Shown one piece after another: positions 1 through 64,000 of a stretch of 64,000 bases of DNA. The notes under the pieces were generated by a model. It was not told the DNA's origin, did no database searches, and saw nothing but the letters and a program-made list of their open reading frames with translations. Numbering within the stretch: position 1 is the stretch's first letter; each line of letters opens with the position of its first letter. The position numbers and the translations under genes are program-made. This stretch comes from Candidatus Melainabacteria bacterium (GTDB lineage: Bacteria; Cyanobacteriota; Vampirovibrionia; Obscuribacterales; Obscuribacteraceae): NCBI GenBank assembly GCA_003242885.1, contig QKMZ01000004.1, positions 124,001 through 188,000 on the forward strand, read 5' to 3'.

Positions 1-454
1 ATATCGCGCACGCGCGTAAATCGCTGCGACTGGTTAGCAACACCAAGTATTGCTTTTGTGAAGAAACACCGTAACGCCAATCGTTACAAGCATCTTAACC
101 CAACCATAACCAAAATGTGACGACTCCACATATGGTGGCATGCGCAAACGAGGCCAAGCCGATAAATCAAAAAGAAATCGAAAGATTGCAATCACATACA
201 AACTCAACGACCGACGGAGTGGCTTTTTGTGGCACTTTTCATCGGACACACCAACAAACTCCGATACAAAAAAGCGACTCCAAAAATGGCTGCTTGTTAG
301 GTTTAACTATCCGCTCATTTTCACTCACCTGGAATCCGTTACTAAACCAGCCACTCTTCCCCTTACCTCTTCATTCAGCCAGGTCCGCATGGACTGGGTG
401 CCTCCAGGTGTTGCTCCGAGCGGTTAGCGCAGTTCTCAAAACAGGAGAAGTCTC
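1..454. other. no gene recognised
   Basis: This stretch has only short overlapping open frames without ribosome binding sites and nothing resembling a known protein. It ends in the leader of the phosphoesterase gene, which carries AGGAG at 443-447. Confidence 0.5.
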
Positions 455-1267
455 ATGAATGCTCCGCAGATTTCACCCATCTATGAAGATATGCGTCTGC
501 GTTTTCGCAGTATCTTCATCTCTGACGTTCACCTTGGCACTTATGGCTGCCAGGCGGACGCTCTTCTCGATTTCTTGAAACGAACGGAAAGCGACAACCT
601 CTATCTGGTTGGTGACATCATTGATGGCTGGCGTTTGAAACAACGCTGGTATTGGCCGCAAGCTCACAACGATGTTGTCCAGAAGCTTTTGCGCAAGGCG
701 CGAAAGGGAACGAACGTTGTTTTCATTCCCGGCAACCACGACGAGTTTGCTCGCGACTACAACGGCATCATCGTTGGCCAAATTCCTGTACGCAATCACG
801 AACGGCACATCACCGCCAGCGGCAAACGGATTCTCATCATTCATGGTGACGAATTCGACGGTGTTGTTCGCTACGGGAAATGGCTGGCGCACTTGGGCAG
901 CTGGGCTTACGATATGACAGTCATCCTCAACCGTTGGCTGAACGTGGCACGCAGAAAGCTTGGTCTGCCGTACTGGTCGCTCGCATCTTACGTGAAGCGT
1001 CAGGTCAAAGGCGCCATGCAGTTCATCACCAACTTCGAAGATGCAGTAGTCAAACACGGGCGCAATGAAGCCGTCGATGCGGTTGTTTGCGGCCACATTC
1101 ACTATCCGGCGATGAAAGACAAAGGCGGCATCTTCTACCTGAACGATGGCGACTGGGTGGAAAACTGCACCGCCCTGATCGAAGACTTCGACGGTACCTT
1201 CCGCATCTTGAAGTGGACCGTTGGACAAGAACCAGTGGCGCTTCACTCGACTGAAGCGCTGAAGTAA
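455..1267 (+). CDS. LpxH-like metallophosphoesterase (UDP-2,3-diacylglucosamine diphosphatase family)
   Basis: The 270-residue protein has the calcineurin-like metallophosphoesterase motifs in order: SDVHLG (residues about 24-29), VGDIID (about 51-56), PGNHDEF (about 90-96), IIHGDEFD, and VCGHIHYP near residue 210. These supply the two-metal ligands. The long helical insert after HGDEFD and the overall length match the YbbF/LpxH-like group, which hydrolyses UDP-2,3-diacylglucosamine in lipid A synthesis, but related proteins act on other substrates and no other lpx gene is nearby. AGGAG lies 7 nt before the ATG. The gene appears monocistronic and ends in a strong terminator. Confidence 0.85.
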   Translation: MNAPQISPIYEDMRLRFRSIFISDVHLGTYGCQADALLDFLKRTESDNLYLVGDIIDGWRLKQRWYWPQAHNDVVQKLLRKARKGTNVVFIPGNHDEFARDYNGIIVGQIPVRNHERHITASGKRILIIHGDEFDGVVRYGKWLAHLGSWAYDMTVILNRWLNVARRKLGLPYWSLASYVKRQVKGAMQFITNFEDAVVKHGRNEAVDAVVCGHIHYPAMKDKGGIFYLNDGDWVENCTALIEDFDGTFRILKWTVGQEPVALHSTEALK

Positions 1268-1339
1268 ACAGCGAAGAAGTATGCGACCAAACCCCTAAGT
1301 TAAGGATTTACTTCGCTGCAACTGGCGATCGAAACTCAG

Positions 1340-1375
1340 CCTGATGGGGTGAGATGCTCACCCCATCAGGTTTTT
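1340..1375 (+). terminator. rho-independent terminator after the phosphoesterase
   Basis: A perfect 14-bp stem (CCTGATGGGGTGAG paired with its complement) with a 3-nt ATG loop is followed by TTTTT. It lies 73 nt after the phosphoesterase stop codon. Confidence 0.9.
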
Positions 1376-1480
1376 CATTCACAATCATCGATTACTGGTT
1401 GATGTAGTATTGCAAAATTAATGCGGTGTGACTTCGGTAAACAGTGACGATGTCTTATTCCGCTGCGATTTAAGATAGTG

Positions 1481-1531
1481 TCGACGCCATGCGTCGACCG
1501 CATAATTGCAACGGTCGACGCATGGCGTCGA
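1481..1531. repeat. 20-bp perfect inverted repeat
   Basis: The arms at 1481-1500 and 1512-1531 are exact reverse complements (5' arm TCGACGCCATGCGTCGACCG) around an 11-nt AT-rich loop. Each arm contains the near-palindrome GACGCCATGCGTC. No T-run follows, so it is not a standard terminator. The core resembles the GTAGGGG/CCCCTAC palindromes elsewhere in the window, without those ends. The rest of the 1376-1729 gap shows no gene. Confidence 0.8.
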
Positions 1532-1729
1532 AACTACATCAGTGAATTCATACCTAATCAGTACGCTTTCAGCCAACCCTAATGCTCCCTTGTTCCGCTC
1601 CAGTTTATTGCGAACCAGCATGTTATTCACAAATGCCGCCAGCCAAAAGATAGGCACACAAACAGAAAGTTCTTTGCTTCACATGTATGATTAACAAAGT
1701 TCAGCATCTACGAAAAACAAAGGTCCCCA

Positions 1730-2374
1730 GTGGAAAAACTTCTACACGGTTTGCATCAGTTTCAGTCAGAGATTCACTCTATAAATCAAGAGTTTTTCGA
1801 ACATCTGGCAAAAGGTCAAAGCCCCGATGCCATCTTTATTACCTGTTCTGACTCCCGCGTAGTGCCAAATCTCATTACGACAAGCGAGCCGGGGCAACTT
1901 TTCGTCATTCGCAATGCGGGCAACATCGTTCCACCCTATGGTGAATGGAGCGGCGAAGAAGCGTCGATTGAATACGCGTTACGGCAACTACAAGTAAAGG
2001 ACATCATAATTTGTGGACACTCTCAATGTGGGGCAATTAAGGGGCTTTTAAAACCTGAGTCACTAGCAGAACTGCCCGCGGTGGCACATTGGCTAAGGCA
2101 CGCTGAAGACACAAAAAGAATTCTGGATGACAACTATCATGAACAAGACTTCGAAAAAGTATTGAACATTGCTGTTCAAGAAAACGTTCTTGTTCAAATC
2201 GAGCATCTGCGAACCTTGCCCTGCATTTCTAAACGCATAATGCAGAGAGAACTCGAGTTGCACGCTTGGACCTACGAAATTGAAACGGGACAGGTCTACA
2301 TCTACGATCCGATTGCCGAAGACTTTCTGCCGCTGACAAAGACAGATGCGGGCTTTGAACTGACTGCCAGATAG
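1730..2374 (+). CDS. beta-class carbonic anhydrase
   Basis: The protein (214 residues) interconverts CO2 and bicarbonate. The zinc-site motifs of the beta class are visible: CSDSRV (residues about 39-44, giving Cys and the Asp/Arg dyad) and GHSQCGA (about 96-102, giving His and Cys). RNAGNIVPP matches the family's conserved stretch. The length is typical of bacterial and plant-type beta enzymes. The start is GTG at 1730, with AAAGG about 6 nt upstream. No signal peptide is seen, so it should be cytoplasmic. It stands alone, with gaps of about 350-460 bp either side. Confidence 0.93.
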   Translation: MEKLLHGLHQFQSEIHSINQEFFEHLAKGQSPDAIFITCSDSRVVPNLITTSEPGQLFVIRNAGNIVPPYGEWSGEEASIEYALRQLQVKDIIICGHSQCGAIKGLLKPESLAELPAVAHWLRHAEDTKRILDDNYHEQDFEKVLNIAVQENVLVQIEHLRTLPCISKRIMQRELELHAWTYEIETGQVYIYDPIAEDFLPLTKTDAGFELTAR

Positions 2375-2839
2375 TAAAGCAATGGTTGAGTTCGCGTGCA
2401 CTTTACCCAACACACTGAACCTGGATGCAAAGTGCTCGCGTCAACCGCACAAAGGATGCGAACCGTTTGCACATTTGACAACCGCTTTGCGCGTTCGCCT
2501 TTTATACGCGAGCTTGCGTAGAAGTTCAGGGAATATGTGAAACAGGTCATAGAGCTTTACGGTGAAATACAATTACGGCATGCAGCTTGATATGAGCCCA
2601 CAGGCTTTGAAAGATTGCAGTTCGTCATCAACAACAAATCCTCATCGAAGAAACAGACTTTTTTTGCAACCCAACAACCCGCACAATCCCGCGCAGTAGA
2701 ACTGCAGCTTACTAAGTCCAACCAAGGAACGACTCTCAAGCCGTTTCACGAAGGAGAACTCAGCGAAACCATGACCGAGCTACACAAAAACTGCGAGTCA
2801 GTTTCACCGAGCGTTCTTTCGAAATCGCAAGGAGACCGC

Positions 2840-5800
2840 ATGAAATCGTCAACACTCCTAGTCAAGGCTCTCGAAAACGAGGGCGTTGAGTACATCTTCG
2901 GCATTCCGGGAGAAGAAAATCTCGATTTCCTGGAAGCATTGAGAACATCGAAGATCAAGCTAGTTCTCACAAGGCATGAACAAGCGGCAGGCTTCATGGC
3001 CGCCACTTACGGACGACTCACCGGCAAGCCCGGAGTCTGCCTCTCGACACTCGGACCCGGCGCTACCAATCTCGTCACTGCCGCTGCTTATGCGAATCTC
3101 GGTGGCATGCCCCTGGTGATGATCACCGGGCAAAAGCCAATCAAGAAGAGCAAGCAAGGGCAATTCCAGATCGTCGACGTGGTCGGCATGATGCGCCCGC
3201 TGACGAAGTTTACGCATCAGATTGTCGATGGCTCGCGTATCCCCTCTATCGTCCGCGAAGCATTCCGCCTCGCCGCCGAGGAGCGTCCGGGTGCAGTGCA
3301 CATCGAATTTCCCGAAGACATCGCCGCAGAGGAAATCAGTGACTGCGACCAGCCATTCGCTATCCACCAGGCGATGCGCCCGTATCCAGATCCCACGTCA
3401 ATCGCCACTGCATGCGCGATGATGTCTGCTGCAAAGCATCCGCTCGTGCTCGTCGGCGCCGGAGCAAATCGCAAGCGCACCCGCAAGGCGCTGCTCGATT
3501 TCGTCACCAAGCTCGGCATTCCTTTCGTCAACACACAGATGGGCGTCGGCGTCGTCGACGAGCGCAACCCGCTTTACATCGGCACTGCGGCGCTTTCGAA
3601 CGACGACCTCGTTCACCACGCCATCGCCAAAGCCGACTTGATCATCAACGTCGGTCACGACGTGGTCGAGAAGCCGCCCTTCTTCATGGAGCGCGGCGGT
3701 GCGAAAGTCTTGCACGTCAACTTCTTCTCGGCACGCGTGGACGACGTCTACTTCCCGCAGCATGAGGTGATTGGCGACATTGCCAACACCTTCTATGAGC
3801 TGACGAAGAATTGCGAGCCCTCGAAGAGCTGGGACTTCGAGCCCTTCATGGAAGTGAAAGCCTACGGCGACAAGCTCATCGAGCTTCAGTCATCGGCAAA
3901 AAGCTTCCCGGTCGTGCCTTCGCGTCTCGTCTCGGATGTTCGCGCCGCCATGCCTTCCGACGGCATCGTTACCCTGGACAACGGGCTCTACAAGCTGTGG
4001 TTCGCGCGCAACTATCGGGCTCACGGACCGAACACACTGCTGCTCGACAATGCGCTCGCCACCATGGGCGCCGGCTTGCCGTCTGCAATCGCGGCGAAGC
4101 TCATCTCACCGAACCAGAAGGTGATTACGGTGTGCGGTGACGGAGGGTTTATGATGAACTCTCAAGAGCTGGAGACCGCAATTCGCCTCAAGCTCGACCT
4201 CGTCGTCGTCATCCTGAACGACAACGCCTATGGCATGATCAAGTGGAAGCAGACGGAGAACAAGCAGGAGAATTTCGGGCTGGACTTCAACAACCCGGAC
4301 TTCGTCACGCTCGCTTCGTCTTACGGAGCGCACGGTCATCGCATTGAGCGCACTGAAGAGCTGCTGCCCAAACTGAAGGAATGCCTCAACGCGAAGGGTG
4401 TGCACATCATCGATGTGCCGATCGACTACACGTCGGGCGAAAAGCTCAAGCTTGTCGACCTGGACGTCGCGTATCTGAAGGCGCCGAAGGACAAACAACC
4501 TGCCCGCGAGCGGCTGGAGGTGCGCTCTCCGCATGATGGGAGCCTGATCGAAGGTATCGAACTCGATGGAGCCGATGCCGTGGAAAAGGCGCTCGCGACT
4601 GCGTATGCGCTCTACAAAGACCAGAGCAAGTGGCTGCCTCCGCATCAGCGCATCGCTATCTTCGAACGCCTCGCCGAGCTGCTCAAGCGCGATCGACAGA
4701 GCCTCATCGACACAGCCGTGGAGGAAGGTGGGAAACCCTATAACGACACGGTTGTCGAAATCGATCGGGCGGTGCAGGGTGTAAAACTCGGCATCGACGC
4801 CATCAATCACTTGCATGGCACCGAAATTCCAATGGGACTGACGGCGGCTTCGACGAATCGAAAAGCGTTCACTTTCCGTGAACCCATCGGCGTCGTCGTG
4901 TCGCTCTCGGCGTTCAATCACCCAATCAACCTCATTGTTCACCAGGTGATTCCGGCTATTGCCGCGGGCTGCCCGGTGATCGTGAAGCCTGCGCTCAACA
5001 CGCCGCGCTCCTGCGTCGCCTTCGTGAAGCTGCTTCACGAGGCAGGTTTGCCCAAGGAGTGGTGCCAGGTGTTGCTCGTCAACAACAAGCATTCCGAGAG
5101 ACTGGCGACCGACAAACGAGTCGGCTACCTATCCTTCATCGGCTCGGCCAAAGTTGGCTGGTATCTGCGCTCGAAGCTGGCATCCGGAACCCGCGTCGCC
5201 CTCGAACACGGCGGCAGCGCACCAGTCATCATCGACGCCTCAGCTGACATCAACGATGTGATTGCACCTTTAGTCAAAGGTGCGTTCTATCACGCCGGTC
5301 AGGTTTGCGTGAGCAGCAAGCGCATCTTCGTCCCGGCCTCGCGCATGGACGAGTTCGCAAAGCTCATCACCGAAAAGGCCAAAGCGCTAAAGGTCGGCGA
5401 TCCGAAGTCGCAAGACACGGAAGTCGGTCCGCTCATCCGCGCAGGCGAAGTGACACGTATCGACCAGTGGGTTAAAGACGCGGTTGCAGCCGGAGCGAAG
5501 CTCATGTGCGGCGGCAATGTGATCGCACCGACGTACTATGAGCCGACTGTTCTTGTCAATCCGCCGCTCGACACGAAAGTGAGCAGCGACGAGATCTTCG
5601 GACCGGTCGTTTGCTTGTATTCGTACGACAACATCGACGATGCGATCAAGATCGCCAACAGCCTGCCGTTCGCCTTTCAGGCAGCGGTGTTCGCCAAGGA
5701 CATTGATGTCGCTATGCACGCTGTCAAACAGCTCAACGCAACCGCAGTAATGGTCAACGACCACACTGCTTTTCGCGTGGACTGGATGCCGTTCGGGGGA

Positions 5801-5896
5801 CGCGTCGATTCCGGCGTTGGCATGGGCGGTATCGCATACAGTGCGCACGAAATGAGCCAGGAAAAACTCATGGTGCTGAAAAGCTCCAAACTCTAA
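2840..5896 (+). CDS. acetolactate synthase-aldehyde dehydrogenase fusion protein
   Basis: One frame encodes two complete enzymes (1018 residues). Residues 1 to about 545 are a catabolic-type acetolactate synthase: catalytic Glu in RHEQAAGF near 47, QGQFQIVDVVGM, and the thiamine-diphosphate motif GDGG...NDNAYG from about 433. Residues about 557-1018 are an NAD(P)-dependent aldehyde dehydrogenase with the general-base Glu in LEHGG (near 788) and the nucleophile in GQVCVSS (near 822), 34 residues apart as the family requires. The frame is open back to 2615, but AAGGAG 5 nt before the ATG at 2840 and the family N-terminus (MKSSTLLVKALENEG) decide the start. The fusion suggests that the acetolactate product or a related aldehyde is passed between active sites; the true substrate is unknown. 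Confidence 0.92.
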   Translation: MKSSTLLVKALENEGVEYIFGIPGEENLDFLEALRTSKIKLVLTRHEQAAGFMAATYGRLTGKPGVCLSTLGPGATNLVTAAAYANLGGMPLVMITGQKPIKKSKQGQFQIVDVVGMMRPLTKFTHQIVDGSRIPSIVREAFRLAAEERPGAVHIEFPEDIAAEEISDCDQPFAIHQAMRPYPDPTSIATACAMMSAAKHPLVLVGAGANRKRTRKALLDFVTKLGIPFVNTQMGVGVVDERNPLYIGTAALSNDDLVHHAIAKADLIINVGHDVVEKPPFFMERGGAKVLHVNFFSARVDDVYFPQHEVIGDIANTFYELTKNCEPSKSWDFEPFMEVKAYGDKLIELQSSAKSFPVVPSRLVSDVRAAMPSDGIVTLDNGLYKLWFARNYRAHGPNTLLLDNALATMGAGLPSAIAAKLISPNQKVITVCGDGGFMMNSQELETAIRLKLDLVVVILNDNAYGMIKWKQTENKQENFGLDFNNPDFVTLASSYGAHGHRIERTEELLPKLKECLNAKGVHIIDVPIDYTSGEKLKLVDLDVAYLKAPKDKQPARERLEVRSPHDGSLIEGIELDGADAVEKALATAYALYKDQSKWLPPHQRIAIFERLAELLKRDRQSLIDTAVEEGGKPYNDTVVEIDRAVQGVKLGIDAINHLHGTEIPMGLTAASTNRKAFTFREPIGVVVSLSAFNHPINLIVHQVIPAIAAGCPVIVKPALNTPRSCVAFVKLLHEAGLPKEWCQVLLVNNKHSERLATDKRVGYLSFIGSAKVGWYLRSKLASGTRVALEHGGSAPVIIDASADINDVIAPLVKGAFYHAGQVCVSSKRIFVPASRMDEFAKLITEKAKALKVGDPKSQDTEVGPLIRAGEVTRIDQWVKDAVAAGAKLMCGGNVIAPTYYEPTVLVNPPLDTKVSSDEIFGPVVCLYSYDNIDDAIKIANSLPFAFQAAVFAKDIDVAMHAVKQLNATAVMVNDHTAFRVDWMPFGGRVDSGVGMGGIAYSAHEMSQEKLMVLKSSKL

Positions 5897-5960
5897 CGAG
5901 TTTTCTACTCACGCGGTGCACATGATTGACCCTCGCGCAGTTCCATAACTGCAACTTCTT

Positions 5961-6000
5961 GAACTGGGGTGAGAAAGCAATTTCCTCCCCAGTTCTTCTT
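5961..6000 (+). terminator. terminator after the fusion gene
   Basis: GAACTGGGG (5961-5969) pairs with CCCCAGTTC (5987-5995) and is followed by a pyrimidine run, TTCTTCTTC. It lies 65 nt after the stop codon. Confidence 0.75.
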
Positions 6001-6039
6001 CTTCAGCTCTCTCTTATATGTTCTAGTATTACTTTTATC

Positions 6040-6080
6040 AAAGCAAAAAGCCGTGGAGTAATCCGACGGCTTTGGCTTTG
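6040..6080 (-). terminator. terminator of the minus-strand hypothetical gene
   Basis: Read on the minus strand, AAAGCCGTCGG and CCACGGCTTT form a stem followed by TTTGCTTTG. It lies just downstream of the gene that ends at 6101. Confidence 0.7.
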
Positions 6081-6100
6081 ATTGATGATTTAGAGCTAGG

Positions 6101-6697
6101 TTAAGCCGGGTAATTCAGCCTTCGGAGCAGTGCTTCTTCATCCGCTTTGTTGTCTCTCTCAACGAATCGAACAGAGAGTTGGTAGCCACATGCGGCAAAG
6201 TAGCGAATCAATTTCGTCCAATACAGGGCAAAATTCGGATTGCTTATTTCGGACAGAATCTGCTCGCGCTCTAATTTCATCTCTTCTGTGTCTCCGCGCT
6301 TCGAGCGGTAGGCTGAAAGCCCCCAAAGAAATGCTACAAACTCAGCATGCTCAAAATCGCCATCAAAAACGTATTGGCGCCATGGCTCGACGAAAGATTC
6401 AGCATATGGATAAGTCTTCAGGACCAACCTCAAGTTGAGCTTGCGGGCAAGTTTGACCACCTGCTTCAAGCATGGCATTTTGCGTTGGTGAAAAAGTGCA
6501 TTGATGTTGCACTCCCCAAAATACCTCGGCTTATAAGTATTGAGATTGTTCGCGCACCACTGATTGATTGCCGTGCGCAGAGTCCGGCAAACATCATTAT
6601 TGATAATCTCGTGATCCGCATCGACGATCCGTTGCAGATCCTTTTTCGTTTTCGGACATTCAATGGTTTTAGCTAAGCGCCTATAAGTATCAGCCAT
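6101..6697 (-). CDS. hypothetical protein
   Basis: I do not recognise this 198-residue, basic, soluble-looking protein. The start chosen is ATG at 6697, since AGAGGTG ends 3-4 nt upstream; an in-frame GTG at 6703 falls inside that Shine-Dalgarno sequence. The segment around residues 45-90 (TAINQWCANN, LKQVVKLARKLNLRL) could form a helical DNA- or partner-binding region, which is only a guess. A terminator separates it from the upstream minus-strand gene, so each is probably transcribed on its own. Confidence 0.65.
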   Translation of the reverse strand: MADTYRRLAKTIECPKTKKDLQRIVDADHEIINNDVCRTLRTAINQWCANNLNTYKPRYFGECNINALFHQRKMPCLKQVVKLARKLNLRLVLKTYPYAESFVEPWRQYVFDGDFEHAEFVAFLWGLSAYRSKRGDTEEMKLEREQILSEISNPNFALYWTKLIRYFAACGYQLSVRFVERDNKADEEALLRRLNYPA

Positions 6698-6711
6698 AAT
6701 CACCTCTATAA

Positions 6712-6747
6712 AAGAACAAGAGCCGGCTTTCGCCAGCTCTCTTGTTC
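6712..6747 (-). terminator. terminator between two minus-strand hypotheticals
   Basis: On the minus strand GAACAAGAG...GGC pairs with GCC...CTCTTGTTC around a GAAA-type loop and is followed by TTTTA. It would end the transcript of the gene at 6791-7048. Confidence 0.7.
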
Positions 6748-6790
6748 GTGTGTGTCTATCTATGCGAGTCAGTTCAATTCGCGAAATGGT

Positions 6791-7048
6791 CTATTCGCGT
6801 TCCAACATGAGATGAACAAAAAACTCGCCCGTCGTCTCAATCAACTCGTCACGAGTAGGAACATAGAATCCTTCTTGCTCGTGTGCATTTATCTCCGCAT
6901 CAATCCTGTCCATCGCGTCGAGTTCGCCGGTAATGTCAAAGACTTCTCTCTGTTCATCGGCAAGGACAAAAAGATCCAATGCTTTTGCGAGTTCGTATAC
7001 GTTGAGATTGTCGTTAATAACAACGAGCTGTGTATTTCTATCTGTCAT
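6791..7048 (-). CDS. small acidic hypothetical protein
   Basis: An acidic protein of 85 residues, begins MTDRNTQLVVINDN and has no recognised domain, signal peptide or membrane segment. AGGAGC lies 6 nt before the ATG at 7048; a longer frame extends to 7123 but lacks a binding site. It lies upstream of the 6101-6697 gene on the same strand, with a terminator between. Confidence 0.6.
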   Translation of the reverse strand: MTDRNTQLVVINDNLNVYELAKALDLFVLADEQREVFDITGELDAMDRIDAEINAHEQEGFYVPTRDELIETTGEFFVHLMLERE

Positions 7049-7685
7049 ATAAGCTCCTGGAAATGAAAGCAGCCATCGCGAATTGCGAAAGCTGCTCATG
7101 GGTGTATTCGAAAAAACTTCCACGCATCACACGCAGTGGGTTTTGTAAGTCCGCTTATTTAGTGAATCAGCAATGTCTTCAGGGTTATGCGTGCAACTCC
7201 GGTGGAAATCTGTTCGACGAATATATTTCGACCCTACATTTGCAGCCGCTGATTTGCGACCTATTTACTGGAAGCGGTGAAGACGTTCTAGCACATGCCG
7301 CAGAACACGCCAGTGGCGGCTCTTCATTGTTTAACGGAAACGCTTTCACTCTCAGATAAACATCACCGCTATGGTGCACGCACGAAACTCGATGATTGTG
7401 TACAACCTAGCGACGCTTGCAAATCACTACGTAAAAACCTCGCCAACGAGCAAAATTAGAGGCTGTCAGAGTTCTCGCAAGAAGGACTTCGCTTTGCAAA
7501 TTACAATGCGAAATTACCACAATCAATGCGATTGTTGTCCCCCTTCTCCAAATTGCACAGTTATACAAAGCCGCGAAACGTGTTGCGGCGGTTTTTCGCA
7601 CACCTGTTCAATTCCACATTAACCAGGTTTTTCAAAGCGAATATTCTCTCGACAGGTTGAACTGCTTCAACCAAAGGAGATTTCT
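7049..7685. other. intergenic region, no gene recognised
   Basis: About 640 bp between diverging genes. Open frames here are short and unconvincing. A weak hairpin (GCCGC 7570-7574 with GCGGC 7585-7589, then GTTTTTC) could be a terminator. Promoters for both neighbours must lie here, but none is clear. Confidence 0.4.
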
Positions 7686-8249
7686 ATGCCTGTCGTTTCT
7701 ACAGAATGGGAAGTAACATCCGCTAGAATTCGTATCTTGCCCCAAAGATACAGACATTTCCGCCATTCCGTTTGGCAAAACTACACTGACGTCGGAACTC
7801 GCGCAATGAACTGCGGTGATATCGCACTAGCAAAACTCATGTTCACAGAAGCACTTGCGGAAGCCCGAAAAGAAGAACTTCTCGACTATCGGCTAGCGGT
7901 GAGTTTCGCACACGTTGGTCACACCCAATTCTCCCAGGGAGAATTTCCACAAGCCGCCAACAGCTATTTGCGCGCGCTCGCAATCACGAGAAACGTGAAG
8001 AATACACCTAAAGAGTTCGAAATCATGCTTTTGGAAACGCTTGCAGATATTCGGCTAGAACAGGGGCAATTGCGTCTTGCCAAACGACATCTAACGCGCG
8101 CGTTGAACCTGAGGGAAATCCACACACCAGAGCAAAAAGACCAACGCGCAAAAATCTTGCTGAAGCTCGCGTCTGTTTTCTCTGAATTCGGCGACACAGA
8201 TCAAGCGCTAGCGCTCTATGAAAAGAGCAAAGAGATTCGTTCTACTTGA
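7686..8249 (+). CDS. TPR-repeat protein
   Basis: The 187-residue protein contains about three to four tetratricopeptide-like helical pairs (for example AMNCGDIALAKLMFTEALAEA, GEFPQAANSYLRALAI, GQLRLAKRHLTRALNL, GDTDQALALYEKSKEI) and little else, suggesting a protein-binding scaffold. There is no signal peptide. AAAGGAG sits 6 nt before the ATG. It precedes the HigBA pair by 57 nt but is probably unrelated. Confidence 0.8.
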   Translation: MPVVSTEWEVTSARIRILPQRYRHFRHSVWQNYTDVGTRAMNCGDIALAKLMFTEALAEARKEELLDYRLAVSFAHVGHTQFSQGEFPQAANSYLRALAITRNVKNTPKEFEIMLLETLADIRLEQGQLRLAKRHLTRALNLREIHTPEQKDQRAKILLKLASVFSEFGDTDQALALYEKSKEIRST

Positions 8250-8280
8250 CCGTTAAGGTGTTTCTGTTCCGATTCATACT

Positions 8281-8301
8281 GGTATATGGTATAACGGTAT
8301 A
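8281..8301 (+). promoter_or_regulatory. three GGTATA direct repeats before higB
   Basis: GGTATA occurs at 8281-8286, 8288-8293 and 8296-8301, ending 5 nt before the higB start. HigA-type antitoxins usually bind their own promoter, so this is a plausible operator. That role is inferred. Confidence 0.4.
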
Positions 8302-8306
8302 ACCAA

Positions 8307-8600
8307 GTGACAATTCAATCGTTTGGCGACTCTCGAACAGAGAAAATATTCTGGGGAGTCAACGACAAACAAACTTCTAAACTTCCACCGAACATTTTAC
8401 AAGTCGTAGAGCGCAAACTCGATATGCTCGAAGCAGCAGCAAAACTTCAGGATTTGGCATCCCCGCCTGCCAACCGACTGGAAAAACTGAAGGGTAACAT
8501 GAGAGGCTACTGGAGCATCCGCGTAAACGACCAATGGAGAATCATCTTCAAATGGCTATCCAACGGACCACATGAAGTTAAGATCACCGACTATCACTGA
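8307..8600 (+). CDS. higB: HigB-family toxin (RelE/ParE fold)
   Basis: The 97-residue protein matches the HigB plasmid-maintenance killer family in length and pattern: IQSFGDSRTEKIFWG at the N-terminus, LQDLASPPANRLEKLKGNMRGYWSIRVNDQWRIIFKW, and a C-terminal VKITDYH. HigB toxins cleave mRNA on the ribosome. The start is GTG at 8307 without a strong Shine-Dalgarno sequence. The order toxin then antitoxin, typical of higBA, is kept, with the antitoxin 47 nt downstream. Confidence 0.9.
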   Translation: MTIQSFGDSRTEKIFWGVNDKQTSKLPPNILQVVERKLDMLEAAAKLQDLASPPANRLEKLKGNMRGYWSIRVNDQWRIIFKWLSNGPHEVKITDYH

Positions 8601-8647
8601 GTTCGAGACCAGCCAATAACTCGATATCTCGTTTAATTGAGGCATCA

Positions 8648-8941
8648 ATGTACAAGAAAATGAAACGACAACCAACATCACCCGGGGAAATTCTCCTCGA
8701 AGAATTCCTGGTGCCGCTGGGGGTTAGCCAGAGCGCCTTCGCTCGACATATAGGTTGGACTCAGCCCAAAGTAAACGAAATCATCACAGGAAAACGCGGT
8801 ATCACGCCAGGAACGGCAATGGTTCTAGCAGATGCGTTAAATACATCACCGGAGTTTTGGCTAAATTTGCAAATGTCGGTAGATCTTTGGCGCGCGCAAC
8901 AAAAACACAAAGCTGTAAAAAGACTTGCCGGTATAGCCTAA
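8648..8941 (+). CDS. higA: HigA-family antitoxin
   Basis: A 97-residue XRE-type helix-turn-helix protein of the HigA family. The PTSPGEILLEEFLVPLGVSQSAFARHIG segment followed by VNEIITGKRGITPGTAMVLADAL is characteristic, as is SPEFWLNLQ. It neutralises HigB and should repress the operon. GAGG (8639-8642) precedes the ATG by 5 nt. Confidence 0.92.
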   Translation: MYKKMKRQPTSPGEILLEEFLVPLGVSQSAFARHIGWTQPKVNEIITGKRGITPGTAMVLADALNTSPEFWLNLQMSVDLWRAQQKHKAVKRLAGIA

Positions 8942-9223
8942 AGACTAGGTGCCGCCGGGCCTTTCTCACAGGGCTACGTGATCACGCAATCCGTACCTCG
9001 CCCAAGCACAGCGTGGGCGTAAGGTTTAGGCGCCAATTGCAGTCGCCCAAAGTGCTTTCAAGCACCTGTGGGCGTTTCAGCCTCAGATCGGCAGGTTTAA
9101 TCACATGACCCAAAAACGCCCGGTCCATGACCCGGAATGTTCCCAAGCCGTCCGTATTGTGAGTGCATCGAGGGCAACGCACCTCCCCCAACACCAAGGC
9201 TAAAGATTCTAAGGAGCTACATC
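8942..9223 (+). other. structured leader with two hairpins sharing the same arms
   Basis: This 282-nt region has no convincing open frame. Two hairpins use identical arms: CGCCCA 8999-9004 with TGGGCG 9014-9019, and CGCCCA 9044-9049 with TGGGCG 9069-9074, the second enclosing GTGCT/AGCAC. Because the arms are interchangeable the RNA could fold in alternative ways, as in an attenuator or cis-regulatory RNA. No known riboswitch class is recognised. Confidence 0.35.
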
Positions 9224-9658
9224 ATGGGTCAAATTTCTGAAACCGTTGAAGGCAGAACCTACACATTCAACAGAGACACCGTCGAAAACCTGACCGCTAA
9301 AGCCGAAGGCGGCAACTCCATCTCCAACGAACTTAACGCAATGGACCCAACAACACGTTTGGCAATGGCGCGCGCAATGGACCGCGTCAACGCTGCACAC
9401 AGAAAGGCTGACCAATACATTCCCGACCTGGTTATCGAAGAAAAGGCAGACCAAGATGGTCACCAACACCTATTCGACATGCAATACGACAACAAACTCG
9501 GCAGCGACTGGAACCCCTTCAACAAGCAACACTACGATGTTTACGACTTGCCACAATCAGTAGCTGATCTCAACGTAGAAAGATCCCTGCCGGCATCAAT
9601 GCAAAGCGACAGATGGAAACTCATCCTCACCTTCGATAAAGCTGAGAACAAGAAGTAA
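9224..9658 (+). CDS. hypothetical protein
   Basis: A 144-residue soluble, charged protein (begins MGQISETVEGRTYTFN) with no domain I recognise. AAGGAG 7 nt before the ATG at 9224 decides the start; the frame is open further upstream but with no binding site there. It follows a structured leader and ends in a hairpin terminator, so it is a regulated single gene. Confidence 0.75.
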   Translation: MGQISETVEGRTYTFNRDTVENLTAKAEGGNSISNELNAMDPTTRLAMARAMDRVNAAHRKADQYIPDLVIEEKADQDGHQHLFDMQYDNKLGSDWNPFNKQHYDVYDLPQSVADLNVERSLPASMQSDRWKLILTFDKAENKK

Positions 9659-9699
9659 TAAGCCCACGCAAGTTTAACCGGAAGCCTGGTGCACGATGA

Positions 9700-9725
9700 G
9701 AGCGTCCTTCGCGGGGCGCTCTTTT
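9700..9725 (+). terminator. terminator after the 9224 gene
   Basis: AGAGCGTCC pairs with GGGGCGCTCT (one mismatch) and is followed by TTTT. The remaining 9726-9999 shows no gene. Confidence 0.65.
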
Positions 9726-9999
9726 CGCACGGAGCTCTTCTCGCCTGGAGATCCTCTCGCTAGGAGCAACGCAATTGTTATCTTGCGGTGCGACAGTCGG
9801 AAGGTTCAAAAAAGCAGCCCCGGCGAGCATTCAAGCCGTCGCAACGGTCTCCACTCCATCCCTGCGTTCGTTTGAGAACATTCGGTAGTCTCTAGTAAAC
9901 ATGAGAAAAGAGCCAAAAGTGTCCAAGAACCAAGAAATACGGGTAAAAACTAATAGCTTGTCTTCAATTTAGGCAAACCAAAGGCCCCTAACTCACAAT

Positions 10000-12837
10000 A
10001 TGACCGAAAATTCCGAGTCACTCTCGTATCGTCCTTATCTCTCGCGCTTTTCGCAAGCGGAGGCGGCTGACGCGCAAAATCAGAACGGTGCGGACAGCGG
10101 GGAAAACAAGAAAGAGCCGCACAAAGATGCGAGCTTGCTGGAGGATTTTGGCCGGTCTCTTCTTCACACCGTAGCGCAGAATCCTGTCAACGCTCTAGTA
10201 CAGCCAATCGACAAAACTTTCGGCACCAACTACTTGCCGAGCGTTCAGTTCATCGACGCTCCCCAGCATGCCGAATTTGGCACAGCCAACTATTGGGCGC
10301 AACAGAGCGGCAGCGCGATTGGAATGCTGGGTACCTTTTGGGCTGTCGGCAAAGGCGTGAAGGGAGTAATGCGCGCCGGACAGACTGAAGTTGCACTGGC
10401 GAATACCCTTTCAAAACAGAGCCAGATTGGTCTGACATTGAAAGAAGCGACCATAACCGGTTTTGCACACGATTTTGCATTACGCCCGGTTGAAGAGGGC
10501 GACAAACGGAATTATTTCGTGGCGCGGCTGGCGCAAGGTGCCACCGGCGGCGCCACCATGCTAACTTTGGCAGGAACGGGTGTCGGACTGAAACACCTCG
10601 GGGGAATGGCTAGTGTTGAGCGTTCGGCCCTTCTGCCCGTAGGTGAAAGCGCGGCAAGCAAAATGTTCGCCTCGACCGCCGACAAACTTCGCCTCAACGT
10701 TGCAGCACCGCTGCTGAAAAGCGAAATCGCCGCCGGGGGAATTTCTGCAATTCCGGCTGGCCTGGTAAGTACTAACATGCACACGTATCTCGCAGAGCGC
10801 AGACTCGCAACCGGTCGCGAAAACTTCGAGGCAATCACGACGATGGGCGTGATTGGTATGGGTTTGGGCGCGCATCAACAATTCCGAGGGCGCCATGAGA
10901 GCGGCCGGCAAAACTTCGAATGGACTTCAAAAGAACCAACCGAGAATGGACCAAACACTGCCGAATTCAAGATCGTAGGAGGCGAGAAAGCCCTCACGGA
11001 AGCGGTAGCAAAAGTCCGCGATGGCGAAGGTGCAATGGTCAAAGTGCGCGAACATCTGGGCGCCGGAGGAGGGTGGAAACGTGTTCTTGGCTTGCAAGAG
11101 TACGGTCCGCAAAAAGACTTGTTCATCCAGCACAACGACGGCACAAAAGGCATCAATTACGACGCAGCCCGCATGGCTGATGTACTCGCAATCTGCAATC
11201 TAGATGCGGCAATGCAAGGCAAATCTGCCGTCGTCGGAAAAGACGTATCAATGGTGGTCGGCAAAGACAGAATTCGCGTTTCGTCCGAACCGCAAGAAGT
11301 CAAAGAAGGTTATTCCAAGCCGATTCCGCTTGGCGATCAGGCGCAAAATTTCGGCAACAACATGCAAAATCTTCGCCGCGTTGCGCACAACACTGGTGAA
11401 GAATCCAGTGTAAATGATATCGTTCGCCAACAACTGAAACAGACCGGATTAGAGGCGAAAGGCTGGAAATCCACCGTCACCGAGCAAGGCTCCGCGATGG
11501 ATATGATCGGTGCAGACATTGTTATCTTCAACGAGAAGACCGGGCAAATGTACATGCTCGATTGCACAGAACAAACTAAAAACCCACCTGCCATCAGGTC
11601 TATGGGCATCATAGAAATTCAGAAGAGTTGGTTCCGCGCAAACAGCCACGGTCCCGACATGCCAGATTCCTTCCCTGCCGAAGTCGGACAAATCCTGCTG
11701 AGAGCGACGGGAGAAGTTGGTGGTTTCAAACCCACATTGAATTTGCGCGACGTTCAGTTGCCCAGCATCAAAGCAGGGGCGGACGTTGAAAAACTCACCG
11801 AATTGCGCCAATTTGTGCACGAACTAGAACGATTACCGAGCGACTTAAATTTCCGTGGCAACAAATCCATGGTGCAAGATTACGCGAAGAACTTGAAAGA
11901 GACGACGCTGGATCACTTGGAATGGGCAGTACACGGGTCATCAAACCGAGAAGTAACACGGTCCGCAGTCGATGTCGCGAAGGATTCTATCGTTGAATAC
12001 TTCCTCAACGGTAAGCAGCACGTCCATACGAACTATGGCGAGACAGACATTTACGTCAAACACAATAACGTGTCACCCGAAAAAAACGAATTGCGCTTCC
12101 GATCAACGCACGGAGATCGCGTCGTGATCGGAAAAGTGGAATCAATATTCGAACAAGCGCGCAAAGAGTTACTTCCGCTCAGTTCGGCTCGCGCAAAACA
12201 AGTTGAAACAGCGATGGAAGGATTGCGCGCTGAAGTCAAAATGAAAGAAGCGGTAATCGAGTCCATTCAGGAAAAACGGCAGCGCGCGCAGTCCTGGGAC
12301 GAGCTGACTTCGCTGAATGCCGAACTTCAAATCGCGCGTGAAGACCATGCAGGCTCGGTTGCCAAACTCAAGCAATGGGCACCGGAAAACTCGATCATTC
12401 AGCGCATCAAGAAAAACGGAAAAACCATCAGCGAATTCGAAGGCTTCTTAATGCGCGACCAAGCTGCGATCCGCAACGGCGGAAGGGTCGGTGTCGTTGA
12501 CGCGAGCAAGCCTGGACCATTAGAGACATTATTGCGCAACAACCTAACGCACAAGCCAGAGGATTTTCTGTTCCGCAGCATTCTCAATGGAGAGCGCCCT
12601 CTCAAGCCGTTTGAAGAAGCAGGCGTGTCTGCCGGAACAGCGAAAGAATTGAACGCCGCAATAAGCTCAGAGTGGGGAGTGATTGAACTAAAGCCCGGCG
12701 TCATGGACGAACGAGTAGCCCTGTCCTTGTCCATATTCGCTGAGACAAATCCTACAGTCAACAAACTTGTAGAAGGCTACGAAAAGGGAGAACCGGAAGC
12801 CATCAGGATTGTTCACCGCCTTTTGACAGACAAGTAG
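10000..12837 (+). CDS. large protein of unknown function
   Basis: This 945-residue protein has no recognised family. The N-terminal 50 residues are polar. Residues about 95-290 contain several Gly/Ala-rich weakly hydrophobic stretches (GSAIGMLGTFWAVGKGVKGVM, GATGGATMLTLAGTGVGL), which could be membrane-interacting. Residues about 485-540 include GADIVIFN followed by MYMLDCTEQTK, vaguely like the strand-D, strand-(D/E)xK layout of PD-(D/E)XK nucleases (speculative). Residues about 725-800 are predicted coiled coil (KMKEAVIESIQEKRQRAQ). The ATG at 10000 has only a distant AAAGG upstream. A small membrane protein follows after about 20 nt and is probably cotranscribed. Confidence 0.75.
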   Translation: MTENSESLSYRPYLSRFSQAEAADAQNQNGADSGENKKEPHKDASLLEDFGRSLLHTVAQNPVNALVQPIDKTFGTNYLPSVQFIDAPQHAEFGTANYWAQQSGSAIGMLGTFWAVGKGVKGVMRAGQTEVALANTLSKQSQIGLTLKEATITGFAHDFALRPVEEGDKRNYFVARLAQGATGGATMLTLAGTGVGLKHLGGMASVERSALLPVGESAASKMFASTADKLRLNVAAPLLKSEIAAGGISAIPAGLVSTNMHTYLAERRLATGRENFEAITTMGVIGMGLGAHQQFRGRHESGRQNFEWTSKEPTENGPNTAEFKIVGGEKALTEAVAKVRDGEGAMVKVREHLGAGGGWKRVLGLQEYGPQKDLFIQHNDGTKGINYDAARMADVLAICNLDAAMQGKSAVVGKDVSMVVGKDRIRVSSEPQEVKEGYSKPIPLGDQAQNFGNNMQNLRRVAHNTGEESSVNDIVRQQLKQTGLEAKGWKSTVTEQGSAMDMIGADIVIFNEKTGQMYMLDCTEQTKNPPAIRSMGIIEIQKSWFRANSHGPDMPDSFPAEVGQILLRATGEVGGFKPTLNLRDVQLPSIKAGADVEKLTELRQFVHELERLPSDLNFRGNKSMVQDYAKNLKETTLDHLEWAVHGSSNREVTRSAVDVAKDSIVEYFLNGKQHVHTNYGETDIYVKHNNVSPEKNELRFRSTHGDRVVIGKVESIFEQARKELLPLSSARAKQVETAMEGLRAEVKMKEAVIESIQEKRQRAQSWDELTSLNAELQIAREDHAGSVAKLKQWAPENSIIQRIKKNGKTISEFEGFLMRDQAAIRNGGRVGVVDASKPGPLETLLRNNLTHKPEDFLFRSILNGERPLKPFEEAGVSAGTAKELNAAISSEWGVIELKPGVMDERVALSLSIFAETNPTVNKLVEGYEKGEPEAIRIVHRLLTDK

Positions 12838-12858
12838 GCGGCTTTCGGAGTACTCGTG

Positions 12859-13161
12859 ATGAAAGAACTGAAAACAAAGGGCAGCCTCACAGTAGCGGCC
12901 GCAATCTGCATCTTCGCTTCGATCATTGGAGGAATTCTGTTTTTCCCTGCCGCACGAGGCATGAACGGGGTCTGGCACGCGTTGTTTCCACAGTACGTAG
13001 AGAGCCAAGAGACGCGACTGTTCTTGAGTGCTCCCCTTGCCTCAACCGCTCGACCAGCACATATTGGGAAGAACGAGACGCTGATTTTGATGCCAGTTGA
13101 TGTTAGCAATATCGAATCGCATTACTACACAGCACCAGCACACCGTGTAACAGATCGCTAA
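12859..13161 (+). CDS. small single-pass membrane protein
   Basis: A 100-residue protein with one transmembrane segment (LTVAAAICIFASIIGGILFF, about residues 10-29) and a mostly polar C-terminal part. CGGAG lies 8 nt before the ATG; an adjacent GTG at 12856 is an alternative start. It starts about 20 nt after the 945-residue gene, consistent with one transcript. Function unknown. Confidence 0.55.
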   Translation: MKELKTKGSLTVAAAICIFASIIGGILFFPAARGMNGVWHALFPQYVESQETRLFLSAPLASTARPAHIGKNETLILMPVDVSNIESHYYTAPAHRVTDR

Positions 13162-13339
13162 AGTTCTTAACTAGGAACGATTCCAGACGCTGGATTAGAC
13201 ATACCCGAATTAGTCTCCAAATTCGCCTTGCTACCATCTATAGTATTTTGGTTTCAAAAACTAAAGTATTCGGCGCTCTGAGCATTCGCGCTCAGATCGT
13301 CGGAAGTTGTTCGATGGCAAGTCGCTCGCATTTAGTCAA

Positions 13340-13477
13340 TCACTTTTTGCTCGGAGAATGGCTCTCGATGCCGCCGACGATTGGTCCTTGTCGAGGTGGA
13401 TTGACCAGCCAAAAGGTACCTACGATAGCGACAAATATTGCCAGAAGTTTCACAGCGATAATGATGTACTGTCTCAT
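13340..13477 (-). CDS. putative 45-residue membrane microprotein
   Basis: A short minus-strand frame encodes MRQYIIIAVKLLAIFVAIVG followed by TFWLVNPPRQG and a Ser/Lys-rich end, giving one clean transmembrane helix with a basic N-terminus. AAAGG lies 9 nt before the ATG. It lies 214 nt downstream of the GH1 gene on the same strand. An overlapping plus-strand frame (13248-13544) looks less protein-like. Confidence 0.45.
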   Translation of the reverse strand: MRQYIIIAVKLLAIFVAIVGTFWLVNPPRQGPIVGGIESHSPSKK

Positions 13478-13639
13478 GGGGTGTGCCTTTCATAGCATTG
13501 ACACATGTTGTTCATTTTCAGTTTTCACTACAGTCGAACAGTGAATGCGTAGCAAGAAAAGTGGAGCAGCGGCTGCAGCGACCGGTCAAAACCGATACAC
13601 TGCTGCCGCCACCTCCAAATGTTTTGGATTTTGGAAAAG

Positions 13640-13690
13640 CGGGCGAGCCGCCCGCACTCCCAGGTAACGCGGTCGACGTATGGCGTCTAC
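13640..13690. repeat. GC-rich palindromic repeat at the 3' end of the GH1 gene
   Basis: GCGGGCGAGCCGCCCGC (13640-13656) is an imperfect palindrome followed by ACTCCCAGGTAACGCGG. The unit is nearly repeated at 60934-60965, ending similarly at the 3' end of dnaN. GTCGACGTATGGCGTC follows here and resembles the core of the repeat at 1481-1531. Confidence 0.65.
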
Positions 13691-13691
13691 C

Positions 13692-15320
13692 TTACGCTTT
13701 CTTCAGCGACACTCGATTCTGCTTTGCCGCGTTGGCAAACCAGTGACCGCTGTCTTTGATTGTGCGCTTCTGCGTGTCGAAGTCGACGTAGACAATGCCG
13801 AAGCGCCGAGAGTAACCCTCAGCCCATTCGAAATTGTCCATCAAAGACCAGGCGAAATAACCCTGAATGGGCACGCCGGACTTGATCGTGAGCGCGACTT
13901 GCCGCACGTGTTCGCGAATGTAGTCGAGACGCTTCGTGTCTGCGATTTTGTCGCCGTCGATAACGTCGTCGTAAGCCGCGCCATTCTCAGTGACGTATAG
14001 AGTCGGATGCCCGTACTCGTTGTAGATGCGCGTCAGAAGACCACGCAGAGCCCAGGGCGAAACCTCCCAGCCCATAGCCGTATAGCCGGAGCCGGGAATC
14101 GGATACGGAAGATCCGTTTTGCAAGCGATGCCACGCGAGTAGAAGTTGATGCCGAGGAAATCCAGCTTCTGGCTGATTATCTTCAGGTCGCCTTCGCGCA
14201 AGTCGCCAATCTTCGCCGCGTGATCAGCGGGATACGTCCCGCGATACAACGGGTCGAGATAAGCGCCGCAGTCGCGTCGCCATGCCGCTTCCGCCAGTTT
14301 CACATCTTCCGGGTCGTCAGCATGGAACGGCTCGGTGATGGAGAGATTGAGCACGATGCCCACCTCGATTGGTTTCTTCGCATTCTTTTTGGCAGATTCT
14401 CGCATCGCCTGAGCAGCCAATCCGTGAGCGACCAGCAGATTGTGCGCGACTTGCGCTGCCAGCTTCGGGTCCTTCTTTCCTGGCGCGTGGTAGCCATTCT
14501 CGTAGCCGAGATACGACGTGCACCATGGCTCGTTGAAGGTCGTCCAGTGTCTCACGCGATCGCCGTAACGCTCCACGCACTTCGCTGCGTAGGCGGCGAA
14601 AAGTTCGCACACCTCACGGTTTCCCCATCCGCCCTCATCTTCGAGCGCCTGCGGCAGGTCCCAATGATAAAGGGTGATGAACGGCGTGATGCCATTCTGC
14701 AAGCAGGCGTCGACAATGCGGTCGTAAAAATCCAACCCGTGTTGATTGAACTCACCGCGACCGTTTGGTTGCAAACGCGGCCAGGCTATGGAGAAGCGAT
14801 AGCTGTTCAAGTTCAGTCGCTTCGCCAGAAGAATGTCCTCTGCAAAGCGATTGTAGTGGTCGCAGGCGATGTCTCCCGTGTCACCGTTTTTCACTTTGCC
14901 GGGCGTGTGGCTGAAGCGATCCCAAATAGACTCGCCCTTGCCATCGACGTTCCAAGCGCCTTCCACCTGATAGGAGGAAGTGCCTGTTCCCCAGACAAAG
15001 TCTTTAGGGAATTCGAAATCACCGTCTTCGTGCGGCTCGACGCTGCTTTCGACCTTGGTCTGAACCTGAGGTTCGACTGTCGTCTCAACCTTCGCGTCAA
15101 TCGGCATCACGACGGGTGTACTGACCTTCTTCTCTTCTTGCGCCACTACCGGCTCACCCTGTTTGCGGGGCTCCACTTGTCCCTGACTGCCGGCAGTGTT
15201 CTGCGAATCACTCTTGGAAGTCTCTTGCGAGTTCCCGGTGTTTCGCGCACTGCCACAGCCAAAGATTCTACAAGCCAGCGAACGGAGAAAACTCATGACT
15301 TCACGTATTGTGCGAATCAT
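13692..15320 (-). CDS. GH1 family beta-glucosidase
   Basis: A family 1 glycoside hydrolase (542 residues) that should release terminal beta-linked glucose or a similar sugar. After a linker rich in Ser/Gln/Glu/Val (about residues 25-105) the GH1 barrel starts at FPKDFVWGTGTSSYQVEGA. The acid/base is in TFNEPW (near 263) and the nucleophile in YVTENG (near 444). MDNFEWAEGY near the C-terminus is also typical. The N-terminus is moderately hydrophobic with LACRIFGCG, so a membrane or lipid anchor is possible but not clear. AGGAGG precedes the ATG at 15320 and overlaps the end of the ABC gene, indicating translational coupling. Confidence 0.93.
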   Translation of the reverse strand: MIRTIREVMSFLRSLACRIFGCGSARNTGNSQETSKSDSQNTAGSQGQVEPRKQGEPVVAQEEKKVSTPVVMPIDAKVETTVEPQVQTKVESSVEPHEDGDFEFPKDFVWGTGTSSYQVEGAWNVDGKGESIWDRFSHTPGKVKNGDTGDIACDHYNRFAEDILLAKRLNLNSYRFSIAWPRLQPNGRGEFNQHGLDFYDRIVDACLQNGITPFITLYHWDLPQALEDEGGWGNREVCELFAAYAAKCVERYGDRVRHWTTFNEPWCTSYLGYENGYHAPGKKDPKLAAQVAHNLLVAHGLAAQAMRESAKKNAKKPIEVGIVLNLSITEPFHADDPEDVKLAEAAWRRDCGAYLDPLYRGTYPADHAAKIGDLREGDLKIISQKLDFLGINFYSRGIACKTDLPYPIPGSGYTAMGWEVSPWALRGLLTRIYNEYGHPTLYVTENGAAYDDVIDGDKIADTKRLDYIREHVRQVALTIKSGVPIQGYFAWSLMDNFEWAEGYSRRFGIVYVDFDTQKRTIKDSGHWFANAAKQNRVSLKKA

Positions 15321-15331
15321 GTGTTGCCTCC

Positions 15332-17041
15332 TCACTTGAATTCGCGGGGTTTGTAGGTGGAAGCCGGATAGGTCCGCCAGGAGCCGTCACCAGCCAGTTC
15401 GAGAATCTGCGTGTGATACTTCGGAAGCGCAACGCCATTTCCGGCGCTGACAATCGTCGTGCCCAGCGTGCGCAGAAGCGTGTAGAACAGGTGTTCTGCT
15501 TCCGGCTCGAGCGCAGACGTAGCTTCGTCGATAACCACGTATTTCGGGTTGTGTTGAATGATCCGCGCAATACACAGACGCTGCTGCTCACTGAGAGACA
15601 GCATGTCGTGCCAGTTTTGCACGGTGTCCAAACCGCCAGAGCGCTGAGCGAGGTCGTTGAGATTGACCATGCGCAAAACCTGCATAAGGCGCTCGTCATC
15701 CGGGCAAAGGTCGATGCCGGGATAACAAATCGCTTCGCGCAAAGTGGTCGGCGGCAGGTACGGATTTTGCGTGAGGAACATCAGATGCTCGGACGGCGGA
15801 CGAATCAGCCTGCCCGAACCAGCGTTCCACATGCCGGCAATGACGCGCAAGAGCGCAGTTTTTCCCGCACCATCAGGACCTGTAACCAGCAGGCTCTGTC
15901 CGGGCGGAACGCTCACGGTGAGCTCGTTGACCAGTAGCTTCGCCAGGTCCGGAGTCATCACGGTCGCTCTGTCGAAGGTGATCGTTTCACCGTCGTGGAC
16001 CTCGATGTACTTGCCCGGTGGAAGCTGCTCTACACCAGCCGCATCAAGGGATTCGATGAACGAGCCGAGGCGATTGATTACCGCGGTGTAGTTGGTGATG
16101 CCGCCGAACTGCCCGATGAGCAGCGTCGCTCCGTTGAAAATCGCACCGAATGCCATCGTCGCCATGGTAATGGTGCCGAAGGAAATCTCATGCTGGAAGT
16201 AAATCGGAGCCATGATGGCGGCGGGGATGAGCCCGACGAGCATATTGTAAGGCGTGGTGAACAGCTGGATGTTGCGGTATACACCGGCAACTTCGAGCAG
16301 AGTAGCGATCACCTTGCCCAACCGACCGTTCGACTGGGTGCGGGCGATCTCCTCGCCTCGGTAAAACGCGATGGCTTCAGCTTCTCGGCGCACTTCGGCA
16401 AGACCGAAGCGCAGGTCGGCTTCGGTTTTCGACTGCTGAAACTGCAGGCGAACCAGAGCACGACCAATCCAAACCACAATCAGCGAACCGATTATGGAGT
16501 AGGCGATAACGCCGCCGGTGAGCATTGGGCTGATCGCCCAGAGCACACCGAACATCATTGTCACGTTGACTACAGAGTCGAGAATGGAGATGAACAAACC
16601 TACGGACGAATTGCAGAACGAGTCGACGTCCTGCGTCATGCGTTGATCCGGGTTGTCCACGTCCTTGTTGCGCAGCAACTTGTAGTAGGCATTGTTGGCG
16701 AAGTAGCCGGCGAAAAGGCTCGAGGAAAGCCAGGTTCGCCACATCAACGCCAGTCGCGTGCGCAAGTAGCCGTAGAACACCTGCAACGGTGTAACGGCAA
16801 GAATCAGCAACGCTGACATCATCAGGTAATGGCGAAAATCAGCGTCATTACGCTGCTCGATCGCGGTCATGAAGTGACCGGCAGTCGAGTTCATGTACAC
16901 CATTACCCAAGCATTCGCAGAGAGCAAGCCCAGCACTGCCACGAGGTGCAGGATTGCTGAGGTCCGCTTCTCCGAGACCCAAAAGGGTTTTCCTATTCTG
17001 TATAACCGCTTCCAGGGTAGAGATGTGAGGGCATTTTTCAT
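15332..17041 (-). CDS. ABC transporter, fused permease-ATPase (YddA/SbmA/ABCD-like)
   Basis: The 569-residue half-transporter has an ABC_membrane_2-type permease (about 1-300, with RMTQDVDSF and the VWIGRALVRLQF region) and a C-terminal ATPase. Walker A is GPDGAGKT (near 387), then FLTQNPYLPPTTLREAICYP (Q-loop), the signature LSLSEQQR (near 480) and KYVVIDEATSAL (Walker B). The switch-region histidine expected in the VGHR-like position is replaced: the sequence reads VSAGNG (near 533). Relatives move acyl-CoA, cobalamin or peptides. The ATG at 17041 was chosen over an upstream TTG at 17122. It sits between GH30 and GH1 genes. Confidence 0.88.
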   Translation of the reverse strand: MKNALTSLPWKRLYRIGKPFWVSEKRTSAILHLVAVLGLLSANAWVMVYMNSTAGHFMTAIEQRNDADFRHYLMMSALLILAVTPLQVFYGYLRTRLALMWRTWLSSSLFAGYFANNAYYKLLRNKDVDNPDQRMTQDVDSFCNSSVGLFISILDSVVNVTMMFGVLWAISPMLTGGVIAYSIIGSLIVVWIGRALVRLQFQQSKTEADLRFGLAEVRREAEAIAFYRGEEIARTQSNGRLGKVIATLLEVAGVYRNIQLFTTPYNMLVGLIPAAIMAPIYFQHEISFGTITMATMAFGAIFNGATLLIGQFGGITNYTAVINRLGSFIESLDAAGVEQLPPGKYIEVHDGETITFDRATVMTPDLAKLLVNELTVSVPPGQSLLVTGPDGAGKTALLRVIAGMWNAGSGRLIRPPSEHLMFLTQNPYLPPTTLREAICYPGIDLCPDDERLMQVLRMVNLNDLAQRSGGLDTVQNWHDMLSLSEQQRLCIARIIQHNPKYVVIDEATSALEPEAEHLFYTLLRTLGTTIVSAGNGVALPKYHTQILELAGDGSWRTYPASTYKPREFK

Positions 17042-17220
17042 GACCCTAATTCCAGTTGGAGAGCGAAAACGGCTGAAGGACACCGACGGGTAAGCGCCGC
17101 CGATGCACGCGAGGAATTGCAATGTCGCTCACGTGGAACGCATTCCAATTGCCTCGCGATGCCGTTTTCGATCCCTGGGTGAATTTAGCCGTCAAACGAC
17201 GACCGCGCGTTTTGAAACAA

Positions 17221-17305
17221 ACCGTGTGGTGGCACCGTGCCAGACACACGGTCAACACTTAAATCGTTTCGTGATCGTGTAGGGGCGGCATTCTTGCCGC
17301 CCGCC
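17221..17305. repeat. two palindromes between GH30 and ABC genes
   Basis: Positions 17221-17252 form an interrupted hairpin (ACCGTGTG..TGGCAC with GTGCCA..CACACGGT). Positions 17277-17305 hold GTGTAGGGGCGGCA then TTCT then TGCCGCCC, a member of the GTAGGGG/CCCCTAC family. They could end the GH30 transcript, though no T-run follows on the minus strand. Confidence 0.65.
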
Positions 17306-17322
17306 TTCGCTTTCGGATTCGA

Positions 17323-18951
17323 TTACTCGAAGCGCAGCGTGGTGACCGAGTCGCCTTCCAGCGGAATCGAGGTGATGCGGTCGCCCATCTTCACCTCGAC
17401 GATCCGGGTCGGACCGCTGTTGGTGATGACGAGAACCTTCTCGCTCCTGTCCGTGACCTTCTTGCCAAACATGTCGACGGCAATCGGGTTTTCGAACGCG
17501 ACGTGGTCCAGGTCTTTGGCAGCGCCTTCAGACCCGATGCGAACGGCGTCGCGCTTCACGAACTTGGAGAACTGCGCAATCGCGAAGTACTGGCCGCTCG
17601 GCGTGATTTCCTTCGTGTCGCCGTGAATGGTCACGAGACCACCGCACGGGAAAGGACCGATGTTCGGCTTGCCTTCGTGGTCGAGCGCGAAATTCCACGC
17701 AGTGATGCCGCGGCACCAGTTGCGCAGATTGCCGGTGAACGTGCGAGACCACTTCGACCAGTCGGTGCCGTAGTCCTTGTTCGTCACGTCCGGACCGCCT
17801 TCGGTCCAGTAGCAGTCGACTGACGGGAAAGCGTCGTGCACAGTCGACATGCGATGCGCATCGCCGACGTAGCCGTGCCACGCGATCGCTGTGCAGTACT
17901 TGCGCACTTCGGGATCTTCCAGAGTCGCAATCGCGCGGCCCCAGAGATTGTAGTTGTGGTCGATCATCCACACCTGAGTGTCCATCTTGGCGTCACGCAG
18001 CGCGGGACCAAGATGCCACTTCACGAAGTCGACTTCGTATTCCTGCGGCCACAAGCAAGCGGGCATGCGACCGTCCTGGTCGGTGTCCACTTCGTTGTTG
18101 ACGGTGACAGCCTGAATCGGCACACCGTATTTCTTGTAGGCGTCGAGGAAGCGCACGAAGTACTTGGCGTACGACGGCATGTACTGCCGCTGCATGTTAC
18201 CGCCGAGCATTGACTTGTTCGACTTCATCCAGCCGGGAGGGCTCCACGGCGAGGCGAAGAGGAAGATGTCCGGGTTCACCTTGCGCGCCTCTTCAACCAT
18301 CGGGAGAATCCACTTGGTGTCGTGCGCGATGGAGAACTTCTTCAGCTCCGGATCAGGCGTATCGCTGTCACAGTAGCTGTACTCATGGGTCGCGTAGTCG
18401 CTGGCGCCCATGCAGACGCGGTTGACGTTCAGCCCGAGCTGCGTCGGGTGAAACAAGTCATGGAACAGCTTGGCGCGGACTTCCGGCTCGAGCTGTTTGA
18501 ACATGAAGCAAGCCGCATCGGTAAAGGCAGCGCCGAAGCCCAGAATCTTCTGGTACTTCTTGCTGGGCTGCACTTCAATGAGATCGTGATTGACGACGCC
18601 CTTGAAGGGACGCCAGGTGAGCGGAGTTGCGTCGGCAAGCCGCTTGGTCGGGCTGGTCACTTGGACCTTGATCTCGCTCTTGAGCAACGCCTGCGCGCGC
18701 TCTTGACGCTTGATGGACTCCTGCACTTGTGCGTGCGTAGGCTGGCATTTGTGCATGAGCCACACGATCAACCCGATAACCATGACACCGAAAATCAGTG
18801 AAGACATGGCAGGGGATATCCTTCGTTTGTGTCGCGCTTTCTTCTTCGCGACAGGTTGCCCCACGTTGTTTGCTTCATCTCCCGATGGCAGGAAACAACG
18901 CTTCAAGGCATTGATGGAGACATTTGTCGAATGCAAGAAGGTCTTCTTCAT
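17323..18951 (-). CDS. GH30 family glycosidase (glucosylceramidase-like)
   Basis: The enzyme resembles family 30 glucosylceramidases (retaining beta-glucosidases). It shows KILGFGAAFTDAACFMF at the start of the barrel, ASPWSPPGWMKSN, the acid/base in VTVNNEVD (near 287) and the nucleophile in CYWTEGG (near 382), then the C-terminal beta-sandwich. A single hydrophobic segment (SSLIFGVMVIGLIVWLMHKC) follows a strongly basic stretch, so the enzyme is probably membrane-anchored facing the periplasm. The start is uncertain: GTG 19002, ATG 18951 (used) or ATG 18807 just before the membrane segment. Confidence 0.88.
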   Translation of the reverse strand: MKKTFLHSTNVSINALKRCFLPSGDEANNVGQPVAKKKARHKRRISPAMSSLIFGVMVIGLIVWLMHKCQPTHAQVQESIKRQERAQALLKSEIKVQVTSPTKRLADATPLTWRPFKGVVNHDLIEVQPSKKYQKILGFGAAFTDAACFMFKQLEPEVRAKLFHDLFHPTQLGLNVNRVCMGASDYATHEYSYCDSDTPDPELKKFSIAHDTKWILPMVEEARKVNPDIFLFASPWSPPGWMKSNKSMLGGNMQRQYMPSYAKYFVRFLDAYKKYGVPIQAVTVNNEVDTDQDGRMPACLWPQEYEVDFVKWHLGPALRDAKMDTQVWMIDHNYNLWGRAIATLEDPEVRKYCTAIAWHGYVGDAHRMSTVHDAFPSVDCYWTEGGPDVTNKDYGTDWSKWSRTFTGNLRNWCRGITAWNFALDHEGKPNIGPFPCGGLVTIHGDTKEITPSGQYFAIAQFSKFVKRDAVRIGSEGAAKDLDHVAFENPIAVDMFGKKVTDRSEKVLVITNSGPTRIVEVKMGDRITSIPLEGDSVTTLRFE

Positions 18952-19531
18952 CTTGCAGATACCCCGTGGGTTCTTGCAGTCTGCACTTGTAGAAACAAGC
19001 ACAAATTAGAGTGGCAGCCGATTGGTGAAGAACAAACACGCCGGAGTATCCGAGTGCAAACACCAAACCAGACAACTGCCAAATCTACCAAGTCTCGCTC
19101 ACCGACTCAAACAAAGTCCGCTCCGCAGTAGCTTGTTGCTACTGATACTGCTAAGCAGTACGAGAAGTGGCTTGATTCGAGCTAGGAGAAAGAGAGCAAA
19201 AACATAAAACGGGGAAGAGTAATAACCTACTCGTCTGAAACACGCGTATTCGCGCGCGCGCCCGATCTTTTCATTGCTTTACAGAAGCAATGAAAGATGA
19301 AATGAGATCGCGAGAACACTGTCCCTGACGTGCTCTCTTGTCCACTTGACAGTTTACATTCAACGATTGGCGCGACTCTCACAGGAATAAACGCCAGCAA
19401 AACAAGCGGACCATGCGCCTTTCAACAAACGCGATAACTAGTGCAGCTTGACTACCGTCCGTTTGAATTCCGTAGGGGAAGCGCATGCGCTTACCTGCCA
19501 TGGAGCCGCATGCGGCTCTCCTGCGAATGGG
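18952..19531. other. intergenic region with a hairpin
   Basis: No convincing gene. TTTCATTGCTT and AAGCAATGAAA form a perfect 11-bp hairpin with a 5-nt loop near 19269-19295, without a T-run. The right end holds the palindromes listed separately at 19472-19522. Confidence 0.5.
19472..19522. repeat. GTAGGGG-family double palindrome
   Basis: GTAGGGG is followed by the palindrome AAGCGCATGCGCTT and then by GGAGCCGCATGCGGCTCTCC. The same two palindromes occur together, in the opposite order, at 38219-38268. It lies just downstream of the minus-strand TPR lipoprotein gene. Confidence 0.75.
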
Positions 19532-20212
19532 TTACTGCATTCCGTTGACCGGAATTACACGAGCGTTCGAACGTGCCAGTCTTTGATATTCGCGGTCATC
19601 AGAGGCCGAGAGTTTTTTGTTGCCAGATTTGAAATAGCAAACCGAACGCAGTCGAAGTGCGTTCATGTTTTTCGGATCAGCGTTGAGAACAGTCGTCGCA
19701 TCAGCAATTGCTTTCTTGTATTCTTGCGCTATCGCATAACCGCTTGCGCGCATGTACAAATAATCCATGTTCTTCGGATCGAGACTTACGGCTTTCTGTG
19801 CGTCTTTCAGCGCATCATCAAACTTTCTCGCCTGTCCCTCGTACTTTCCGCGAGCATAGAAAAGCGCAGGGTCACTGGGTTTCAATTCAATTGCCTTATT
19901 CAAATCTTCAATTGCATCTTCTGCTTTGTTTAGAACACTGTTGATGTCACCACGCAATTGCCAGGCGTAGTAATTGTTTTTATCGAGCGCAATTGCCTTA
20001 TCTATTTCTACAAGCGACTCGGGAAGCTTGCCTTCCGTGCGAAGTTTGTATGCAGCATCGACGAACTTCATGCCTTCTTTGCGTTGCTCCGGTCCACTGG
20101 CACCAGCAGTTGACGCTGTGTCAGCAGTGCTTCCACCTCCACCAGAACTGCACGCAGTTATTGAGAGGGCAACACCAGCAAACAAAATCGACCGCAGCAA
20201 ACTACCTTGCAT
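19532..20212 (-). CDS. TPR-repeat lipoprotein
   Basis: A 226-residue lipoprotein: the N-terminus MQGSLLRSILFAGVALSITAC ends in a lipobox (ITAC), followed by a Ser/Gly linker and about four TPR units (ESLVEIDKAIALDKNNYYAW, DAIEDLNKAIELKPSDPALF, DALKDAQKAVSLDPKNMDYL, KAIADATTVLNADPKNMNAL). It should be a membrane-anchored protein-interaction module. TAGGAG 9 nt before the ATG at 20212 sets the start, as does the signal sequence. Confidence 0.85.
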   Translation of the reverse strand: MQGSLLRSILFAGVALSITACSSGGGGSTADTASTAGASGPEQRKEGMKFVDAAYKLRTEGKLPESLVEIDKAIALDKNNYYAWQLRGDINSVLNKAEDAIEDLNKAIELKPSDPALFYARGKYEGQARKFDDALKDAQKAVSLDPKNMDYLYMRASGYAIAQEYKKAIADATTVLNADPKNMNALRLRSVCYFKSGNKKLSASDDREYQRLARSNARVIPVNGMQ

Positions 20213-20753
20213 TTTCAAACTCCTACTCGGTAGATGCGATTTTAGCGCCATTTCATCAACGCTGCTTTTGTTCGAAACAGCTCTACACCCCACTTGACAT
20301 CAAACACTGGAAAGGGCGCATCACAGCCACTTTCGTATAAAAACTAGGGCTCGCGCTGCCTAGCATTCCTTGACAACAAGGGATTTCTTGGTGATTTTTC
20401 TCGACGTTTTGGCTCTCTTTTAAGCAGCTAGAGAAGCCTATTTTCTCTTTTACCTCAGCCAGTTAGAACTTTCAGTCCTGTGAGCAAGCTAATTGAAAGA
20501 TGTAAAGCATCTCTGTAACAGCTCTATTTACAAGTACTTTGAGCCATTTTCTGTCAGAAAAGTAAGTGACCCTTCTTTCTCTACACCGAGACCGCATTCC
20601 CAGACTCCAGTCCCATAGCTCTACTTCCGCGCGAAGTAACACACACCTTTCGGTGTGGCGGGGCCGAATGTCTTGCGGGTTTGGTCAAGTGAGAGTTGCG
20701 GTTACGAAATCTCTAACAGCGCGATTTACCATCGCCTGAACAGGAGTACTCAC
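20213..20753. other. intergenic region between diverging genes
   Basis: About 540 bp without a convincing gene. CACACC TTTC GGTGTG (20641-20656) is a small hairpin. The promoters of both flanking genes must lie here, but I could not assign them. Confidence 0.4.
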
Positions 20754-21902
20754 ATGAAAAGACTGCTGAACACAATCTCGCTGCTCTTAGTGATGTTCTT
20801 CGCATTAATTGGGACTGCCGCCGCTCAGACGAGCTGGCTGCCGACCTACAATGCAGGACAAACGGTCTATATCGCACCTGGCGTGGATGCGTCCTTCGAG
20901 GGCACATACGCGACGCAGGCGTTCAAGACCGAAATCGGGAATGCGGCACGAGTCCACAATCTCGACGTGTACGTCATCATCACGGCAACGGGCAACGACG
21001 CCGGCAGTGATGCACGTCAGGCAGGACCAGTTCTGGTGCGCAATCTCTGGACCAGATGGACAGCCGATGTCGCGTTCAATTCCGAGCGCGCCGTCATCGT
21101 CCTCATGACCGGAGATGGTCACACGCTCACTTCCGTTGGCGTTCGCGCCGGCGGTTATCTCAATAACCTCGGCATCATGCGCGCCACGATGAACGATCCC
21201 AACGGGCCCGTCATGCCTGTCCTTCGCTCCTATCTGGCAAGCGACCCGGCATCTGTTCCGGTGCGCATCGTCAACAACCTCAACGCAATCGTCACCTCCA
21301 AAGTCTATCCGCCTGCCAATTCCGGCGGCGGCAATCAGCCGAATTCCGGCACCACCGAAGGAGACAATTCCATGAGCATCGGCACTACTCTGCTGATCAT
21401 TGCGGGCGGCATCATTGCCGTCGCGCTCCTCGCGCGGCTCATCTTCCCGCCACGTCGTCCGTCCTCGACCTACACGCCTCCGGCTCGCCCGACCACGCGC
21501 AAGCCCGGCAGCGGTTTCGAAGGACGGCTCAGCGACAGCCGTCGCAATCGCACTGGTGGCACCGCCGGTGGTGCGGACGTACCGGATGGCGATGACGACA
21601 ATCGTCGTCGTGGCGACAACGATGGCATCAACACTGCTGCGGCTGCCGGAGCCGGCGTCGTCGCTGGTGTTCTGCTTTCCGAGACCATCCGTCGCAATGA
21701 CGACGAACCGCGTCGTGACTCGGGTTCTAGCGACGGTGGCTACGTGCCTCCTGTCACTCCGAGCTGCAGCTCCAGCACTCCGTCATGCAGCTCCTCGTCC
21801 AGCTCCGGCTCCTCTTGCAGCTCCAGCTCAGGCTCGTCCTGCAGCAGCGGCGGCAGCAGCTGTGGTGGCGGCGGTGGTGGCGGTTGCGGCGGCGGCGGCT
21901 GA
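20754..21902 (+). CDS. exported TPM-like membrane protein with Cys/Gly/Ser-rich tail
   Basis: The 382-residue protein has a signal peptide (MKRLLNTISLLLVMFFALIG, cleavage expected after TAAA). A domain of about 150 residues resembles TPM_phosphatase (AVIVLMTGDGHTLTSVGVRAGGYL). A transmembrane segment follows (TTLLIIAGGIIAVALLARLIF, about residues 205-225), then a basic/low-complexity region. The last 45 residues are almost only Ser, Cys and Gly, with about a dozen cysteines (PSCSSS, SSCSSGG, SSCGGGG). TPM proteins often end in Gly-rich tails, but such a Cys-rich one is unusual. AGGAG 7 nt before the ATG decides the start. It is the first gene of a three-gene cassette. Confidence 0.75.
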   Translation: MKRLLNTISLLLVMFFALIGTAAAQTSWLPTYNAGQTVYIAPGVDASFEGTYATQAFKTEIGNAARVHNLDVYVIITATGNDAGSDARQAGPVLVRNLWTRWTADVAFNSERAVIVLMTGDGHTLTSVGVRAGGYLNNLGIMRATMNDPNGPVMPVLRSYLASDPASVPVRIVNNLNAIVTSKVYPPANSGGGNQPNSGTTEGDNSMSIGTTLLIIAGGIIAVALLARLIFPPRRPSSTYTPPARPTTRKPGSGFEGRLSDSRRNRTGGTAGGADVPDGDDDNRRRGDNDGINTAAAAGAGVVAGVLLSETIRRNDDEPRRDSGSSDGGYVPPVTPSCSSSTPSCSSSSSSGSSCSSSSGSSCSSGGSSCGGGGGGGCGGGG

Positions 21903-21972
21903 TCGAATTTTCACACAGGTGCACGCGGTTTTTCTAAACCGCGGATTGCAACAGTAATGAGGAGAATTCGAA

Positions 21973-22473
21973 TTGGCTGCCTACTTCCCTGATTGCGCTG
22001 CCGCGACAGCACGCACAACTCCGAGTAAAGTCGCAGACATAACCACACTTCGCCGACAAATCTTAGAATTTCGCATCGACAAAACGGGTGCTCCGTACCC
22101 TTTCTCGATGCGTTTGGCGGATGAACAGGACTGGTCTATCGAATTCGCGCAGCAGGCGATTGAAGAGTACAAGCGCTTCATCTTCCTGGCTGCCGTTTGC
22201 GACCACCCTATCACTCCGTCCTTCGTGGTCGACGAAGTGTGGCACACGCACCTCATCTTCACTCGCTCGTATTGGGAGGAGCTTGGCGACATCGTCGGCA
22301 AGCTCATTCACCATGACCCCGGTCAGGGAGAGCCAGGTGATGAGGCGGTTTTCGCCAACCAGTATCTGAAAACGCTGGAGTCTTACCGGAAACATTTCGG
22401 TGAGCCGCCCGCAGATGTCTGGGGTCCGGAAAACCGAAAGAACGTGATCGCCAAAGGGCGCAAAGCGCTCTAA
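21973..22473 (+). CDS. DUF1399/glycine-rich-domain-like cytoplasmic protein
   Basis: This 166-residue protein shows the pattern of the glycine-rich-domain-containing (DUF1399-like) family. It has LAAVCDHPITPSFVVDEVWH, THLIFTRSYWEELGD, the HHDPGQGEPGDE segment and LESYRKHFGEPPADVW. In plants this domain is joined to Gly-rich sequences; here the Gly-rich tails are on the two neighbouring proteins. No signal peptide or membrane segment is present. The start is TTG at 21973 with GAGGAG 8 nt upstream. Genes on both sides share its strand with gaps of 70 and 140 nt, so cotranscription is likely. Molecular role unknown. Confidence 0.8.
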   Translation: MAAYFPDCAAATARTTPSKVADITTLRRQILEFRIDKTGAPYPFSMRLADEQDWSIEFAQQAIEEYKRFIFLAAVCDHPITPSFVVDEVWHTHLIFTRSYWEELGDIVGKLIHHDPGQGEPGDEAVFANQYLKTLESYRKHFGEPPADVWGPENRKNVIAKGRKAL

Positions 22474-22507
22474 GGCACTCGGAGGCGAGCAATCATCAAT
22501 CTCTATG

Positions 22508-22530
22508 CGGACGACTGCATTTGTCGTCCG
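22508..22530. repeat. short hairpin within the cassette
   Basis: CGGACGAC (22508-22515) pairs with GTCGTCCG (22523-22530). It is followed at 22555-22566 by GCATCGCCCCTACA, a half-site of the GTAGGGG palindrome family. It could modulate expression of the third gene. Confidence 0.5.
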
Positions 22531-22613
22531 TTGCAAAAACAGAGTGGTGCATGGCATCGCCCCTACACCGATGAGCTCGCCCCTTTCCCTCAGTTGGAAA
22601 AAGGAGTGCAAAC

Positions 22614-23126
22614 ATGACCGAGTTTCAGAGCTATGTTCTCATCGCAGCAGCGCTGGTTAGCGTTGGCTCGTTGCTGATGTTCTTCATAGGCTGGGAACGA
22701 AAGAAGGCACGCATGCGCGAGGAATCGCGTCTGGCTGCCGCTCGCCGTGCCGCCGCTGCTCGCGATGCAGCGCGCGAGGCAACACGAGAACCCACGCGGA
22801 CAAGATTCGAAGACCGACTGGCAGAATCGCGTTCGCGCGGGCCCGTTCTGCCTGTCGCCCCTGCTCCGATCAGCCTGAGCAAGGACAAACCGACGCCTGC
22901 GCCAATGCCTGCGCGTTCCTCGTCCTGGCCTTCCTCATCGTCCAGCAAACGAACTCCGCCACGCAAACGCTCTGGCGGCGGTAGTCGTGGTCGTCGCTCC
23001 GGTGGATCTTCATCTGGCGGATACTATGGTGGATCGAGCTGTTCTGGCGGCTCCAGCTGCTCTAGCGGTGGTTCGAGCTGCGGTGGTGGAGGTGGCAGCA
23101 GTTGCGGAGGCGGTGGGGGCGACTAA
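22614..23126 (+). CDS. single-pass membrane protein with Cys/Gly-rich tail
   Basis: A 170-residue protein. A transmembrane helix at residues about 6-26 (YVLIAAALVSVGSLLMFFIG) is followed by an Arg/Ala/Glu-rich helix, a Pro/Ser/Arg-rich stretch, and a final 40 residues dominated by Gly, Ser and Cys (SSCSGGSSCSSGGSSCGGGG). The tail is clearly related to that of the first cassette protein. AAGGAG precedes the ATG by about 8 nt. Function unknown; shared tails suggest that the two proteins are handled or assembled together. Confidence 0.75.
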   Translation: MTEFQSYVLIAAALVSVGSLLMFFIGWERKKARMREESRLAAARRAAAARDAAREATREPTRTRFEDRLAESRSRGPVLPVAPAPISLSKDKPTPAPMPARSSSWPSSSSSKRTPPRKRSGGGSRGRRSGGSSSGGYYGGSSCSGGSSCSSGGSSCGGGGGSSCGGGGGD

Positions 23127-23356
23127 TTGGTCGTAACTCGCCGGCACGAATCGCCTGCTAACCAAATGAATTTTGTGCCGGGCGAGCATTTGTTCGCTCG
23201 GCGCAATTTCAACCTTCAAAACCTCATGCCCTTCTGCCTTTTCACTCTTTTATGCCCTCTACTACACAATGTCTAACCCGGGACAAAAATAGGGTTATTC
23301 ATAGGATTTCGCTGAAAAACTTGTGTTCTACTCAGGTTTCCCAATCGGAAAAGATT

Positions 23357-23623
23357 ATGAGTAGCTATCCAGAACGCAAATTCAAAATTCCACAACCGCT
23401 TCGCATACTGGCTTTTTTACTTGCTCTTCCATCGATATTCGCCGTTTGTGTTTCAGCATTTTGTTTCGTCATGATGTTTGCAGACAAGGGTCCCGTTGAC
23501 CACTATTGGAGCTGTGGTTTTCTTGTCAACGGATATTTCATTCTGAAAACAGCAGTATTCGCCATTCCATTCGCGCTGTGCTGTTGCTTCCTGCAAGCGC
23601 CATGGAATGACCTAGACATCTAA
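23357..23623 (+). CDS. small two-helix membrane protein
   Basis: An 88-residue protein with two hydrophobic segments (LRILAFLLALPSIFAVCVSA and a second around residues 55-80, ending FALCCCFLQAPWNDLDI). The ATG at 23357 follows GGAAAAG; the frame runs further upstream without a binding site. A decayed copy of its 3' end lies at 29379-29426, so this gene has been duplicated. Function unknown. Confidence 0.6.
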   Translation: MSSYPERKFKIPQPLRILAFLLALPSIFAVCVSAFCFVMMFADKGPVDHYWSCGFLVNGYFILKTAVFAIPFALCCCFLQAPWNDLDI

Positions 23624-23645
23624 TTCAGCAAACTAAAGGTCACTT

Positions 23646-24050
23646 TCACGATTTCACTAAAGAAAGCGGACTTACAGTTGCTATGTACTCAAAATCTTTG
23701 TCAGTGGTCAATAAACTACACGAGTGCTCTATTGCTGCCGCTGCTATCAGGTAATCTATGGTGCTGGCATTGATGCCAGCTTGTCTGCAAACTTGAGAGA
23801 GCTTAGCGGCGCAAACATAGTCATGCTTCGTCAGCGAAATCAACTCCAGTGCATCAAACTGTTGTTCGATCTGTTTGAACAAGGTTTCGCTGCGAATACC
23901 CTGCAAAACCTCAGTCAGAATAACGCCTAAGTAAAAAATCGAGTGCCCAGATGCAATTAATTCTCTGAGCTGCTTTACGGACTCGTCATTGCTCTGTTGC
24001 TTCCTTCGTAAAGCAAGGCTCCACACAGAAGTATCAACTAAAACGTTCAC
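23646..24050 (-). CDS. vapC: VapC-family PIN-domain toxin
   Basis: A 134-residue PIN-domain endoribonuclease. The acidic metal ligands are visible: VDTSVWSLAL (Asp 6), a Glu in GVILTEVLQGI, an Asp in STIDYLIAAAA, and TTDKDF near the C-terminus. VapC toxins cut tRNA or rRNA. The GTG start overlaps the antitoxin stop as GTGA, so the pair is translationally coupled. Confidence 0.93.
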   Translation of the reverse strand: MNVLVDTSVWSLALRRKQQSNDESVKQLRELIASGHSIFYLGVILTEVLQGIRSETLFKQIEQQFDALELISLTKHDYVCAAKLSQVCRQAGINASTIDYLIAAAAIEHSCSLLTTDKDFEYIATVSPLSLVKS

Positions 24051-24247
24051 CGCGCTTGCCTGGCCTTTTTATAGTCGTATTTCTGATCAAAATCGACCTT
24101 TCCGAAAAACTTGAGAATGTCTTGCTGCTTTCGTCTCTTCACATACTCCTGCAGTGCTTCATTGACAGTTTCGCGTTTGGATTTCTTTCCTCCTAGACGC
24201 AATGCTTCGGACAAAAGTTCATCGTCAATGTTCAGGTTAGTGGACAT
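24047..24247 (-). CDS. vapB: VapB-family antitoxin
   Basis: A 66-residue protein with a ribbon-helix-helix N-terminus (STNLNIDDELLSEALRLGG, KSKRETVNEALQEYVKRR) typical of the VapB antitoxins paired with PIN toxins, and a C-terminal tail (FFGKVDFDQKYDY) that should wrap the toxin. GAGGAGG 6 nt before the ATG at 24247 decides the start. It lies first in the vapBC operon. Confidence 0.92.
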   Translation of the reverse strand: MSTNLNIDDELLSEALRLGGKKSKRETVNEALQEYVKRRKQQDILKFFGKVDFDQKYDYKKARQAR

Positions 24248-24259
24248 GTACGTCCTCCT

Positions 24260-24309
24260 CAAGCTACACATTCACTATATCAAACTTACACAATGCAATG
24301 TGTAGCTTG
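24260..24309 (-). promoter_or_regulatory. vapBC operator and promoter
   Basis: A perfect 13-bp inverted repeat, CAAGCTACACATT (24260-24272) and AATGTGTAGCTTG (24297-24309), lies directly upstream of vapB. Between the arms TATAGT (24274-24279, minus strand) looks like a -10 element. VapBC complexes usually bind such repeats to repress their own promoter. Confidence 0.7.
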
Positions 24310-24467
24310 TCACACATACAGCCAGACGAACCCGTAAAGCGAAGAAGATTTTTCACCAATCGTTTTAACCTCCCAATGCCACGCAATTCGTCATCCGCAA
24401 GGATGAGACTGTCCTGCCAGCTTTTGGGCTATGCTATGAATAATGCCAATCATCTTGAGTGAGGCAA

Positions 24468-24872
24468 ATGTTCGAGTCCATGTTCCGCAAATGTTTGCTA
24501 ACAGTGATGCTATTTGTCCTTCTTTGGACAGGCACACTGCTACATGATATGGGCGCACCTGACCAGCTATCTGCTTCTACATTTGCACTTGCGGCTGCAG
24601 CTGACAATTCCCTGTGCACACTTCTGTCTCCCACAGACCCAGATTCCTACCTGGAAGGGCATCTTCACGACGCCGTTATCGCATCAAGATTAGATCCCAA
24701 AGAAATAAGCGTACAGCCCCAGACGACTGCCTGGCATTCGATCGTCATGGTTACGTTTAACCGACGGCAAATACTTGCTGAAAATAGCAGTCAACGTGGA
24801 CCTCCAAAAGCGCAAAAGACAGATTATCCTGCAACCAGACTGTACATAATCAATCGGGCGCTGCTGATCTAG
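24468..24872 (+). CDS. small membrane-anchored or exported hypothetical protein
   Basis: A 134-residue protein with an N-terminal hydrophobic helix (CLLTVMLFVLLWTGTLLHDMG) and no recognised domain after it. GAGG precedes the ATG at 24468 by 4 nt; an in-frame GTG lies at 24459. It precedes the RND adaptor gene by 132 nt on the same strand, so it may belong to that operon, but nothing in it shows a metal-binding role. Confidence 0.5.
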   Translation: MFESMFRKCLLTVMLFVLLWTGTLLHDMGAPDQLSASTFALAAAADNSLCTLLSPTDPDSYLEGHLHDAVIASRLDPKEISVQPQTTAWHSIVMVTFNRRQILAENSSQRGPPKAQKTDYPATRLYIINRALLI

Positions 24873-25004
24873 AAGGACCAGCGGCTTGTGCGTTTGCTGT
24901 GATGCGCGCACAAGTGAGCAATGTTCCTTTTACTTTGACGCGGACAGATTTAGCACGCTTGGCTAAAAGCGTGTCAATGAAGAGTTAGTCTGGAACCTAA
25001 AACA

Positions 25005-26219
25005 ATGAAATATAGCCTAGTAATTATATTGCTGGTTTTGTGCATCGGTATTGCCGGCTGCTCACGATCAGCGACTCACGAGAAGGCGGCGGAGACTGCC
25101 AGACCGGTCGACCGAGTCACATTGTCTCCAATGGCGATTGAACATTTCGGCTTGAGTGTGGTTACGGTCGAGCAAAGACCTGATATTCAAACGTTCTCCA
25201 CAACAGGCACGATCAAAGCTGATGAAAATCGGGTATTTCACATCAATTCTCTATCTGGCGGCCGAGTCATTAGTGACAAGGTCATGCTCGGCGACATAAT
25301 TCATCCCGGACAAACCCTGGCGATCGTTCAAAACTTGGATGTGGCAAAGGTATACGGGGACTTCATTCACCAGTCACACCAAAATCAAATCGAGACCGAG
25401 CTGTCTCAGACTCGCCTTGCGCTTGCCAAGAAAAATTATGACCGAATACGAGGACTTTATGAAGAGAAAATCGCTGCCGAGAAGGACTATATAAAGGCTG
25501 AATCCGACAAAAAGCTGGAAGAAGAGACGCTTAGAGGTTTGAAAGAACACGCAGTTCACATTCGTGAAGAAGCCAGGTCAATGCTGGCAGCCTACGGAGT
25601 TAAGCTCGGCGATACGAGCGTGGCGCACATTGAGAGCAGCAGCCCGATCACCACACCGCGAGGTGGAGTGATCATCAAAAAAACCGTGACGGTAGGAGAT
25701 GTCGTCTCCAATATAGAACCGCTTTACGTGGTTGGGGATTTGAGCCATGTCTGGCTTGATATCAATGTGTATGACAAACAAATTCAGAGCATCAAGGAAG
25801 GCGATGCAGTCACATTTACAACCGATGGAATTCCCGGGCGCGTACTCAGAAGTCGATTGAGTTACATCAAGCCATCTTCGGAAGATAGCAGTGGAACTTA
25901 TGTCGCCCGAGCAGTGCTCGACAATCCACACATGGACTTGAAACCAGGCATGGTGGGTCAAGTAAGAATTGAACAGCACCGGGCAGAACAGTTGGCATTT
26001 ATTCCTGAAGCCGCGCTTCAGAAGTATGGCAAAGAACAATTCGTTTTCCTGGTCGAGCCCGATGGTTCTTTCAAAAAACAAGTGGTCGAACTAGCTAAGG
26101 AGCTTGAAGACGGCTATCTAATTGCGCGTGGAATTAAGCCTGGGCAGCTAATCGTCGCCAAAGGCAGTTTCACACTGAAAGCTGAAATGCTCAAGGGCAC
26201 GATGGCAGGTGAACGCTGA
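25005..26219 (+). CDS. RND efflux periplasmic adaptor (CusB/CzcB type)
   Basis: A 404-residue membrane-fusion lipoprotein. The N-terminus ends in a lipobox (GIAGC). Next come the lipoyl/barrel-sandwich half (RVFHINSLSGGRVISDKVMLGDIIHPGQTLAIVQNLD), an alpha-hairpin (about 115-190), the second lipoyl half (ITTPRGGVIIKKTVTVGDVV), and the beta-barrel and membrane-proximal domains (LKPGMVGQVRI, EAALQKYGKEQFVFLVEPDG). It links the inner-membrane pump to an outer-membrane channel. The pump gene starts within its stop codon (TGATG), so the two are coupled. No outer-membrane factor gene is in the window. Confidence 0.93.
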   Translation: MKYSLVIILLVLCIGIAGCSRSATHEKAAETARPVDRVTLSPMAIEHFGLSVVTVEQRPDIQTFSTTGTIKADENRVFHINSLSGGRVISDKVMLGDIIHPGQTLAIVQNLDVAKVYGDFIHQSHQNQIETELSQTRLALAKKNYDRIRGLYEEKIAAEKDYIKAESDKKLEEETLRGLKEHAVHIREEARSMLAAYGVKLGDTSVAHIESSSPITTPRGGVIIKKTVTVGDVVSNIEPLYVVGDLSHVWLDINVYDKQIQSIKEGDAVTFTTDGIPGRVLRSRLSYIKPSSEDSSGTYVARAVLDNPHMDLKPGMVGQVRIEQHRAEQLAFIPEAALQKYGKEQFVFLVEPDGSFKKQVVELAKELEDGYLIARGIKPGQLIVAKGSFTLKAEMLKGTMAGER

Positions 26220-29200
26220 TGGAGAGTATTTTCGCCAACTTGGTCAAACATCGTTTGCCTGTCTGCATTTTCTTCCTTTTCGTATTGGCTGGTGGTATTC
26301 AAGCCCTTGTCACGCTGCCGATTGATGCCTTTCCGGATTTAGCCAACAACCAGGTGCAAATCCTTACAGATGCCCCCGGAATGGCGCCACTTGAAGCTGA
26401 GCAATTGGTGACAATACCCATTGAATCAATCATGAACGGCTTGCCTTATGTCACTCAAGTACGATCATTGTCCAAGTTTGGACTTTCTGTCGTTTCCGTC
26501 GTCTTTGAGGACAAAGTCAACATTTACTTCGCGCGTCAACTGGTATTCGAAAGACTGCAATCGGCCCGCGCGCGCCTACCTAAGGGCATCGAACCCCAGC
26601 TCGGTCCGGTGGCAACGGCGATGGGAGAAATATATCACTATGTTGTCGAAGGCAAGTCGTACAGCCTCACAGATTTGAAAACCTTGCAAGACTGGCAGAT
26701 CAAGTATCAGCTGCGATCGGTGCCGGGAATTGCAGAAGTAAACACATTTGGTGGCGAAACGCAGGAATACATCGTCACCATCTCTCCTGTCAAGCTACAG
26801 CAGTATAGTCTGGCGGTACAAGACGTTTTTGAAGCGCTGAGAAAAAACAATGACAATTTCGGAGCCGGCATCATCAATCATGATGCCGAACAGTACACCG
26901 TACGTGGAACAGGAAGAGTGCACGGAATAGCCGATATCGAGAATATTATCGTCAAGTCTCATAATGGTGTGCCTATTTTTGTGCGCACCATCGGCAGTGT
27001 CAATATAGGCACTGCTCCCAGGCAGGGTGCTGCGACCATGAGCGGCACGGGAGAAGTGGTTACAGGCATCGTAATGATGCTCAAAGGAGAAAACAGCCGT
27101 GAAGTAATTGAGCGTGTCAAAGAGCGCATCGAACAAATCAAGTCGACATTGCCCGAAGGAGTAACGCTCAAGCCGTTTTACGATCAATCAATTCTGGTTG
27201 ACGAAACCATTCATACGGTTGGAACCAACCTGATTGAAGGTGGCGCCCTGGTAATTCTTGTCCTCTTGCTTATGCTCGGAAATCTGCGCGCGGCCCTGAT
27301 TGTCGCAGCAGCGATTCCTATTTCTATGATGTTTTCATTCATGGGTATGAAAGAACTAGGCATCACAGCGAACATTATGAGTTTGGGCGCCGTCGACTTC
27401 GGAATGATCGTCGACGGCTCAATAGTCATGGTTGAAAACTGTCTGCGACGATTGGCTCATAATCCAGATCAACGACTCAGTAATCTGCAAATCATTCAGG
27501 AATCGGTGCGTGAAATGGCAAGGCCGATCTTGTTTGGCGTCTTGATCATCACCATTGTTTATATGCCTATCCTGACACTGGAAGGCATGGAATACAAAAT
27601 GTTTTCGCCGATGGTTTTTACGGTCTGCTTTGCTCTTCTTGGCTCACTAGCGATTGCCCTTACGCTCACACCTGTGCTTTGCTCGCTACTGCTGCAAGGC
27701 AAGGTAAAAGAGTGGGAGAGTTTTATCATCAAAGCCATTAAACGCCCTTATCTATGCAGTCTTAGTTGGTGCCTGCGCAATCGGCTTCTCACCATGATGG
27801 TGGCAATTGCCATGCTAGTTGTCACCATGATTACGCTTCCGCTTTTGGGCACTGAATTCGTGCCTAGGCTGGAAGAAGGAAACATAATTATCGAAACTCG
27901 AAATTTGCCCAGCATTTCTCTTCCCGAGGCAGTAAAAGTTTCCAACCTCATTGAGCAAGCTATAGCAGATGTTCCTGAGATAAAAACCGTAGTTTGCCGA
28001 ACGGGAAGGCCAGATCTGGCAACAGACCCGATGGGTGTCAATCAAACGGATGCGTATGTAATTCTCCAACCTCGAGAAAAATGGCGTCCCACAATAACAA
28101 AGGAGAAGCTTGTCGATGAATTGAGAAGTCGTCTCAAAAAGCAGGTACCCGGAGCAAATTTCAGCTTTACCCAGCTCATAGCCATGCGCGTTGACGAACT
28201 CGTCTCTGGAGTGCGTTCTGATGTAGCGGTAAAAATATTTGGCGATGACCTCGACACCCTGGCTGACATAGCCACGGATGTAGAGAAAGTACTTCAGACT
28301 GTCAAAGGAGAAACGGACCTGCAAGTAGAAAAATTGACTGGTAGTGGCCAATTACTGATAAAACCCGATCGTGACCGCATGGCTCGATACGCCGTCAATG
28401 TCAATGAAATTCAGACAGTCGTACAGACTGCAATAATGGGCATGCCCGTCTCGGAGGTACTGGAGGGTCGCAAGCGCTTTGATTTGAGGGTGAAGTTTCC
28501 GGAAGGAAGCAACATGGATCCTAAAGCGGTGCAAAATCTCATCGTGCAAAACTCTGCTGGTAAGCGCTTGCCACTTTCTCAAGTAGCAAGTATAGAAGTC
28601 AACGAAGGTGTCACCGTAATTAATCGAGAATTCGCACAACGGCGCATTGTCGTGCAATGCAATGTGCGCAATCGCGATGTTGGGTCGTTTGTGAAAGAAG
28701 CCCAGCGCAAGCTGGTTTCTCTCAAATTGCCTCCAGGATATTACATGCAGTGGAGTGGTCAATTCGAAAATCAACAAAGAGCAATGAAAAAACTCACACT
28801 AGTGGTGCCGCTTTCAATCTTGATAATTTTTCTTTTGCTAACAATCACCTTTGCTTCAATCAAACATGCTCTTTTGGTCTTACTAAATGTACCTTTCGCT
28901 TTGATCGGAGGAGTGGTGGCCTTGTGGGCGCGCGGCATGTATCTCAGCGTGCCTGCTTGCATCGGCTTCGTCGCCCTTTTTGGCGTGGCAGTATTGAATG
29001 GGCTTGTTCTTGTCTCCTATATAAATAGACTTGTTGAAGACGGAATGCAGCCCGAGTCGGCTATTCGCAGTGCCTGCGAAGTGCGATTGAGACCAGTTCT
29101 CATGACGGCGATGGTGGCGTCTCTCGGCTTCTTTCCAATGGCGCTCTCGACCAGCTCCGGCGCGGAAGTTCAAAAGCCTCTGGCAACTGTAGTTATTGGT

Positions 29201-29302
29201 GGTATTGTCACTTCCACCCTTCTGACTCTGCTCGTTTTGCCTGCCATATACAGTTGGCTGGCAAAGTCCACAAAAGGCGCAAAGATGAACGAGCAGCCAT
29301 AA
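26219..29302 (+). CDS. heavy-metal efflux RND pump (CusA/CzcA family)
   Basis: A 1027-residue inner-membrane proton-driven pump of the HME-RND type. It shows FPDLANNQVQILTDAPGMAPLEAEQLVTIPIE at the start of the porter domain, GMIVDGSIVMVENCLRRL in TM4 (acidic proton-relay residues), and the HME-like GRPDLATDPMGVNQTDAYVIL. Twelve membrane segments in two bundles and two large periplasmic loops are apparent. The substrate, probably a metal cation, cannot be read from the sequence. It overlaps the adaptor gene by one nucleotide. Confidence 0.93.
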   Translation: MESIFANLVKHRLPVCIFFLFVLAGGIQALVTLPIDAFPDLANNQVQILTDAPGMAPLEAEQLVTIPIESIMNGLPYVTQVRSLSKFGLSVVSVVFEDKVNIYFARQLVFERLQSARARLPKGIEPQLGPVATAMGEIYHYVVEGKSYSLTDLKTLQDWQIKYQLRSVPGIAEVNTFGGETQEYIVTISPVKLQQYSLAVQDVFEALRKNNDNFGAGIINHDAEQYTVRGTGRVHGIADIENIIVKSHNGVPIFVRTIGSVNIGTAPRQGAATMSGTGEVVTGIVMMLKGENSREVIERVKERIEQIKSTLPEGVTLKPFYDQSILVDETIHTVGTNLIEGGALVILVLLLMLGNLRAALIVAAAIPISMMFSFMGMKELGITANIMSLGAVDFGMIVDGSIVMVENCLRRLAHNPDQRLSNLQIIQESVREMARPILFGVLIITIVYMPILTLEGMEYKMFSPMVFTVCFALLGSLAIALTLTPVLCSLLLQGKVKEWESFIIKAIKRPYLCSLSWCLRNRLLTMMVAIAMLVVTMITLPLLGTEFVPRLEEGNIIIETRNLPSISLPEAVKVSNLIEQAIADVPEIKTVVCRTGRPDLATDPMGVNQTDAYVILQPREKWRPTITKEKLVDELRSRLKKQVPGANFSFTQLIAMRVDELVSGVRSDVAVKIFGDDLDTLADIATDVEKVLQTVKGETDLQVEKLTGSGQLLIKPDRDRMARYAVNVNEIQTVVQTAIMGMPVSEVLEGRKRFDLRVKFPEGSNMDPKAVQNLIVQNSAGKRLPLSQVASIEVNEGVTVINREFAQRRIVVQCNVRNRDVGSFVKEAQRKLVSLKLPPGYYMQWSGQFENQQRAMKKLTLVVPLSILIIFLLLTITFASIKHALLVLLNVPFALIGGVVALWARGMYLSVPACIGFVALFGVAVLNGLVLVSYINRLVEDGMQPESAIRSACEVRLRPVLMTAMVASLGFFPMALSTSSGAEVQKPLATVVIGGIVTSTLLTLLVLPAIYSWLAKSTKGAKMNEQP

Positions 29303-29329
29303 TCAGCCGCGGCAAGAACCCCCGCCTCG

Positions 29330-29426
29330 GTGCTGCTATTTGCGCTGCGCTGCTATTTGCGATGTGCTGCTGTTTACGATGCGCTGCTGTTTTTTGCAAC
29401 CGCCATGCAATGACCTAGACATCTAG
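29330..29426 (+). pseudogene. remnant of a duplicated small membrane gene, with 17-bp tandem repeats
   Basis: Positions 29379-29426 encode MRCCFLQPPCNDLDI and a stop, matching the C-terminus CCFLQAPWNDLDI of the gene at 23357-23623; AATGACCTAGACATCTA is identical in the two. Upstream the copy has become four 17-bp units (29330, 29347, 29364, 29381), for example GCGCTGCTATTTGCGAT and GTGCTGCTGTTTACGAT. No upstream coding part survives. Confidence 0.7.
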
Positions 29427-29429
29427 TTG

Positions 29430-29467
29430 CAGGTGGTCTGATTTTCTCGAGAAAATCAGACCACCTG
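29430..29467. repeat. 38-bp perfect palindrome
   Basis: CAGGTGGTCTGATTTTCTC is followed directly by its exact reverse complement. A related palindrome lies at 29576-29607. It is 128 nt after the RND pump stop codon. No T-run follows. Confidence 0.9.
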
Positions 29468-29575
29468 TAACAGAAGAAAATCAGCATGCTTGGGATTCTT
29501 CGGAATCAAGACCAAATTCTCTCAAGTCACGACAATCGAAGTATTCTGATTCCATGGGGCTTCCGAGACATATGA

Positions 29576-29607
29576 GTGGTCTGAATTTCTTGAGAAATTC
29601 AGACCAC
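29576..29607. repeat. second copy of the palindrome, with compensatory changes
   Basis: GTGGTCTGAATTTCT, a 2-nt loop, and its exact complement. Relative to 29430-29467, the bases that differ inside the arms differ on both sides so pairing is kept. The 108 bp between the two copies shows no gene. Confidence 0.85.
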
Positions 29608-29677
29608 CTGCAACCTGCGCAATAAGGACCCATTCGCCAGCCAAACACTTACTACTCTCGATAATATAATCACCGGC

Positions 29678-29719
29678 AAAAAGCAAAACCTCTAAAGGCA
29701 GACTGCGCCTCCAGAGGTT
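29678..29719 (-). terminator. terminator of the minus-strand membrane gene
   Basis: On the minus strand AACCTCT..AGGC pairs with GCCT..AGAGGTT, followed by TTGCTTTTTG. It lies about 50 nt beyond the stop codon at 29768. Confidence 0.75.
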
Positions 29720-29767
29720 GTGCTTCGTGGACATGTACTCGTTAGACGCAACGTCTACTGGTGCCGT

Positions 29768-30046
29768 TTACTTCCAGTCGACACTGCGCATGAGCAGTGT
29801 GACGAGAAAACCGAAGACACCAAGCAACGAGAGACCCGACATCCAGAGGCAAACCTGCTGGTACGAATCACCCGAGAACGCAAGAAGTGCAACGATGCCG
29901 ATCGTGCTACCGAGAAAACTCCAGCGGGCTGCGGTCGGGTAGTGCACCTTGCAGAGATTGGCACCAATGAGAGTGCCGTACAGCGTCGCAGTGAAGATGG
30001 TTGTTGCGGCTGTGAAGATGATCAGAAGAATAGTGAAGACACCCAT
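29768..30046 (-). CDS. small multi-pass membrane protein
   Basis: A 92-residue hydrophobic protein with about three transmembrane segments (FTILLIIFTAATTIFTATLYG, WSFLGSTIGIVALLAF, CLWMSGLSLLGVFGFLVTLL). GAGGAAG precedes the ATG at 30046 by 8-9 nt; the frame continues upstream without a binding site. Function unknown. Confidence 0.65.
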   Translation of the reverse strand: MGVFTILLIIFTAATTIFTATLYGTLIGANLCKVHYPTAARWSFLGSTIGIVALLAFSGDSYQQVCLWMSGLSLLGVFGFLVTLLMRSVDWK

Positions 30047-30144
30047 CGATAAACTTCCTCTATCGGGTGATTTGCAATATGCGCAAGTCAAAGAAGAGAA
30101 CGGGCGGACCCGTTCTCCACAATGACCAGACGCGGCTCTTTGGT

Positions 30145-30468
30145 TCAGTCGCGCTGCGGATCGTCCTCTGTCAGGAAGACGTGCAGGGACCCTCCACCGC
30201 CGGCGCTGCCGGGTTTGTAGAAGACCTTGGCGATGATTTTGCCTGCGTCACCTTCGGCGTCGTACAGACGCTTCTGGAAGGGGCTGACGTCGCTCGGACG
30301 CAAGTCCCAGGACTGCGGCACTTCCAACTTGTGGAAGTTGTAGTCGCCTTCGCCGGTTTGCACGGCGCCAAGCTCGATGAGCTTCTCCCAGCCGCCTTGA
30401 TTGGCGCGCTTGGGCAGATAGAAGATCTTGCGACCGGGGGCCGCGGCGGAATTTTGTGTGGTTTCCAT
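30145..30468 (-). CDS. hypothetical protein
   Basis: A 107-residue soluble protein of no recognised family (core motifs FYLPKRANQGGWEKLIELGA and LHVFLTEDD, with a GGGG turn). AAGGA lies about 7 nt before the ATG at 30468, which is preceded by an in-frame TTG. It is on the same strand as its neighbours with gaps of 98 and 181 nt. Confidence 0.65.
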   Translation of the reverse strand: METTQNSAAAPGRKIFYLPKRANQGGWEKLIELGAVQTGEGDYNFHKLEVPQSWDLRPSDVSPFQKRLYDAEGDAGKIIAKVFYKPGSAGGGGSLHVFLTEDDPQRD

Positions 30469-30649
30469 CAAGTGTCCTTAAAAACGTTGGGACTGGAGCG
30501 GTGAGGCGCTCCGCTGATGATGTGCAAGAGGTGGATACCGAACCGTAGGCACCCACCTCTGACACGTTCCTCACGCAAACGCACACGCGCCTGCGCGACA
30601 ACAAGACGTTTCTACCAGCGCCTTGTTATCCGGAAAATAGGCTGCTCGA

Positions 30650-30958
30650 CTAGAGCTTTACCTTGCCCGTGAGGATGTCCTTGTACATCACCCAGTCGCC
30701 CATGAGGCTATATATCGGGTGATTGAAGGTAGCCGGCTTATTCTTCTCGAAGAAGAAGTGACCGAACCAGGCGAAGCCGTAGCCCGCCAGAGGAACAGCC
30801 GCAAGCCACAGCCACTGCTGAGTGAACAGTGCAAAAAGCACCAGCGCAATCACCAGCGTGCTGCCAACGAAGTGCAGGCGCCGATTGACTCGGTCCTGAT
30901 GTTCGCTGAGGTAGAAAGGATAGAACTCTGAGAAGCTTTTGAAACGCTTCTTTTCCAT
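30650..30958 (-). CDS. DUF962 / Mpo1-like membrane protein
   Basis: A 102-residue protein with the DUF962 (Mpo1/YGL010w) pattern: FYLSEHQDRVNRRLHFVGS, two hydrophobic helices, GYGFAWFGHFFFEKNKPATFNHP and IYSLMGDWVMY. The conserved histidines are iron ligands in yeast Mpo1, a dioxygenase that shortens 2-hydroxy fatty acids. Bacterial members are mostly uncharacterised, so the reaction here is inferred. Confidence 0.85.
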   Translation of the reverse strand: MEKKRFKSFSEFYPFYLSEHQDRVNRRLHFVGSTLVIALVLFALFTQQWLWLAAVPLAGYGFAWFGHFFFEKNKPATFNHPIYSLMGDWVMYKDILTGKVKL

Positions 30959-31111
30959 GGGATTTAACTCCCCAATTTATAGGCTGAGAATGCGCAAAGA
31001 GAAAATATGCGCACTCCCATCAGCGCCAAAAACGTCGTGCCCAATGCACAACGACTGATCCGCAACGAAGCGCGAGAAGACCCAGAGGCGAGCCTTAAAC
31101 TTCAAGACGAA

Positions 31112-32242
31112 TTAGGCGCGTGCCTTTTTGACAGGCTTGCGCTGCTGAGGAACTATCCGGTACGGCGGAGCAAAGTCACTGCCCGAGCGCCTTCCGGCAA
31201 TCCATCGCAGCTGATATACCGTGAGTGGATCCGACGCGCCGCCAGTGATGAGATGTGGCAACACCTCGAGAATGGCATGCGCAGCGGGGTCACGGTAATA
31301 GTCGATATCAATCTCGACTTTGACGCAAACGACGCCGTCAACAGTGACGATATCGTTTTCGTAGAAGGTCACCTGCATGTTCGCTTCGCCGTACCGCCTC
31401 TCACGAAAGCTCGATGTCGAGCCGGGGTGAAAGACGAACGAGCCCGGGTCAGCGTGCCATGTTCCACGTTTCACCTCACTGTCCAACTCTTCCCTGAGAC
31501 GCTTGTCGGCATAACCGAAGAAGTGGCTCTGCGTAGGCTTGTTCGGGCTCTTCGCATCGAAGATGATGCGGCGCACAAAAGGAAGCAACGGGCTTCCTGA
31601 CGCGAGTTTGGACTCTGAGAGCGTGGTCGAGATGTTGAGAATGCAGAGGGCGGTGAGTGGGTCGTTCTTCATCAAAGCGTTCCAACGCGCATCGGCAACA
31701 GTCTCAGTATCTCCAGACAAGAGCAGGAAATAAATTGGAGAGTTGGCTGCTTTGAGCGCAGAGAAAGAGGCTTCGCTGAAGTCGACATCGTATTTAGACG
31801 GCAGCAGCATCAGGTCCAGAGTCGGAGTTTCCTCCGGCTTATTACTGATTTTGACCGGCGTGAAACCAGCCTGCTTGTAGCCATCGGCCCAGACGATGAT
31901 GGTGTAATTGTCGCCGAAATTGTCGTGAAACGGCAGCCCATCAAAACGAATCGACGGGCCATCGTAATAGCGATCAACGACAAATTTCTGATTGCCGTCG
32001 ATGATGCGCACGAGAAGCTTGGTCCCGGGCGGCACCAGGCGGCGGTTGCCGTCGAACACATTGAGGACGACACTACCGGTCTGATTGACGTGGGGCGGAG
32101 CCACACTGGTCGTCCTGCCGCGCAGGTAATCGAGTCCTGCCACGGCTAGCGTGATGAGAGCCGACGAGTTAAACGCAAAAAGAAAAAGCGTTCCGGTGAT
32201 GCCTGTGGCAACCAGAGTGCGCTTCAACGATTTCTTGTTCAT
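31112..32242 (-). CDS. membrane-anchored protein of unknown function
   Basis: A 376-residue protein. An N-terminal membrane helix (LVATGITGTLFLFAFNSSALI) is followed by a beta-rich domain at about 70-150 (GSVVLNVFDGNRRLVPPGTK, VWADGYKQAGFTPVKIS) resembling carboxypeptidase-regulatory-like or other beta-sandwich folds. A further domain is unassigned. The ATG at 32242 follows GGGAG at a slightly long spacing; the frame is open upstream to 32338. The 32243-32521 gap holds a short hairpin, AAACGCGTGAACGCGTTT, at 32343-32360. Confidence 0.65.
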   Translation of the reverse strand: MNKKSLKRTLVATGITGTLFLFAFNSSALITLAVAGLDYLRGRTTSVAPPHVNQTGSVVLNVFDGNRRLVPPGTKLLVRIIDGNQKFVVDRYYDGPSIRFDGLPFHDNFGDNYTIIVWADGYKQAGFTPVKISNKPEETPTLDLMLLPSKYDVDFSEASFSALKAANSPIYFLLLSGDTETVADARWNALMKNDPLTALCILNISTTLSESKLASGSPLLPFVRRIIFDAKSPNKPTQSHFFGYADKRLREELDSEVKRGTWHADPGSFVFHPGSTSSFRERRYGEANMQVTFYENDIVTVDGVVCVKVEIDIDYYRDPAAHAILEVLPHLITGGASDPLTVYQLRWIAGRRSGSDFAPPYRIVPQQRKPVKKARA

Positions 32243-32521
32243 CAACTTACTGCTCCCAGCGGCCGCAAAGGCATCGCACCGGAAGTCAGCCTCCAGGAAA
32301 GACGCCGCCCGGCAGCCGAAGTGAGCCCATGATAGCACCGCAAAACGCGTGAACGCGTTTCACCGTAACTGCCACGAACCCACTCCAACTGCCGAGCGGG
32401 CTTTCAAAAGAGCGTGTCAGTTTTGCAACTGCGCGCTCGTCTTAGTGGTCGCGAGATGCGACCGGAATTTGTAAGAGCGCATGCAATGCGCACCTACAAG
32501 GCTCTCCCCGACGGCTTCCGA

Positions 32522-33754
32522 TTAAGGATAACCGTAGTAATAGGGAGGCGGTGTCGCCGTCTTCTTCGGCGGAGCCGGTATCGGATCTTCAACCGGGCGC
32601 ACGAGATAAGAGCCGGGGAAGTTCTCGCGAACATTGTCCGTCGGCGCATACGTCTTCGTGCTCACAACGTCGCCGTCGTTGTTCTTCTCTTCGACTTTCG
32701 CAACCGAACCATCGGGATAGAAAGTCTTGCGAGTGCCGCTCCAGTAACTGCCGGGCGGCTTGGGAATCCACACACCGTTGGGCGTAGTGCCGTCGCCAGC
32801 GAAAGTGATCTCGCGCTTGGTCTTGCCGGTGCCGTCGAGCTCTTCTACGGAGCGCAGAAGGTATGTGCGAACGGACTTGCCGGTCGCGCTATCCACCTTC
32901 GTCTCGACGCGGTAGCTCTGCTTCAGAACGGGCTTGCCTTTGGCATCGTACTGCACCCATACCATGCTGCCGGAAGAGTAGATGGTCTCTCCGTACGACA
33001 GCCGCTTGGTGCCATCCTGCCGGTAGTAGTCGGCGTTGATGGAGTAGGTCGACCATTCCACTTTGCGGGCGATACTGACACCGTCCGGGTAGTAGTAGGT
33101 CGCCGTGGTGTTCTCCCAGTAATTGGGGGAGACAACAATCTGCGACTCGGTCTTGCCGTCGGCAAAGTAGGTCGTGATGATCATCTTGCCTGTGGAATCC
33201 ACCTGCGTGAAGCTCTTCATCGAACCATCTTCGCGATAAACCTGCTCGAGCAGCGGTTTGCCGGTTGCAGAAACCAGCTGGTGGCGCTCGAGTTTGGTGC
33301 CGTCGGCAAAGTACATGTCGATCTGATACGTGCCGTCCCGCAGGCGTTTGCCTTCACGCTCGCGCGTGCCATCCTTGCGGAAGGTGCGGTCGGACAAGAA
33401 ATTGGCGCCATCATCAGTGCGCAGCGAGCCGCTTTTCAGCTGGCGCTGGGCAATGCCCTCGACGGCAGGCCAGTATTCCGTGGTTTCACGGATGGTGCCA
33501 TTGGGGCGATAGAAGATGTAGCCGGTCACGCCGTTCTTGTACTCGATCTGTTCCTCAATGGGAATTCTCGAGTCCTTGTCCGGATACGTGATGTAGCGAA
33601 TGTCTTCCTGGGTTGACGCCGGCGGCGCATGCACGCGCACTGCCGTCTTGCCCGGGAAAGGCACTGACCAGTCCTGAGGCAGGCTGGTATACACGAATGT
33701 GCCGATCGCGAAAACCGCGACCAACACACCCAGTATCGTCAGAATTCGTTTCAT
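32522..33754 (-). CDS. membrane-anchored YwqK/MORN-like repeat protein (paralogue 1)
   Basis: A 410-residue protein with an N-terminal anchor (MKRILTILGVLVAVFAIGTF). Many units of about 22 residues follow, centred on a Y/F-x-x-D-G motif (MYFADGTKLERHQL, VYREDGSMKS, TYFADGKTESQ, YYYPDGVSIARK, DYYRQDGTKR), as in YwqK/MORN-type beta repeats. The C-terminus is Pro/Tyr-rich (PPPYYYGYP). TGGAG 8 nt before the ATG sets the start. The next minus-strand gene upstream encodes a similar protein. Confidence 0.75.
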   Translation of the reverse strand: MKRILTILGVLVAVFAIGTFVYTSLPQDWSVPFPGKTAVRVHAPPASTQEDIRYITYPDKDSRIPIEEQIEYKNGVTGYIFYRPNGTIRETTEYWPAVEGIAQRQLKSGSLRTDDGANFLSDRTFRKDGTREREGKRLRDGTYQIDMYFADGTKLERHQLVSATGKPLLEQVYREDGSMKSFTQVDSTGKMIITTYFADGKTESQIVVSPNYWENTTATYYYPDGVSIARKVEWSTYSINADYYRQDGTKRLSYGETIYSSGSMVWVQYDAKGKPVLKQSYRVETKVDSATGKSVRTYLLRSVEELDGTGKTKREITFAGDGTTPNGVWIPKPPGSYWSGTRKTFYPDGSVAKVEEKNNDGDVVSTKTYAPTDNVRENFPGSYLVRPVEDPIPAPPKKTATPPPYYYGYP

Positions 33755-33861
33755 TGGATAACTCCAGGTCGGGCGTCCACCTTGGACGTCCGGTGTTGGG
33801 TAGTCGCGGGCAGCAAACGGGAAATCTGCGCTGCAAATCTCCCTAAAAAGGACAAAACCAC

Positions 33862-33889
33862 GTAGGGACGGCATAATTGCCGCCCCTAC
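33862..33889. repeat. GTAGGGG-family palindrome
   Basis: GTAGGGACGGCA, a TAAT loop and TGCCGCCCCTAC form a 12-bp stem with one mismatch. This is the cleanest member of the palindrome family. It lies between the two paralogous repeat genes. Confidence 0.85.
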
Positions 33890-33975
33890 ATGGGTGCTAA
33901 GAACACACCTGTGGTTTTATCCGGTTCTCCGAGTTTCGCCGTATCCCGTGATTGGGAGCAGGCAGCTCGAAAAAC

Positions 33976-35349
33976 TTAGTGTTCCATTCCGTCGTACTGA
34001 TAGGTCGGCTGCGCTTCCACTTTCGTGAGAAGCGGGCGCGGATCATCGAACGGCTTGTCCTGAGCGTAGCGCTTGAGCAGCGCCACATCGTCAGCGGGCA
34101 TGGCTGCACCAGGCTGACGGTCGGCATCCTTGGCGTGTTCGGCGTTGTACTGCTTGGACTTCTCGTCCGAGCCAACCCAACCCACTTCCTTCAGCGTGCC
34201 GTCCGGATTGTACATGCGGTCATGAGTGTTCAAGCCGTCGTTGTACATCCAGATGCGGTTGACGGTATTGGTCGCGCCGTCGAAGACGAATTTGCGCGAC
34301 GTCTTGCCGTTTGCATCGACCACCTCGAGACCATTGAGCACGTAGCTCTCAGGCTTGCCGGTGGCGCTGTCCGCGGGAATCACCTTGTACGTAGCCTTGT
34401 TGCCGGTCGTGTAGGCCTTTTCGACCACACCGCCGGGACCAAAGTGACCGGTGCCGGGCACGAGGTCGGTGACAGTCATGCTGCCGTTCGACCACTCGCG
34501 CTTGCTCACGGCCTCTCCGTCTTCGCGGAAGTACACGGCAGTGACGGTGCTGGCGGTGTTGTTGACCACCATGCGCCGCGTCACGCCATCGGCTTGGAAA
34601 AACTCAATCACTTGCTCGTATTGCTTGATGATTCCCACCGACAGGAGCGTCCCGTCTTCACGGAAGCTCTTGCTGTGCAGGAAACCGTCTGCTTCGCGCT
34701 GTGAGGTAGCGATCAGACGAGCGCCGCCTTCAGCGAATTGCTGCTCAGAGAGCAAGTCCCCATTGCGCGCAAAAAGTTGGCTGAAGCTAAGAGTCAGCCC
34801 GTCTTTGTGAAAGACGAGATTCTGGAAACTTCCGTCGGGAAGCCTCTTTCCTACAACTTCATGCGTGCCGTCGGGACGGTACGTCTCGGTCGACGTCACT
34901 TCTTTGCCGTCGGCAGAGAAAGTGATGAACGACTTGAGCTGGCGGCCTACGGTGCTGAACTCGTACGGCTGCGAAGAGGGAAACTTGACCGAGCCGTCCT
35001 CGTTGAGCGCAGGCTTGTCGCCAGGCTTGGCAGGAACGGGGAAGAACTCCTTCACCTCGCGCATATAGCCCTGGTGAGAGAACGTGCGATAGATGGTGAT
35101 GCCGTTCTTGAGTTCGACGCGCTCATTCATCTTCGTCTTGCCGTCAGGCCAGAACGTGGTATAGCGGATGTCCTCGTTGGCTTTCGACGGCTTGAGCGCG
35201 ATGTGCACCTGACCTTTCTGAGGGAAGGGCGAGGTGATCGGCTCGGGCGTGCTGCGGAGAACTCCGAAAAGCACGGCGCCGGCAACGAGAATCAGGGCGA
35301 TCACAGCCGTCTTGCGGCTGAACCAACCAGTTTGATTTTCATGTTCCAT
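33976..35349 (-). CDS. membrane-anchored YwqK/MORN-like repeat protein (paralogue 2)
   Basis: This 457-residue protein is a paralogue of the 32522-33754 product. It has the same layout: anchor helix (KTAVIALILVAGAVLFGVL), PITSPFPQKGQVHIALKPSKANEDIRYTTFWPDG (compare VPFPGKTAVRVHAPPASTQEDIRYITYPD in the other), and repeated D-G units (TYRPDGTHEVVGKRLPDG, FREDGTLLS, MYNPDGTLKE). The C-terminus is acidic rather than Pro/Tyr-rich. The ATG at 35349 has no strong binding site; GTG 35361 is an alternative. Confidence 0.72.
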   Translation of the reverse strand: MEHENQTGWFSRKTAVIALILVAGAVLFGVLRSTPEPITSPFPQKGQVHIALKPSKANEDIRYTTFWPDGKTKMNERVELKNGITIYRTFSHQGYMREVKEFFPVPAKPGDKPALNEDGSVKFPSSQPYEFSTVGRQLKSFITFSADGKEVTSTETYRPDGTHEVVGKRLPDGSFQNLVFHKDGLTLSFSQLFARNGDLLSEQQFAEGGARLIATSQREADGFLHSKSFREDGTLLSVGIIKQYEQVIEFFQADGVTRRMVVNNTASTVTAVYFREDGEAVSKREWSNGSMTVTDLVPGTGHFGPGGVVEKAYTTGNKATYKVIPADSATGKPESYVLNGLEVVDANGKTSRKFVFDGATNTVNRIWMYNDGLNTHDRMYNPDGTLKEVGWVGSDEKSKQYNAEHAKDADRQPGAAMPADDVALLKRYAQDKPFDDPRPLLTKVEAQPTYQYDGMEH

Positions 35350-35691
35350 GTCAGTAAACACCGCAGGCGGCTGTCACCACCGGCAGTGCATTCTCCTTTT
35401 CTAGCAAGTGCAGGAGCTAGTCGCAGATACTTTTGATCGGCGTTCGCTGCTGCTGGGACTGGAAAGAGATGAGTCGCGTTTTCTAACGCTCATCGGTAAC
35501 TAACTGCTTGAACGCTCTCAAGTGTTTTTGAATGCGCTCGAAAGAAAAAGGACGGCTGCGCAGTTTTGACCTCTTACAAGGTTTCGACCAACGCAGCCGC
35601 CCCTCTCGAGTTTCACAGAAGCGCCTTGCAGAGCCTCTGTATGCAGACTTGCTCCCGCTCGGGCTTACGGCTTAGGGCTTACGCCTCAGCC
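35350..35691. other. intergenic region, no gene recognised
   Basis: About 340 bp between minus-strand genes with no clear hairpin, promoter or open frame that I can support. Confidence 0.4.
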
Positions 35692-37818
35692 TCACGCCTC
35701 GGGAGCTTCGTCACCTTCAGGCTTGCCGTCGGCAGCGCCATCAGCAGCCGGCTTGGCGGCGGGCTTGTGGAGAGTGTTGACCTCGCCGCCGTCATCGTCG
35801 TCCGCGCTGTGCACGCAGGAAACATGCTTGCTACCGGCGTCCGCGACGACAGGCGCCTGATTGCGCCGTTCGCGGATGGTATTGAGCATGGCCAGCGCGT
35901 TCTTCTCGATCATCGGCACCGCGTGCAGCTTGGCGCGCCGACCGGCACCGACCGAACCCCAGTAAGCCAGGGCGGCGGCAGCGGCGACGTACGTCGCATA
36001 GACATCGCCAAGCTCGGCGGGGATATCCGACCGACCCTGCATGAGGATTTCGGCCAGCTTGTCCACCTTCGCCTGACGCTTGCGGTCCCAGCTGAGGATG
36101 TCGCCGGTGGCAACATCACCCAGGGACTTCAGCGGCGTGCGAATGAGCGCCTTGGCGATCACCGGAGCAACCGCCTTGATGTCTTCCACCGGAATCTCGA
36201 TGACGAGCTTGCTCTTGCCGGAAGCATCGAACCACTTGATCAGCTTGGGAAGCGGATCGCCGGCAGCGATGTCGGCAAGCGTGCGGCACTCGTCGCCCTC
36301 GGCCTTGAAGCCGATTTCGTCGAGCGCAGCGGCAACGATGTGCGCGCGGATGTAATCCGGCGGGTGCGGGAAGAATTCGAGCGCAACAGCGCCCGTCTTC
36401 TCGTCCGGCACCAGCTCGAAGTAGGAGGCGCTGCGCAGCAGACGCGGCGTGCTCTCCACCGTGCGCCCCTTGGCGTTGAACGCCGAGAAGCTGAGGATGA
36501 CGAGATAGAGGAACGCGACGCCGGTGAGCAGAACGCCACCGGAGATGTCCGCGTCGATTTCCGGCGTGGTGTCGGCGATCATCTTGACCATGAGGTCGAT
36601 CGTCTTCACCTTCTGACGCCCGAGCTTGATGAACTCCTGAGAGAACTTCAGCTCGCCCTTCTCGTAGGCTTCCACGATGGCTTTCGCCACCGCTTCGCGC
36701 ACGTCGTCCTCGAGACCGACCACGTCGTGGAACACGTCGTGACGGAACTCGTGAGCGTAGAGGGGCAGCATCAGCGTGATGATGTTGCGTTCGTCCATCG
36801 GCACTTCGATGGCATGTGCGCCAATCGGCCCCTTAGCCGGCAGCGTAGCCGGACCGAGATGACCGAAGCGCGCCACGAAGACGTTGCCAACCTGAAAGAC
36901 GGTCGTGTGGACGTTCGCCTTCTTGCCGTGAGCATCACCATCGAGAGCTTCACCGCGGAAGAGCTGATAGCTCTCCTCGACGAGCTGACGAACAGCGCCG
37001 AGCTGCTCGTACATCTGGTCGCGATGCTGAGCGAAAGCATCGGTCCAGATACGCAGGACAGTGAGGATTTGCGCCAGCTCTTCGTCGAGCACCTGGACGG
37101 CGACCTGCAGAAGCATCTGCTCGGCAACGTCGGGGTTCTGCGCAGCGATCACCGTAAGAACGCGCGGCAGCGCATCCTTATAGAGAACCCGCAGCTGCAG
37201 AAGCTGACCGTTCAGGCTTTCGATAGCGGGCTGGAACCGCTCTTCCATGTGCAGGCGCGCCCAGTTGACGGCACCGGACAGAGGGTCGAAACGGTCGGCG
37301 ATGATGGCGTCGAAACGCCCTTCGTCCATGATTTCGCGCAGCGCCTGCGCGGCGGTGAACAGCGTGGCGCCGTTCGCCTTGCCCGAGTCGATGGGACGGG
37401 GCAGAAGCGGCACGGGAACCGCGCCTTCGGTGGGCATGCCGGGCACGAACGTGTGTTCGTACTTGACCGTCACCTTGCGGACTTTGGGAAGGGAGCGCCG
37501 GCCGTCGTGCGTTACAACGGTGAGCTTCTTCTCAGAAGTATGCACGCTCGCGCGTGCTTTCTCGCCGCTATCAACGGTGCCGTCGCTCCCCTCGGTAGGG
37601 TTTTGGGAGTCATCCGTTTCCTCGATCTCGACCGGCTTGGACAGCCGATTGAGAGCGCGAATGACGAGTTCCTGCACGGGCGGGAACTTGAAGTTCTCGT
37701 CACCAGTGCCCGGAACAACGACCATGTGGTTGCGGCAGCAGTCCCCGGATGGGACATGCATGTGCGTGTGCCGGTGTCCACGTGGCTTGAGATCAAGTCT
37801 GATTTGCTTAGACTTCAT
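35692..37818 (-). CDS. putative membrane zinc-metalloprotein with an HExxH motif
   Basis: I do not recognise the family of this 708-residue protein. It has one HExxH zincin motif, LYAHEFRHDVFHD (His/Glu/His near 354-358), followed by acidic LEDDVREAVAKAI that could provide a third ligand. A hydrophobic segment (GGVLLTGVAFLYLVILSFSAF) lies near 425-445. The N-terminus is His-rich (RGHRHTHMHVPSGDCC), and the C-terminus acidic and Ala/Lys/Pro-rich. AGGAG 8 nt before the ATG supports the start. Acyl-CoA dehydrogenase and M4/M1 peptidase genes lie upstream on the chromosome. Peptidase activity is inferred from the motif alone. Confidence 0.6.
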   Translation of the reverse strand: MKSKQIRLDLKPRGHRHTHMHVPSGDCCRNHMVVVPGTGDENFKFPPVQELVIRALNRLSKPVEIEETDDSQNPTEGSDGTVDSGEKARASVHTSEKKLTVVTHDGRRSLPKVRKVTVKYEHTFVPGMPTEGAVPVPLLPRPIDSGKANGATLFTAAQALREIMDEGRFDAIIADRFDPLSGAVNWARLHMEERFQPAIESLNGQLLQLRVLYKDALPRVLTVIAAQNPDVAEQMLLQVAVQVLDEELAQILTVLRIWTDAFAQHRDQMYEQLGAVRQLVEESYQLFRGEALDGDAHGKKANVHTTVFQVGNVFVARFGHLGPATLPAKGPIGAHAIEVPMDERNIITLMLPLYAHEFRHDVFHDVVGLEDDVREAVAKAIVEAYEKGELKFSQEFIKLGRQKVKTIDLMVKMIADTTPEIDADISGGVLLTGVAFLYLVILSFSAFNAKGRTVESTPRLLRSASYFELVPDEKTGAVALEFFPHPPDYIRAHIVAAALDEIGFKAEGDECRTLADIAAGDPLPKLIKWFDASGKSKLVIEIPVEDIKAVAPVIAKALIRTPLKSLGDVATGDILSWDRKRQAKVDKLAEILMQGRSDIPAELGDVYATYVAAAAALAYWGSVGAGRRAKLHAVPMIEKNALAMLNTIRERRNQAPVVADAGSKHVSCVHSADDDDGGEVNTLHKPAAKPAADGAADGKPEGDEAPEA

Positions 37819-38183
37819 TTTGTTGGGCTCCTATTGTTGGTCGAAGGCGCCCGAGTCGCTGGAGTCCGCACATACAGGGCGACAACGTGCCGCCTGTCCC
37901 CATGCAGAACCAACAACTTGCGCCATATTCGGAGCAGTACGAAAGTGGGTCGGCGCAGCGAACACTGCGCAATACCCGTATCGGACTATGCGAAACACCG
38001 CTTTAGGGGCGGTGCTTCAACATTTCGTCGCAGCAAAACTGCGACTCTCGTCAATCGAAAGCCGCACCATATATGGTGCAAGAACACCAGCTGTTTCAGC
38101 CGGCGCAAGACCACATAAAGCACGTTTCTCGACTGGAGAAAACCGAGTCAGCCGGGGGCTGCTCAAAACCCTGCAAACAAGCC

Positions 38184-38268
38184 TGTAGGGACGACGCCAA
38201 GCGTCACCCTGAAACAAGGAACCGCGCGTGCGGCTCCCTGTCAGGGAAGCGCATGCGCTTCCCCTACA
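38184..38268. repeat. compound GTAGGGG-family palindromes
   Basis: GTAGGGACGACGC..GCGTCACCC is followed by GGAACCGCGCGTGCGGCTCC and then GGGAAGCGCATGCGCTTCCC ending CTAC. The last two match the elements at 19472-19522. The remaining 37819-38446 gap shows no gene. Confidence 0.8.
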
Positions 38269-38332
38269 CAATTCATCAGAGCTTTGAGCAACCCCCGACC
38301 GTTAGATATCCGTATTAGCTGAATCCCCTCAA

Positions 38333-38362
38333 TGCAGAGGCGACATTGCTGCCGCCTCTGCA
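38333..38362. repeat. 10-bp stem hairpin
   Basis: TGCAGAGGCG (38333-38342) pairs exactly with CGCCTCTGCA (38353-38362) around a 10-nt loop. It lies 84 nt beyond the acyl-CoA dehydrogenase stop; with no T-run its role is unclear. Confidence 0.6.
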
Positions 38363-38446
38363 CGAGAGAAACAACGTTCCAGGTCTATCTAAGACGCTCG
38401 GCGGCGCCTTGATTTATGAGGGCGATGCAGAGCACCGCCTTTTCAC

Positions 38447-40489
38447 TTAGCGCGCGATCGTGCGGCCGTTGCCGTCGTACTGACGCAGCACCGGCGTATC
38501 GAGCGTGCCCTCGAGCTGCTTGAACTCGCCCTTCACCACCAGGTCCGCCAGCTTGTTGGCCGTGCGGATGTACTTGCGGTAGGTCTTGCCGTCGGCCTTC
38601 ACAGCCTTGCCGGTTATCTGCGCACGCAGGTCCATGCACAGCAGGTCGGCAGCCAGCTTCGTGCCCTCATCGCCCTTGGCGTGCGCGTGAAGCGCAGTCA
38701 CGAGGATGGTGACAGCCTGCTGGATCGGCATCGACAGCACGTCGACCATGAGCTCCTGCTCGTCCTGAAGCTTCAGGCCGTGCGTGAGCATGGTGCGGTA
38801 CAGGTCCTTGCCGTTCTTGACGAACTGCGACAGAGCGAAGTCGACGTGCGCCTGCAGGCGACCGTCCAGACCGCGGACCTTCTGCTTGTCGGAGAAGCGC
38901 GTCTCGATGCCGAGAGCGCGACCGACCACGGAAAGGATTTCCTTCCGCATCTTGAAGGCCTTGTCCGGGCGCGTGGCCATCTGCAACGTCACCTTCGCAG
39001 GCGACTGGTTGAGATTGATGCCGAGCGCGGCCGACTTGGCGAGCATCGGACCCATGTACTTGGTGCCGAACTGCTTGATGAGCGACTTGAAGAACGCCAT
39101 CGCCAGCATCTCGTTCTCGCCCTCGTAGATCGAGGGAGCGAAGAAGTCGTGCAGGTTGTCGCCGATGATGTGACCGCCCAGGAAGGAGCGACCACCGTGG
39201 GTCTTCAGCGCCAGACGGGTCGTCTCGATGAGAGCCTCGGACGCGTAGATCTTGGCGATCACGCACTCGAGCTCACCGCGGTAGCCCTCGTCCAGCAGGT
39301 GGCTGCCCCAGTCGCGCAGCGCGTCGGCGCCGACGATGAGCGAGGCCACGCGAGCGACACGGCGCTTCACCAGCGCGCGCATCTTGATCGGCTCGCCGTA
39401 GGTCTTGCGGTACTGCGACCACGGAACCATGCTGCCGAGCAGCTGGCGCATCACGCCGGCGGCATTGGCACACAGAGCGACGCGACCGCGGTTGAGGCCG
39501 TGATAGGCGATGGTCAGACCGTCACCGACCGGCGGCACCAGCAAGTTCTTCGCCGGCACGCGGAAGTTGGTGAAGATGATGCCGCGGTTGTAGATGTGCT
39601 TCACCGCGTGGATCGGGTAGTTGACGAGCTTGAAGTTCTCGTTCTCCTCCTTCGGCAGATCCACGATGAGGACGGCGTGACGACGCTCGATGGCGCCGTT
39701 CTTGCCGACCTTCGGCTTGCCGTCCTTGTCCAGAACGGGGATCATGCAGACGAGGCCGATCGTGCGGCCCGGGGCGACGTTGCTGATGAACAGCTTCTCG
39801 CCGTTGACGACGAAATCTTCGCCGTCCGGGTCAGCAGTGGTCTTCACTGCGGTGAGGTCCGAACCGGCGCCCGGCTCGGTCAGCGCGAACGCCGAGAGAG
39901 CCTCGCCGGAAGCCAGCTTCGGCAGGAAGCGGGCCTTCTGCTCGTCGGTGCCGTAGCCGACCACCGGGTCGACGGCGCCGATGCACTCGTGGATGGAGTT
40001 GAGGCCGGCCGTCGTCGCTTCGCCCTCGGCCGCCATGCGGGTCACGAGGTTCATGAAGTCGGTGATGGAGGCACCCTGCCCGCCGTACTTCTTGTCGACG
40101 AGCATGCCCCAGTAGCCCTGGGCAGCGAGATCCGCGAGGACCTGATCGCTCACCTTGCGGTTCGCGTCAAAGAGAGTGCCGGCCGCGATGTGACCCTTCA
40201 CGACGCGGATGCAGTTCTCGATGGCCACCTGCGCAGGCGAGTTGCCGGCGGTGGCGGAGTTGGGAACGCTGAACAGACTGACCGGCGTGGTGCGGTTCCA
40301 GATGGCCTGGTGCACCGGGCTGTTCTCCGTGCGGAACTTCGGATCGAGCGTGGCTTCCAGCTCGTCCTCCGCGCGGTCGATCTTGCCCATGCTGCCGGCT
40401 TCCTCATCGGACTTGCCAGCCTGGCGCAGAACGTCTTCAGCGAGACCGCCCGACTTCGTCTCGGGCTTGTTATCAGTTTTGTTGCTCAT
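38447..40489 (-). CDS. acyl-CoA dehydrogenase family protein, long form
   Basis: A 680-residue flavoprotein. The dehydrogenase core is clear: LAAQGYWGMLVDKKYGGQG, the FAD/substrate motif AFALTEPGAGSD, HIIGDNLHDFFAPSIYEGENEML (catalytic Glu region), and GGRSFLGG. It is longer than the usual 380-400 residues because of about 80 N-terminal polar residues and a C-terminal extension of about 200, as in the FadE-like long forms. It should oxidise a fatty acyl-CoA to the 2-enoyl-CoA. AAAAGGAG 6 nt before the ATG confirms the start. No electron-transfer flavoprotein gene is near. Confidence 0.92.
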   Translation of the reverse strand: MSNKTDNKPETKSGGLAEDVLRQAGKSDEEAGSMGKIDRAEDELEATLDPKFRTENSPVHQAIWNRTTPVSLFSVPNSATAGNSPAQVAIENCIRVVKGHIAAGTLFDANRKVSDQVLADLAAQGYWGMLVDKKYGGQGASITDFMNLVTRMAAEGEATTAGLNSIHECIGAVDPVVGYGTDEQKARFLPKLASGEALSAFALTEPGAGSDLTAVKTTADPDGEDFVVNGEKLFISNVAPGRTIGLVCMIPVLDKDGKPKVGKNGAIERRHAVLIVDLPKEENENFKLVNYPIHAVKHIYNRGIIFTNFRVPAKNLLVPPVGDGLTIAYHGLNRGRVALCANAAGVMRQLLGSMVPWSQYRKTYGEPIKMRALVKRRVARVASLIVGADALRDWGSHLLDEGYRGELECVIAKIYASEALIETTRLALKTHGGRSFLGGHIIGDNLHDFFAPSIYEGENEMLAMAFFKSLIKQFGTKYMGPMLAKSAALGINLNQSPAKVTLQMATRPDKAFKMRKEILSVVGRALGIETRFSDKQKVRGLDGRLQAHVDFALSQFVKNGKDLYRTMLTHGLKLQDEQELMVDVLSMPIQQAVTILVTALHAHAKGDEGTKLAADLLCMDLRAQITGKAVKADGKTYRKYIRTANKLADLVVKGEFKQLEGTLDTPVLRQYDGNGRTIAR

Positions 40490-40756
40490 GTTGAGCTCCT
40501 TTTAGAGTCCCTGAGGACTCTTCTTTCGTGGTGAGGAGCGCTCCAGAAGTTGGAGCACTCGTTATGAGAAAGATTCGATTTTGCAAAAAAGCCGCATACG
40601 CAAAAACGTAGCGGTGCTGGAAATCACAGCGACAACGCGTCGCTGCGATGCCAATCGAACAAGATAGATACTCAGGGGCGAGGTTGACTAAAAACTGCGC
40701 GCACGCGGCTCTTAGTTGAAACCCCGCCCCCGAGCTGATTTAGATGAGACGAAGAA

Positions 40757-41782
40757 TTACTTCGTCTTGATGCCGACGACCTTCCACGCCGCGATCAGCT
40801 TGTCGGTCGTCTCCGCGTCGTAGTCGGCGCGGCAGATGTCGACAGTGGTCTGAGCGAAGGTGGCGAAGTCGCAGTCCGACTTCACGTGGCGAGCGCCGGT
40901 GTTGGCCTCGTTCCACACCTTGCCGGCAGCGGTCTTCCAGGCGTAGCCGCCCAGAGACTTCGCGAACGTGGCAAACGCCTTGTTCGGAATGCCGGAGTTG
41001 ATGTGGACGCCGCCGTTGTCGGACGAGCCCTTGTAGCGACGATCGTAGTGATCGGGCTGCGGGTCCTTGCCGATGTTGGCGTCGTTGTAGGCCGTGCCCG
41101 GGTTGAGCATGTCGCGCAGAGCGCGCTGCTTCGGGTCGACAAACAGGCCGGGGCCGACGAGCCAGGAGTCCTGGTCGACGGTGAGGTTGTTCAGCCACTG
41201 GCGGAGCATGACACCGAACACGTCCGAGATGGACTCGTTCAGCGCGCCGCTCTCACCGTAGTACTCGAGGCCCGAGAACTGACCGGTGACGCCGTGGAAG
41301 AACTCGTGGCCGGCGACGTCCAGCAGGACGAAGGTCTTGAACACCTTGCCGTCGCCGTCGCCGTAGGCCATCTGGCGGCCGTTGTTGAAGGCGTTGTTGT
41401 ACTTGTAGCCGTAATGGACAGAACCGATGAGGTTGCCGCCCTTGCCGTCGTACGAGTCGACGCCGAACTCCTTCTTCAGGAAGTCGCGGACGGCGGCGTG
41501 GTAGTCGAAGGCGATGTTGACGGTGTTGTCGGCGACTGCCTTGTCCTGCTCGAAGCGAGCACGAGTGCCCGGCAGACGAGTGGAGTTCTTGCAGTCGTAG
41601 ATCTGCACTTCCGACTTGCCGTTCGACAGCCGGTAGCGCACGACGTTGCGCAGACCCTTGAGGTGCATCTTCCGGGTCTCGTCGAGAGTCCAGAGGTACG
41701 ACGGGTCATCCGGGAAGGCATTCGAGAGGTGCAGCAGGACGTACGGGGGAATGATTCCCTGGTGGGAACGAGAACGTTTCAT
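40757..41782 (-). CDS. M4 (protealysin-like) zinc metallopeptidase
   Basis: A 341-residue thermolysin-family peptidase. The zinc motif GHEFFHGVTG (His 158/162) and the third ligand in GALNESISDVFG (Glu near 182) have thermolysin spacing, and NGGVHINSGIPNKAF holds the transition-state His. There is no signal peptide and the pro-region is very short; RSHQGIIPPYVLLHLSN near the N-terminus resembles the PPxxL motif of protealysin-type precursors. Protealysin-like enzymes are often intracellular or exported without a classical signal. AGGGAG is 8 nt before the ATG. Confidence 0.92.
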   Translation of the reverse strand: MKRSRSHQGIIPPYVLLHLSNAFPDDPSYLWTLDETRKMHLKGLRNVVRYRLSNGKSEVQIYDCKNSTRLPGTRARFEQDKAVADNTVNIAFDYHAAVRDFLKKEFGVDSYDGKGGNLIGSVHYGYKYNNAFNNGRQMAYGDGDGKVFKTFVLLDVAGHEFFHGVTGQFSGLEYYGESGALNESISDVFGVMLRQWLNNLTVDQDSWLVGPGLFVDPKQRALRDMLNPGTAYNDANIGKDPQPDHYDRRYKGSSDNGGVHINSGIPNKAFATFAKSLGGYAWKTAAGKVWNEANTGARHVKSDCDFATFAQTTVDICRADYDAETTDKLIAAWKVVGIKTK

Positions 41783-42854
41783 TTAAGGTCTCCCTAACTC
41801 TTCCAAGCAATGCTTGGATCGATGGTTTGGACAGCTGGGGTAGCTGCGAAAAAAAACTGCGCCACCTGCCCTCTCGAAAAGAGAAGAAGTGCGCAGCGGA
41901 CAGTTGGAACGGTTGCCGAAACAGCGGGGCAGAGACCAACGCCGAGACTGATGCCTCTGCGTAAGCCGGATGCGCTAGCTGCTTATCGACAAACCGCTTG
42001 ACAAACTTCTGTCTCTTTACAACACACCACGCGCGGTATCACTGCTCGGGCGGAAAGCCTGAGGAAACTGATGTGATTTGCGTGCGCGGGTAGGTTTTTA
42101 GTGCCTTGTGTGTTGAATCGAAAAGAAAGAAGTTAGGTGTTGACACTACCCGTGACATCACAGAGTTCTCAACACAAGAGAATAAAAAGCAGCATATGTA
42201 GTTGTCAGTAGAAAGTTTTAGTGAAAAGTCAGAAAGCTCATGATTTCTGCCTCTAAGTATCTAGTGTTGTAATCTGCGCAATTAGCGCCAGACATGCGTT
42301 GCATATAGCGTGCTTTGTGAAAATTATTGACAACTTGATTTTTCAAGGGTTTTGCCGTTGTTCTTTTAGCGACTCGCGCAGATAGCAAAAGCTTTCATTC
42401 TCCACTTGGCAATCCCCGTTACCACCTCGCACAACCGCTTGACATCAAGGCTTCGCGAGCTTTGCTGGTTTCGCCAAACGCCGCCTGATCTTATTAAGCA
42501 GCTTTGATTTGATTATCAAGAACTCTCAGTAATAGTTTCTAGATCCCTTATTCCTTCGATTTTTTTTCTGGTCCTTAACTACAAGCATCTGTCCGCCTGA
42601 GTTTCCGTGTGCGTGCATCCGACATTTTGTCGTGCGCCCGTTACCGGCCATATAAGGCAATCAGATTCCAAAGTAGTTATGATCACCAGTTAAAGAAGTG
42701 GTCGGAATTGGAATGCGCGAAAGTGCAAACCGGGAACGCACGACACAATGGTGTGTCTCGTTCAGAACGCCCAAAGCGTTCAAGAAAGGGTTTTCTTCCA
42801 TCTCCAAGGTCCGCTGCCTCACACGCAGCAACAAAAACATGATCGGAGTCAAAT
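41783..42854. other. 1.07-kb intergenic region, no gene recognised
   Basis: This is the longest non-coding stretch of the window, between diverging peptidase genes. It is AT-richer than its surroundings. TTGACA-like hexamers occur (for example 42137-42142) without a matching -10 element. The short frames inside are unconvincing. It must hold promoters for the M4 and M1 peptidase genes. Confidence 0.45.
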
Positions 42855-45533
42855 ATGTGCATGCTTCACAGTAAGGGGCTCTCCGTGTCCAAGCAGAAGG
42901 AATTCCGTCTGCCCAAGCACGTCAAGCCCATCAACTACAAGATCACGCTCACGCCTGGCATCAAGGTTACGACCAAGACCGGCGACAGTGAAGACGTGGT
43001 CTATAAGTTCACCGGCCGTGAAGAGGTGAAGGTCAATGTCCTTCACTCCACCGACCGCATCGTTCTGCACTCTGCAAACCTCGAGATCCACAGCGCCTCC
43101 TTCGTCACCAAGAAGGGCAAGCGCCTCGAGGGCACCGTCACGCTCGACCCCAAGAACGAGTTCGCCATCATCACTTTCAATGGCATCGTTCCGGCGGGCA
43201 AGGGCAAGCTCGAGATGAGCTTCACCGGCATCCACAACACCAAGCTGAAGGGTTTCTACCTCAGCCAGTGGAAGGGCGAAGCCGGCGAGACTCACAACAT
43301 CTACACCACGCAATTCGAGTCGACCGACGCGCGTCAGGCATTCCCGTGCTTCGACGAGCCGGCGATGAAGGCTACGTACGATGTGCAGCTGATCGTCGAC
43401 GAGAACCTCACGGCTCTCTCCAACGGTCGCGACATCAAGACCGAAAAGCTGGGCAACGGCAAGAAGATCGTCACCTACGCTCGCACGCCCATCATGTCGA
43501 CCTATCTCGTCGCGTTCTGCGTCGGCGAGTTCGAGTCGTCTGAGCCGGTGTGGCAGAACGGCAAGGAAATTCGTATCTGGTCCATCCCGGGCAAGAACCA
43601 CCTCAAGGAGTTCGCGCTCGAGTGCGGCGCCTTCGGCGTCAAGTGGTACGAAGACTTCTTCAACCGTCCGTATTTCGGCGGCGACAAGATCGACATGATC
43701 GCGATTCCCGACTTCGCGTCGGGCGCCATGGAGAACACCGGCCTGATCACGTACCGTGACACGGCCCTGCTCGTCAACAAGAAGACCGCTTCCTACGCCG
43801 AACTGGCGCGGGTTTGCGAAGTCATCCTGCACGAGCTGGCTCACCAGTGGAACGGCAACGAGGTGACCATGGACGACTGGGACGGCCTCGGCCTGAACGA
43901 GTCGTTTGCCACCATCATGGCTTACCTGTCGATGAACGACATGTTCCCCGAGTGGCACGTCTACAACGAGTTCGGCATCGACCGTGCCGGCGCCTTCGCG
44001 CTCGACTCGCTGAAGTCCACTCACGCTGTGGAAATCCCGGTCTCGCACCCGGATGACATCCAGCAGTTCTTCGACACCATCACGTACGAAAAGGGCGGCT
44101 CGCTGCTCTTCCAGTACATCCAGTTCGCCGGCTTCAACACCTTCCGCACCGGCATGCGCATCTACTTCCAGCGCCACGCCCTCGGCAACGCGACCGTGTC
44201 GCAGCTGTGGGATGCGCTCGAGGAAGGCGCCAAGGTCGACGGCAAGGACATCCCTGTCCGCATGCTGATGGACTTCTGGTGGAAGACCGCCGGTCACCCG
44301 GTCGTCTCCGTCTCGGAAGGCGACAAGCCGGGCACCATCAAGGTGAGCCAGAGCAAGTTCCAGTTCCTGCCCGCGGGCGACAAGGACGTCTGGCCGCTGC
44401 CGCTGCATATCCGCTTCTCGGCGGGCGGCGAAGTGGTCGAGAAGAAGATCCTCGTCAACGAGGGCTCGACGACCCTGACCCTCAGCGACAAGCCGCTCGA
44501 TTACGTCGTGCTCAACGCCGGCGGCTCGGGCTTCTACCGCGTCGACTACTCGGACGGGCTGCGCAACAAGCTTCTGGCTGATGTGCAGAACACGCTGCAG
44601 ATCATCGAGCGCTTCAACCTCGTCAACGACTCGTGGGCTTCGGTCCGCGCGCGCAGCGAGAACTCGATGACGGCGACCGAGTACCTGGAGCTCGTGAAGA
44701 GCTTCTCCACCGAGACCGACGCCAACGTCTGGGCGGTCATCTCGGGCGCGCTCAAGACCGTCTATGGTCTGACGTCCGGCGACCATCGCCAGGCTTTCAA
44801 GGCCGCCATCCGCGAGACCGTTCGCCCGGTCTTCGACAAGCTCGGCTGGACGCCCAAGGAAGGTGAGTCGGTGCACACGCTTCAGCTGCGTGGCCAGCTC
44901 ATCGGTCTTCTGGGCACCGTCGGTTCCGACAAGGACATCCGCAAGGAAGCCGCTGTGCAGTTCGACAAGTGGAAGGCCGATCGCAACTCGGTCGACCCCA
45001 ACGTCGTTCCGGCGCTGATCGGCACGCTGTCGTACATCGGCGATCAGGCTCGTTTCGACGAGTTCCTGGCGCTGGCGGAGAAGGCTCCCACCACGCAGGA
45101 GAAGCTGCGCTTCCTCGGAGCGCTCGGCAACTTCCGCGAGGAAGGTCTCTACAAGAAGGCCATCGAGATGACCCTCTCCGGCGAGATCCGCACGCAGGAC
45201 GCTCCCTTCATCCTGGCCGGCATCATCGGCTCGGAGCATGCGGGTGAAACCGCGTGGGACTTCATGCGCGACAACTGGACGAAGATCGTCGCCACCTACC
45301 CCGACAACGCCGTGCCCCGCATGGTGTCTGCTTGCTCGGCTCTGGACACTCCGGAGCTGCAGGCGGAAGTCGTGGACTTCTTCACCAAGAACAAGGTGAA
45401 GGAAGGTGACATGGCGGTCGCTCAGATGATCGAGCGCCTCAGCGTCAACGTCGGTCTGCGCGAAAGCGAGACGCCCAAGCTGACCTCGTACCTCGAGTCG
45501 TCGGCGAAGGCTCTGGCTTCGGCAAAGGCCTAA
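42855..45533 (+). CDS. M1 family aminopeptidase
   Basis: The 892-residue protein is a zinc aminopeptidase that removes N-terminal residues from peptides. GAMENTGLITYRD (substrate-binding GAMEN, near 290) and HELAHQWNGNEVTMDDWDGLGLNESFA (HExxH-x18-E, starting near 326) are complete. The ERAP-like C-terminal helical domain follows. It most resembles the PepN/puromycin-sensitive group, without a signal peptide. GGAG is 6 nt before the ATG; a GTG at about 42886 (VSKQKEFRLP) is an alternative start. Confidence 0.95.
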   Translation: MCMLHSKGLSVSKQKEFRLPKHVKPINYKITLTPGIKVTTKTGDSEDVVYKFTGREEVKVNVLHSTDRIVLHSANLEIHSASFVTKKGKRLEGTVTLDPKNEFAIITFNGIVPAGKGKLEMSFTGIHNTKLKGFYLSQWKGEAGETHNIYTTQFESTDARQAFPCFDEPAMKATYDVQLIVDENLTALSNGRDIKTEKLGNGKKIVTYARTPIMSTYLVAFCVGEFESSEPVWQNGKEIRIWSIPGKNHLKEFALECGAFGVKWYEDFFNRPYFGGDKIDMIAIPDFASGAMENTGLITYRDTALLVNKKTASYAELARVCEVILHELAHQWNGNEVTMDDWDGLGLNESFATIMAYLSMNDMFPEWHVYNEFGIDRAGAFALDSLKSTHAVEIPVSHPDDIQQFFDTITYEKGGSLLFQYIQFAGFNTFRTGMRIYFQRHALGNATVSQLWDALEEGAKVDGKDIPVRMLMDFWWKTAGHPVVSVSEGDKPGTIKVSQSKFQFLPAGDKDVWPLPLHIRFSAGGEVVEKKILVNEGSTTLTLSDKPLDYVVLNAGGSGFYRVDYSDGLRNKLLADVQNTLQIIERFNLVNDSWASVRARSENSMTATEYLELVKSFSTETDANVWAVISGALKTVYGLTSGDHRQAFKAAIRETVRPVFDKLGWTPKEGESVHTLQLRGQLIGLLGTVGSDKDIRKEAAVQFDKWKADRNSVDPNVVPALIGTLSYIGDQARFDEFLALAEKAPTTQEKLRFLGALGNFREEGLYKKAIEMTLSGEIRTQDAPFILAGIIGSEHAGETAWDFMRDNWTKIVATYPDNAVPRMVSACSALDTPELQAEVVDFFTKNKVKEGDMAVAQMIERLSVNVGLRESETPKLTSYLESSAKALASAKA

Positions 45534-45586
45534 CGAAAACGGCGAGGACGAAAGTTCTCGCCGCTTCTACATCGTAGTTTGCTGTG

Positions 45587-45612
45587 AGGGGGGCCCGGTA
45601 ACGGGCTCCCCT
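45587..45612 (+). terminator. terminator after the aminopeptidase
   Basis: AGGGGGGCCCG, GTAA loop and CGGGCTCCCCT, followed by TTGCAGTTTCTTT. A second hairpin (CGGCGAGGAC GAAA GTTCTCGCCG) precedes it at 45540-45563. Confidence 0.7.
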
Positions 45613-45630
45613 TGCAGTTTCTTTCCGTGA

Positions 45631-45688
45631 CTGAAATACAGTTTGCCCTCCCAACTCCTGAAAAACGCGGTGGGCAAACTGCATTTCA
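45631..45688. repeat. long inverted repeat with one mismatch
   Basis: TGAAATACAGTTTGCCC (45632-45648) and GGGCAAACTGCATTTCA (45672-45688) pair over 17 bp with one mismatch around a 23-nt loop. It lies between the aminopeptidase terminator and the next small gene. Confidence 0.7.
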
Positions 45689-45722
45689 AGCACAAGTATC
45701 AATGTTCGATCGGGATCGACGA

Positions 45723-46064
45723 ATGGGCGATCCAGAGAACACTTCATTGACCAAGATTACAGACGCACAGACGAAGTCGATTGCTGCGATGGTCCCCCGA
45801 CCGGACGAAATGCCGGACGTGGAAACAACGCCCAATCTCTACGTGGAAGTGGCATCACTCGTGTTTTCAGCTCTCATGCAGCTCAGGTTCGATAGAGAAA
45901 TCGATCCTCTGCCGGTGAGCTATGGCGAATACTCCGCCCAAGCACACGAGATAAGCGCCGAGATTCTCGCCGAGCGAGGCTGGGACGCCGAATACAAACC
46001 CGCTTCAACCATGCTGTGGACTGGCCCGCAAATCCTGATCACGCGCTTGAAAAAGACCGCGTGA
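45723..46064 (+). CDS. hypothetical protein
   Basis: A 113-residue acidic soluble protein with no recognised domain (MPDVETTPNLYVEVASLVFS, GEYSAQAHEISAEILAERGW). The start at 45723 is uncertain: GGGA lies 8 nt upstream, and the frame is open to 45612 through an inverted repeat that is unlikely to be coding. Confidence 0.55.
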   Translation: MGDPENTSLTKITDAQTKSIAAMVPRPDEMPDVETTPNLYVEVASLVFSALMQLRFDREIDPLPVSYGEYSAQAHEISAEILAERGWDAEYKPASTMLWTGPQILITRLKKTA

Positions 46065-46065
46065 T

Positions 46066-46096
46066 TGGCAGCGGTCAGGCTTCTTGCCTGCCCGAG
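46066..46096. repeat. divergent member of the palindrome family
   Basis: GGCAGCGGTCAGGC, TTCTT and GCCTGCC form a hairpin reminiscent of the 17277-17305 element, immediately after the 45723-46064 gene. Confidence 0.45.
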
Positions 46097-46152
46097 TCGA
46101 AATCAAAAGCAAACGGCAAGGCATTCCGCGCTTTGCCCGAAAAGAGGTAAAC

Positions 46153-46581
46153 ATGAGCCAAACCGCATCCCAAGCCAAAATCGCCCTCCTTTTCGCGGTG
46201 GGCGATCGCCTTTTCGAATGCCGGCTCGCCGAAGCGAACGCCATCCCCAACCTCGGGGAGGAAGTCGTGCTCCACGAGCTCGACCTGCACACGCGTTCGC
46301 ACGAGCATTGCACGCGAGCGTGTTGCGTCGAAGCGATGAACCGCACCGCGCCCTTCCGCGTCACGTCGGCAAGCGAGAAAGGCTCCGGCTGGGACGGGCT
46401 CAACGCCGCCATCGAAGACCGCGAATGGGAAGAGGAGCGCTGCACCAGAGAAGAATGGTGCCGCCTTTTCGACTCATATAGCCTGGCAGGCTATCTCGGC
46501 ATTGGTCCCGAAAACTGGGACTCCATGCCCGAGCGCGTCATCCTCATCGAGGTCGAACCGATCTCGAAACAGGCTGCGTAG
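46153..46581 (+). CDS. hypothetical protein
   Basis: A 142-residue protein with several Cys and His residues (HELDLHTRSHEHCTRACCVEA, a possible metal site) and no family I recognise. AGAGGT lies 6 nt before the ATG at 46153, which decides the start over an upstream in-frame codon at 46084. It is 88 nt from the preceding small gene. Confidence 0.6.
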   Translation: MSQTASQAKIALLFAVGDRLFECRLAEANAIPNLGEEVVLHELDLHTRSHEHCTRACCVEAMNRTAPFRVTSASEKGSGWDGLNAAIEDREWEEERCTREEWCRLFDSYSLAGYLGIGPENWDSMPERVILIEVEPISKQAA

Positions 46582-47012
46582 ACAAAACCCGTCTCAAACG
46601 CTCAAAAGCAGGGGGGCTGCCACTCGCGGCTCCCCTGATTCGCGAGCAAATTCGGGTTGCACGCTCAACAAATCCTCTTGCAGGTCTAACAAACCTGCCG
46701 TGAAACGCTCCCCACGAGCCGTTTCACACAGCTCTACATATGGGACTGCACGCCGTGCATTCCTCATTCTTGCTGACGCCACGACTTTCGTGTGGAAGCG
46801 CTTGCGTTTTTCACCAGGTTCGACGCCGGCAAGTCTCGAACGGTACTACAGGTGGTGCCGGGTCTGCGGTTCGTGCGCATCGAGTGTGCGCGCGGTGAAA
46901 CCGAGACAGCATCACCATTCTGGATACGGGTTGGGCGCTGGGGATGGTCGCATTGCAATGCGACGCTACAACTCCGAGCTGCACTGACCTTTAATTCAAG
47001 GAGACAATCACC
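46582..47012. other. intergenic region, no gene recognised
   Basis: About 430 bp without a supported gene or clear signal, apart from AAGGAG directly before the next start. Confidence 0.4.
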
Positions 47013-49160
47013 ATGTTCTGGACTCTCGCCACAATCGTTACGGCGCTGCTGGCAGGTCTCTTTGGCTGGACGCAGGGTGGTCATTCACTGGCACTCGTGT
47101 TCACGCTTTTGGGCGCGCTTTCAGTGTTCGCAATCCATGACCTGAAGAAGCACAAGCATGCGCTTGCTTCAGGCTCGCTCATCGCCGGCTTGGTTGCCGG
47201 ATACTATCTAGGCTTGCCCGCGGCAGCACTAACTGCCCTTCTGGCATTCCTCGTTCAACTGGCGGTATTCGAATTCACGTTGAAGCGAAGCGTTCTGCTT
47301 CCGCTTGCCCTGACCGGCACGATCGTTGCCTGGTTTTGCGGCTGGCACTACTTCAACCCGATGACCGGACTCATCTTCGGTCTGATTGCGTTCCTGGCGC
47401 TCGTCGGCATCGACGACTTCTACTTGCAACGCAAGCACGCTATCCGCCGCAATTTCCCCGTTCTCGGCTGGTGCCGTTATGGCTTCGAGCTCATCGGCGA
47501 TGAGCTTCGCCAGTACTGGTTCATGTCCGACACGGAGGAAAGGCCTTACGATCGCGAGACGCGGCGCTTCATGTACCGCGCCGGCAAAGGCGTCAACTAC
47601 AACCTGGGCTTCGGCTCCAGCCGCGACCAGCGTGCAGTCGGTGCAGTGCACCTGCTGAACGAGATGTTCCCGGTGTCGGAAAAGAAGGACCGCGGCAATC
47701 GCTTGCCTCCGCTCGTCATCGGCAAGAACCGTCGCAAGCCCTACCACTGCGCGTGGCCGATCAACATCTCCGGCATGAGCTGGGGTGCGCTGTCAGCTGA
47801 AGCGGTGGCGGCTCTATCGTCTGGTGCGAAGCTGGCCAACGTGCACATGCTCACCGGCGAAGGCGGTCTGACACCGTATCACCTGAACGGCGTCACCAAG
47901 CGCATCACCATCGACCAGGTCTTCCACTACTACAAGGCTCTCGTGAAGTGGAACCTCGGCTTTCGCCGCGGTGTGCGTCCCATGAAACCCGAGGCTGTTG
48001 TGGTCGGCGGCGGTCGTATCGTTCTTCAGATCGGTCCTGCCAAGTTCGGCTTCCGCAAGTCCCTCAAGGACTGCCTGCGTGTCGTCGGCGTCAATTCGGG
48101 CGAGTTCGACATGGATGACCTCCGGCGCGTCGCCGAGAAGTTCTACCTGAACGGGCTCGACAACGAGATGCTGCTCGATCAAGCTCGCAAGGACGAGCTT
48201 GTCGGCTTGGATTTCGACAAGGTGAGAAAACTCGCCGAAGACGATCAAATCGTCATGTTCGAGATCAAACTGGCTCAGGGCGCCAAACCTGGTCAGGGTG
48301 GCAAGCTGCCGAAGGAGAAGATCACTCCGGAGCTGGCTGCTTTCCGCGACATCCCGATGGGCAAGGACTGCTACTCTCCCAATGCTTGGGACGAGTTCTG
48401 CGATGTTCCGTCCATGTTCAAGTTCGTCACTGCTCTGCAGGAACTCACCGGCAAACCGGTGGGCATCAAGATCGTCGTTGGTCAAGATCGGCACATCGAA
48501 GAGATTGCCGAGCTGATGGCGATGACTGGTGAAGGTCCGGACTTCATCACCATCGATGGTGGCGAAGGCGGAACCGGTGCTGCGCCGGTGGCTCTGGCGG
48601 ATCACATGGGCGAGCCCATTCTGCACTCGATTCCTGTTGTCGACAACATCCTGCGCAAGCATGGTGTTCGCAACATGACGACGCTGATTGCTTCCGGTCA
48701 AATCGCCAAAGGTTCTGATGTTGCCGTCGCAATCGCGATGGGCGCCGACATGGTCAACATCGCCCGCGGCAACCTGATCGGCGGCTTGGGCTGCATCATG
48801 GCAAAGCGCTGCCACACCAACCACTGCCCGGTTGGTATCGCCACACAGGACCCGCGCCTGCGTCGTGGTCTCGACCCCGAGGACAAGTACGTCCGTACCG
48901 CCAACTACAACATGGTGCTGCAGCGAGACCTGCTCATCATCCTGAAGGCGATCGGCGTGCGCACTCCCTGGGAGTTGACGCGCAATCACATCAGCGTGGT
49001 GACCGCACCTCTCGTCTCGAAGAAGGTGTCGGAAATCTATCCGTATCCGGATGGCTCCAACGGCAAGCGCGAACCCGTGCTTGGCGACATGCCGCCGGAA
49101 GACACAGAACATCTGGATCGCTTCGGACCGAAGCTGATTCAGCTGGGCGAAAAGCACTAA
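47013..49160 (+). CDS. membrane-anchored FMN-binding glutamate synthase-like protein
   Basis: A 715-residue protein. About 130 N-terminal residues form four to five membrane helices. A GltB-type FMN barrel follows, with KGVNYNLGFGSS, GMSWGALSAEAVAALSSGAK, TIDGGEGGTGAAP and CIMAKRCHTNHCPVGIATQDP, whose cysteine spacing matches the iron-sulfur ligands of glutamate synthase. There is no glutaminase domain, so it uses ammonia or another substrate. The DUF/FMN_dh-like stand-alone group is widespread but poorly characterised. AAGGAG is 9 nt before the ATG. Confidence 0.9.
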   Translation: MFWTLATIVTALLAGLFGWTQGGHSLALVFTLLGALSVFAIHDLKKHKHALASGSLIAGLVAGYYLGLPAAALTALLAFLVQLAVFEFTLKRSVLLPLALTGTIVAWFCGWHYFNPMTGLIFGLIAFLALVGIDDFYLQRKHAIRRNFPVLGWCRYGFELIGDELRQYWFMSDTEERPYDRETRRFMYRAGKGVNYNLGFGSSRDQRAVGAVHLLNEMFPVSEKKDRGNRLPPLVIGKNRRKPYHCAWPINISGMSWGALSAEAVAALSSGAKLANVHMLTGEGGLTPYHLNGVTKRITIDQVFHYYKALVKWNLGFRRGVRPMKPEAVVVGGGRIVLQIGPAKFGFRKSLKDCLRVVGVNSGEFDMDDLRRVAEKFYLNGLDNEMLLDQARKDELVGLDFDKVRKLAEDDQIVMFEIKLAQGAKPGQGGKLPKEKITPELAAFRDIPMGKDCYSPNAWDEFCDVPSMFKFVTALQELTGKPVGIKIVVGQDRHIEEIAELMAMTGEGPDFITIDGGEGGTGAAPVALADHMGEPILHSIPVVDNILRKHGVRNMTTLIASGQIAKGSDVAVAIAMGADMVNIARGNLIGGLGCIMAKRCHTNHCPVGIATQDPRLRRGLDPEDKYVRTANYNMVLQRDLLIILKAIGVRTPWELTRNHISVVTAPLVSKKVSEIYPYPDGSNGKREPVLGDMPPEDTEHLDRFGPKLIQLGEKH

Positions 49161-49314
49161 CAAGAAGTTGCAGGTGGGAAAAAGGCGTTTCGTGAGCGTG
49201 AGTTCATGGAGCGCCTTAGCCTGCGATTTCCAACCAGTGTCGAGAGGGAAGAGGTACGCACTTTCGTATCTCTTCCCTTTTCGACCTTTTTGCTGAATAC
49301 GAAACAAATCTATA

Positions 49315-49333
49315 CGCCGCACTTCATGCGGCG
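49315..49333. repeat. small hairpin near a CCCCTAC half-site
   Basis: CGCCGC, ACTTCAT and GCGGCG, followed at 49359-49369 by TTCCCCTACACC. It lies in the leader of the AIM24-like gene. Confidence 0.4.
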
Positions 49334-49381
49334 AATGACAGTTTCGTCGCGCAACCGTTCCCCTACACCCAGGAGGTGCTA

Positions 49382-50065
49382 ATGGAACATGAGATTCATA
49401 ACGAGGGCAGCGGCGCCCTCCTGCAAGTCAGCCTGAAACAGAACGAAGCTGTGAAGGCTGAATCGAACGCGATGGTCGCAATGAGCGGCAAAGTCACCGT
49501 CGAAGGCAAGATGGATGGAGGCCTGTTCGGCGGCCTGAAGCGCGCCTTCTCCGGCGAGAAGTTTTTCGTGCAGGTTTTGACTGCCAAACAGGAAGACGGA
49601 ATGGTCCTCCTGGCGCCGTCACTGCCTGGCGACATCAAGGTTCTCACCGTGAAACCCGGCCTGCAATATCTGCTCCAACGCGGCGCCTTCCTTGCCGCCA
49701 TGGGTGGTGCGGACGTCGACACGGCGATGCAGAACCTCGCCAAAGGCTTCTTCTCCGGCGCCGGCTTCTTCGTTCAGAAGACGCAGGGCAATGGCAAGAT
49801 CGCCGTCTCCGCCTTCGGTGCAATCCAGGAAATCGATGTCCCCGCCGGCGAGGAATTCGTCGTCGACAACGGACATCTCGTTGCCTGGACCGACACCATG
49901 ACGTACAAACTCGAGAAGGCCGCGAAGGCTGGCTGGTTTTCGTCAGCCACCAGCGGTGAATGGCTGGTCTGCCGCTTCAAGGGTCCGGGCACGCTCTTCG
50001 TGCAAACGCGCAATCCATCCGCTTTCAGCGAATGGGTGCGTGCACAAGTGCCGTCCAAATCCTAA
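49382..50065 (+). CDS. AIM24/TIGR00266 family protein
   Basis: A 227-residue beta-rich protein of the AIM24/TIGR00266 (DUF124) family, with VKAESNAMVAMSGKVTVEGK, GGLFGGLKRAFSGEKFFVQ, VDTAMQNLAKGFFSGAGFFVQK and AGEEFVVDNGHLVAW. The biochemical role is unknown; it often occurs with TerD genes, as here (TerD-vWA gene 122 nt downstream). AGGAGG precedes the ATG at 49382; an in-frame GTG at 49376 overlaps that site. Confidence 0.88.
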   Translation: MEHEIHNEGSGALLQVSLKQNEAVKAESNAMVAMSGKVTVEGKMDGGLFGGLKRAFSGEKFFVQVLTAKQEDGMVLLAPSLPGDIKVLTVKPGLQYLLQRGAFLAAMGGADVDTAMQNLAKGFFSGAGFFVQKTQGNGKIAVSAFGAIQEIDVPAGEEFVVDNGHLVAWTDTMTYKLEKAAKAGWFSSATSGEWLVCRFKGPGTLFVQTRNPSAFSEWVRAQVPSKS

Positions 50066-50186
50066 TACACCAGACTGCGTCCAGAGTTAAATCGCAGTCT
50101 CTCAAGAACTGAGGCGCGCATGTAAAACGGTTTGAGCCCTCGCGTTCAGACCTTCGTGCGCGTTTCAAAAAGGAGCGAATTGAAAT

Positions 50187-51590
50187 ATGGCACAAGCATT
50201 GCCAAAGGGCGGAAACGCTAATCTGCCCACAGCAAAAATCACCATCCGCGCCAAACACAAAGGCCCGGACACCGACCTCTCCGCGCTGCTTCTCAACGCC
50301 ACCGGCAAGGTGCGCAGCGAGAACGACTTCGTCTTCTACGGCTCGCCAAGCTCACCGGAAGGTTCGGTGAAGTACGCGGACAAGAAGAACGCGGCGGACG
50401 GATACACGCATGAGCTGACCATCTCGCTCGCAGACGTTCCTGCCGACGTCGACAAGGTCGCCATCACGCTCACCATCGACCCGGACACGCCCAAGACTTT
50501 CGCGGATGTGAAGGACCTCACCTTCAGCATCCTCGACGGCGCCAACGAGCTCATCTCATTCGGCGCATCGGGCGAGAAGGAAAACGCCTTCATCATCGCC
50601 GAGGTATACAAGCGCAACGGCGCATGGAAAGTGCGTCACGTTGCCCAGGGCTTCGTCAACGGTCTGAAAGGCATCGCCACCGCATTTGGTGTGCCTATTG
50701 CGGATGACGAACCGGCTGCGACCACCGCTGCCACTTCGACGACTGCCGCACCGGCAGCCGCGACAGCGACTCCCGCGCCAACCCCGGCGCCGAAGAAAGT
50801 CAATCTCTCGAAAGTCGACCAGGTGACTGCCGACCTCGAGAAGAAGGGCTCGCGCCTCGTCAGCCTGCAAAAGGCTGCTGCGATTTCGCTGAAGAAGAAC
50901 AAGCTCGACGGCGTCAAGGCGCGCGTCATCATGGTTCTCGACGCATCCGGTTCTACCCACCGCATGTGGCCGAAGACCATGCAAGCTGCCACCGACCGTC
51001 TCGCGACCGTCGCGCTCAACCTCGACGACAACGGTGAGCTGGAGTTCTGGGTCTATGCGACCGGAGCCAAACAGTTCGACAATGTCACGCTGGCTGTCCT
51101 GGACAACTTCATCGCCAACATCCAGGCGGGCGGCACCGGCGCAACTTCGACGCCTGCAGGCAAGAAGGGTGGCATCTTCGGCGGCATGTTCGGCAGTTCG
51201 AGCGGCGGCGGCATTGTCCCCGGCCTCGGCTACGACAACAACGAGCCAGTAGTGATGAAACCCATCCTGGACGACTGCAAGGGCGCCAACGACATTCCGA
51301 CCTTGGTGCTCTTCGTCACCGACGGTGGCATCGACAAGGACCGCGACATTCAGAAGCTTTTGGTCGAAGCGTCAAGCTTCCCCATCTTCTGGCAGTTCAT
51401 CGGTCTCGGCGGCTCCAGCTACGGTGTGCTCGAGAAGCTCGACACGATGACGGGACGCAAGGTGGACAACGCCGGCTTCTTCGCCATCGACGACTTCCAG
51501 AAGATCACCGACGCCCAGCTCTACGACCGCATGCTTTCCGAGTTCCCTCTGTGGCTCGAGAAGGTCAAGTCGATGGGCATTCTGCGGTAA
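50187..51590 (+). CDS. TerD-vWA fusion protein (tellurite/chemical-stress family)
   Basis: A 467-residue protein with a TerD domain at residues about 18-175 (KGPDTDLSALLLN, FVFYGSPSSPEGSVKY, LADVPADVDKVAITLTID, ENAFIIAEVYKRNGAWKVRHVAQGF). An Ala/Thr/Pro linker follows, then a vWA domain from about 240 with MIDAS motif DASGSTHRMW and FVTDGGIDKDRD. TerD domains bind calcium. The vWA part resembles TerF/TerY-like proteins of the Ter stress systems. AAGGAG is about 10 nt before the ATG. It ends in a strong terminator. Confidence 0.92.
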   Translation: MAQALPKGGNANLPTAKITIRAKHKGPDTDLSALLLNATGKVRSENDFVFYGSPSSPEGSVKYADKKNAADGYTHELTISLADVPADVDKVAITLTIDPDTPKTFADVKDLTFSILDGANELISFGASGEKENAFIIAEVYKRNGAWKVRHVAQGFVNGLKGIATAFGVPIADDEPAATTAATSTTAAPAAATATPAPTPAPKKVNLSKVDQVTADLEKKGSRLVSLQKAAAISLKKNKLDGVKARVIMVLDASGSTHRMWPKTMQAATDRLATVALNLDDNGELEFWVYATGAKQFDNVTLAVLDNFIANIQAGGTGATSTPAGKKGGIFGGMFGSSSGGGIVPGLGYDNNEPVVMKPILDDCKGANDIPTLVLFVTDGGIDKDRDIQKLLVEASSFPIFWQFIGLGGSSYGVLEKLDTMTGRKVDNAGFFAIDDFQKITDAQLYDRMLSEFPLWLEKVKSMGILR

Positions 51591-51668
51591 TTTCTCTTCT
51601 GCTCTGAATGGGGATCTAACAAATTTTGCTGGGTCCCTCTTCTAGAGAAGAGCATGCCGTAACTCTGA

Positions 51669-51721
51669 CGAAATCATGCAAACTGGCATTAACACTGCCT
51701 CGCTGCATGATTTCGTTTTTT
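51669..51721 (+). terminator. terminator after the TerD-vWA gene
   Basis: CGAAATCATGCA (51669-51680) and TGCATGATTTCG (51703-51714) pair perfectly and are followed by TTTTTTT. The remaining 51722-52013 shows no supported gene. Confidence 0.8.
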
Positions 51722-52013
51722 CAACACTTATTACTATACTGTTTAGTGCTACTAAGAAACAAAAAAATAGCCGCGGTAGTAAATCAATAAACAACCTGCG
51801 TGGAATCGCTTTAAGTGTTCTGCCAGAGTTGGTGCATCACCAAGCTTCATTGATAAAACAGCTCGTAGAATGAGCGCTTCAAACTTGAAAAGAGTACCGG
51901 TTTGCTTCAAAACATACCGAGTGAGAACCTCTTGTTTAGCCGGTTTCAAAATAATGTTGCTTTGTCAGATCTGTGCTTTACTGACGCGCAATTACAAAAC
52001 CGATGGAGGACGT

Positions 52014-52499
52014 ATGTCTACCAAAGCAGATCCGATTCCGAAGGGTTACCACACAATTACACCAACTTTGACTTGCAAGAATTGCCTCGAAGCAATTGAC
52101 TGGTATGTCAAAGCATTCAACGCAGAAAAGCGTGATGTTTCCTTTGGTCCAGACGGCAAACAAGTTATGCATGCTGAGGTAAAAATCGGCGATTCGATTT
52201 TCATGCTCAACGATGAATTCCCAGAGATGAATTGCAAATCGCCAACATCATATGGCGGAACCAGCGTCAGCATGTGGCTTTATGTGGAAAACACAGATAC
52301 ATGGTTCGAACGTGCAACCAAAGCAGGCGCAAAAACAATCATGGCGCCGGCAGACATGTTCTGGGGTGACCGCATGGGACAAGTGGAAGATCCCTATGGC
52401 CACCGCTGGAGCATCGCAACACACATCAAAGACTTGACCGAAGAAGAAGTCAAAAAGGGTCAAGAAGAATGGATGAAACAGATGGCATGCGCAAAATAG
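52014..52499 (+). CDS. VOC superfamily (PhnB/glyoxalase-like) protein
   Basis: The 161-residue protein belongs to the vicinal-oxygen-chelate fold, PhnB-like subgroup: TPTLTCKNCLEAIDWYVKAFNAEK, HAEVKIGDSIFMLNDE, GGTSVSMWLYVENTDTWFERATKAGAK and QVEDPYGHRWSIATH. Such proteins include glyoxalases and resistance proteins; substrate unknown. GGAGGA just before the ATG at 52014 decides the start. A terminator follows directly. Confidence 0.9.
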   Translation: MSTKADPIPKGYHTITPTLTCKNCLEAIDWYVKAFNAEKRDVSFGPDGKQVMHAEVKIGDSIFMLNDEFPEMNCKSPTSYGGTSVSMWLYVENTDTWFERATKAGAKTIMAPADMFWGDRMGQVEDPYGHRWSIATHIKDLTEEEVKKGQEEWMKQMACAK

Positions 52500-52537
52500 C
52501 CACGATTGAATCGGATCTCCAAAAATGAAAACCCTTG

Positions 52538-52566
52538 AAAAACCCGCAGCAATTGCGGGTTTTCTC
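52538..52566 (+). terminator. terminator after the VOC gene
   Basis: AAAACCCGCA, GCAA loop and TTGCGGGTTTT, followed by CTCTTT. Confidence 0.85.
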
Positions 52567-52697
52567 TTTGCACACTTTATTTTCGCGCAAATCGAAACCA
52601 CCATCACAGTCAATCGCACCCTACTACCTGAGCGCGCGATTGCTTTTATTACCCATCATCAGGATCGTCCCTTTGATGATATAGAAAACTGTTCAAC

Positions 52698-53063
52698 TCA
52701 TACGATCAACAGTTCGTTCGGTCGAATCGCACCACCACTTCCAAACACAATTATGAAACATTGTTTGTCGCATCGATCTTCGATGATACGCTGGCTCCAT
52801 CGAAGTTTTAAAACAATCAAATCAACAACTTCATCTGAAAGATGAGATGGCAGAATAACCTCTAGTCCACCAGGCAGATAACATCCCCTGGTAGTTCTGC
52901 GAACTTCTTCCAAAATGAAAAAAGTTACAAGCCTTGCTGTTTCCACTTCCTGATAGGAATACCAGCCGAACAAGTACTTAAAACACAGTATAAAGAAACT
53001 CCTCGGTGCTGTTTCTGCAGGCGGTCTGCGAGCCGTGTTTCCAATCCTTTCTTGCTGTTTCAA
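52698..53063 (-). CDS. hypothetical protein
   Basis: A 121-residue protein with no recognised domain. It starts at TTG 53063, three nt after the stop of the upstream membrane gene, with TGAGGT overlapping that stop, so translation is probably coupled. Moderately hydrophobic FFILCFKYLFGWYSY near residue 25 may be membrane-associated. Confidence 0.5.
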   Translation of the reverse strand: MKQQERIGNTARRPPAETAPRSFFILCFKYLFGWYSYQEVETARLVTFFILEEVRRTTRGCYLPGGLEVILPSHLSDEVVDLIVLKLRWSQRIIEDRCDKQCFIIVFGSGGAIRPNELLIV

Positions 53064-53066
53064 ACC

Positions 53067-53519
53067 TCAGTCACCAAACCCACGACTACCGACAGAAGCT
53101 AGCAGTCCGACAATGCTTATGAATACGCAAAGTGCCATCCACAAAACGATAAACCCTGCGAGTGGCTGAAAAAGAAATTCGTTCTGAATTGGCGGCAGCG
53201 TGCCCTCAAAACTCAACACTCCAACAGCAACAATAACGATGAATACGGTAGGTGCCAAGAATGTCTGTAAGACAGATGCCACCTCAGAATTCCAAGTCGG
53301 CGTCGCGATTGCAAGCGTCAACGCACCAAGCAACAAACCGAAAATTCCTCCTAGACACAATTGCAGTGAAGCTTGAAGAATCGAGCCGAACAAGAAGTTG
53401 AACTCGAGCAGCAATGGGCTGGAAAAGATCCAAAACATTGAGCCGACAATACCAACCATTGCTCCGCAGATTGCTCCCTGCAAAGCGAACTCGCGCAACT
53501 TACGAGAGTCTACTCTCAT
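53067..53519 (-). CDS. four-helix membrane protein
   Basis: A 150-residue protein with about four transmembrane segments (GAICGAMVGIVGSMFWIF, ILQASLQLCLGGIFGLLLGALTLAI, FLAPTVFIVIVAVGVLSF, LAGFIVLWMALCVFISIVGLLA). CGGAG is 8 nt before the ATG at 53519. It is divergent from the MocR-type regulator gene at 53915 and is a candidate target of it. Function unknown. Confidence 0.7.
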   Translation of the reverse strand: MRVDSRKLREFALQGAICGAMVGIVGSMFWIFSSPLLLEFNFLFGSILQASLQLCLGGIFGLLLGALTLAIATPTWNSEVASVLQTFLAPTVFIVIVAVGVLSFEGTLPPIQNEFLFQPLAGFIVLWMALCVFISIVGLLASVGSRGFGD

Positions 53520-53770
53520 TTGCTTTCTCCGTTTTTGTCTTCTCTTAAGTGAATTGAAATCTCCGTATTCATGCACCTTCCAGCGGAAGGAGGCAATTCA
53601 TCTCGATAGACTGAGAGATTTTGCTTTCGCAGTGACTGATTTGGAAATGCGTGAATCGGAAGATACTTCAACCATTGCATCACTTGACAGCCAATAGCAA
53701 GTCCGAACTGCTAAATTAAGCACTGTGTTCATTAGCATTGCTAGCTTTGGACTGCCTACTATCATATTTT

Positions 53771-53880
53771 TTGGTATGGCTTGATACGTAAGCAATTTCC
53801 TATCTTAGAGTTTCTGCAATTCAAATCCAACTCAAATGGCTAATGCTGGACTGCCAGTTTTTAGGCATATTGGTATGCTA
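53771..53880. promoter_or_regulatory. direct repeat upstream of the MocR-type gene
   Basis: TTGGTATGGCT (53771-53781) and TTGGTATGCTA (53870-53880) lie in the same orientation in the divergent intergenic region. MocR regulators often bind direct repeats, so these are candidate sites, unproven. Confidence 0.35.
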
Positions 53881-53914
53881 GTTTTGATGGTTGAAGGTTT
53901 GGAAATTTGAACAA

Positions 53915-55360
53915 ATGACTGCGACTGAAAACAGAAAGCCGAAACTCGGATTTAAGCAACTTGCGGAAAAGCTCAGACAAGACATTGAGACAAACAAGCT
54001 TTCCTACGGCGCACCACTGCCTCCCAGCCGCAGCATGGCGGAACAGTTAGGTGTATCACGAGACACCGTAGTCAGCGCATACAACGTCTTAGAAAATCAA
54101 GGATACATCGAGTCTGACGGCAGACGAGGCACCTTCGTCAGTTTCAAATCAGATTTGAAACTACCAAGAACTTCAACCGAATCAGAGCTATTAAGCCTTT
54201 CGAAGATCGGGAAATCACTGCTTTCTCACACGAAGGTACAACGGACTGCATCACCTAATCCTGATGAACTAACCTCTTTCAATTTCGGTGCTGTTCCACG
54301 TGAAGCGCTGCCACTGCGGCAATGGCGAGAACTGCTTCTCAAACGCGTTCAGTCAACCAAGAATCTCAGTCTCGAATACACGCCGAACGTTTTTGGGCGG
54401 GAAGAATTCCGCGATGCTCTAGCACAATACCTCGCACACACCAAAGGTATACGCGCTCAGAAAGAAGAAATTGCAGTCTTCAACATCTCAATTACAGCCG
54501 TCGACATACTGCTGACTCTGCTGATGGAAAGCGGCGATTGCATCGCAATAGAAGATCCTGGTTATCCTGCGATTGAGCAACTAGCCCACAAACATCAACT
54601 ATCCATCGCCACATTGCCGGTCGATGATAAGGGCGCTCAGGTGGAGTTTCTCGCTGCGCTAAACCCTAAACCAAAGCTCATATACGTGACGCCGGATAGC
54701 CACGATCCAACGGGTACAACGCTGTCTCTTAATCGGCGACTTGAACTTCTTGCTTGGGCGAATGCAAACAATGCGTGGATTATTGAAGACGCTTTTGACG
54801 GTTTCTTTCGATATGGAGAAGCCGCACCGCCAGCATTGAAAGCACTCGATACAGAAGGAAGAGTCCTGTATTTATCAACGTTTTGGCAAGTTCTTTATCC
54901 ACTAGCTACAACCAGTTATCTCTTGATGCCACCAAATATTGCAACTGTTTTCCGCGCCGCAAAAGCACTTACGGATGGCATTGCCGAAACGATGCCACAA
55001 TTGATTCTCGCCGACATGCTTAAGTCTGGCTTTCTAAATGGGCATACGCGAAGGTGGAATAAAATATTTGCCGCGAGAAGACGAACGCTGATTTTCAATT
55101 TGACGCAAAAATTCGGCAAGGATGTAAATGTTCTTCCGTTCTCCGCAGGCTTGCACTGCGTGATTGAATTAGAAAATTTCCCGCCAGAACTTGTGATGAG
55201 AGCAGCTAAAGCTGCGAAACTGCCTCTTCAAGAAATCCATTCTCGTTTTCATTCAACGAAGCAACACCGATACATTTGCTATTTCGCGGGTTTGAATGAA
55301 TCAACAATTGAGAGTTGCGTGATGATATTTGCAGAACTTGCCTACAACACATCAACGTAG
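53915..55360 (+). CDS. MocR/GabR-type regulator with altered PLP site
   Basis: A 481-residue GntR-family regulator. The winged-helix domain (QLAEKLRQDIETNKLSYGAPLP, PSRSMAEQLGVSRDTVVSAYNVLENQGYI) is joined to a fold-type I aminotransferase domain. In this family the PLP lysine lies in a GTFSK-like motif; here the sequence reads LSTFWQVLYP, with Gln 325 (codon CAA at 54887) in its place. The EDDYD motif reads EDAFD, so the Asp is kept and the Tyr is Phe. The Schiff base therefore cannot form as in GabR. ATG 53915 is preferred to TTG 53891. It is divergent from a membrane operon. Confidence 0.88.
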   Translation: MTATENRKPKLGFKQLAEKLRQDIETNKLSYGAPLPPSRSMAEQLGVSRDTVVSAYNVLENQGYIESDGRRGTFVSFKSDLKLPRTSTESELLSLSKIGKSLLSHTKVQRTASPNPDELTSFNFGAVPREALPLRQWRELLLKRVQSTKNLSLEYTPNVFGREEFRDALAQYLAHTKGIRAQKEEIAVFNISITAVDILLTLLMESGDCIAIEDPGYPAIEQLAHKHQLSIATLPVDDKGAQVEFLAALNPKPKLIYVTPDSHDPTGTTLSLNRRLELLAWANANNAWIIEDAFDGFFRYGEAAPPALKALDTEGRVLYLSTFWQVLYPLATTSYLLMPPNIATVFRAAKALTDGIAETMPQLILADMLKSGFLNGHTRRWNKIFAARRRTLIFNLTQKFGKDVNVLPFSAGLHCVIELENFPPELVMRAAKAAKLPLQEIHSRFHSTKQHRYICYFAGLNESTIESCVMIFAELAYNTST

Positions 55361-55462
55361 TTCCATCGCTTCAATGTACTTACATGCTCCTAATTGCGCT
55401 TCGACGCTGAGTGATGGCTTTTCTTCAAAACCACAACCTATACTACTTTGTATCGTATGTGC

Positions 55463-55517
55463 TCAAAAAAGCAAGAGCGACCAAAATCCAGGTTTTAAAA
55501 CCCGTGAGATTGGTCGC
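55463..55517 (-). terminator. terminator of the microprotein operon
   Basis: On the minus strand GCGACCAA (55517-55510) and TTGGTCGC (55484-55477) enclose a GGGTTTTAAAACC sub-hairpin and are followed by TCTTGCTTTTTTG. A second hairpin, GGCTAAC/GTTAGCC, lies at 55526-55543. Confidence 0.8.
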
Positions 55518-55552
55518 CCCGCTCAGGCTAACGCCAGGTTAGCCGGTTGCTG

Positions 55553-55621
55553 TTAACGCTTGTTGTTGAACAGCATGACGACGCACACGACGGCGACGCC
55601 AATGAGAAGCCACGTAAGCAT
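55553..55621 (-). CDS. 22-residue membrane microprotein
   Basis: The frame encodes MLTWLLIGVAVVCVVMLF followed by NNKR, a single transmembrane helix with almost no flanking sequence. AAGGAG lies 9 nt before the ATG in GAGCAAAGCCATG. It is a tandem paralogue of the gene at 55715-55780, with a similar leader. Both lie downstream of a three-helix membrane protein gene. Function unknown. Confidence 0.65.
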   Translation of the reverse strand: MLTWLLIGVAVVCVVMLFNNKR

Positions 55622-55714
55622 GGCTTTGCTCCTTGAACTCGTGGTTGATTGCAACAACAGTTCGGTCTAAGACGACCTGAGGCTCGACACTTTCCGCGTT
55701 AGCTCGATGAGCGA

Positions 55715-55780
55715 TTAGCGGTTGGTGAACATCATGGCGACGGCAACCAGCAGGATGCCGACGATAATCCACGTAAACAT
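55715..55780 (-). CDS. 21-residue membrane microprotein (tandem paralogue)
   Basis: The frame encodes MFTWIIVGILLVAVAMMF followed by TNR, aligning without gaps to the downstream copy (M-x-T-W-x-x-x-G pattern, Asn-Lys/Arg end). CTGGAG precedes the ATG in GAGCAAATCCATG, as in the second copy. The two copies differ at many codons but keep a hydrophobic helix and start context, which argues for real translation. Confidence 0.65.
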   Translation of the reverse strand: MFTWIIVGILLVAVAMMFTNR

Positions 55781-55831
55781 GGATTTGCTCCAGAACTAGA
55801 GGTTGTTTGCAGCAACACTGATGCTCCGACT

Positions 55832-56119
55832 TTAGAGCTCGACTTGATCTCCCGAGGGAAGCGAGAGTCTAAAGTAGACGACGCTAATGAATCCAATCAC
55901 GCCGGTCATGACTGCAACGAATGGGTCGGGTACGAGCGTGTACCAAGCCCAAGCGTGAATAGCAGCCAGACCAAAAACCGTGATGTATTCGACGATGCCC
56001 TTCATGGGAAAGCGACTGAACGACGCAGCCCAGAAGAACAACGCTTGAAATAGCAAGCCGGTGAGTGCGGAGCCGAGAACAAACGCAAGCAGGTACAGAA
56101 GTGCCAGAAACTGAAGCAT
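55832..56119 (-). CDS. three-helix small membrane protein
   Basis: A 95-residue protein with hydrophobic segments LQFLALLYLLAFVLGSALTG, IVEYITVFGLAAIHAWAWYTL and FVAVMTGVIGFISVVYFRL. AAAGGAG is 7 nt before the ATG. It lies 51 nt upstream of the two microprotein genes on the same strand and is probably cotranscribed with them. Function unknown. Confidence 0.7.
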   Translation of the reverse strand: MLQFLALLYLLAFVLGSALTGLLFQALFFWAASFSRFPMKGIVEYITVFGLAAIHAWAWYTLVPDPFVAVMTGVIGFISVVYFRLSLPSGDQVEL

Positions 56120-56236
56120 AGTTAGCTCCTTTCACCAGCTGACAGCAGCGGATTTGTTCGCCGTAGAAGAGCGGCACAAGCCCCTCTACGGGTTATCGCA
56201 AAAGCGAATTACCTAGCGAACAACCGCGCCGGCGCC

Positions 56237-56458
56237 TTACTTCTTCTTCTTCTTGCAGCAGTCCTTGGGGTCGGTCTTGTCGTGGTCGGCGCAGGTGCCG
56301 GACTTCTTCGAGCCCTTGCAGCCGCAGCCTTCCTTTTCACCGTCCTTCTTGGTGCCGTCCTTCGTCTTCATCTTCTCGATGGCCTGACGGTCCTGCTCGC
56401 GAGCCCACTGATCTTCAGCAGCCTTGCCGCGATCGCCGAGGGGGGATTTGTTGGACAT
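56237..56458 (-). CDS. small Lys/Cys-rich hypothetical protein
   Basis: A 73-residue protein. It begins MSNKSPLGDRGKAAEDQWAR, and its N-terminal helix (GDRGKAAEDQWAREQDRQAI) is reminiscent of IF1/zeta-type ATPase inhibitors and similar short proteins. The C-terminal half is rich in Lys with five cysteines (EGCGCKGSKKSGTC, KDCCKKKKK), which could bind metal. AAAGGA is about 7 nt before the ATG. It may be the first gene of the small-membrane-protein run below it. Confidence 0.65.
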   Translation of the reverse strand: MSNKSPLGDRGKAAEDQWAREQDRQAIEKMKTKDGTKKDGEKEGCGCKGSKKSGTCADHDKTDPKDCCKKKKK

Positions 56459-56951
56459 AGGGAGTTCCTTTCGTTTCGATTTTCAGATTGTTCTTTCACA
56501 CGCACATCTACACTCACACTTCGCTCAACGAACCGACCGACAGCCGAAATTCATTTCCAAAACCAAAACGTATCTCTACTTCAAAGACACTGTGCGCGTC
56601 TAAGAAGCAAAAACTCTCGGTAAAGCGAGATTAGGTTTTGATTTTGATGAGGAAGTTGGAGGAGAAAGAAATACGAGTGAAACGTGATTACTCTACGAAT
56701 AAAGGCCTGTAGATACGCGCGTGTAATGCAAACTTTTGCAACTGCGCATCACGCAACACTCGTTCACGATCCAGCGAAACCTCAAACAACCACACCTTTG
56801 GCAACCCACCCTCCTTCTCGTTATCGCTCGCGTAGCCGCACAACCACTTGGCAGCAATGTGTGTTTTTCTTGCTTCACGCTTTCACCATCGTCGTGAAAA
56901 ACCGCTCAGAATGTACGATATGAAAGGATCGATCAGGACGTTCTAAACTAA
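56459..56951. other. intergenic region, no gene recognised
   Basis: About 490 bp between diverging genes. No open frame, hairpin or promoter here is convincing. Confidence 0.4.
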
Positions 56952-57137
56952 ATGCTCGAAGAACACTTCTTCACTTGTCCTTATTGCTGGGAAGAAATAT
57001 CAATGTTGCTCGACCTCAGCTCAGGAGGGCAGGAATATGTGGAAGACTGCGAAGTCTGCTGCAATCCTATTTCCATCTCCTATCAAGCCGAAGACGGCTC
57101 TATCACCTCATTCTCAGCCGAACCACTTCAGCAATAA
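56952..57137 (+). CDS. CPXCG-type cysteine-rich protein
   Basis: A 61-residue protein with two zinc-ribbon knuckles, CPYC (residues 9-12) and CEVCC (residues about 33-37), and the pattern EEISMLLDLSSGGQEYVEDC typical of the CPXCG-motif family. Members are small cytoplasmic proteins of unknown role. No strong Shine-Dalgarno sequence is visible. Confidence 0.85.
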   Translation: MLEEHFFTCPYCWEEISMLLDLSSGGQEYVEDCEVCCNPISISYQAEDGSITSFSAEPLQQ

Positions 57138-57148
57138 CCAATTGAACT

Positions 57149-57172
57149 CGCGGCGCATGACGTCGCCCCTAC
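57149..57172. repeat. GTAGGGG-family palindrome before the DHH-like gene
   Basis: GCGGCGCATGACGTCGCC followed by CCTAC. It is a degenerate member of the family, ending 13 nt before the ATG at 57185, so it could affect translation. Confidence 0.6.
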
Positions 57173-57184
57173 AAAAAACGCACC

Positions 57185-58252
57185 ATGATCAAACTTACCA
57201 TCAACAATGTGCCGACTCTTTTCATCAAGGCTTTCACGCCTGAAGATGTAGAGACAATCATTGGTTTCGTTCGCGATGCTTTCAAGTTTCACTCATCAAG
57301 CAGCAACACTATCCTCTTTATCGATACACCAATCACAAACGCAACAGTCGAAGCTGTGGAGCGGTTGACGGATGAAGGATTTGACGTAGTCTTTCGCGAC
57401 CATCACGGCATTGATGGCGAACCAACCAACGACCGTGAAGCGCGGGTGGTCAAAGCAACGCACAAGCTAAGACAAATGCTTGGCGATAATTGCACGATTA
57501 CGGTTCGCAGATTGCATCCTGCTTGCAGCACATTAGTAAAGGCAGGAGAGTTTGCCGGTGCTGTTGCCATCATTGCCGACCCTGATGCAGACGGACTAAC
57601 AGCAGCAATGAAAGCGGCAGGGATCACTTACGAAGGGCTAGACGAAGACGCCGCAAAACTTGACGGTGAGCCACAATTGCAAGTTACAGGCACGCCGATC
57701 AGTCAGCTTTTGGCGAAGGGAATAGCCGTAATTCCATCATATGATGCAACAAAGCCAAAAGACAGAGAGATCGCTCATCAAAAACTTTTCTCGGACTGGC
57801 TTAAAGCCGTAGAAGGAAATGAAGCCGCGCGAAACAGACTCGAGGAGCAGGTTGAAAACTACGATCAAGCAGTGATAGTTTCGCACGAACTTGTAAAATC
57901 CGCTGTAATGGTTACACCAGGGGTGGTGCTGGTTGACGTTTCCAACAAACCTCTATTCGATCCGGGCACACTTAACGCACTGCTTGAAACCGAGACCACA
58001 TGCCAGATTACAGTCATTCGCAAAGACCTCGGGCCGATTGCAGCCGTGCACGGAATTCAATACAGTCTGGCCGTCGCCAAGTCATATCAAAATCAGATCA
58101 ATTTGCATGAGCTGGTTCCAAAAGACGCAAAATCAAGCCCAGAAGTCGGCATCATCTCTAACGTTTCGTTTCTCTTGCACACATCTGAAGAAGTTTGGAA
58201 AACAGAAGTTCTTCCCCGGCTTAAAGCGGGTAAATGCGTTGCAAGTATTTAA
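57185..58252 (+). CDS. DHH-like phosphoesterase superfamily protein with unusual motif order
   Basis: A 355-residue protein. It has VVFRDHHGID (residues about 69-78), RRLHPACSTLVKAGEFAGAVAII, and ADPDADGLTAAMKAAGI (about 131-147). Both DHH and DxDxDG elements of DHH phosphoesterases are present, but here DHH comes before the DPDADG motif; in NrnA/RecJ-like enzymes the D-D motif is first. The C-terminal part (QITVIRKDLGPIAAVHGIQYSLAVAKSYQNQINL) is unassigned. No clear binding site precedes the ATG. The gene ends 4 nt inside the convergent receiver-domain gene. Confidence 0.65.
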   Translation: MIKLTINNVPTLFIKAFTPEDVETIIGFVRDAFKFHSSSSNTILFIDTPITNATVEAVERLTDEGFDVVFRDHHGIDGEPTNDREARVVKATHKLRQMLGDNCTITVRRLHPACSTLVKAGEFAGAVAIIADPDADGLTAAMKAAGITYEGLDEDAAKLDGEPQLQVTGTPISQLLAKGIAVIPSYDATKPKDREIAHQKLFSDWLKAVEGNEAARNRLEEQVENYDQAVIVSHELVKSAVMVTPGVVLVDVSNKPLFDPGTLNALLETETTCQITVIRKDLGPIAAVHGIQYSLAVAKSYQNQINLHELVPKDAKSSPEVGIISNVSFLLHTSEEVWKTEVLPRLKAGKCVASI

Positions 58253-59007
58253 ACGCCAAATCTTTCCATCGCCTTTTTCAAAATTTCCGCAGCTTTCGCA
58301 CCAACTGTGTGGTCAGCCATGAAGCGCGTTCTAAATGAGTCAAGCTTACCTTGAACCGCGGTTGGCTCTTTCAAAATTCCACCTACACTAATTTCTTTGT
58401 TTACCAGCGCACCAAAAACTGATGGCTTCAGATCGGCTGCAATCGCACCTTCTTTTAACATCGCAGCATTCATTGTCGGCTGCGAACTGATGCCAACGCT
58501 GGCAACATGCTGCGCTGTAAGTCGCTCCACAACTTGCGCTCCGGTGACCTTACCGGCAAGATCTCCATCAACAAATGCGGCATGAAAACGTTCCAAATGT
58601 ACAGGCACCGGCTGACCACTTGGTCCGGTCGCAATACCTGCCTTCAGCGCTTTCAAGTCCTCGGCACCAGTTACCCAAGTTACTCGATTGCCCTGCGACT
58701 CGAGAGTCTCTTTAAATGCATTGCCGAACATAGCGCTATCTTCAACGAGCAAGACGTCATTCTTGGCAGTGGGTAAGAGTTTCGCCAACTTACCCCGGCT
58801 GAGAACCGCAGCACCGACAACTACTGCTGTTCCACCTACAACTAAAGCTGTTTCTCCAGGATTCTCGTAGGCTGCTTGCCACAAGCTATTGGAAGCGTCA
58901 GCTTTGTCTGCCGAAATTCTGGCAACATTATCAGCACCTGCTTCTGCCACCATCTGACTAGATAGTGAGCTGCCAAATGCTTCGCCTGTCTGGTTCGGAC
59001 CAGCCAT
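58249..59007 (-). CDS. membrane-associated receiver-domain-like protein
   Basis: A 252-residue protein. The N-terminus is polar, followed by a Gly/Val-rich hydrophobic stretch (GETALVVGGTAVVVGAAVLS, about residues 51-70). A response-regulator-like domain follows, with DVLLVEDSAMFGNAFKETL (acidic pocket), AAFVDGDL (candidate phospho-Asp), VGISSQPTM (Ser/Thr position) and ADLKPSVFG (Lys). No DNA-binding output domain follows and no histidine kinase is close. TGGAG is 6 nt before the ATG. Confidence 0.75.
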   Translation of the reverse strand: MAGPNQTGEAFGSSLSSQMVAEAGADNVARISADKADASNSLWQAAYENPGETALVVGGTAVVVGAAVLSRGKLAKLLPTAKNDVLLVEDSAMFGNAFKETLESQGNRVTWVTGAEDLKALKAGIATGPSGQPVPVHLERFHAAFVDGDLAGKVTGAQVVERLTAQHVASVGISSQPTMNAAMLKEGAIAADLKPSVFGALVNKEISVGGILKEPTAVQGKLDSFRTRFMADHTVGAKAAEILKKAMERFGV

Positions 59008-59362
59008 TGAATCTCCATTTTTTTTACCGGGAGGTTTGTAAAACCCATATTAGAGACGGCTCTCATCTAAGACACTGGGGAGACTACGATTTCCTGATTA
59101 AAAAACCCCGAAAGCACGACAGGCAAACGAAAGGAAGCTTTAGACAATTACGATCAGCCCGATTCAAAGAGAATGCTTATACCAACGCCGAACTACAAAT
59201 GACAAACAGCAAATGTAAACAGACGGCCGCAAACGCCCGTCCGCCAGAACGTGCCTATATGCGTGTGCTATACTCAGATTCCGGTGTGTAGGCTGGCAAG
59301 TGATTCCTCATTAACCACCCCCGACTCACCGAAATGTCCGTCGGGCTTAGACTGACGAACAT

Positions 59363-59436
59363 GGGATCGTAGCTCAGTTGGTTAGAGCGCCTGCCTGTCA
59401 CGTAGGAGGTCGCGGGTTCGAGTCCCGTCGGTCCCG
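59363..59436 (+). tRNA. tRNA-Asp (GTC anticodon)
   Basis: A complete cloverleaf: acceptor GGGATCG/CGGTCCC with one wobble pair, D-arm GCTC...GAGC, anticodon stem CCTGC/GTAGG with loop CTGTCAC (anticodon GTC at 59397-59399), variable loop AGGTC, and T-arm GCGGG/CCCGT with TTCGAGT. The discriminator base is G. CCA is not encoded. ATTTTTAAAAAAAA follows. Confidence 0.97.
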
Positions 59437-59526
59437 TATTTTTAAAAAAAACGGTTTATACCGGACAGATCAATAGATCAAATCGGCGTCCCAGTATTAC
59501 CGTACCGAACACATAAAGCCGCTCAC

Positions 59527-60819
59527 ATGAAGGCACATAGCTTATCCAGAAAGCTAAATCGAGTGAGTGGTGTTGTCGCGTATTCAATTCTGCTGGCTGT
59601 TTCCTTCGAAACAACCGCGATCGTTTTCAACACTCCTGGTGCAATGGTCTGCGCAGACCCACACGACAGCATGGGTCGGTGGGCGCCGGACGAACGCTGG
59701 GCGAAGTGGCAGGAGGACTTTGACAGGGGCTACAGCGCGTACAAACGCAAAGACTATGTCCTTGCCCAGAAGATCTATTTAAAGACGCTGGAGAAGGCCA
59801 AGGCTTACGGAGACAATCCATCTAAGTGCGTAGAGGTTTTGGCAAAACTCATTTGCGCCATCATCGACCAGGGCGATGCGAAAAAGGCTGAGCCGTACTT
59901 TCAGGAAGTAATGACGCTCGCCGGCAACCTCAATAAGAAGAACGCACTCGATGAAGTAGCCGCCCTTGCCATGGAAGACCTCGCCAACACCTATGCCGAA
60001 CACAGTGGCGTCACTCGGGGCGACTTGCCGTATGGACGTGCTAATCAACTGAAAGCACTTTATGCCTTGCAGCACACCATCGACATTGAAACAAAAGTAT
60101 TTGGTGACAAACACCCAAAGCTAATCGAGGTAAGAAGCCAATACGCCTCAGTTTGCCTCACACAAAAAGATTGGAATGCGGCAAGAGTTCAGCTGGAAAA
60201 GATTCGCAGCGATATGAGAGGACTAACAGGCAAAGCGTGGGTTCACAGCTCTCGCTGGCTGATTTATCTCGCCTGTGTCTATGAAAAACTCGGACGAAAA
60301 GATGATGCAGAGAAGTTGTTCGCCGAATTGAAAACTCACTACGATCAGGCTGGCATGTCCGGTGAAATCGAGAGGTATCGCTTCAGTTTCTGCTGCATGT
60401 ATGCTGATTACGACGGTGCGGAAGTTTGGTGTCGCAAACAACTAGCTGATGCTATCAAGACGAAAAGCAAATACAAAGAATTACTTGCTTATCGTAATTT
60501 CGGCTATCTCAGTGAAGGACGAGGCAAATACGCAGATGCAGAGAAGAACTTTCGCAAAGCTTATGAGATGGCAAAAATTGAATTGAAACGCGACGGCACG
60601 CATAAGTTTATCGAGATGTCTAACGAAATAGAACGTTCGATGCGCAATCAGCATAAGAACAAAGAAGCCGATCAGTTCCGCGCGCAAGAGGCTGCCTTCG
60701 TTCGTTCTGCAAATCCTCTCTTCAAATCAACCACGCGCCTCTATCAAGAAGAAATGGACGTCTTGAAAGACATCGATTCCATTTCAAACAAAAGCAGAAA
60801 AGAACTCCGGAATAAGTAA
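59527..60819 (+). CDS. exported TPR-like repeat protein
   Basis: A 430-residue protein with an N-terminal hydrophobic signal (VSGVVAYSILLAVSFETTAIVF). TPR-like helical repeats follow over most of its length (FDRGYSAYKRKDYVLAQKIY, VCLTQKDWNAARVQLEKI, CVYEKLGRKDDAEKLFAELK, LSEGRGKYADAEKNFRKAYE). It should be a periplasmic scaffold. The start has no strong binding site, but the signal sequence supports ATG 59527. Confidence 0.78.
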   Translation: MKAHSLSRKLNRVSGVVAYSILLAVSFETTAIVFNTPGAMVCADPHDSMGRWAPDERWAKWQEDFDRGYSAYKRKDYVLAQKIYLKTLEKAKAYGDNPSKCVEVLAKLICAIIDQGDAKKAEPYFQEVMTLAGNLNKKNALDEVAALAMEDLANTYAEHSGVTRGDLPYGRANQLKALYALQHTIDIETKVFGDKHPKLIEVRSQYASVCLTQKDWNAARVQLEKIRSDMRGLTGKAWVHSSRWLIYLACVYEKLGRKDDAEKLFAELKTHYDQAGMSGEIERYRFSFCCMYADYDGAEVWCRKQLADAIKTKSKYKELLAYRNFGYLSEGRGKYADAEKNFRKAYEMAKIELKRDGTHKFIEMSNEIERSMRNQHKNKEADQFRAQEAAFVRSANPLFKSTTRLYQEEMDVLKDIDSISNKSRKELRNK

Positions 60820-60891
60820 GCGAAGCGTGGGGGCGCCCAAAATTCTCTTTTAAAACCAACATCCCGAGCGGTATTGGAATACTCAGTGTTA

Positions 60892-60966
60892 CTGCCGGCT
60901 AGAAGCTGGCGCTCTGGCTTATCAGCACAAATGCCGGCGAGCCGCCGGCGCTCCCAGGTTAGCGGG
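60892..60966. repeat. two palindromic units at the 3' end of dnaN
   Basis: TGCCGGCTAGAAGCTGGCGC (60892) and TGCCGGCGAGCCGCCGGCGC (60932) are related units, each followed by a CTC...GG-TTA-type end. The second matches the element at 13640-13672. Confidence 0.65.
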
Positions 60967-62179
60967 CTTGAACCGGCATCAGCAGGTAACGGTATTTGTC
61001 GTCGGCGCCGGTTTTGATGATGATTGGTTTCAACGGACCAGTCATCTCCATGCGGATTGGTGCGCCTGCAAGACGCTGCAGCACGTCAATCAAATAGCGA
61101 ACGTTGACTGCGATATCGAGCACTTGTCCTTCGAATTGGACTTGTGTTTCGTCTTGTGCTTGACCGACATCAGGCGTGTTTGCAGAAACTTGGAGAGTAT
61201 CGCCTTCGAAGTGCAACTTCACCAGGTGAGTGCGATCGTCAGACATAACAGCGACGCGCTCAATGGATGAGACGAAATCATCTGCCTTCAGCTCGCCGAG
61301 GTATTTGTACTCTGTTGGGAAAAGCTCTTGGTAGCGCGGATATTCCCCACCAATCAAACGGGAAGAAAGATAATGTGTTTCGGTTTCAAAAACAATTTGT
61401 CCGCTCACCATTGCAATGCGAACTTCCTTCATTGAACCGGAACCATCTTTGGCACCTTTCTCGCCTTCTTGCGCATCTAGCAATTTCACCAATTCGGTGC
61501 AAGCGCGTGCCGGCACGATGGCTTTCAAATACATCGGTTTGTCGAGAGTTGCCGTTGCAGATTTTTGACCTTCTTCGGTCTCTTTATCGCCTTCTACACG
61601 ACGTGAAGAGCGAGCGCTGACGCTCAATTCTTCTTTTCGGTGAGCAAGCCGGCTGCCATCAGTGGCGGTGCATTCGAAAATGCCTTCGTTGATGACGAGG
61701 TAGACGCCGCCCAGTACGCTGGACGCATCGTAGTTAGCTGCTGCGAAGCTGGTTTGTTGGATTGAGCGGCGAAGAACATCAGACGGCATCAAGACTCCGT
61801 CTACGTTACCGCTGTCTACGAGTTTCGGGAAATCGTCAGAGGGCAAGCCGGTCAAATTGAATTTCGAGCGCTCGCATGTGACTGTTGTCTCTAAAGTCTC
61901 TGGATTGACTTTGAAGCGCACCGTTTTGTTAGGCAGCTTGCTCACAACTTCCAAGAGCTTTTTACCAGGAAGAGTTACCGAACCCTTCTCTTCGATCATG
62001 CCGGGTACTTTGGTCTCGATAGTGATATCGAGATCTGTGCCCTGAAATCTCAAAGTGCTGTTCTCTCTTGTCTCAATGAGAACGTTACTGAGAATAGGTT
62101 GTACAACGCGTGTCGCCACTGCGCTTGTGACATCTCGCAGTGCTTTAACAAGCACGTCCTTTTGGACATCGAACTGCAT
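60959..62179 (-). CDS. dnaN: DNA polymerase III subunit beta (sliding clamp)
   Basis: The 406-residue sliding clamp tethers the replicase to DNA. It shows QFDVQKDVLVKALRDVTSAV, the ILSNVLIET motif, LRFQGTDLDITIETKVPG, the LPGKKLLEVVSKLP segment and the C-terminal YLLMPVQ. It is slightly longer than usual (about 370) because of an insert near residues 190-245 (SVSARSSRRVEGDKETEEGQ, DAQEGEKGAKDGSGSMKE). GAGG is about 9 nt before the ATG. It follows dnaA on the same strand across a 541-bp origin-like gap. Confidence 0.97.
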   Translation of the reverse strand: MQFDVQKDVLVKALRDVTSAVATRVVQPILSNVLIETRENSTLRFQGTDLDITIETKVPGMIEEKGSVTLPGKKLLEVVSKLPNKTVRFKVNPETLETTVTCERSKFNLTGLPSDDFPKLVDSGNVDGVLMPSDVLRRSIQQTSFAAANYDASSVLGGVYLVINEGIFECTATDGSRLAHRKEELSVSARSSRRVEGDKETEEGQKSATATLDKPMYLKAIVPARACTELVKLLDAQEGEKGAKDGSGSMKEVRIAMVSGQIVFETETHYLSSRLIGGEYPRYQELFPTEYKYLGELKADDFVSSIERVAVMSDDRTHLVKLHFEGDTLQVSANTPDVGQAQDETQVQFEGQVLDIAVNVRYLIDVLQRLAGAPIRMEMTGPLKPIIIKTGADDKYRYLLMPVQAR

Positions 62180-62241
62180 ATATACAACCTCGCACGTAAA
62201 TGTGAACAGGAAAGTAAAGAGTAACTTCCTGACAGGCCCCA

Positions 62242-62715
62242 GATCAAGTGTTTTTCGGAGTGTTTTCTAGGCTGTGTGCCAGTTCTTTAGTGTTTGCGGC
62301 TTTCTGAATTCGCTTTGATTTTTGACTGAAACCGGTTCTCGATCCTGATCGATATAGATCTGCATCGATTTCCGTATCGGATCGATCGTTATTCAGTTTG
62401 TTTGAAACCTAGAATTCAAGCCAGTTCTGATGCCGGATCGTTATGCATATCTTTCGTGCTATCTGATCGGATCCCGCTCTCTGACGGTCCTTTGCTATTG
62501 GCTGTTACTTCCGGTTTTATAAAATTACTAAATAAGAAGTAGTAGGGCCGGGCGTTTTCTGTAGATAACGCTTGAAACGCAATCAGGCAAAACATTTCGC
62601 ATGTCAGAAACCTGTAGACGGGGTGTGTAAAACACGATCGATCAAAAACCTGTCGTGTAGCGTATTACACAGTTCGTCTACAAGAAACCGACAGATTTTC
62701 TACAAGTTTTCTACA
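62242..62715. other. putative replication origin (oriC) between dnaA and dnaN
   Basis: The 541-bp gap holds DnaA-box-like 9-mers. TTTTCTACA occurs at 62696-62704 and 62707-62715, TGTAGATAA (complement TTATCTACA) at 62560-62568, TGTAGACGG at 62613-62621, and CGTCTACA at 62675-62682. The first is one base from the cyanobacterial box TTTTCCACA. Eleven GATC sites lie at 62242-62643 (about two would be expected). An AT-rich stretch (62515-62545) could be the unwinding element. Confidence 0.6.
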
Positions 62716-62720
62716 GGCAC

Positions 62721-64000
62721 TCAAACGCCCAACTTGTGACGGATTTTGCGGATCGACTCAGAAAGATCGCGGTCGGATTCGCTCTCCTCGCGGATCTTCT
62801 TGATCGCATATATAGCAGATGTGTGTTTGCGGTTGCCAAATGCAGTTCCGATGCGGGGGAAGCTCATTTGACACAACTCATGTGCGAGGTACATTGCTAT
62901 ATGCCTTGGCAATGCGAGGTCTGCAGATCGTTTCTGGGAGCGGAGTTCGGAAGGTTCGACGCGATACATCTCCGCTACTGTATTTAGTATTAGCTCGAGA
63001 GTTATCTGCGGTTTGGGCGCTGTAGCGCCATCCGGCTTCAACAAGGCGATCAAGTCTCTTGGATTAAGATCCTCGCCGGTCAAGCTTGCATACGCATGAA
63101 CCCGTATTAGTGCGCCTTCCAGCTCACGAATATTATTCGTATACATTGAAGCAATCAATTCTATAAGTTCGTCTTTTACCGATAACCTATCTAATTCGGA
63201 CTTCTTGCGAAGAATTGCCATGCGGGTTTCTAAATCTGGAGCTTGGACATCCGTAATCAATCCTTGCGCAAAGCGGCTCTTAAGCCGTTCTTCAAGGGTG
63301 GCTATCGCATTTGGAGGCCTGTCGGAAGAAAGTACAATCTGGCGATTGGCATCTCTAAGCGCGTTGAAAGTGTGGAAAAACTCTTCCTGTGTGGATTCTT
63401 TGCCGGCAATAAATTGAATGTCATCGATGAGAAGTACGTCCACCTGGCGATATCGCTTTCTGAAGTCAATCATGCGATCGTCGCGAATTGAGTTGATAAG
63501 CTCGTTTGTGAAACGTTCGCAAGTAATGTATTTGACGTTTGTGTTGGGTGAATTGCGCAAAACCTCGTGGCCAATGGCTTGCATAAGGTGAGTTTTGCCC
63601 AGTCCGACTCCTCCGTATATGAAGAGTGGGTTGTAAGCCTGACCCGGCTTCTGCGCAACAGCGAGTGCTGCAGAGTGACAAAAACGGTTATTGGAGCCAA
63701 CGACAAACTTCTCAAAAGTGTATTTCTCGTTGAGATTTGCCTTAGTCGCTAAAGATTGATTTATTGGCTGAACCGAAAATGCTTGATTGCGCGCCGGCCC
63801 CTGGTAGTTTCCACCAACCGGAGTTCCGGACAACGAAACAGTATCGCCGGTAGCATTCATTAAGGCGTTTGACATTTCTATAGCTTCTTGAGCTTCGCCT
63901 TGAGGAATCATGGTGATGTTTGCGATGGAAGGCTCATAGCGTCCGGTGGCGACGGTCGGATCGACAACAACGTTGACCTTGATTTTCGCGTGCGTCGCTT
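62721..64000 (-). CDS. dnaA: chromosomal replication initiator DnaA (N-terminus outside the window)
   Basis: The initiator AAA+ ATPase binds DnaA boxes and opens oriC. The frame stays open to the window edge, so about the first tens of residues are missing. Seen are FVVGSNNRFCHSAALAVAQK, Walker A GGVGLGKTH, Walker B VLLIDDIQFIAGKE, sensor I (IVLSSDRPP), and the domain IV box-binding signature PRHIAMYLAHELCQMSFPRIG...RKHTSAIYA. The in-frame ATG at 63911 is internal. It is followed on the same strand by the origin-like gap and dnaN. Confidence 0.97.
   Translation of the reverse strand, partial: ATHAKIKVNVVVDPTVATGRYEPSIANITMIPQGEAQEAIEMSNALMNATGDTVSLSGTPVGGNYQGPARNQAFSVQPINQSLATKANLNEKYTFEKFVVGSNNRFCHSAALAVAQKPGQAYNPLFIYGGVGLGKTHLMQAIGHEVLRNSPNTNVKYITCERFTNELINSIRDDRMIDFRKRYRQVDVLLIDDIQFIAGKESTQEEFFHTFNALRDANRQIVLSSDRPPNAIATLEERLKSRFAQGLITDVQAPDLETRMAILRKKSELDRLSVKDELIELIASMYTNNIRELEGALIRVHAYASLTGEDLNPRDLIALLKPDGATAPKPQITLELILNTVAEMYRVEPSELRSQKRSADLALPRHIAMYLAHELCQMSFPRIGTAFGNRKHTSAIYAIKKIREESESDRDLSESIRKIRHKLGV

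Follow-up and report, generated by a model that had tools for sequence, protein, structure and literature searches.

A GRDP-like protein encoded between two Cys/Gly/Ser-tailed membrane proteins: a candidate split form of a two-part module

In the 64,000-nucleotide stretch of Candidatus Melainabacteria DNA analysed here (hereafter the window), three neighbouring genes raise the question of why two membrane proteins should end in cysteine-studded Gly/Ser tails, and what the small protein encoded between them has to do with those tails. The original prediction placed these genes at 20754-23126 and described two of the products as Cys/Gly/Ser-tailed, and both points were confirmed. The features are as follows.

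20754..21902 (+): P0001, 382 aa, with a signal peptide, an extracytoplasmic domain (TPM-like at most), one transmembrane segment, a predicted cytoplasmic linker and a Cys/Gly/Ser tail
20832..21308 (+): P0001 extracytoplasmic domain (~160 residues; alignment A3)
21390..21446 (+): P0001 transmembrane segment, residues 213-231; C-terminal flank +5/-0, tail predicted cytoplasmic
21516..21542 (+): P0001 motif FEGRLSDSR, the counterpart of FEDRLAESR in P0003
21762..21899 (+): P0001 Cys/Gly/Ser tail, 6 Cys
21973..22473 (+): P0002, GRDP-like (DUF1399/PF07173), 166 aa, TTG start
22231..22251 (+): P0002 conserved D87-x2-W90-H91-x-H93 (alignments A1 and A4)
22309..22320 (+): P0002 conserved H113-H114-x-P116 (two alignments)
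22614..23126 (+): P0003, 170 aa, with an N-terminal transmembrane segment, a basic, predicted cytoplasmic linker and a Cys/Gly/Ser tail
22635..22691 (+): P0003 transmembrane segment, residues 8-26; C-terminal flank +8/-3, tail predicted cytoplasmic
22806..22832 (+): P0003 motif FEDRLAESR
22974..23123 (+): P0003 Gly/Ser/Cys tail, 4 Cys

A cassette built around a conserved gene pair

All three genes lie on the same strand, separated by intergenic gaps of 70 and 140 bp and each preceded by a good AGGAG-type ribosome-binding site; a promoter and terminator scan returned nothing above shuffles. The last 46 residues of P0001 comprise 6 Cys, 15 Gly and 23 Ser, and the last 50 of P0003 comprise 4 Cys, 24 Gly and 16 Ser. 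The two tailed proteins have the motif FxxRLxxSR and the order of their parts in common, suggesting that the C-terminal half of P0001 either gave rise to P0003 or is similar to it. The pattern CGGG-(x)n-CGG has six matches in the 6.7-Mb genome: one in P0001, one in P0003, one elsewhere and three that overlap one another on contig C15 and run antisense to a long ORF. P0002 was searched for a signal peptide and for transmembrane segments, and neither was seen; its N-terminus (window 21973-22030) carries a CAxGxA-like motif that is also present in close relatives. Further along the window lie a VapB antitoxin and PIN-domain toxin pair (23646-24271, minus strand) and HlyD_D23/CusB-like and RND-type efflux genes (25005-29302), the latter also downstream in genome G002.

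A search of 99 related genomes gave P0002 relatives in 23, and a P0001 relative adjoins P0002 in 14 loci, the window included. Apart from P0001 relatives and an antisense ORF of P0002, no neighbour family recurred in at least 4 of the 28 loci compared. P0003 relatives occur in three further genomes (G002, G007 and G041), and two viral contigs pair a GRDP-like gene with a P0003-like tailed protein; one of these contigs encodes a phage-type DNA polymerase. Because the pair recurs in 14 loci and P0003 in few genomes, the P0001-P0002 pair is the conserved unit and P0003 an additional tail carrier. The proposal that the three genes are conserved as a set thus holds for P0001-P0002 adjacency across the family but not for P0003. 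A point against tying the tails to this domain is that GRDP-like genes further removed within the family have no such tails close by (L055, L056 and L059-L062).

P0002 is a GRDP-like protein rather than a formal member of Pfam PF07173, because its score of 15.4 bits (E 0.032) falls below the gathering score of 22.7. Its profile reaches a relative annotated as GRDP-like, and its AlphaFold model, which is all helices (mean pLDDT 79), was matched by Foldseek to a Harvfovirus ‘Glycine-rich domain-containing protein-like’ entry with probability 1.00, TM-score 0.57/0.67 and E 3e-3. The DUF1399/GRDP-like label first given to the middle gene is therefore upheld by the fold match and the annotated relative, with a Pfam score that is sub-threshold. 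The association with Gly-rich sequence is likewise present, in trans at the cassette and in cis in other organisms. Comparison of the P0002 model with the PDB by fold gave no match at E<=0.001, and a PDB sequence search with the P0001 and P0002 domains gave nothing convincing. The GRDP-like proteins of Cupriavidus and Variovorax (L076:3911-4519, L074:3983-4558) also score below the PF07173 cut-off, and their C-terminal repeats are like AYCARxA and AWCSLEA. In a wide alignment of P0002 relatives (A1), the columns of D87, W90 and Y100 are invariant and those of H91, H114 and P116 nearly so; in a second set (A4, n=12), D87, W90, H91, H93 and H113 are invariant. The HHxP loop is modelled less confidently (mean pLDDT 64 for block 111-120).

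The identity of the P0001 domain is less clear, and ‘TPM-like’ is a guess. P0001 had no hit to any Pfam family, PF04536 (TPM_phosphatase) had no match in the whole genome at the gathering threshold, and profile-profile alignment of the P0001 domain with PF04536 by hhalign scored 16.3, inside the range of shuffled columns (mean 11.5, maximum 18.6), leaving the original label unproven; the structure model, built from two sequences only, reached a pLDDT of just 35, too low to be usable. TPM_phosphatase proteins share the layout of P0001: after the signal peptide comes an extracytoplasmic domain whose strands and helices are predicted in a similar order, then a transmembrane segment and a low-complexity C-terminus. 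The TPM tails found in this analysis, however, are Gly-rich without Cys arrays. Relatives of the P0001 domain occur in 28 of the 99 genomes searched. Large proteins with a P0001-type domain, many of ~1000 aa, are encoded at L189:1031-4102 (the window's own genome, contig C13) and in L175-L188, and their ends are mostly Gly/Ser-rich and Cys-free.

Cys tails and GRDP-like genes across the family and beyond

Of the 74 ORFs that lie no more than 1 kb from a GRDP-like gene, 19 carry a Cys/Gly/Ser tail, as against 0 of 346 elsewhere in the same loci (Fisher P 5.7e-16, phylogeny not corrected for). Within the P0001 family, a Cys tail is present in 14/14 members with a GRDP-like neighbour and in 2/16 complete members without one (P 8e-7). 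The 14 Cys-free relatives have mostly Gly/Ser-rich ends, and the two exceptions come from one genome, which has a GRDP-like gene elsewhere. On the P0001 family tree this association is a single change, so the P values exaggerate the independence of the observations, and independent support rests on unrelated scaffolds. The original prediction would have been refuted by tails varying freely in cysteine content, and here the answer is mixed: Cys number varies, from 2 to 9 per tail, yet in the P0001 family the presence of Cys tracks the GRDP-like neighbour.

Unrelated scaffolds are provided by TIGR04222 proteins that carry such tails and are fused or adjacent to GRDP-like domains in L033, L058, L070 and L071. 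Fusions of a GRDP-like domain to a Cys/Gly/Ser tail occur in Rhizobium, Planktothrix, Gloeothece, Jeotgalibacillus, Chitinophagaceae and viral contigs, the last searched with a DNA pattern; the Rhizobium fusions are two-transmembrane proteins, and a Bacillota protein has an N-terminal transmembrane segment. The nine closest cyanobacterial relatives (L111-L119) are all fusions, two of them with short tails. Family-wide P0001-P0002 adjacency and these fusions bear out the earlier view that the GRDP-like gene is linked to the tails, and we regard a functional pairing of P0002 with the tails as highly probable. That the low-complexity ends are a coincidence might be argued from how common Gly/Ser-rich ends are among related proteins, but the enrichment near GRDP-like genes and the occurrence of fusions in several phyla make this barely credible.

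Several further loci show other arrangements. A cyanobacterial gene adjoining a GRDP-like gene (L135:7126-8138, minus strand) encodes a leader-GG-(GGCRGG)n peptide, in which a leader ending in GG is followed by GGCRGGGGCRGG repeats; this peptide, too, counts among the unrelated scaffolds that give independent support. On a Streptomyces plasmid (L078:1755-4390), a GRDP-like gene whose product has the C-terminus CSQCHSGCSESNYDGQ has a radical SAM gene ~1 kb away. On a Deinococcus plasmid (L072:3914-4820), the sequence after the GRDP-like domain encodes a Cys/Gly tail, but in a different reading frame.

Location of the tails and competing explanations

Hydropathy-based prediction gives P0001 and nearly all of its relatives a basic flank after the transmembrane segment, as it does the L047 copy of P0003 (+7/-0); in the P0003 copies of L031 and L032 the flank charge is ambiguous, and the fused Rhizobium protein has a transmembrane pair with basic flanks on both outer sides. 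By the positive-inside rule, these flanks predict that the tails lie in the cytoplasm, the same compartment as P0002. Stable disulfides are not expected in the cytoplasm. The original prediction of an envelope system with anchored or crosslinked tails has in its favour the signal peptide and extracytoplasmic domain of P0001; the basic flanks of P0001, P0003 and the L047 copy run against it, making envelope crosslinking unlikely and the envelope reading as a whole very improbable.

Another reading makes the tails RiPP-like substrates of an MNIO or YcaO enzyme whose gene lies at another site in the genome; P0002 would then serve for recognition or as a partner. Its attractions are that TIGR04222 proteins with Gly/Ser/Cys tails have been proposed as MNIO substrates (PMC12452194), that the window's own genome has four MNIO and two YcaO matches, and that a repeat peptide gene (L135) and a radical SAM gene (L078) occur beside or near GRDP-like genes. 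Yet neither MNIO nor YcaO turns up as a recurrent neighbour in the 28 loci, no MNIO gene stands beside a tail gene at the cassette itself, three of the four MNIOs lie in bufferin-like operons, and the cassette (contig C4) is on a different contig from the YcaO matches (C9). Nor is YcaO needed for GRDP-like genes: it was matched in 6 of 50 relatives, with no match in the GRDP-like-bearing genomes G007, G011, G018, G019 and G028. MNIO was matched in 37 of the 50, so its co-occurrence is uninformative, and G066 (91% completeness) has a GRDP-like gene and TIGR04222 with no MNIO match. We consider this reading unlikely, and quite unlikely also the proposal of a metal sink or sensor formed by the tails on the inner side of the membrane, to which P0002 delivers metal or from which it removes it. 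The Cys-rich and in places His-rich tails (L047, L122), the conserved His/Asp site of P0002 and the efflux genes downstream of the cassette would suit such a role, but among the loci inspected those genes are downstream in the window and G002 only, and the wide variation in tail Cys number also argues against it. If the tails were instead stickers that cluster membrane proteins around P0002 as a non-catalytic scaffold, low-complexity, repetitive tails on unrelated anchors would be understandable, and TPM domains have been suggested to aid membrane-complex assembly (PMC11237479), which is relevant if P0001 has one. This gives no account of why Cys, and not Gly/Ser alone, tracks the GRDP-like gene, or of the invariant D, W and Y and nearly invariant His residues, and we hold it to be improbable.

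YcaO matches among the relatives are mostly confined to the window's own genus, and the two in its genome lie ~8 kb apart (G000 contig C9, 257784-266862). On contig C5 of the same genome (L068:8717-13800), a divergent MNIO gene stands beside four tandem paralogous proteins with Cys-motif ends (QGCNGRCGMG, QPCPGMCGLG, PPCPACGMG and DPCYGCGRG), which are possible new MNIO substrates.

A proposed two-part module and its known relatives

The explanation that we favour, if only on balance, is that the cassette is a split form of a two-part GRDP-like/Cys-tail module in which P0002 is the partner of the tail cysteines. To us the cassette looks like one version of a widespread module, because in many bacteria, in phages and in plants a GRDP-like domain adjoins such a tail or is fused to it. 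P0002 would be its soluble, cytosolic, all-helical half, and the Cys arrays, set in Gly/Ser-rich tails, would be kept on the cytoplasmic side of the membrane by the unrelated anchors P0001 and P0003. As a dedicated partner, P0002 would bind the tails, and we judge it reasonably probable that it acts on them directly. Such action would most likely be on the tail thiols, through the D-x2-WH-x-H / Y / HH-x-P site, which is conserved and looks metal-binding and so suggests chemistry on thiols; metal-dependent thiol chemistry rather than simple binding is, however, somewhat less likely than not. More doubtful is the broader idea that the GRDP-like domains of bacteria, phages and plants make up a class so far unrecognised, one that recognises Cys/Gly/Ser tails and acts on them chemically; the window would hold a split, membrane-anchored form.

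Plant work on DUF1399/GRDP proteins has dealt with growth and stress and assigns them no biochemical function; TIGR04222 Cys/Gly/Ser tails have been listed as possible substrates. Gene order and fusions connect these two groups and give each a testable partner, and a bacterial or phage pair of one GRDP-like and one tailed gene would be a simple system in which to study the domain's function. Our literature search found no paper tying DUF1399/GRDP to bacterial tails, and the text of the TIGR04222 paper has no mention of DUF1399 or GRDP (PMC12452194). Like P0001 and P0003, TIGR04222 proteins join a membrane anchor to a C-terminal Cys/Gly/Ser tail, but that paper places their tails in the periplasm and proposes them as MNIO substrates, whereas the P0001 and P0003 tails are predicted to be cytoplasmic and have no MNIO beside them; the TIGR04222 domain itself had no match in P0001, P0003 or the window's own genome. 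Bufferins and other MNIO-modified peptides resemble the cassette tails in being Cys-containing targets, but the bufferin-like operons of this genome have different precursors and are not linked to the cassette. Further relatives are the plant DUF1399 proteins AtGRDP1 and AtGRDP2, to which the available part of the source study assigns a Gly-rich region but no biochemistry (PMC4299439). In AtGRDP2 and its orthologs the Gly-rich consensus is [CG]GGGCGG[GC], with interspersed Cys (PMC4299439), so that here, as in the cassette, a DUF1399-type domain occurs together with a Cys-containing Gly-rich stretch. In the plant proteins, as described in that part of the source, one chain holds both elements, together with a putative RNA-binding (RNP-1) motif, and no membrane anchor is mentioned; the cassette, in contrast, encodes domain and tails as separate proteins.

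Follow-up and report, generated by a model that had tools for sequence, protein, structure and literature searches.

Tandem membrane microORFs with a repeated leader and a predicted start-codon hairpin beside a three-helix protein gene in a Candidatus Melainabacteria bacterium

Several Escherichia coli membrane proteins, among them AcrZ, CydX, KdpF, and MgtS, are shorter than 50 amino acids and have one helix, and CydX and KdpF are encoded beside their partners. Type I toxins (TisB, Ibs, Ldr, ZorO, DinQ, and AapA, as well as MsoT1) are likewise short hydrophobic peptides with a basic end, and tandem copies are known for Ldr and Ibs. Genes as short as these are usually overlooked by automatic annotation. 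AcrZ is described as binding AcrB (PMC7267776), and the 27-aa E. coli protein YohP is described as a membrane microprotein (PMC12719787) of a size similar to those analyzed here. We analyzed two microORFs, µ1 and µ2, that resemble AcrZ, CydX, KdpF, and MgtS in being shorter than 50 amino acids with one helix but differ from them in being only 21 and 22 amino acids long, in standing in tandem, in each having a leader and a predicted start-codon hairpin of its own, and in lying next to a gene for a three-helix protein outside the known families. They also differ from YohP, whose description in the cited part of PMC12719787 includes no tandem copy or neighboring membrane gene.

The microORFs lie in a 64,000-nucleotide stretch of DNA (the window) on contig 4 of a 6.73-Mb genome from a non-photosynthetic cyanobacterial relative, and the same locus is present in isolates SJ878 and SJ512 and in Cyanobacteria bacterium DS2.3.42. 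All parts of the locus are carried by the minus strand, in the transcription order 73-aa gene, hairpin, three-helix gene, µ1, µ2, and terminator. The upstream gene (56237-56458) encodes a Lys/Asp/Cys-rich protein of 73 aa and is followed by a hairpin at approximately 56162-56192, recognized in a four-genome alignment, that has no T-run after it. Next come the gene for the three-helix membrane protein (95 aa, 55832-56119, helices predicted), µ1 (55715-55780, 21 aa, MFTWIIVGILLVAVAMMFTNR), which begins 51 nt downstream of it, and µ2 (55553-55621, 22 aa, MLTWLLIGVAVVCVVMLFNNKR). The unit ends at approximately 55473-55525 in a terminator, a long hairpin closed by GGCGACCAA/UUGGUCGC and followed by a T-rich stretch (fold z -5.3), whose outer stem is conserved in four genomes. 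The 73-aa gene is probably on the same transcript as the three-helix gene, µ1, and µ2; a stricter promoter scan, which is an insensitive one, found no promoter for the transcription unit itself.

The coordinates, the translations, and a filter scan agree with the proposal of the earlier note on this DNA that two tandem membrane microproteins of 21 and 22 residues are encoded beside a three-helix protein. The filter, whose thresholds were set after the peptides had been seen, selected ORFs of 15-40 aa with an ATG start, GGAG, AGGA, or GAGG 5-15 nt upstream, and a 15-residue hydropathy of at least 2.2; µ1 and µ2 were its only matches on both strands of the whole 64-kb window. When the 351-nt region was subjected to 3000 dinucleotide-preserving shuffles, at least one match arose in 1 of them and two matches in none. 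The good ribosome sites and shared start context that had been noted were read at both frames, as GGAGCAAATCC-ATG and GGAGCAAAGCC-ATG. Each microORF has the attributes of a gene for a small single-pass membrane protein, namely a short ORF with a start codon and ribosome site, one membrane helix, and conservation in relatives.

µ1 and µ2 belong among the small membrane proteins in the wide sense and fall outside every named family tested. In searches of Pfam, NCBIfam, PHROGs, and PADLOC, neither the microORFs nor the three-helix protein had a match above threshold, and in Pfam and NCBIfam the microORFs showed no sequence relation to AcrZ, CydX, KdpF, or MgtS. The models of short proteins (FeoB-associated, YtzI, PhrA, LPxTATN, and others) stayed below their curated cut-offs (11.7/27, 9.2/33, 14.2/40, and 14.1/32 bits), and Rfam had no match in the DNA from 55300 to 56700 at E values up to 1. 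A published small-protein catalogue predicted frames from 30 nt up and could hold the two peptides (PMC11364881). Our literature search found no paper on this locus, a result from which we do not claim its absence from print.

Relatives of the locus were sought in the eight genomes of the genus, in the family, and in the class. The three-helix gene is present in four of the eight genus genomes, counting the window's own (G000), and the proteins of the other three (G003, which is isolate SJ878, G006, and G007) are 79-84% identical to the window copy. A class-wide profile search of 289 genomes gave five matches to the three-helix profile, these four and one at E 0.009; the fifth contains two stops and was rejected as a chance match. 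With a microprotein HMM, the eight genus genomes yielded six strong matches (E 4e-13 to 7e-11), each at the locus of the three-helix gene, and the next match was at E 0.42. All four genomes that carry the three-helix gene contain µ2, and two of them contain µ1: G003 has both microORFs, as the window does, whereas G006 and G007 have a single µ2-type copy directly behind the three-helix gene. The genus genomes that lack the three-helix gene have no microORF. Their absence is uninformative, because in three of these four genomes the site coincides with contig ends or a broken neighborhood (contigs end near it in G002 and G005, and in G001 the neighborhood is rearranged, with the contig end falling at the 73-aa gene), and the flanking gene could not be located in G004.

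Outside the four loci, the searches returned nothing convincing. The window's own genome holds no paralogues elsewhere, the only two further HMM matches having E values of 4 and 9, and a search of that genome for the leader gave two matches, both at this locus (reversed-pattern control, 0). A family-wide microORF search gave E values of 0.0024 or worse beyond the six copies, with the best match (G119) inside a 449-residue open frame. The 2 kb downstream of relatives of the 73-aa gene in 10 family genomes contained no microORF pair (in G001 the gene is cut off by the contig end), and plasmids, phages, and viral contigs contained no relative of the three-helix protein.

The earlier note had named missing conservation of the frames, or changes that disrupt them, as outcomes that would speak against the microproteins; both were looked for in the relatives and neither was found. 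The frames are conserved (µ2 in four of four genomes, µ1 in two of four), their starts and stops are intact, and changes in length are whole codons. In all six ORFs the start, the stop, a Trp, a Phe, and a basic C-terminus are kept. The µ1 peptides of the window and G003 are identical at 20 of 21 residues, so the duplication is older than the split of these two genomes. Judged by the three-helix gene, no two genomes are closer than G003 and G006 (pS 0.31, compared with 0.44-0.56 for the others), which implies a loss of µ1 in G006 at the least and, unless the branching order differs, in G007 too. In both genomes the sequence before the single copy follows that of the µ1 position while the frame is that of µ2, as would be expected from recombination between the two leaders. 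This history is drawn from pairwise comparison. Being missing in two of the four genomes, µ1 is dispensable.

The substitutions between copies show how far the protein itself has been kept. The µ1 orthologues differ by five base changes, which cause one amino acid change (pN 0.031 versus pS 0.25); four of the five fall at third positions, the bias that had been suggested as a check. The µ2 orthologues have a pN of 0.14-0.24 versus a pS of 0.28-0.53, the identical G003/G006 pair excepted, and for the µ1/µ2 paralogues pN (0.27) is close to pS (0.33). In a null model that placed the observed substitutions at random (20,000 trials for each of five comparisons, which are not independent of one another), a protein similarity as good as or better than the real one arose by chance in 0.03% of trials for the µ1 pair, in 0.95, 0.43, and 5.0% for the µ2 pairs, and in 1.2% for the paralogues. 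Hydropathy was kept better than chance in four of the five comparisons.

The two microORFs are each preceded by a conserved leader. That of µ1 (55778-55815, minus) comprises the element TTGCTGCAAACAAC and a GGAG ribosome site and runs to the ATG, and that of µ2 (55619-55657, minus) has the same arrangement with the element TTGTTGCAATCAAC; both were delimited by pattern search and alignment. An alignment of the six copies shows what they have in common: TTGYTGCAANCAAC, a short spacer with AGTY, GGAG, and ATG. In 50 family genomes the pattern of TTGYTGCAANCAAC, gap, GGAG, gap, and ATG occurred only at the six copies, and the reversed pattern did not occur. The earlier note had stressed that the copies diverged in nucleotides and kept their protein pattern. 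The second part holds, but it is in the leader, which precedes the ORF and is more conserved than it, that the copies resemble one another most, so that the protein is not alone in being kept.

The start codon of each copy is predicted to lie in a hairpin, in which nucleotides preceding the ATG are paired to the Trp codon and the codon after it, and the A of the AUG is enclosed. For µ1 this hairpin is AAUCCAUG-UUUA-CGUGGAUU (55766-55785, minus; -8.6 kcal/mol for the local 25 nt), and for µ2 it is AAGCCAUG-CUUA-CGUGGCUU (55607-55626, minus; -10.3 kcal/mol for the local 25 nt). The AUG can be closed in this way in all six copies, with 6-9 predicted pairs and -4.8 to -10.3 kcal/mol for 25 nt. In a control set of 83 ordinary genes (ORFs chosen mechanically that have an ATG, a ribosome site, and 100 aa or more), a stem of at least six pairs was found in three and -6 kcal/mol was reached in three. 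When the hairpins are aligned, 35 of 36 cells pair, compared with 18-48% when the partner strand is slid by 1-3 columns. One pair is compensated: the two µ1 copies have U-A where the four µ2 copies have G-C. Three further pairs vary on one side. The covariation thus rests on one double change, and 27 of 500 shuffles reached the same score. For the 66-nt segment of G006, the minimum-energy fold is one other than the start hairpin. From these comparisons, the start hairpin is a prediction with comparative support and is probably real. The duplicated unit consists of the leader, the start hairpin, and the microORF together, and this linkage of a conserved leader and predicted start hairpin to each microORF, duplicated as one, is what is new here.

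A model of the leader and hairpin also had matches beyond the six copies. The best three (E 0.005, 0.006, and 0.012) do not precede a short hydrophobic frame, one in G007 lies inside a kinase-like gene on the opposite strand, and the remaining ones have E values of 0.15 to 1. A switch in which the leader would pair with the 3' arm of the hairpin was considered and dropped, since a complement was seen, by eye, only for µ2 of G000.

These properties bear on a reading in which the RNA element, that is, the leader and start hairpin and perhaps a processing or binding site, is what has been conserved, with the frames incidental or translated only to regulate the transcript. The higher conservation of the leader would suit it, as would a second observation: µ2 of G003 and G006 is identical over 63 coding nt, the stop codon apart, despite a pS of 0.31 in the adjacent three-helix gene and differences in the leaders just upstream, which hints at constraint on the bases. 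A hand estimate of the probability of this identity, (1-0.31)^13.7, is ∼0.007, for one pair picked from six; the identity may reflect RNA constraint, gene conversion, or chance. When the codons of the start hairpin were left out of the null model, the result weakened to 1.1, 4.2, 2.9, 13.9, and 1.1% for the five comparisons in the order given above. Protein similarity nevertheless persists past the hairpin, at 1-4% in four of the five comparisons and 14% in one, and because of this residual similarity the frames look as if selection of moderate strength had acted on them, beyond what the RNA fold alone would bring about. In addition, no copy differs in length by anything other than whole codons, and the C-terminus, encoded ∼40 nt from the hairpin, has stayed basic. 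We therefore regard conservation of the RNA element alone as very improbable. The inference of the earlier note that the kept protein pattern reflects selection is accordingly supported at moderate strength by pN below pS and by the null model, with the reservation that the conservation of codons 1-5 can be explained in part by the RNA hairpin. We consider µ1 and µ2 to be real genes with a high degree of confidence, and they very probably make membrane peptides of 21 and 22 residues.

Codon usage was compared with 14 ribosomal-cluster ORFs as the reference and 37 window ORFs as the background. The CAI was 0.80 for µ1, 0.77 for µ2, 0.64 for the three-helix gene, and 0.88 for the 73-aa gene, against a window mean of 0.63. 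Relative to the same peptide written in window codons, the adaptation had P 0.0002 for the 73-aa gene, a marginal P 0.047 for µ1, and P 0.18 for µ2, for which codon adaptation alone is weak evidence. A strong start hairpin is odd beside codons typical of well expressed genes.

The main rival to a role beside the three-helix protein is that µ1 and µ2 are type I toxin-like peptides that depolarize the membrane and are silenced by mRNA structure and an antisense RNA, like small hydrophobic toxins that other bacteria carry in tandem or in multiple copies. Their small size, single hydrophobic helix, and basic C-terminus would fit such toxins, and so would the tandem duplication together with the leader. 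The predicted placing of the start codon in a hairpin has a parallel in type I toxin mRNAs, which are described as staying silent through hairpins at the ribosome site (PMC6733600), a structure that in µ1 and µ2 is a prediction only. A candidate type I system has also been reported in Microcystis (PMC12390103), although its toxin MsoT1, as given there, is 63 aa long with two predicted helices. The locus departs from type I systems in several respects, however. In a crude and insensitive scan of the four genomes, no antisense promoter kept its position from one genome to the next (G000 and G003 each had one weak candidate, at differing positions, and G006 and G007 had none). The ORFs stand at the end of an operon-like unit, the genome has no other copies, and the codons are ribosomal-like. 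A toxin function is a possibility that we consider rather unlikely.

An AlphaFold2 model of the three-helix protein, built from 4 sequences, has three helices (mean pLDDT 74.9, pTM 0.44), and its best match in a fold comparison with the PDB (E 1.7) was of no use. In G006 and G007 the 73-aa gene adjoins the three-helix gene, and in G003 it is split over two contigs. Relatives of its protein occur in several further genera of the family. The N-terminus is conserved (NPLGxRGKAEEDxWAREQDxxAIEKMK) and the tail variable, often rich in Lys or Cys, and the gene has the strongest codon adaptation seen, above that of the ribosomal genes tested. Contigs break inside this gene in two relatives (G003:C2/C286 and G001:C150), and the Cys/Lys-rich tail of G003 has repeated units; internal repeats seem to make the gene variable, and it may disturb assembly. 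An IF1-type ATPase inhibitor was considered for the 73-aa protein because of a similarity seen by eye. The only PDB match of the family profile was mitochondrial IF1 (E 1.6), whose inhibitory helix the conserved N-terminal segment resembles; Pfam IATP (PF04568) had no match in the genome at E values up to 10, and this identity is therefore not claimed.

Other features near the locus were recorded in passing. The hairpin at 56162-56192 (minus) is kept in the four genomes with letters changed yet still able to pair (the pairs of the relatives judged by eye) and, having no T-run, is perhaps an mRNA stabilizer or processing site. On the plus strand, the convergent neighbor at 53891-55360 is a MocR-like GntR/aminotransferase regulator (PdxR, 336 bits versus a cut-off of 320). 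At 57185-58252 (plus) lies a gene for a 355-aa protein with a weak DHH-type match (20.1 bits versus 28.1) that occurs in seven of the eight genus genomes, and it is adjoined by a gene for a CPXCG Cys-rich protein (56952-57137).

The reading that we prefer is that µ1 and µ2 are translated single-pass inner-membrane microproteins under start-hairpin gating that assist the three-helix protein, a proposal that we hold with about even confidence. They would be the last cistrons of a small unit made up of the 73-aa protein, the hairpin, the three-helix protein, µ1, µ2, and the terminator. The whole unit of leader, hairpin, and microORF would have been duplicated before the species split, with µ1 later lost in two. 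The start hairpin would hold translation low until it was opened by some factor or condition that acts on the leader (an RNA, a protein, or a ribosome coming from the preceding cistron). The peptide would then insert in the membrane, with N-out/C-in as the probable orientation given that the peptide is charged only at its basic C-terminal residues, and may be an accessory or modulating subunit packed against the three-helix protein. We infer this partnership from the constant neighborhood of µ2 and the three-helix gene, which is seen in four of four genomes, the only four with the gene.

The same neighborhood bears on whether µ1 and µ2 could instead tune the membrane without a fixed partner, as abundant or stress-induced microproteins like YohP. 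Their length and hydrophobicity would agree with this, and helix residues that are loosely conserved while hydropathy is kept would suit a lipid-facing role. Strict co-occurrence with the three-helix gene (four of four, and none without it) would be unexpected, however, although four genomes are few, and we judge a partner-free function to be unlikely. A bolder reading, which we put forward as doubtful speculation, is that the cassette of leader, hairpin, and peptide is a genus-specific translational switch, in which a trans-acting RNA or protein would bind the TTGYTGCAANCAAC element and open the AUG hairpin, and a burst of peptide would gate the co-encoded three-helix protein or shut off membrane energy; the peptide might then be a type I toxin-like brake that has no relation to known families.

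As microproteins, µ1 and µ2 are ordinary in kind, and it is the repeated leader and start hairpin that add interest. Their example calls for caution with microprotein calls that are based on conservation only, as RNA structure can supply part of a microORF's apparent protein conservation. The repeated leader and start hairpin make translational gating of microproteins concretely and cheaply testable. If translated, µ1 and µ2 would be very short genes with comparative support, from an almost unstudied uncultured group and with no family in the libraries searched.
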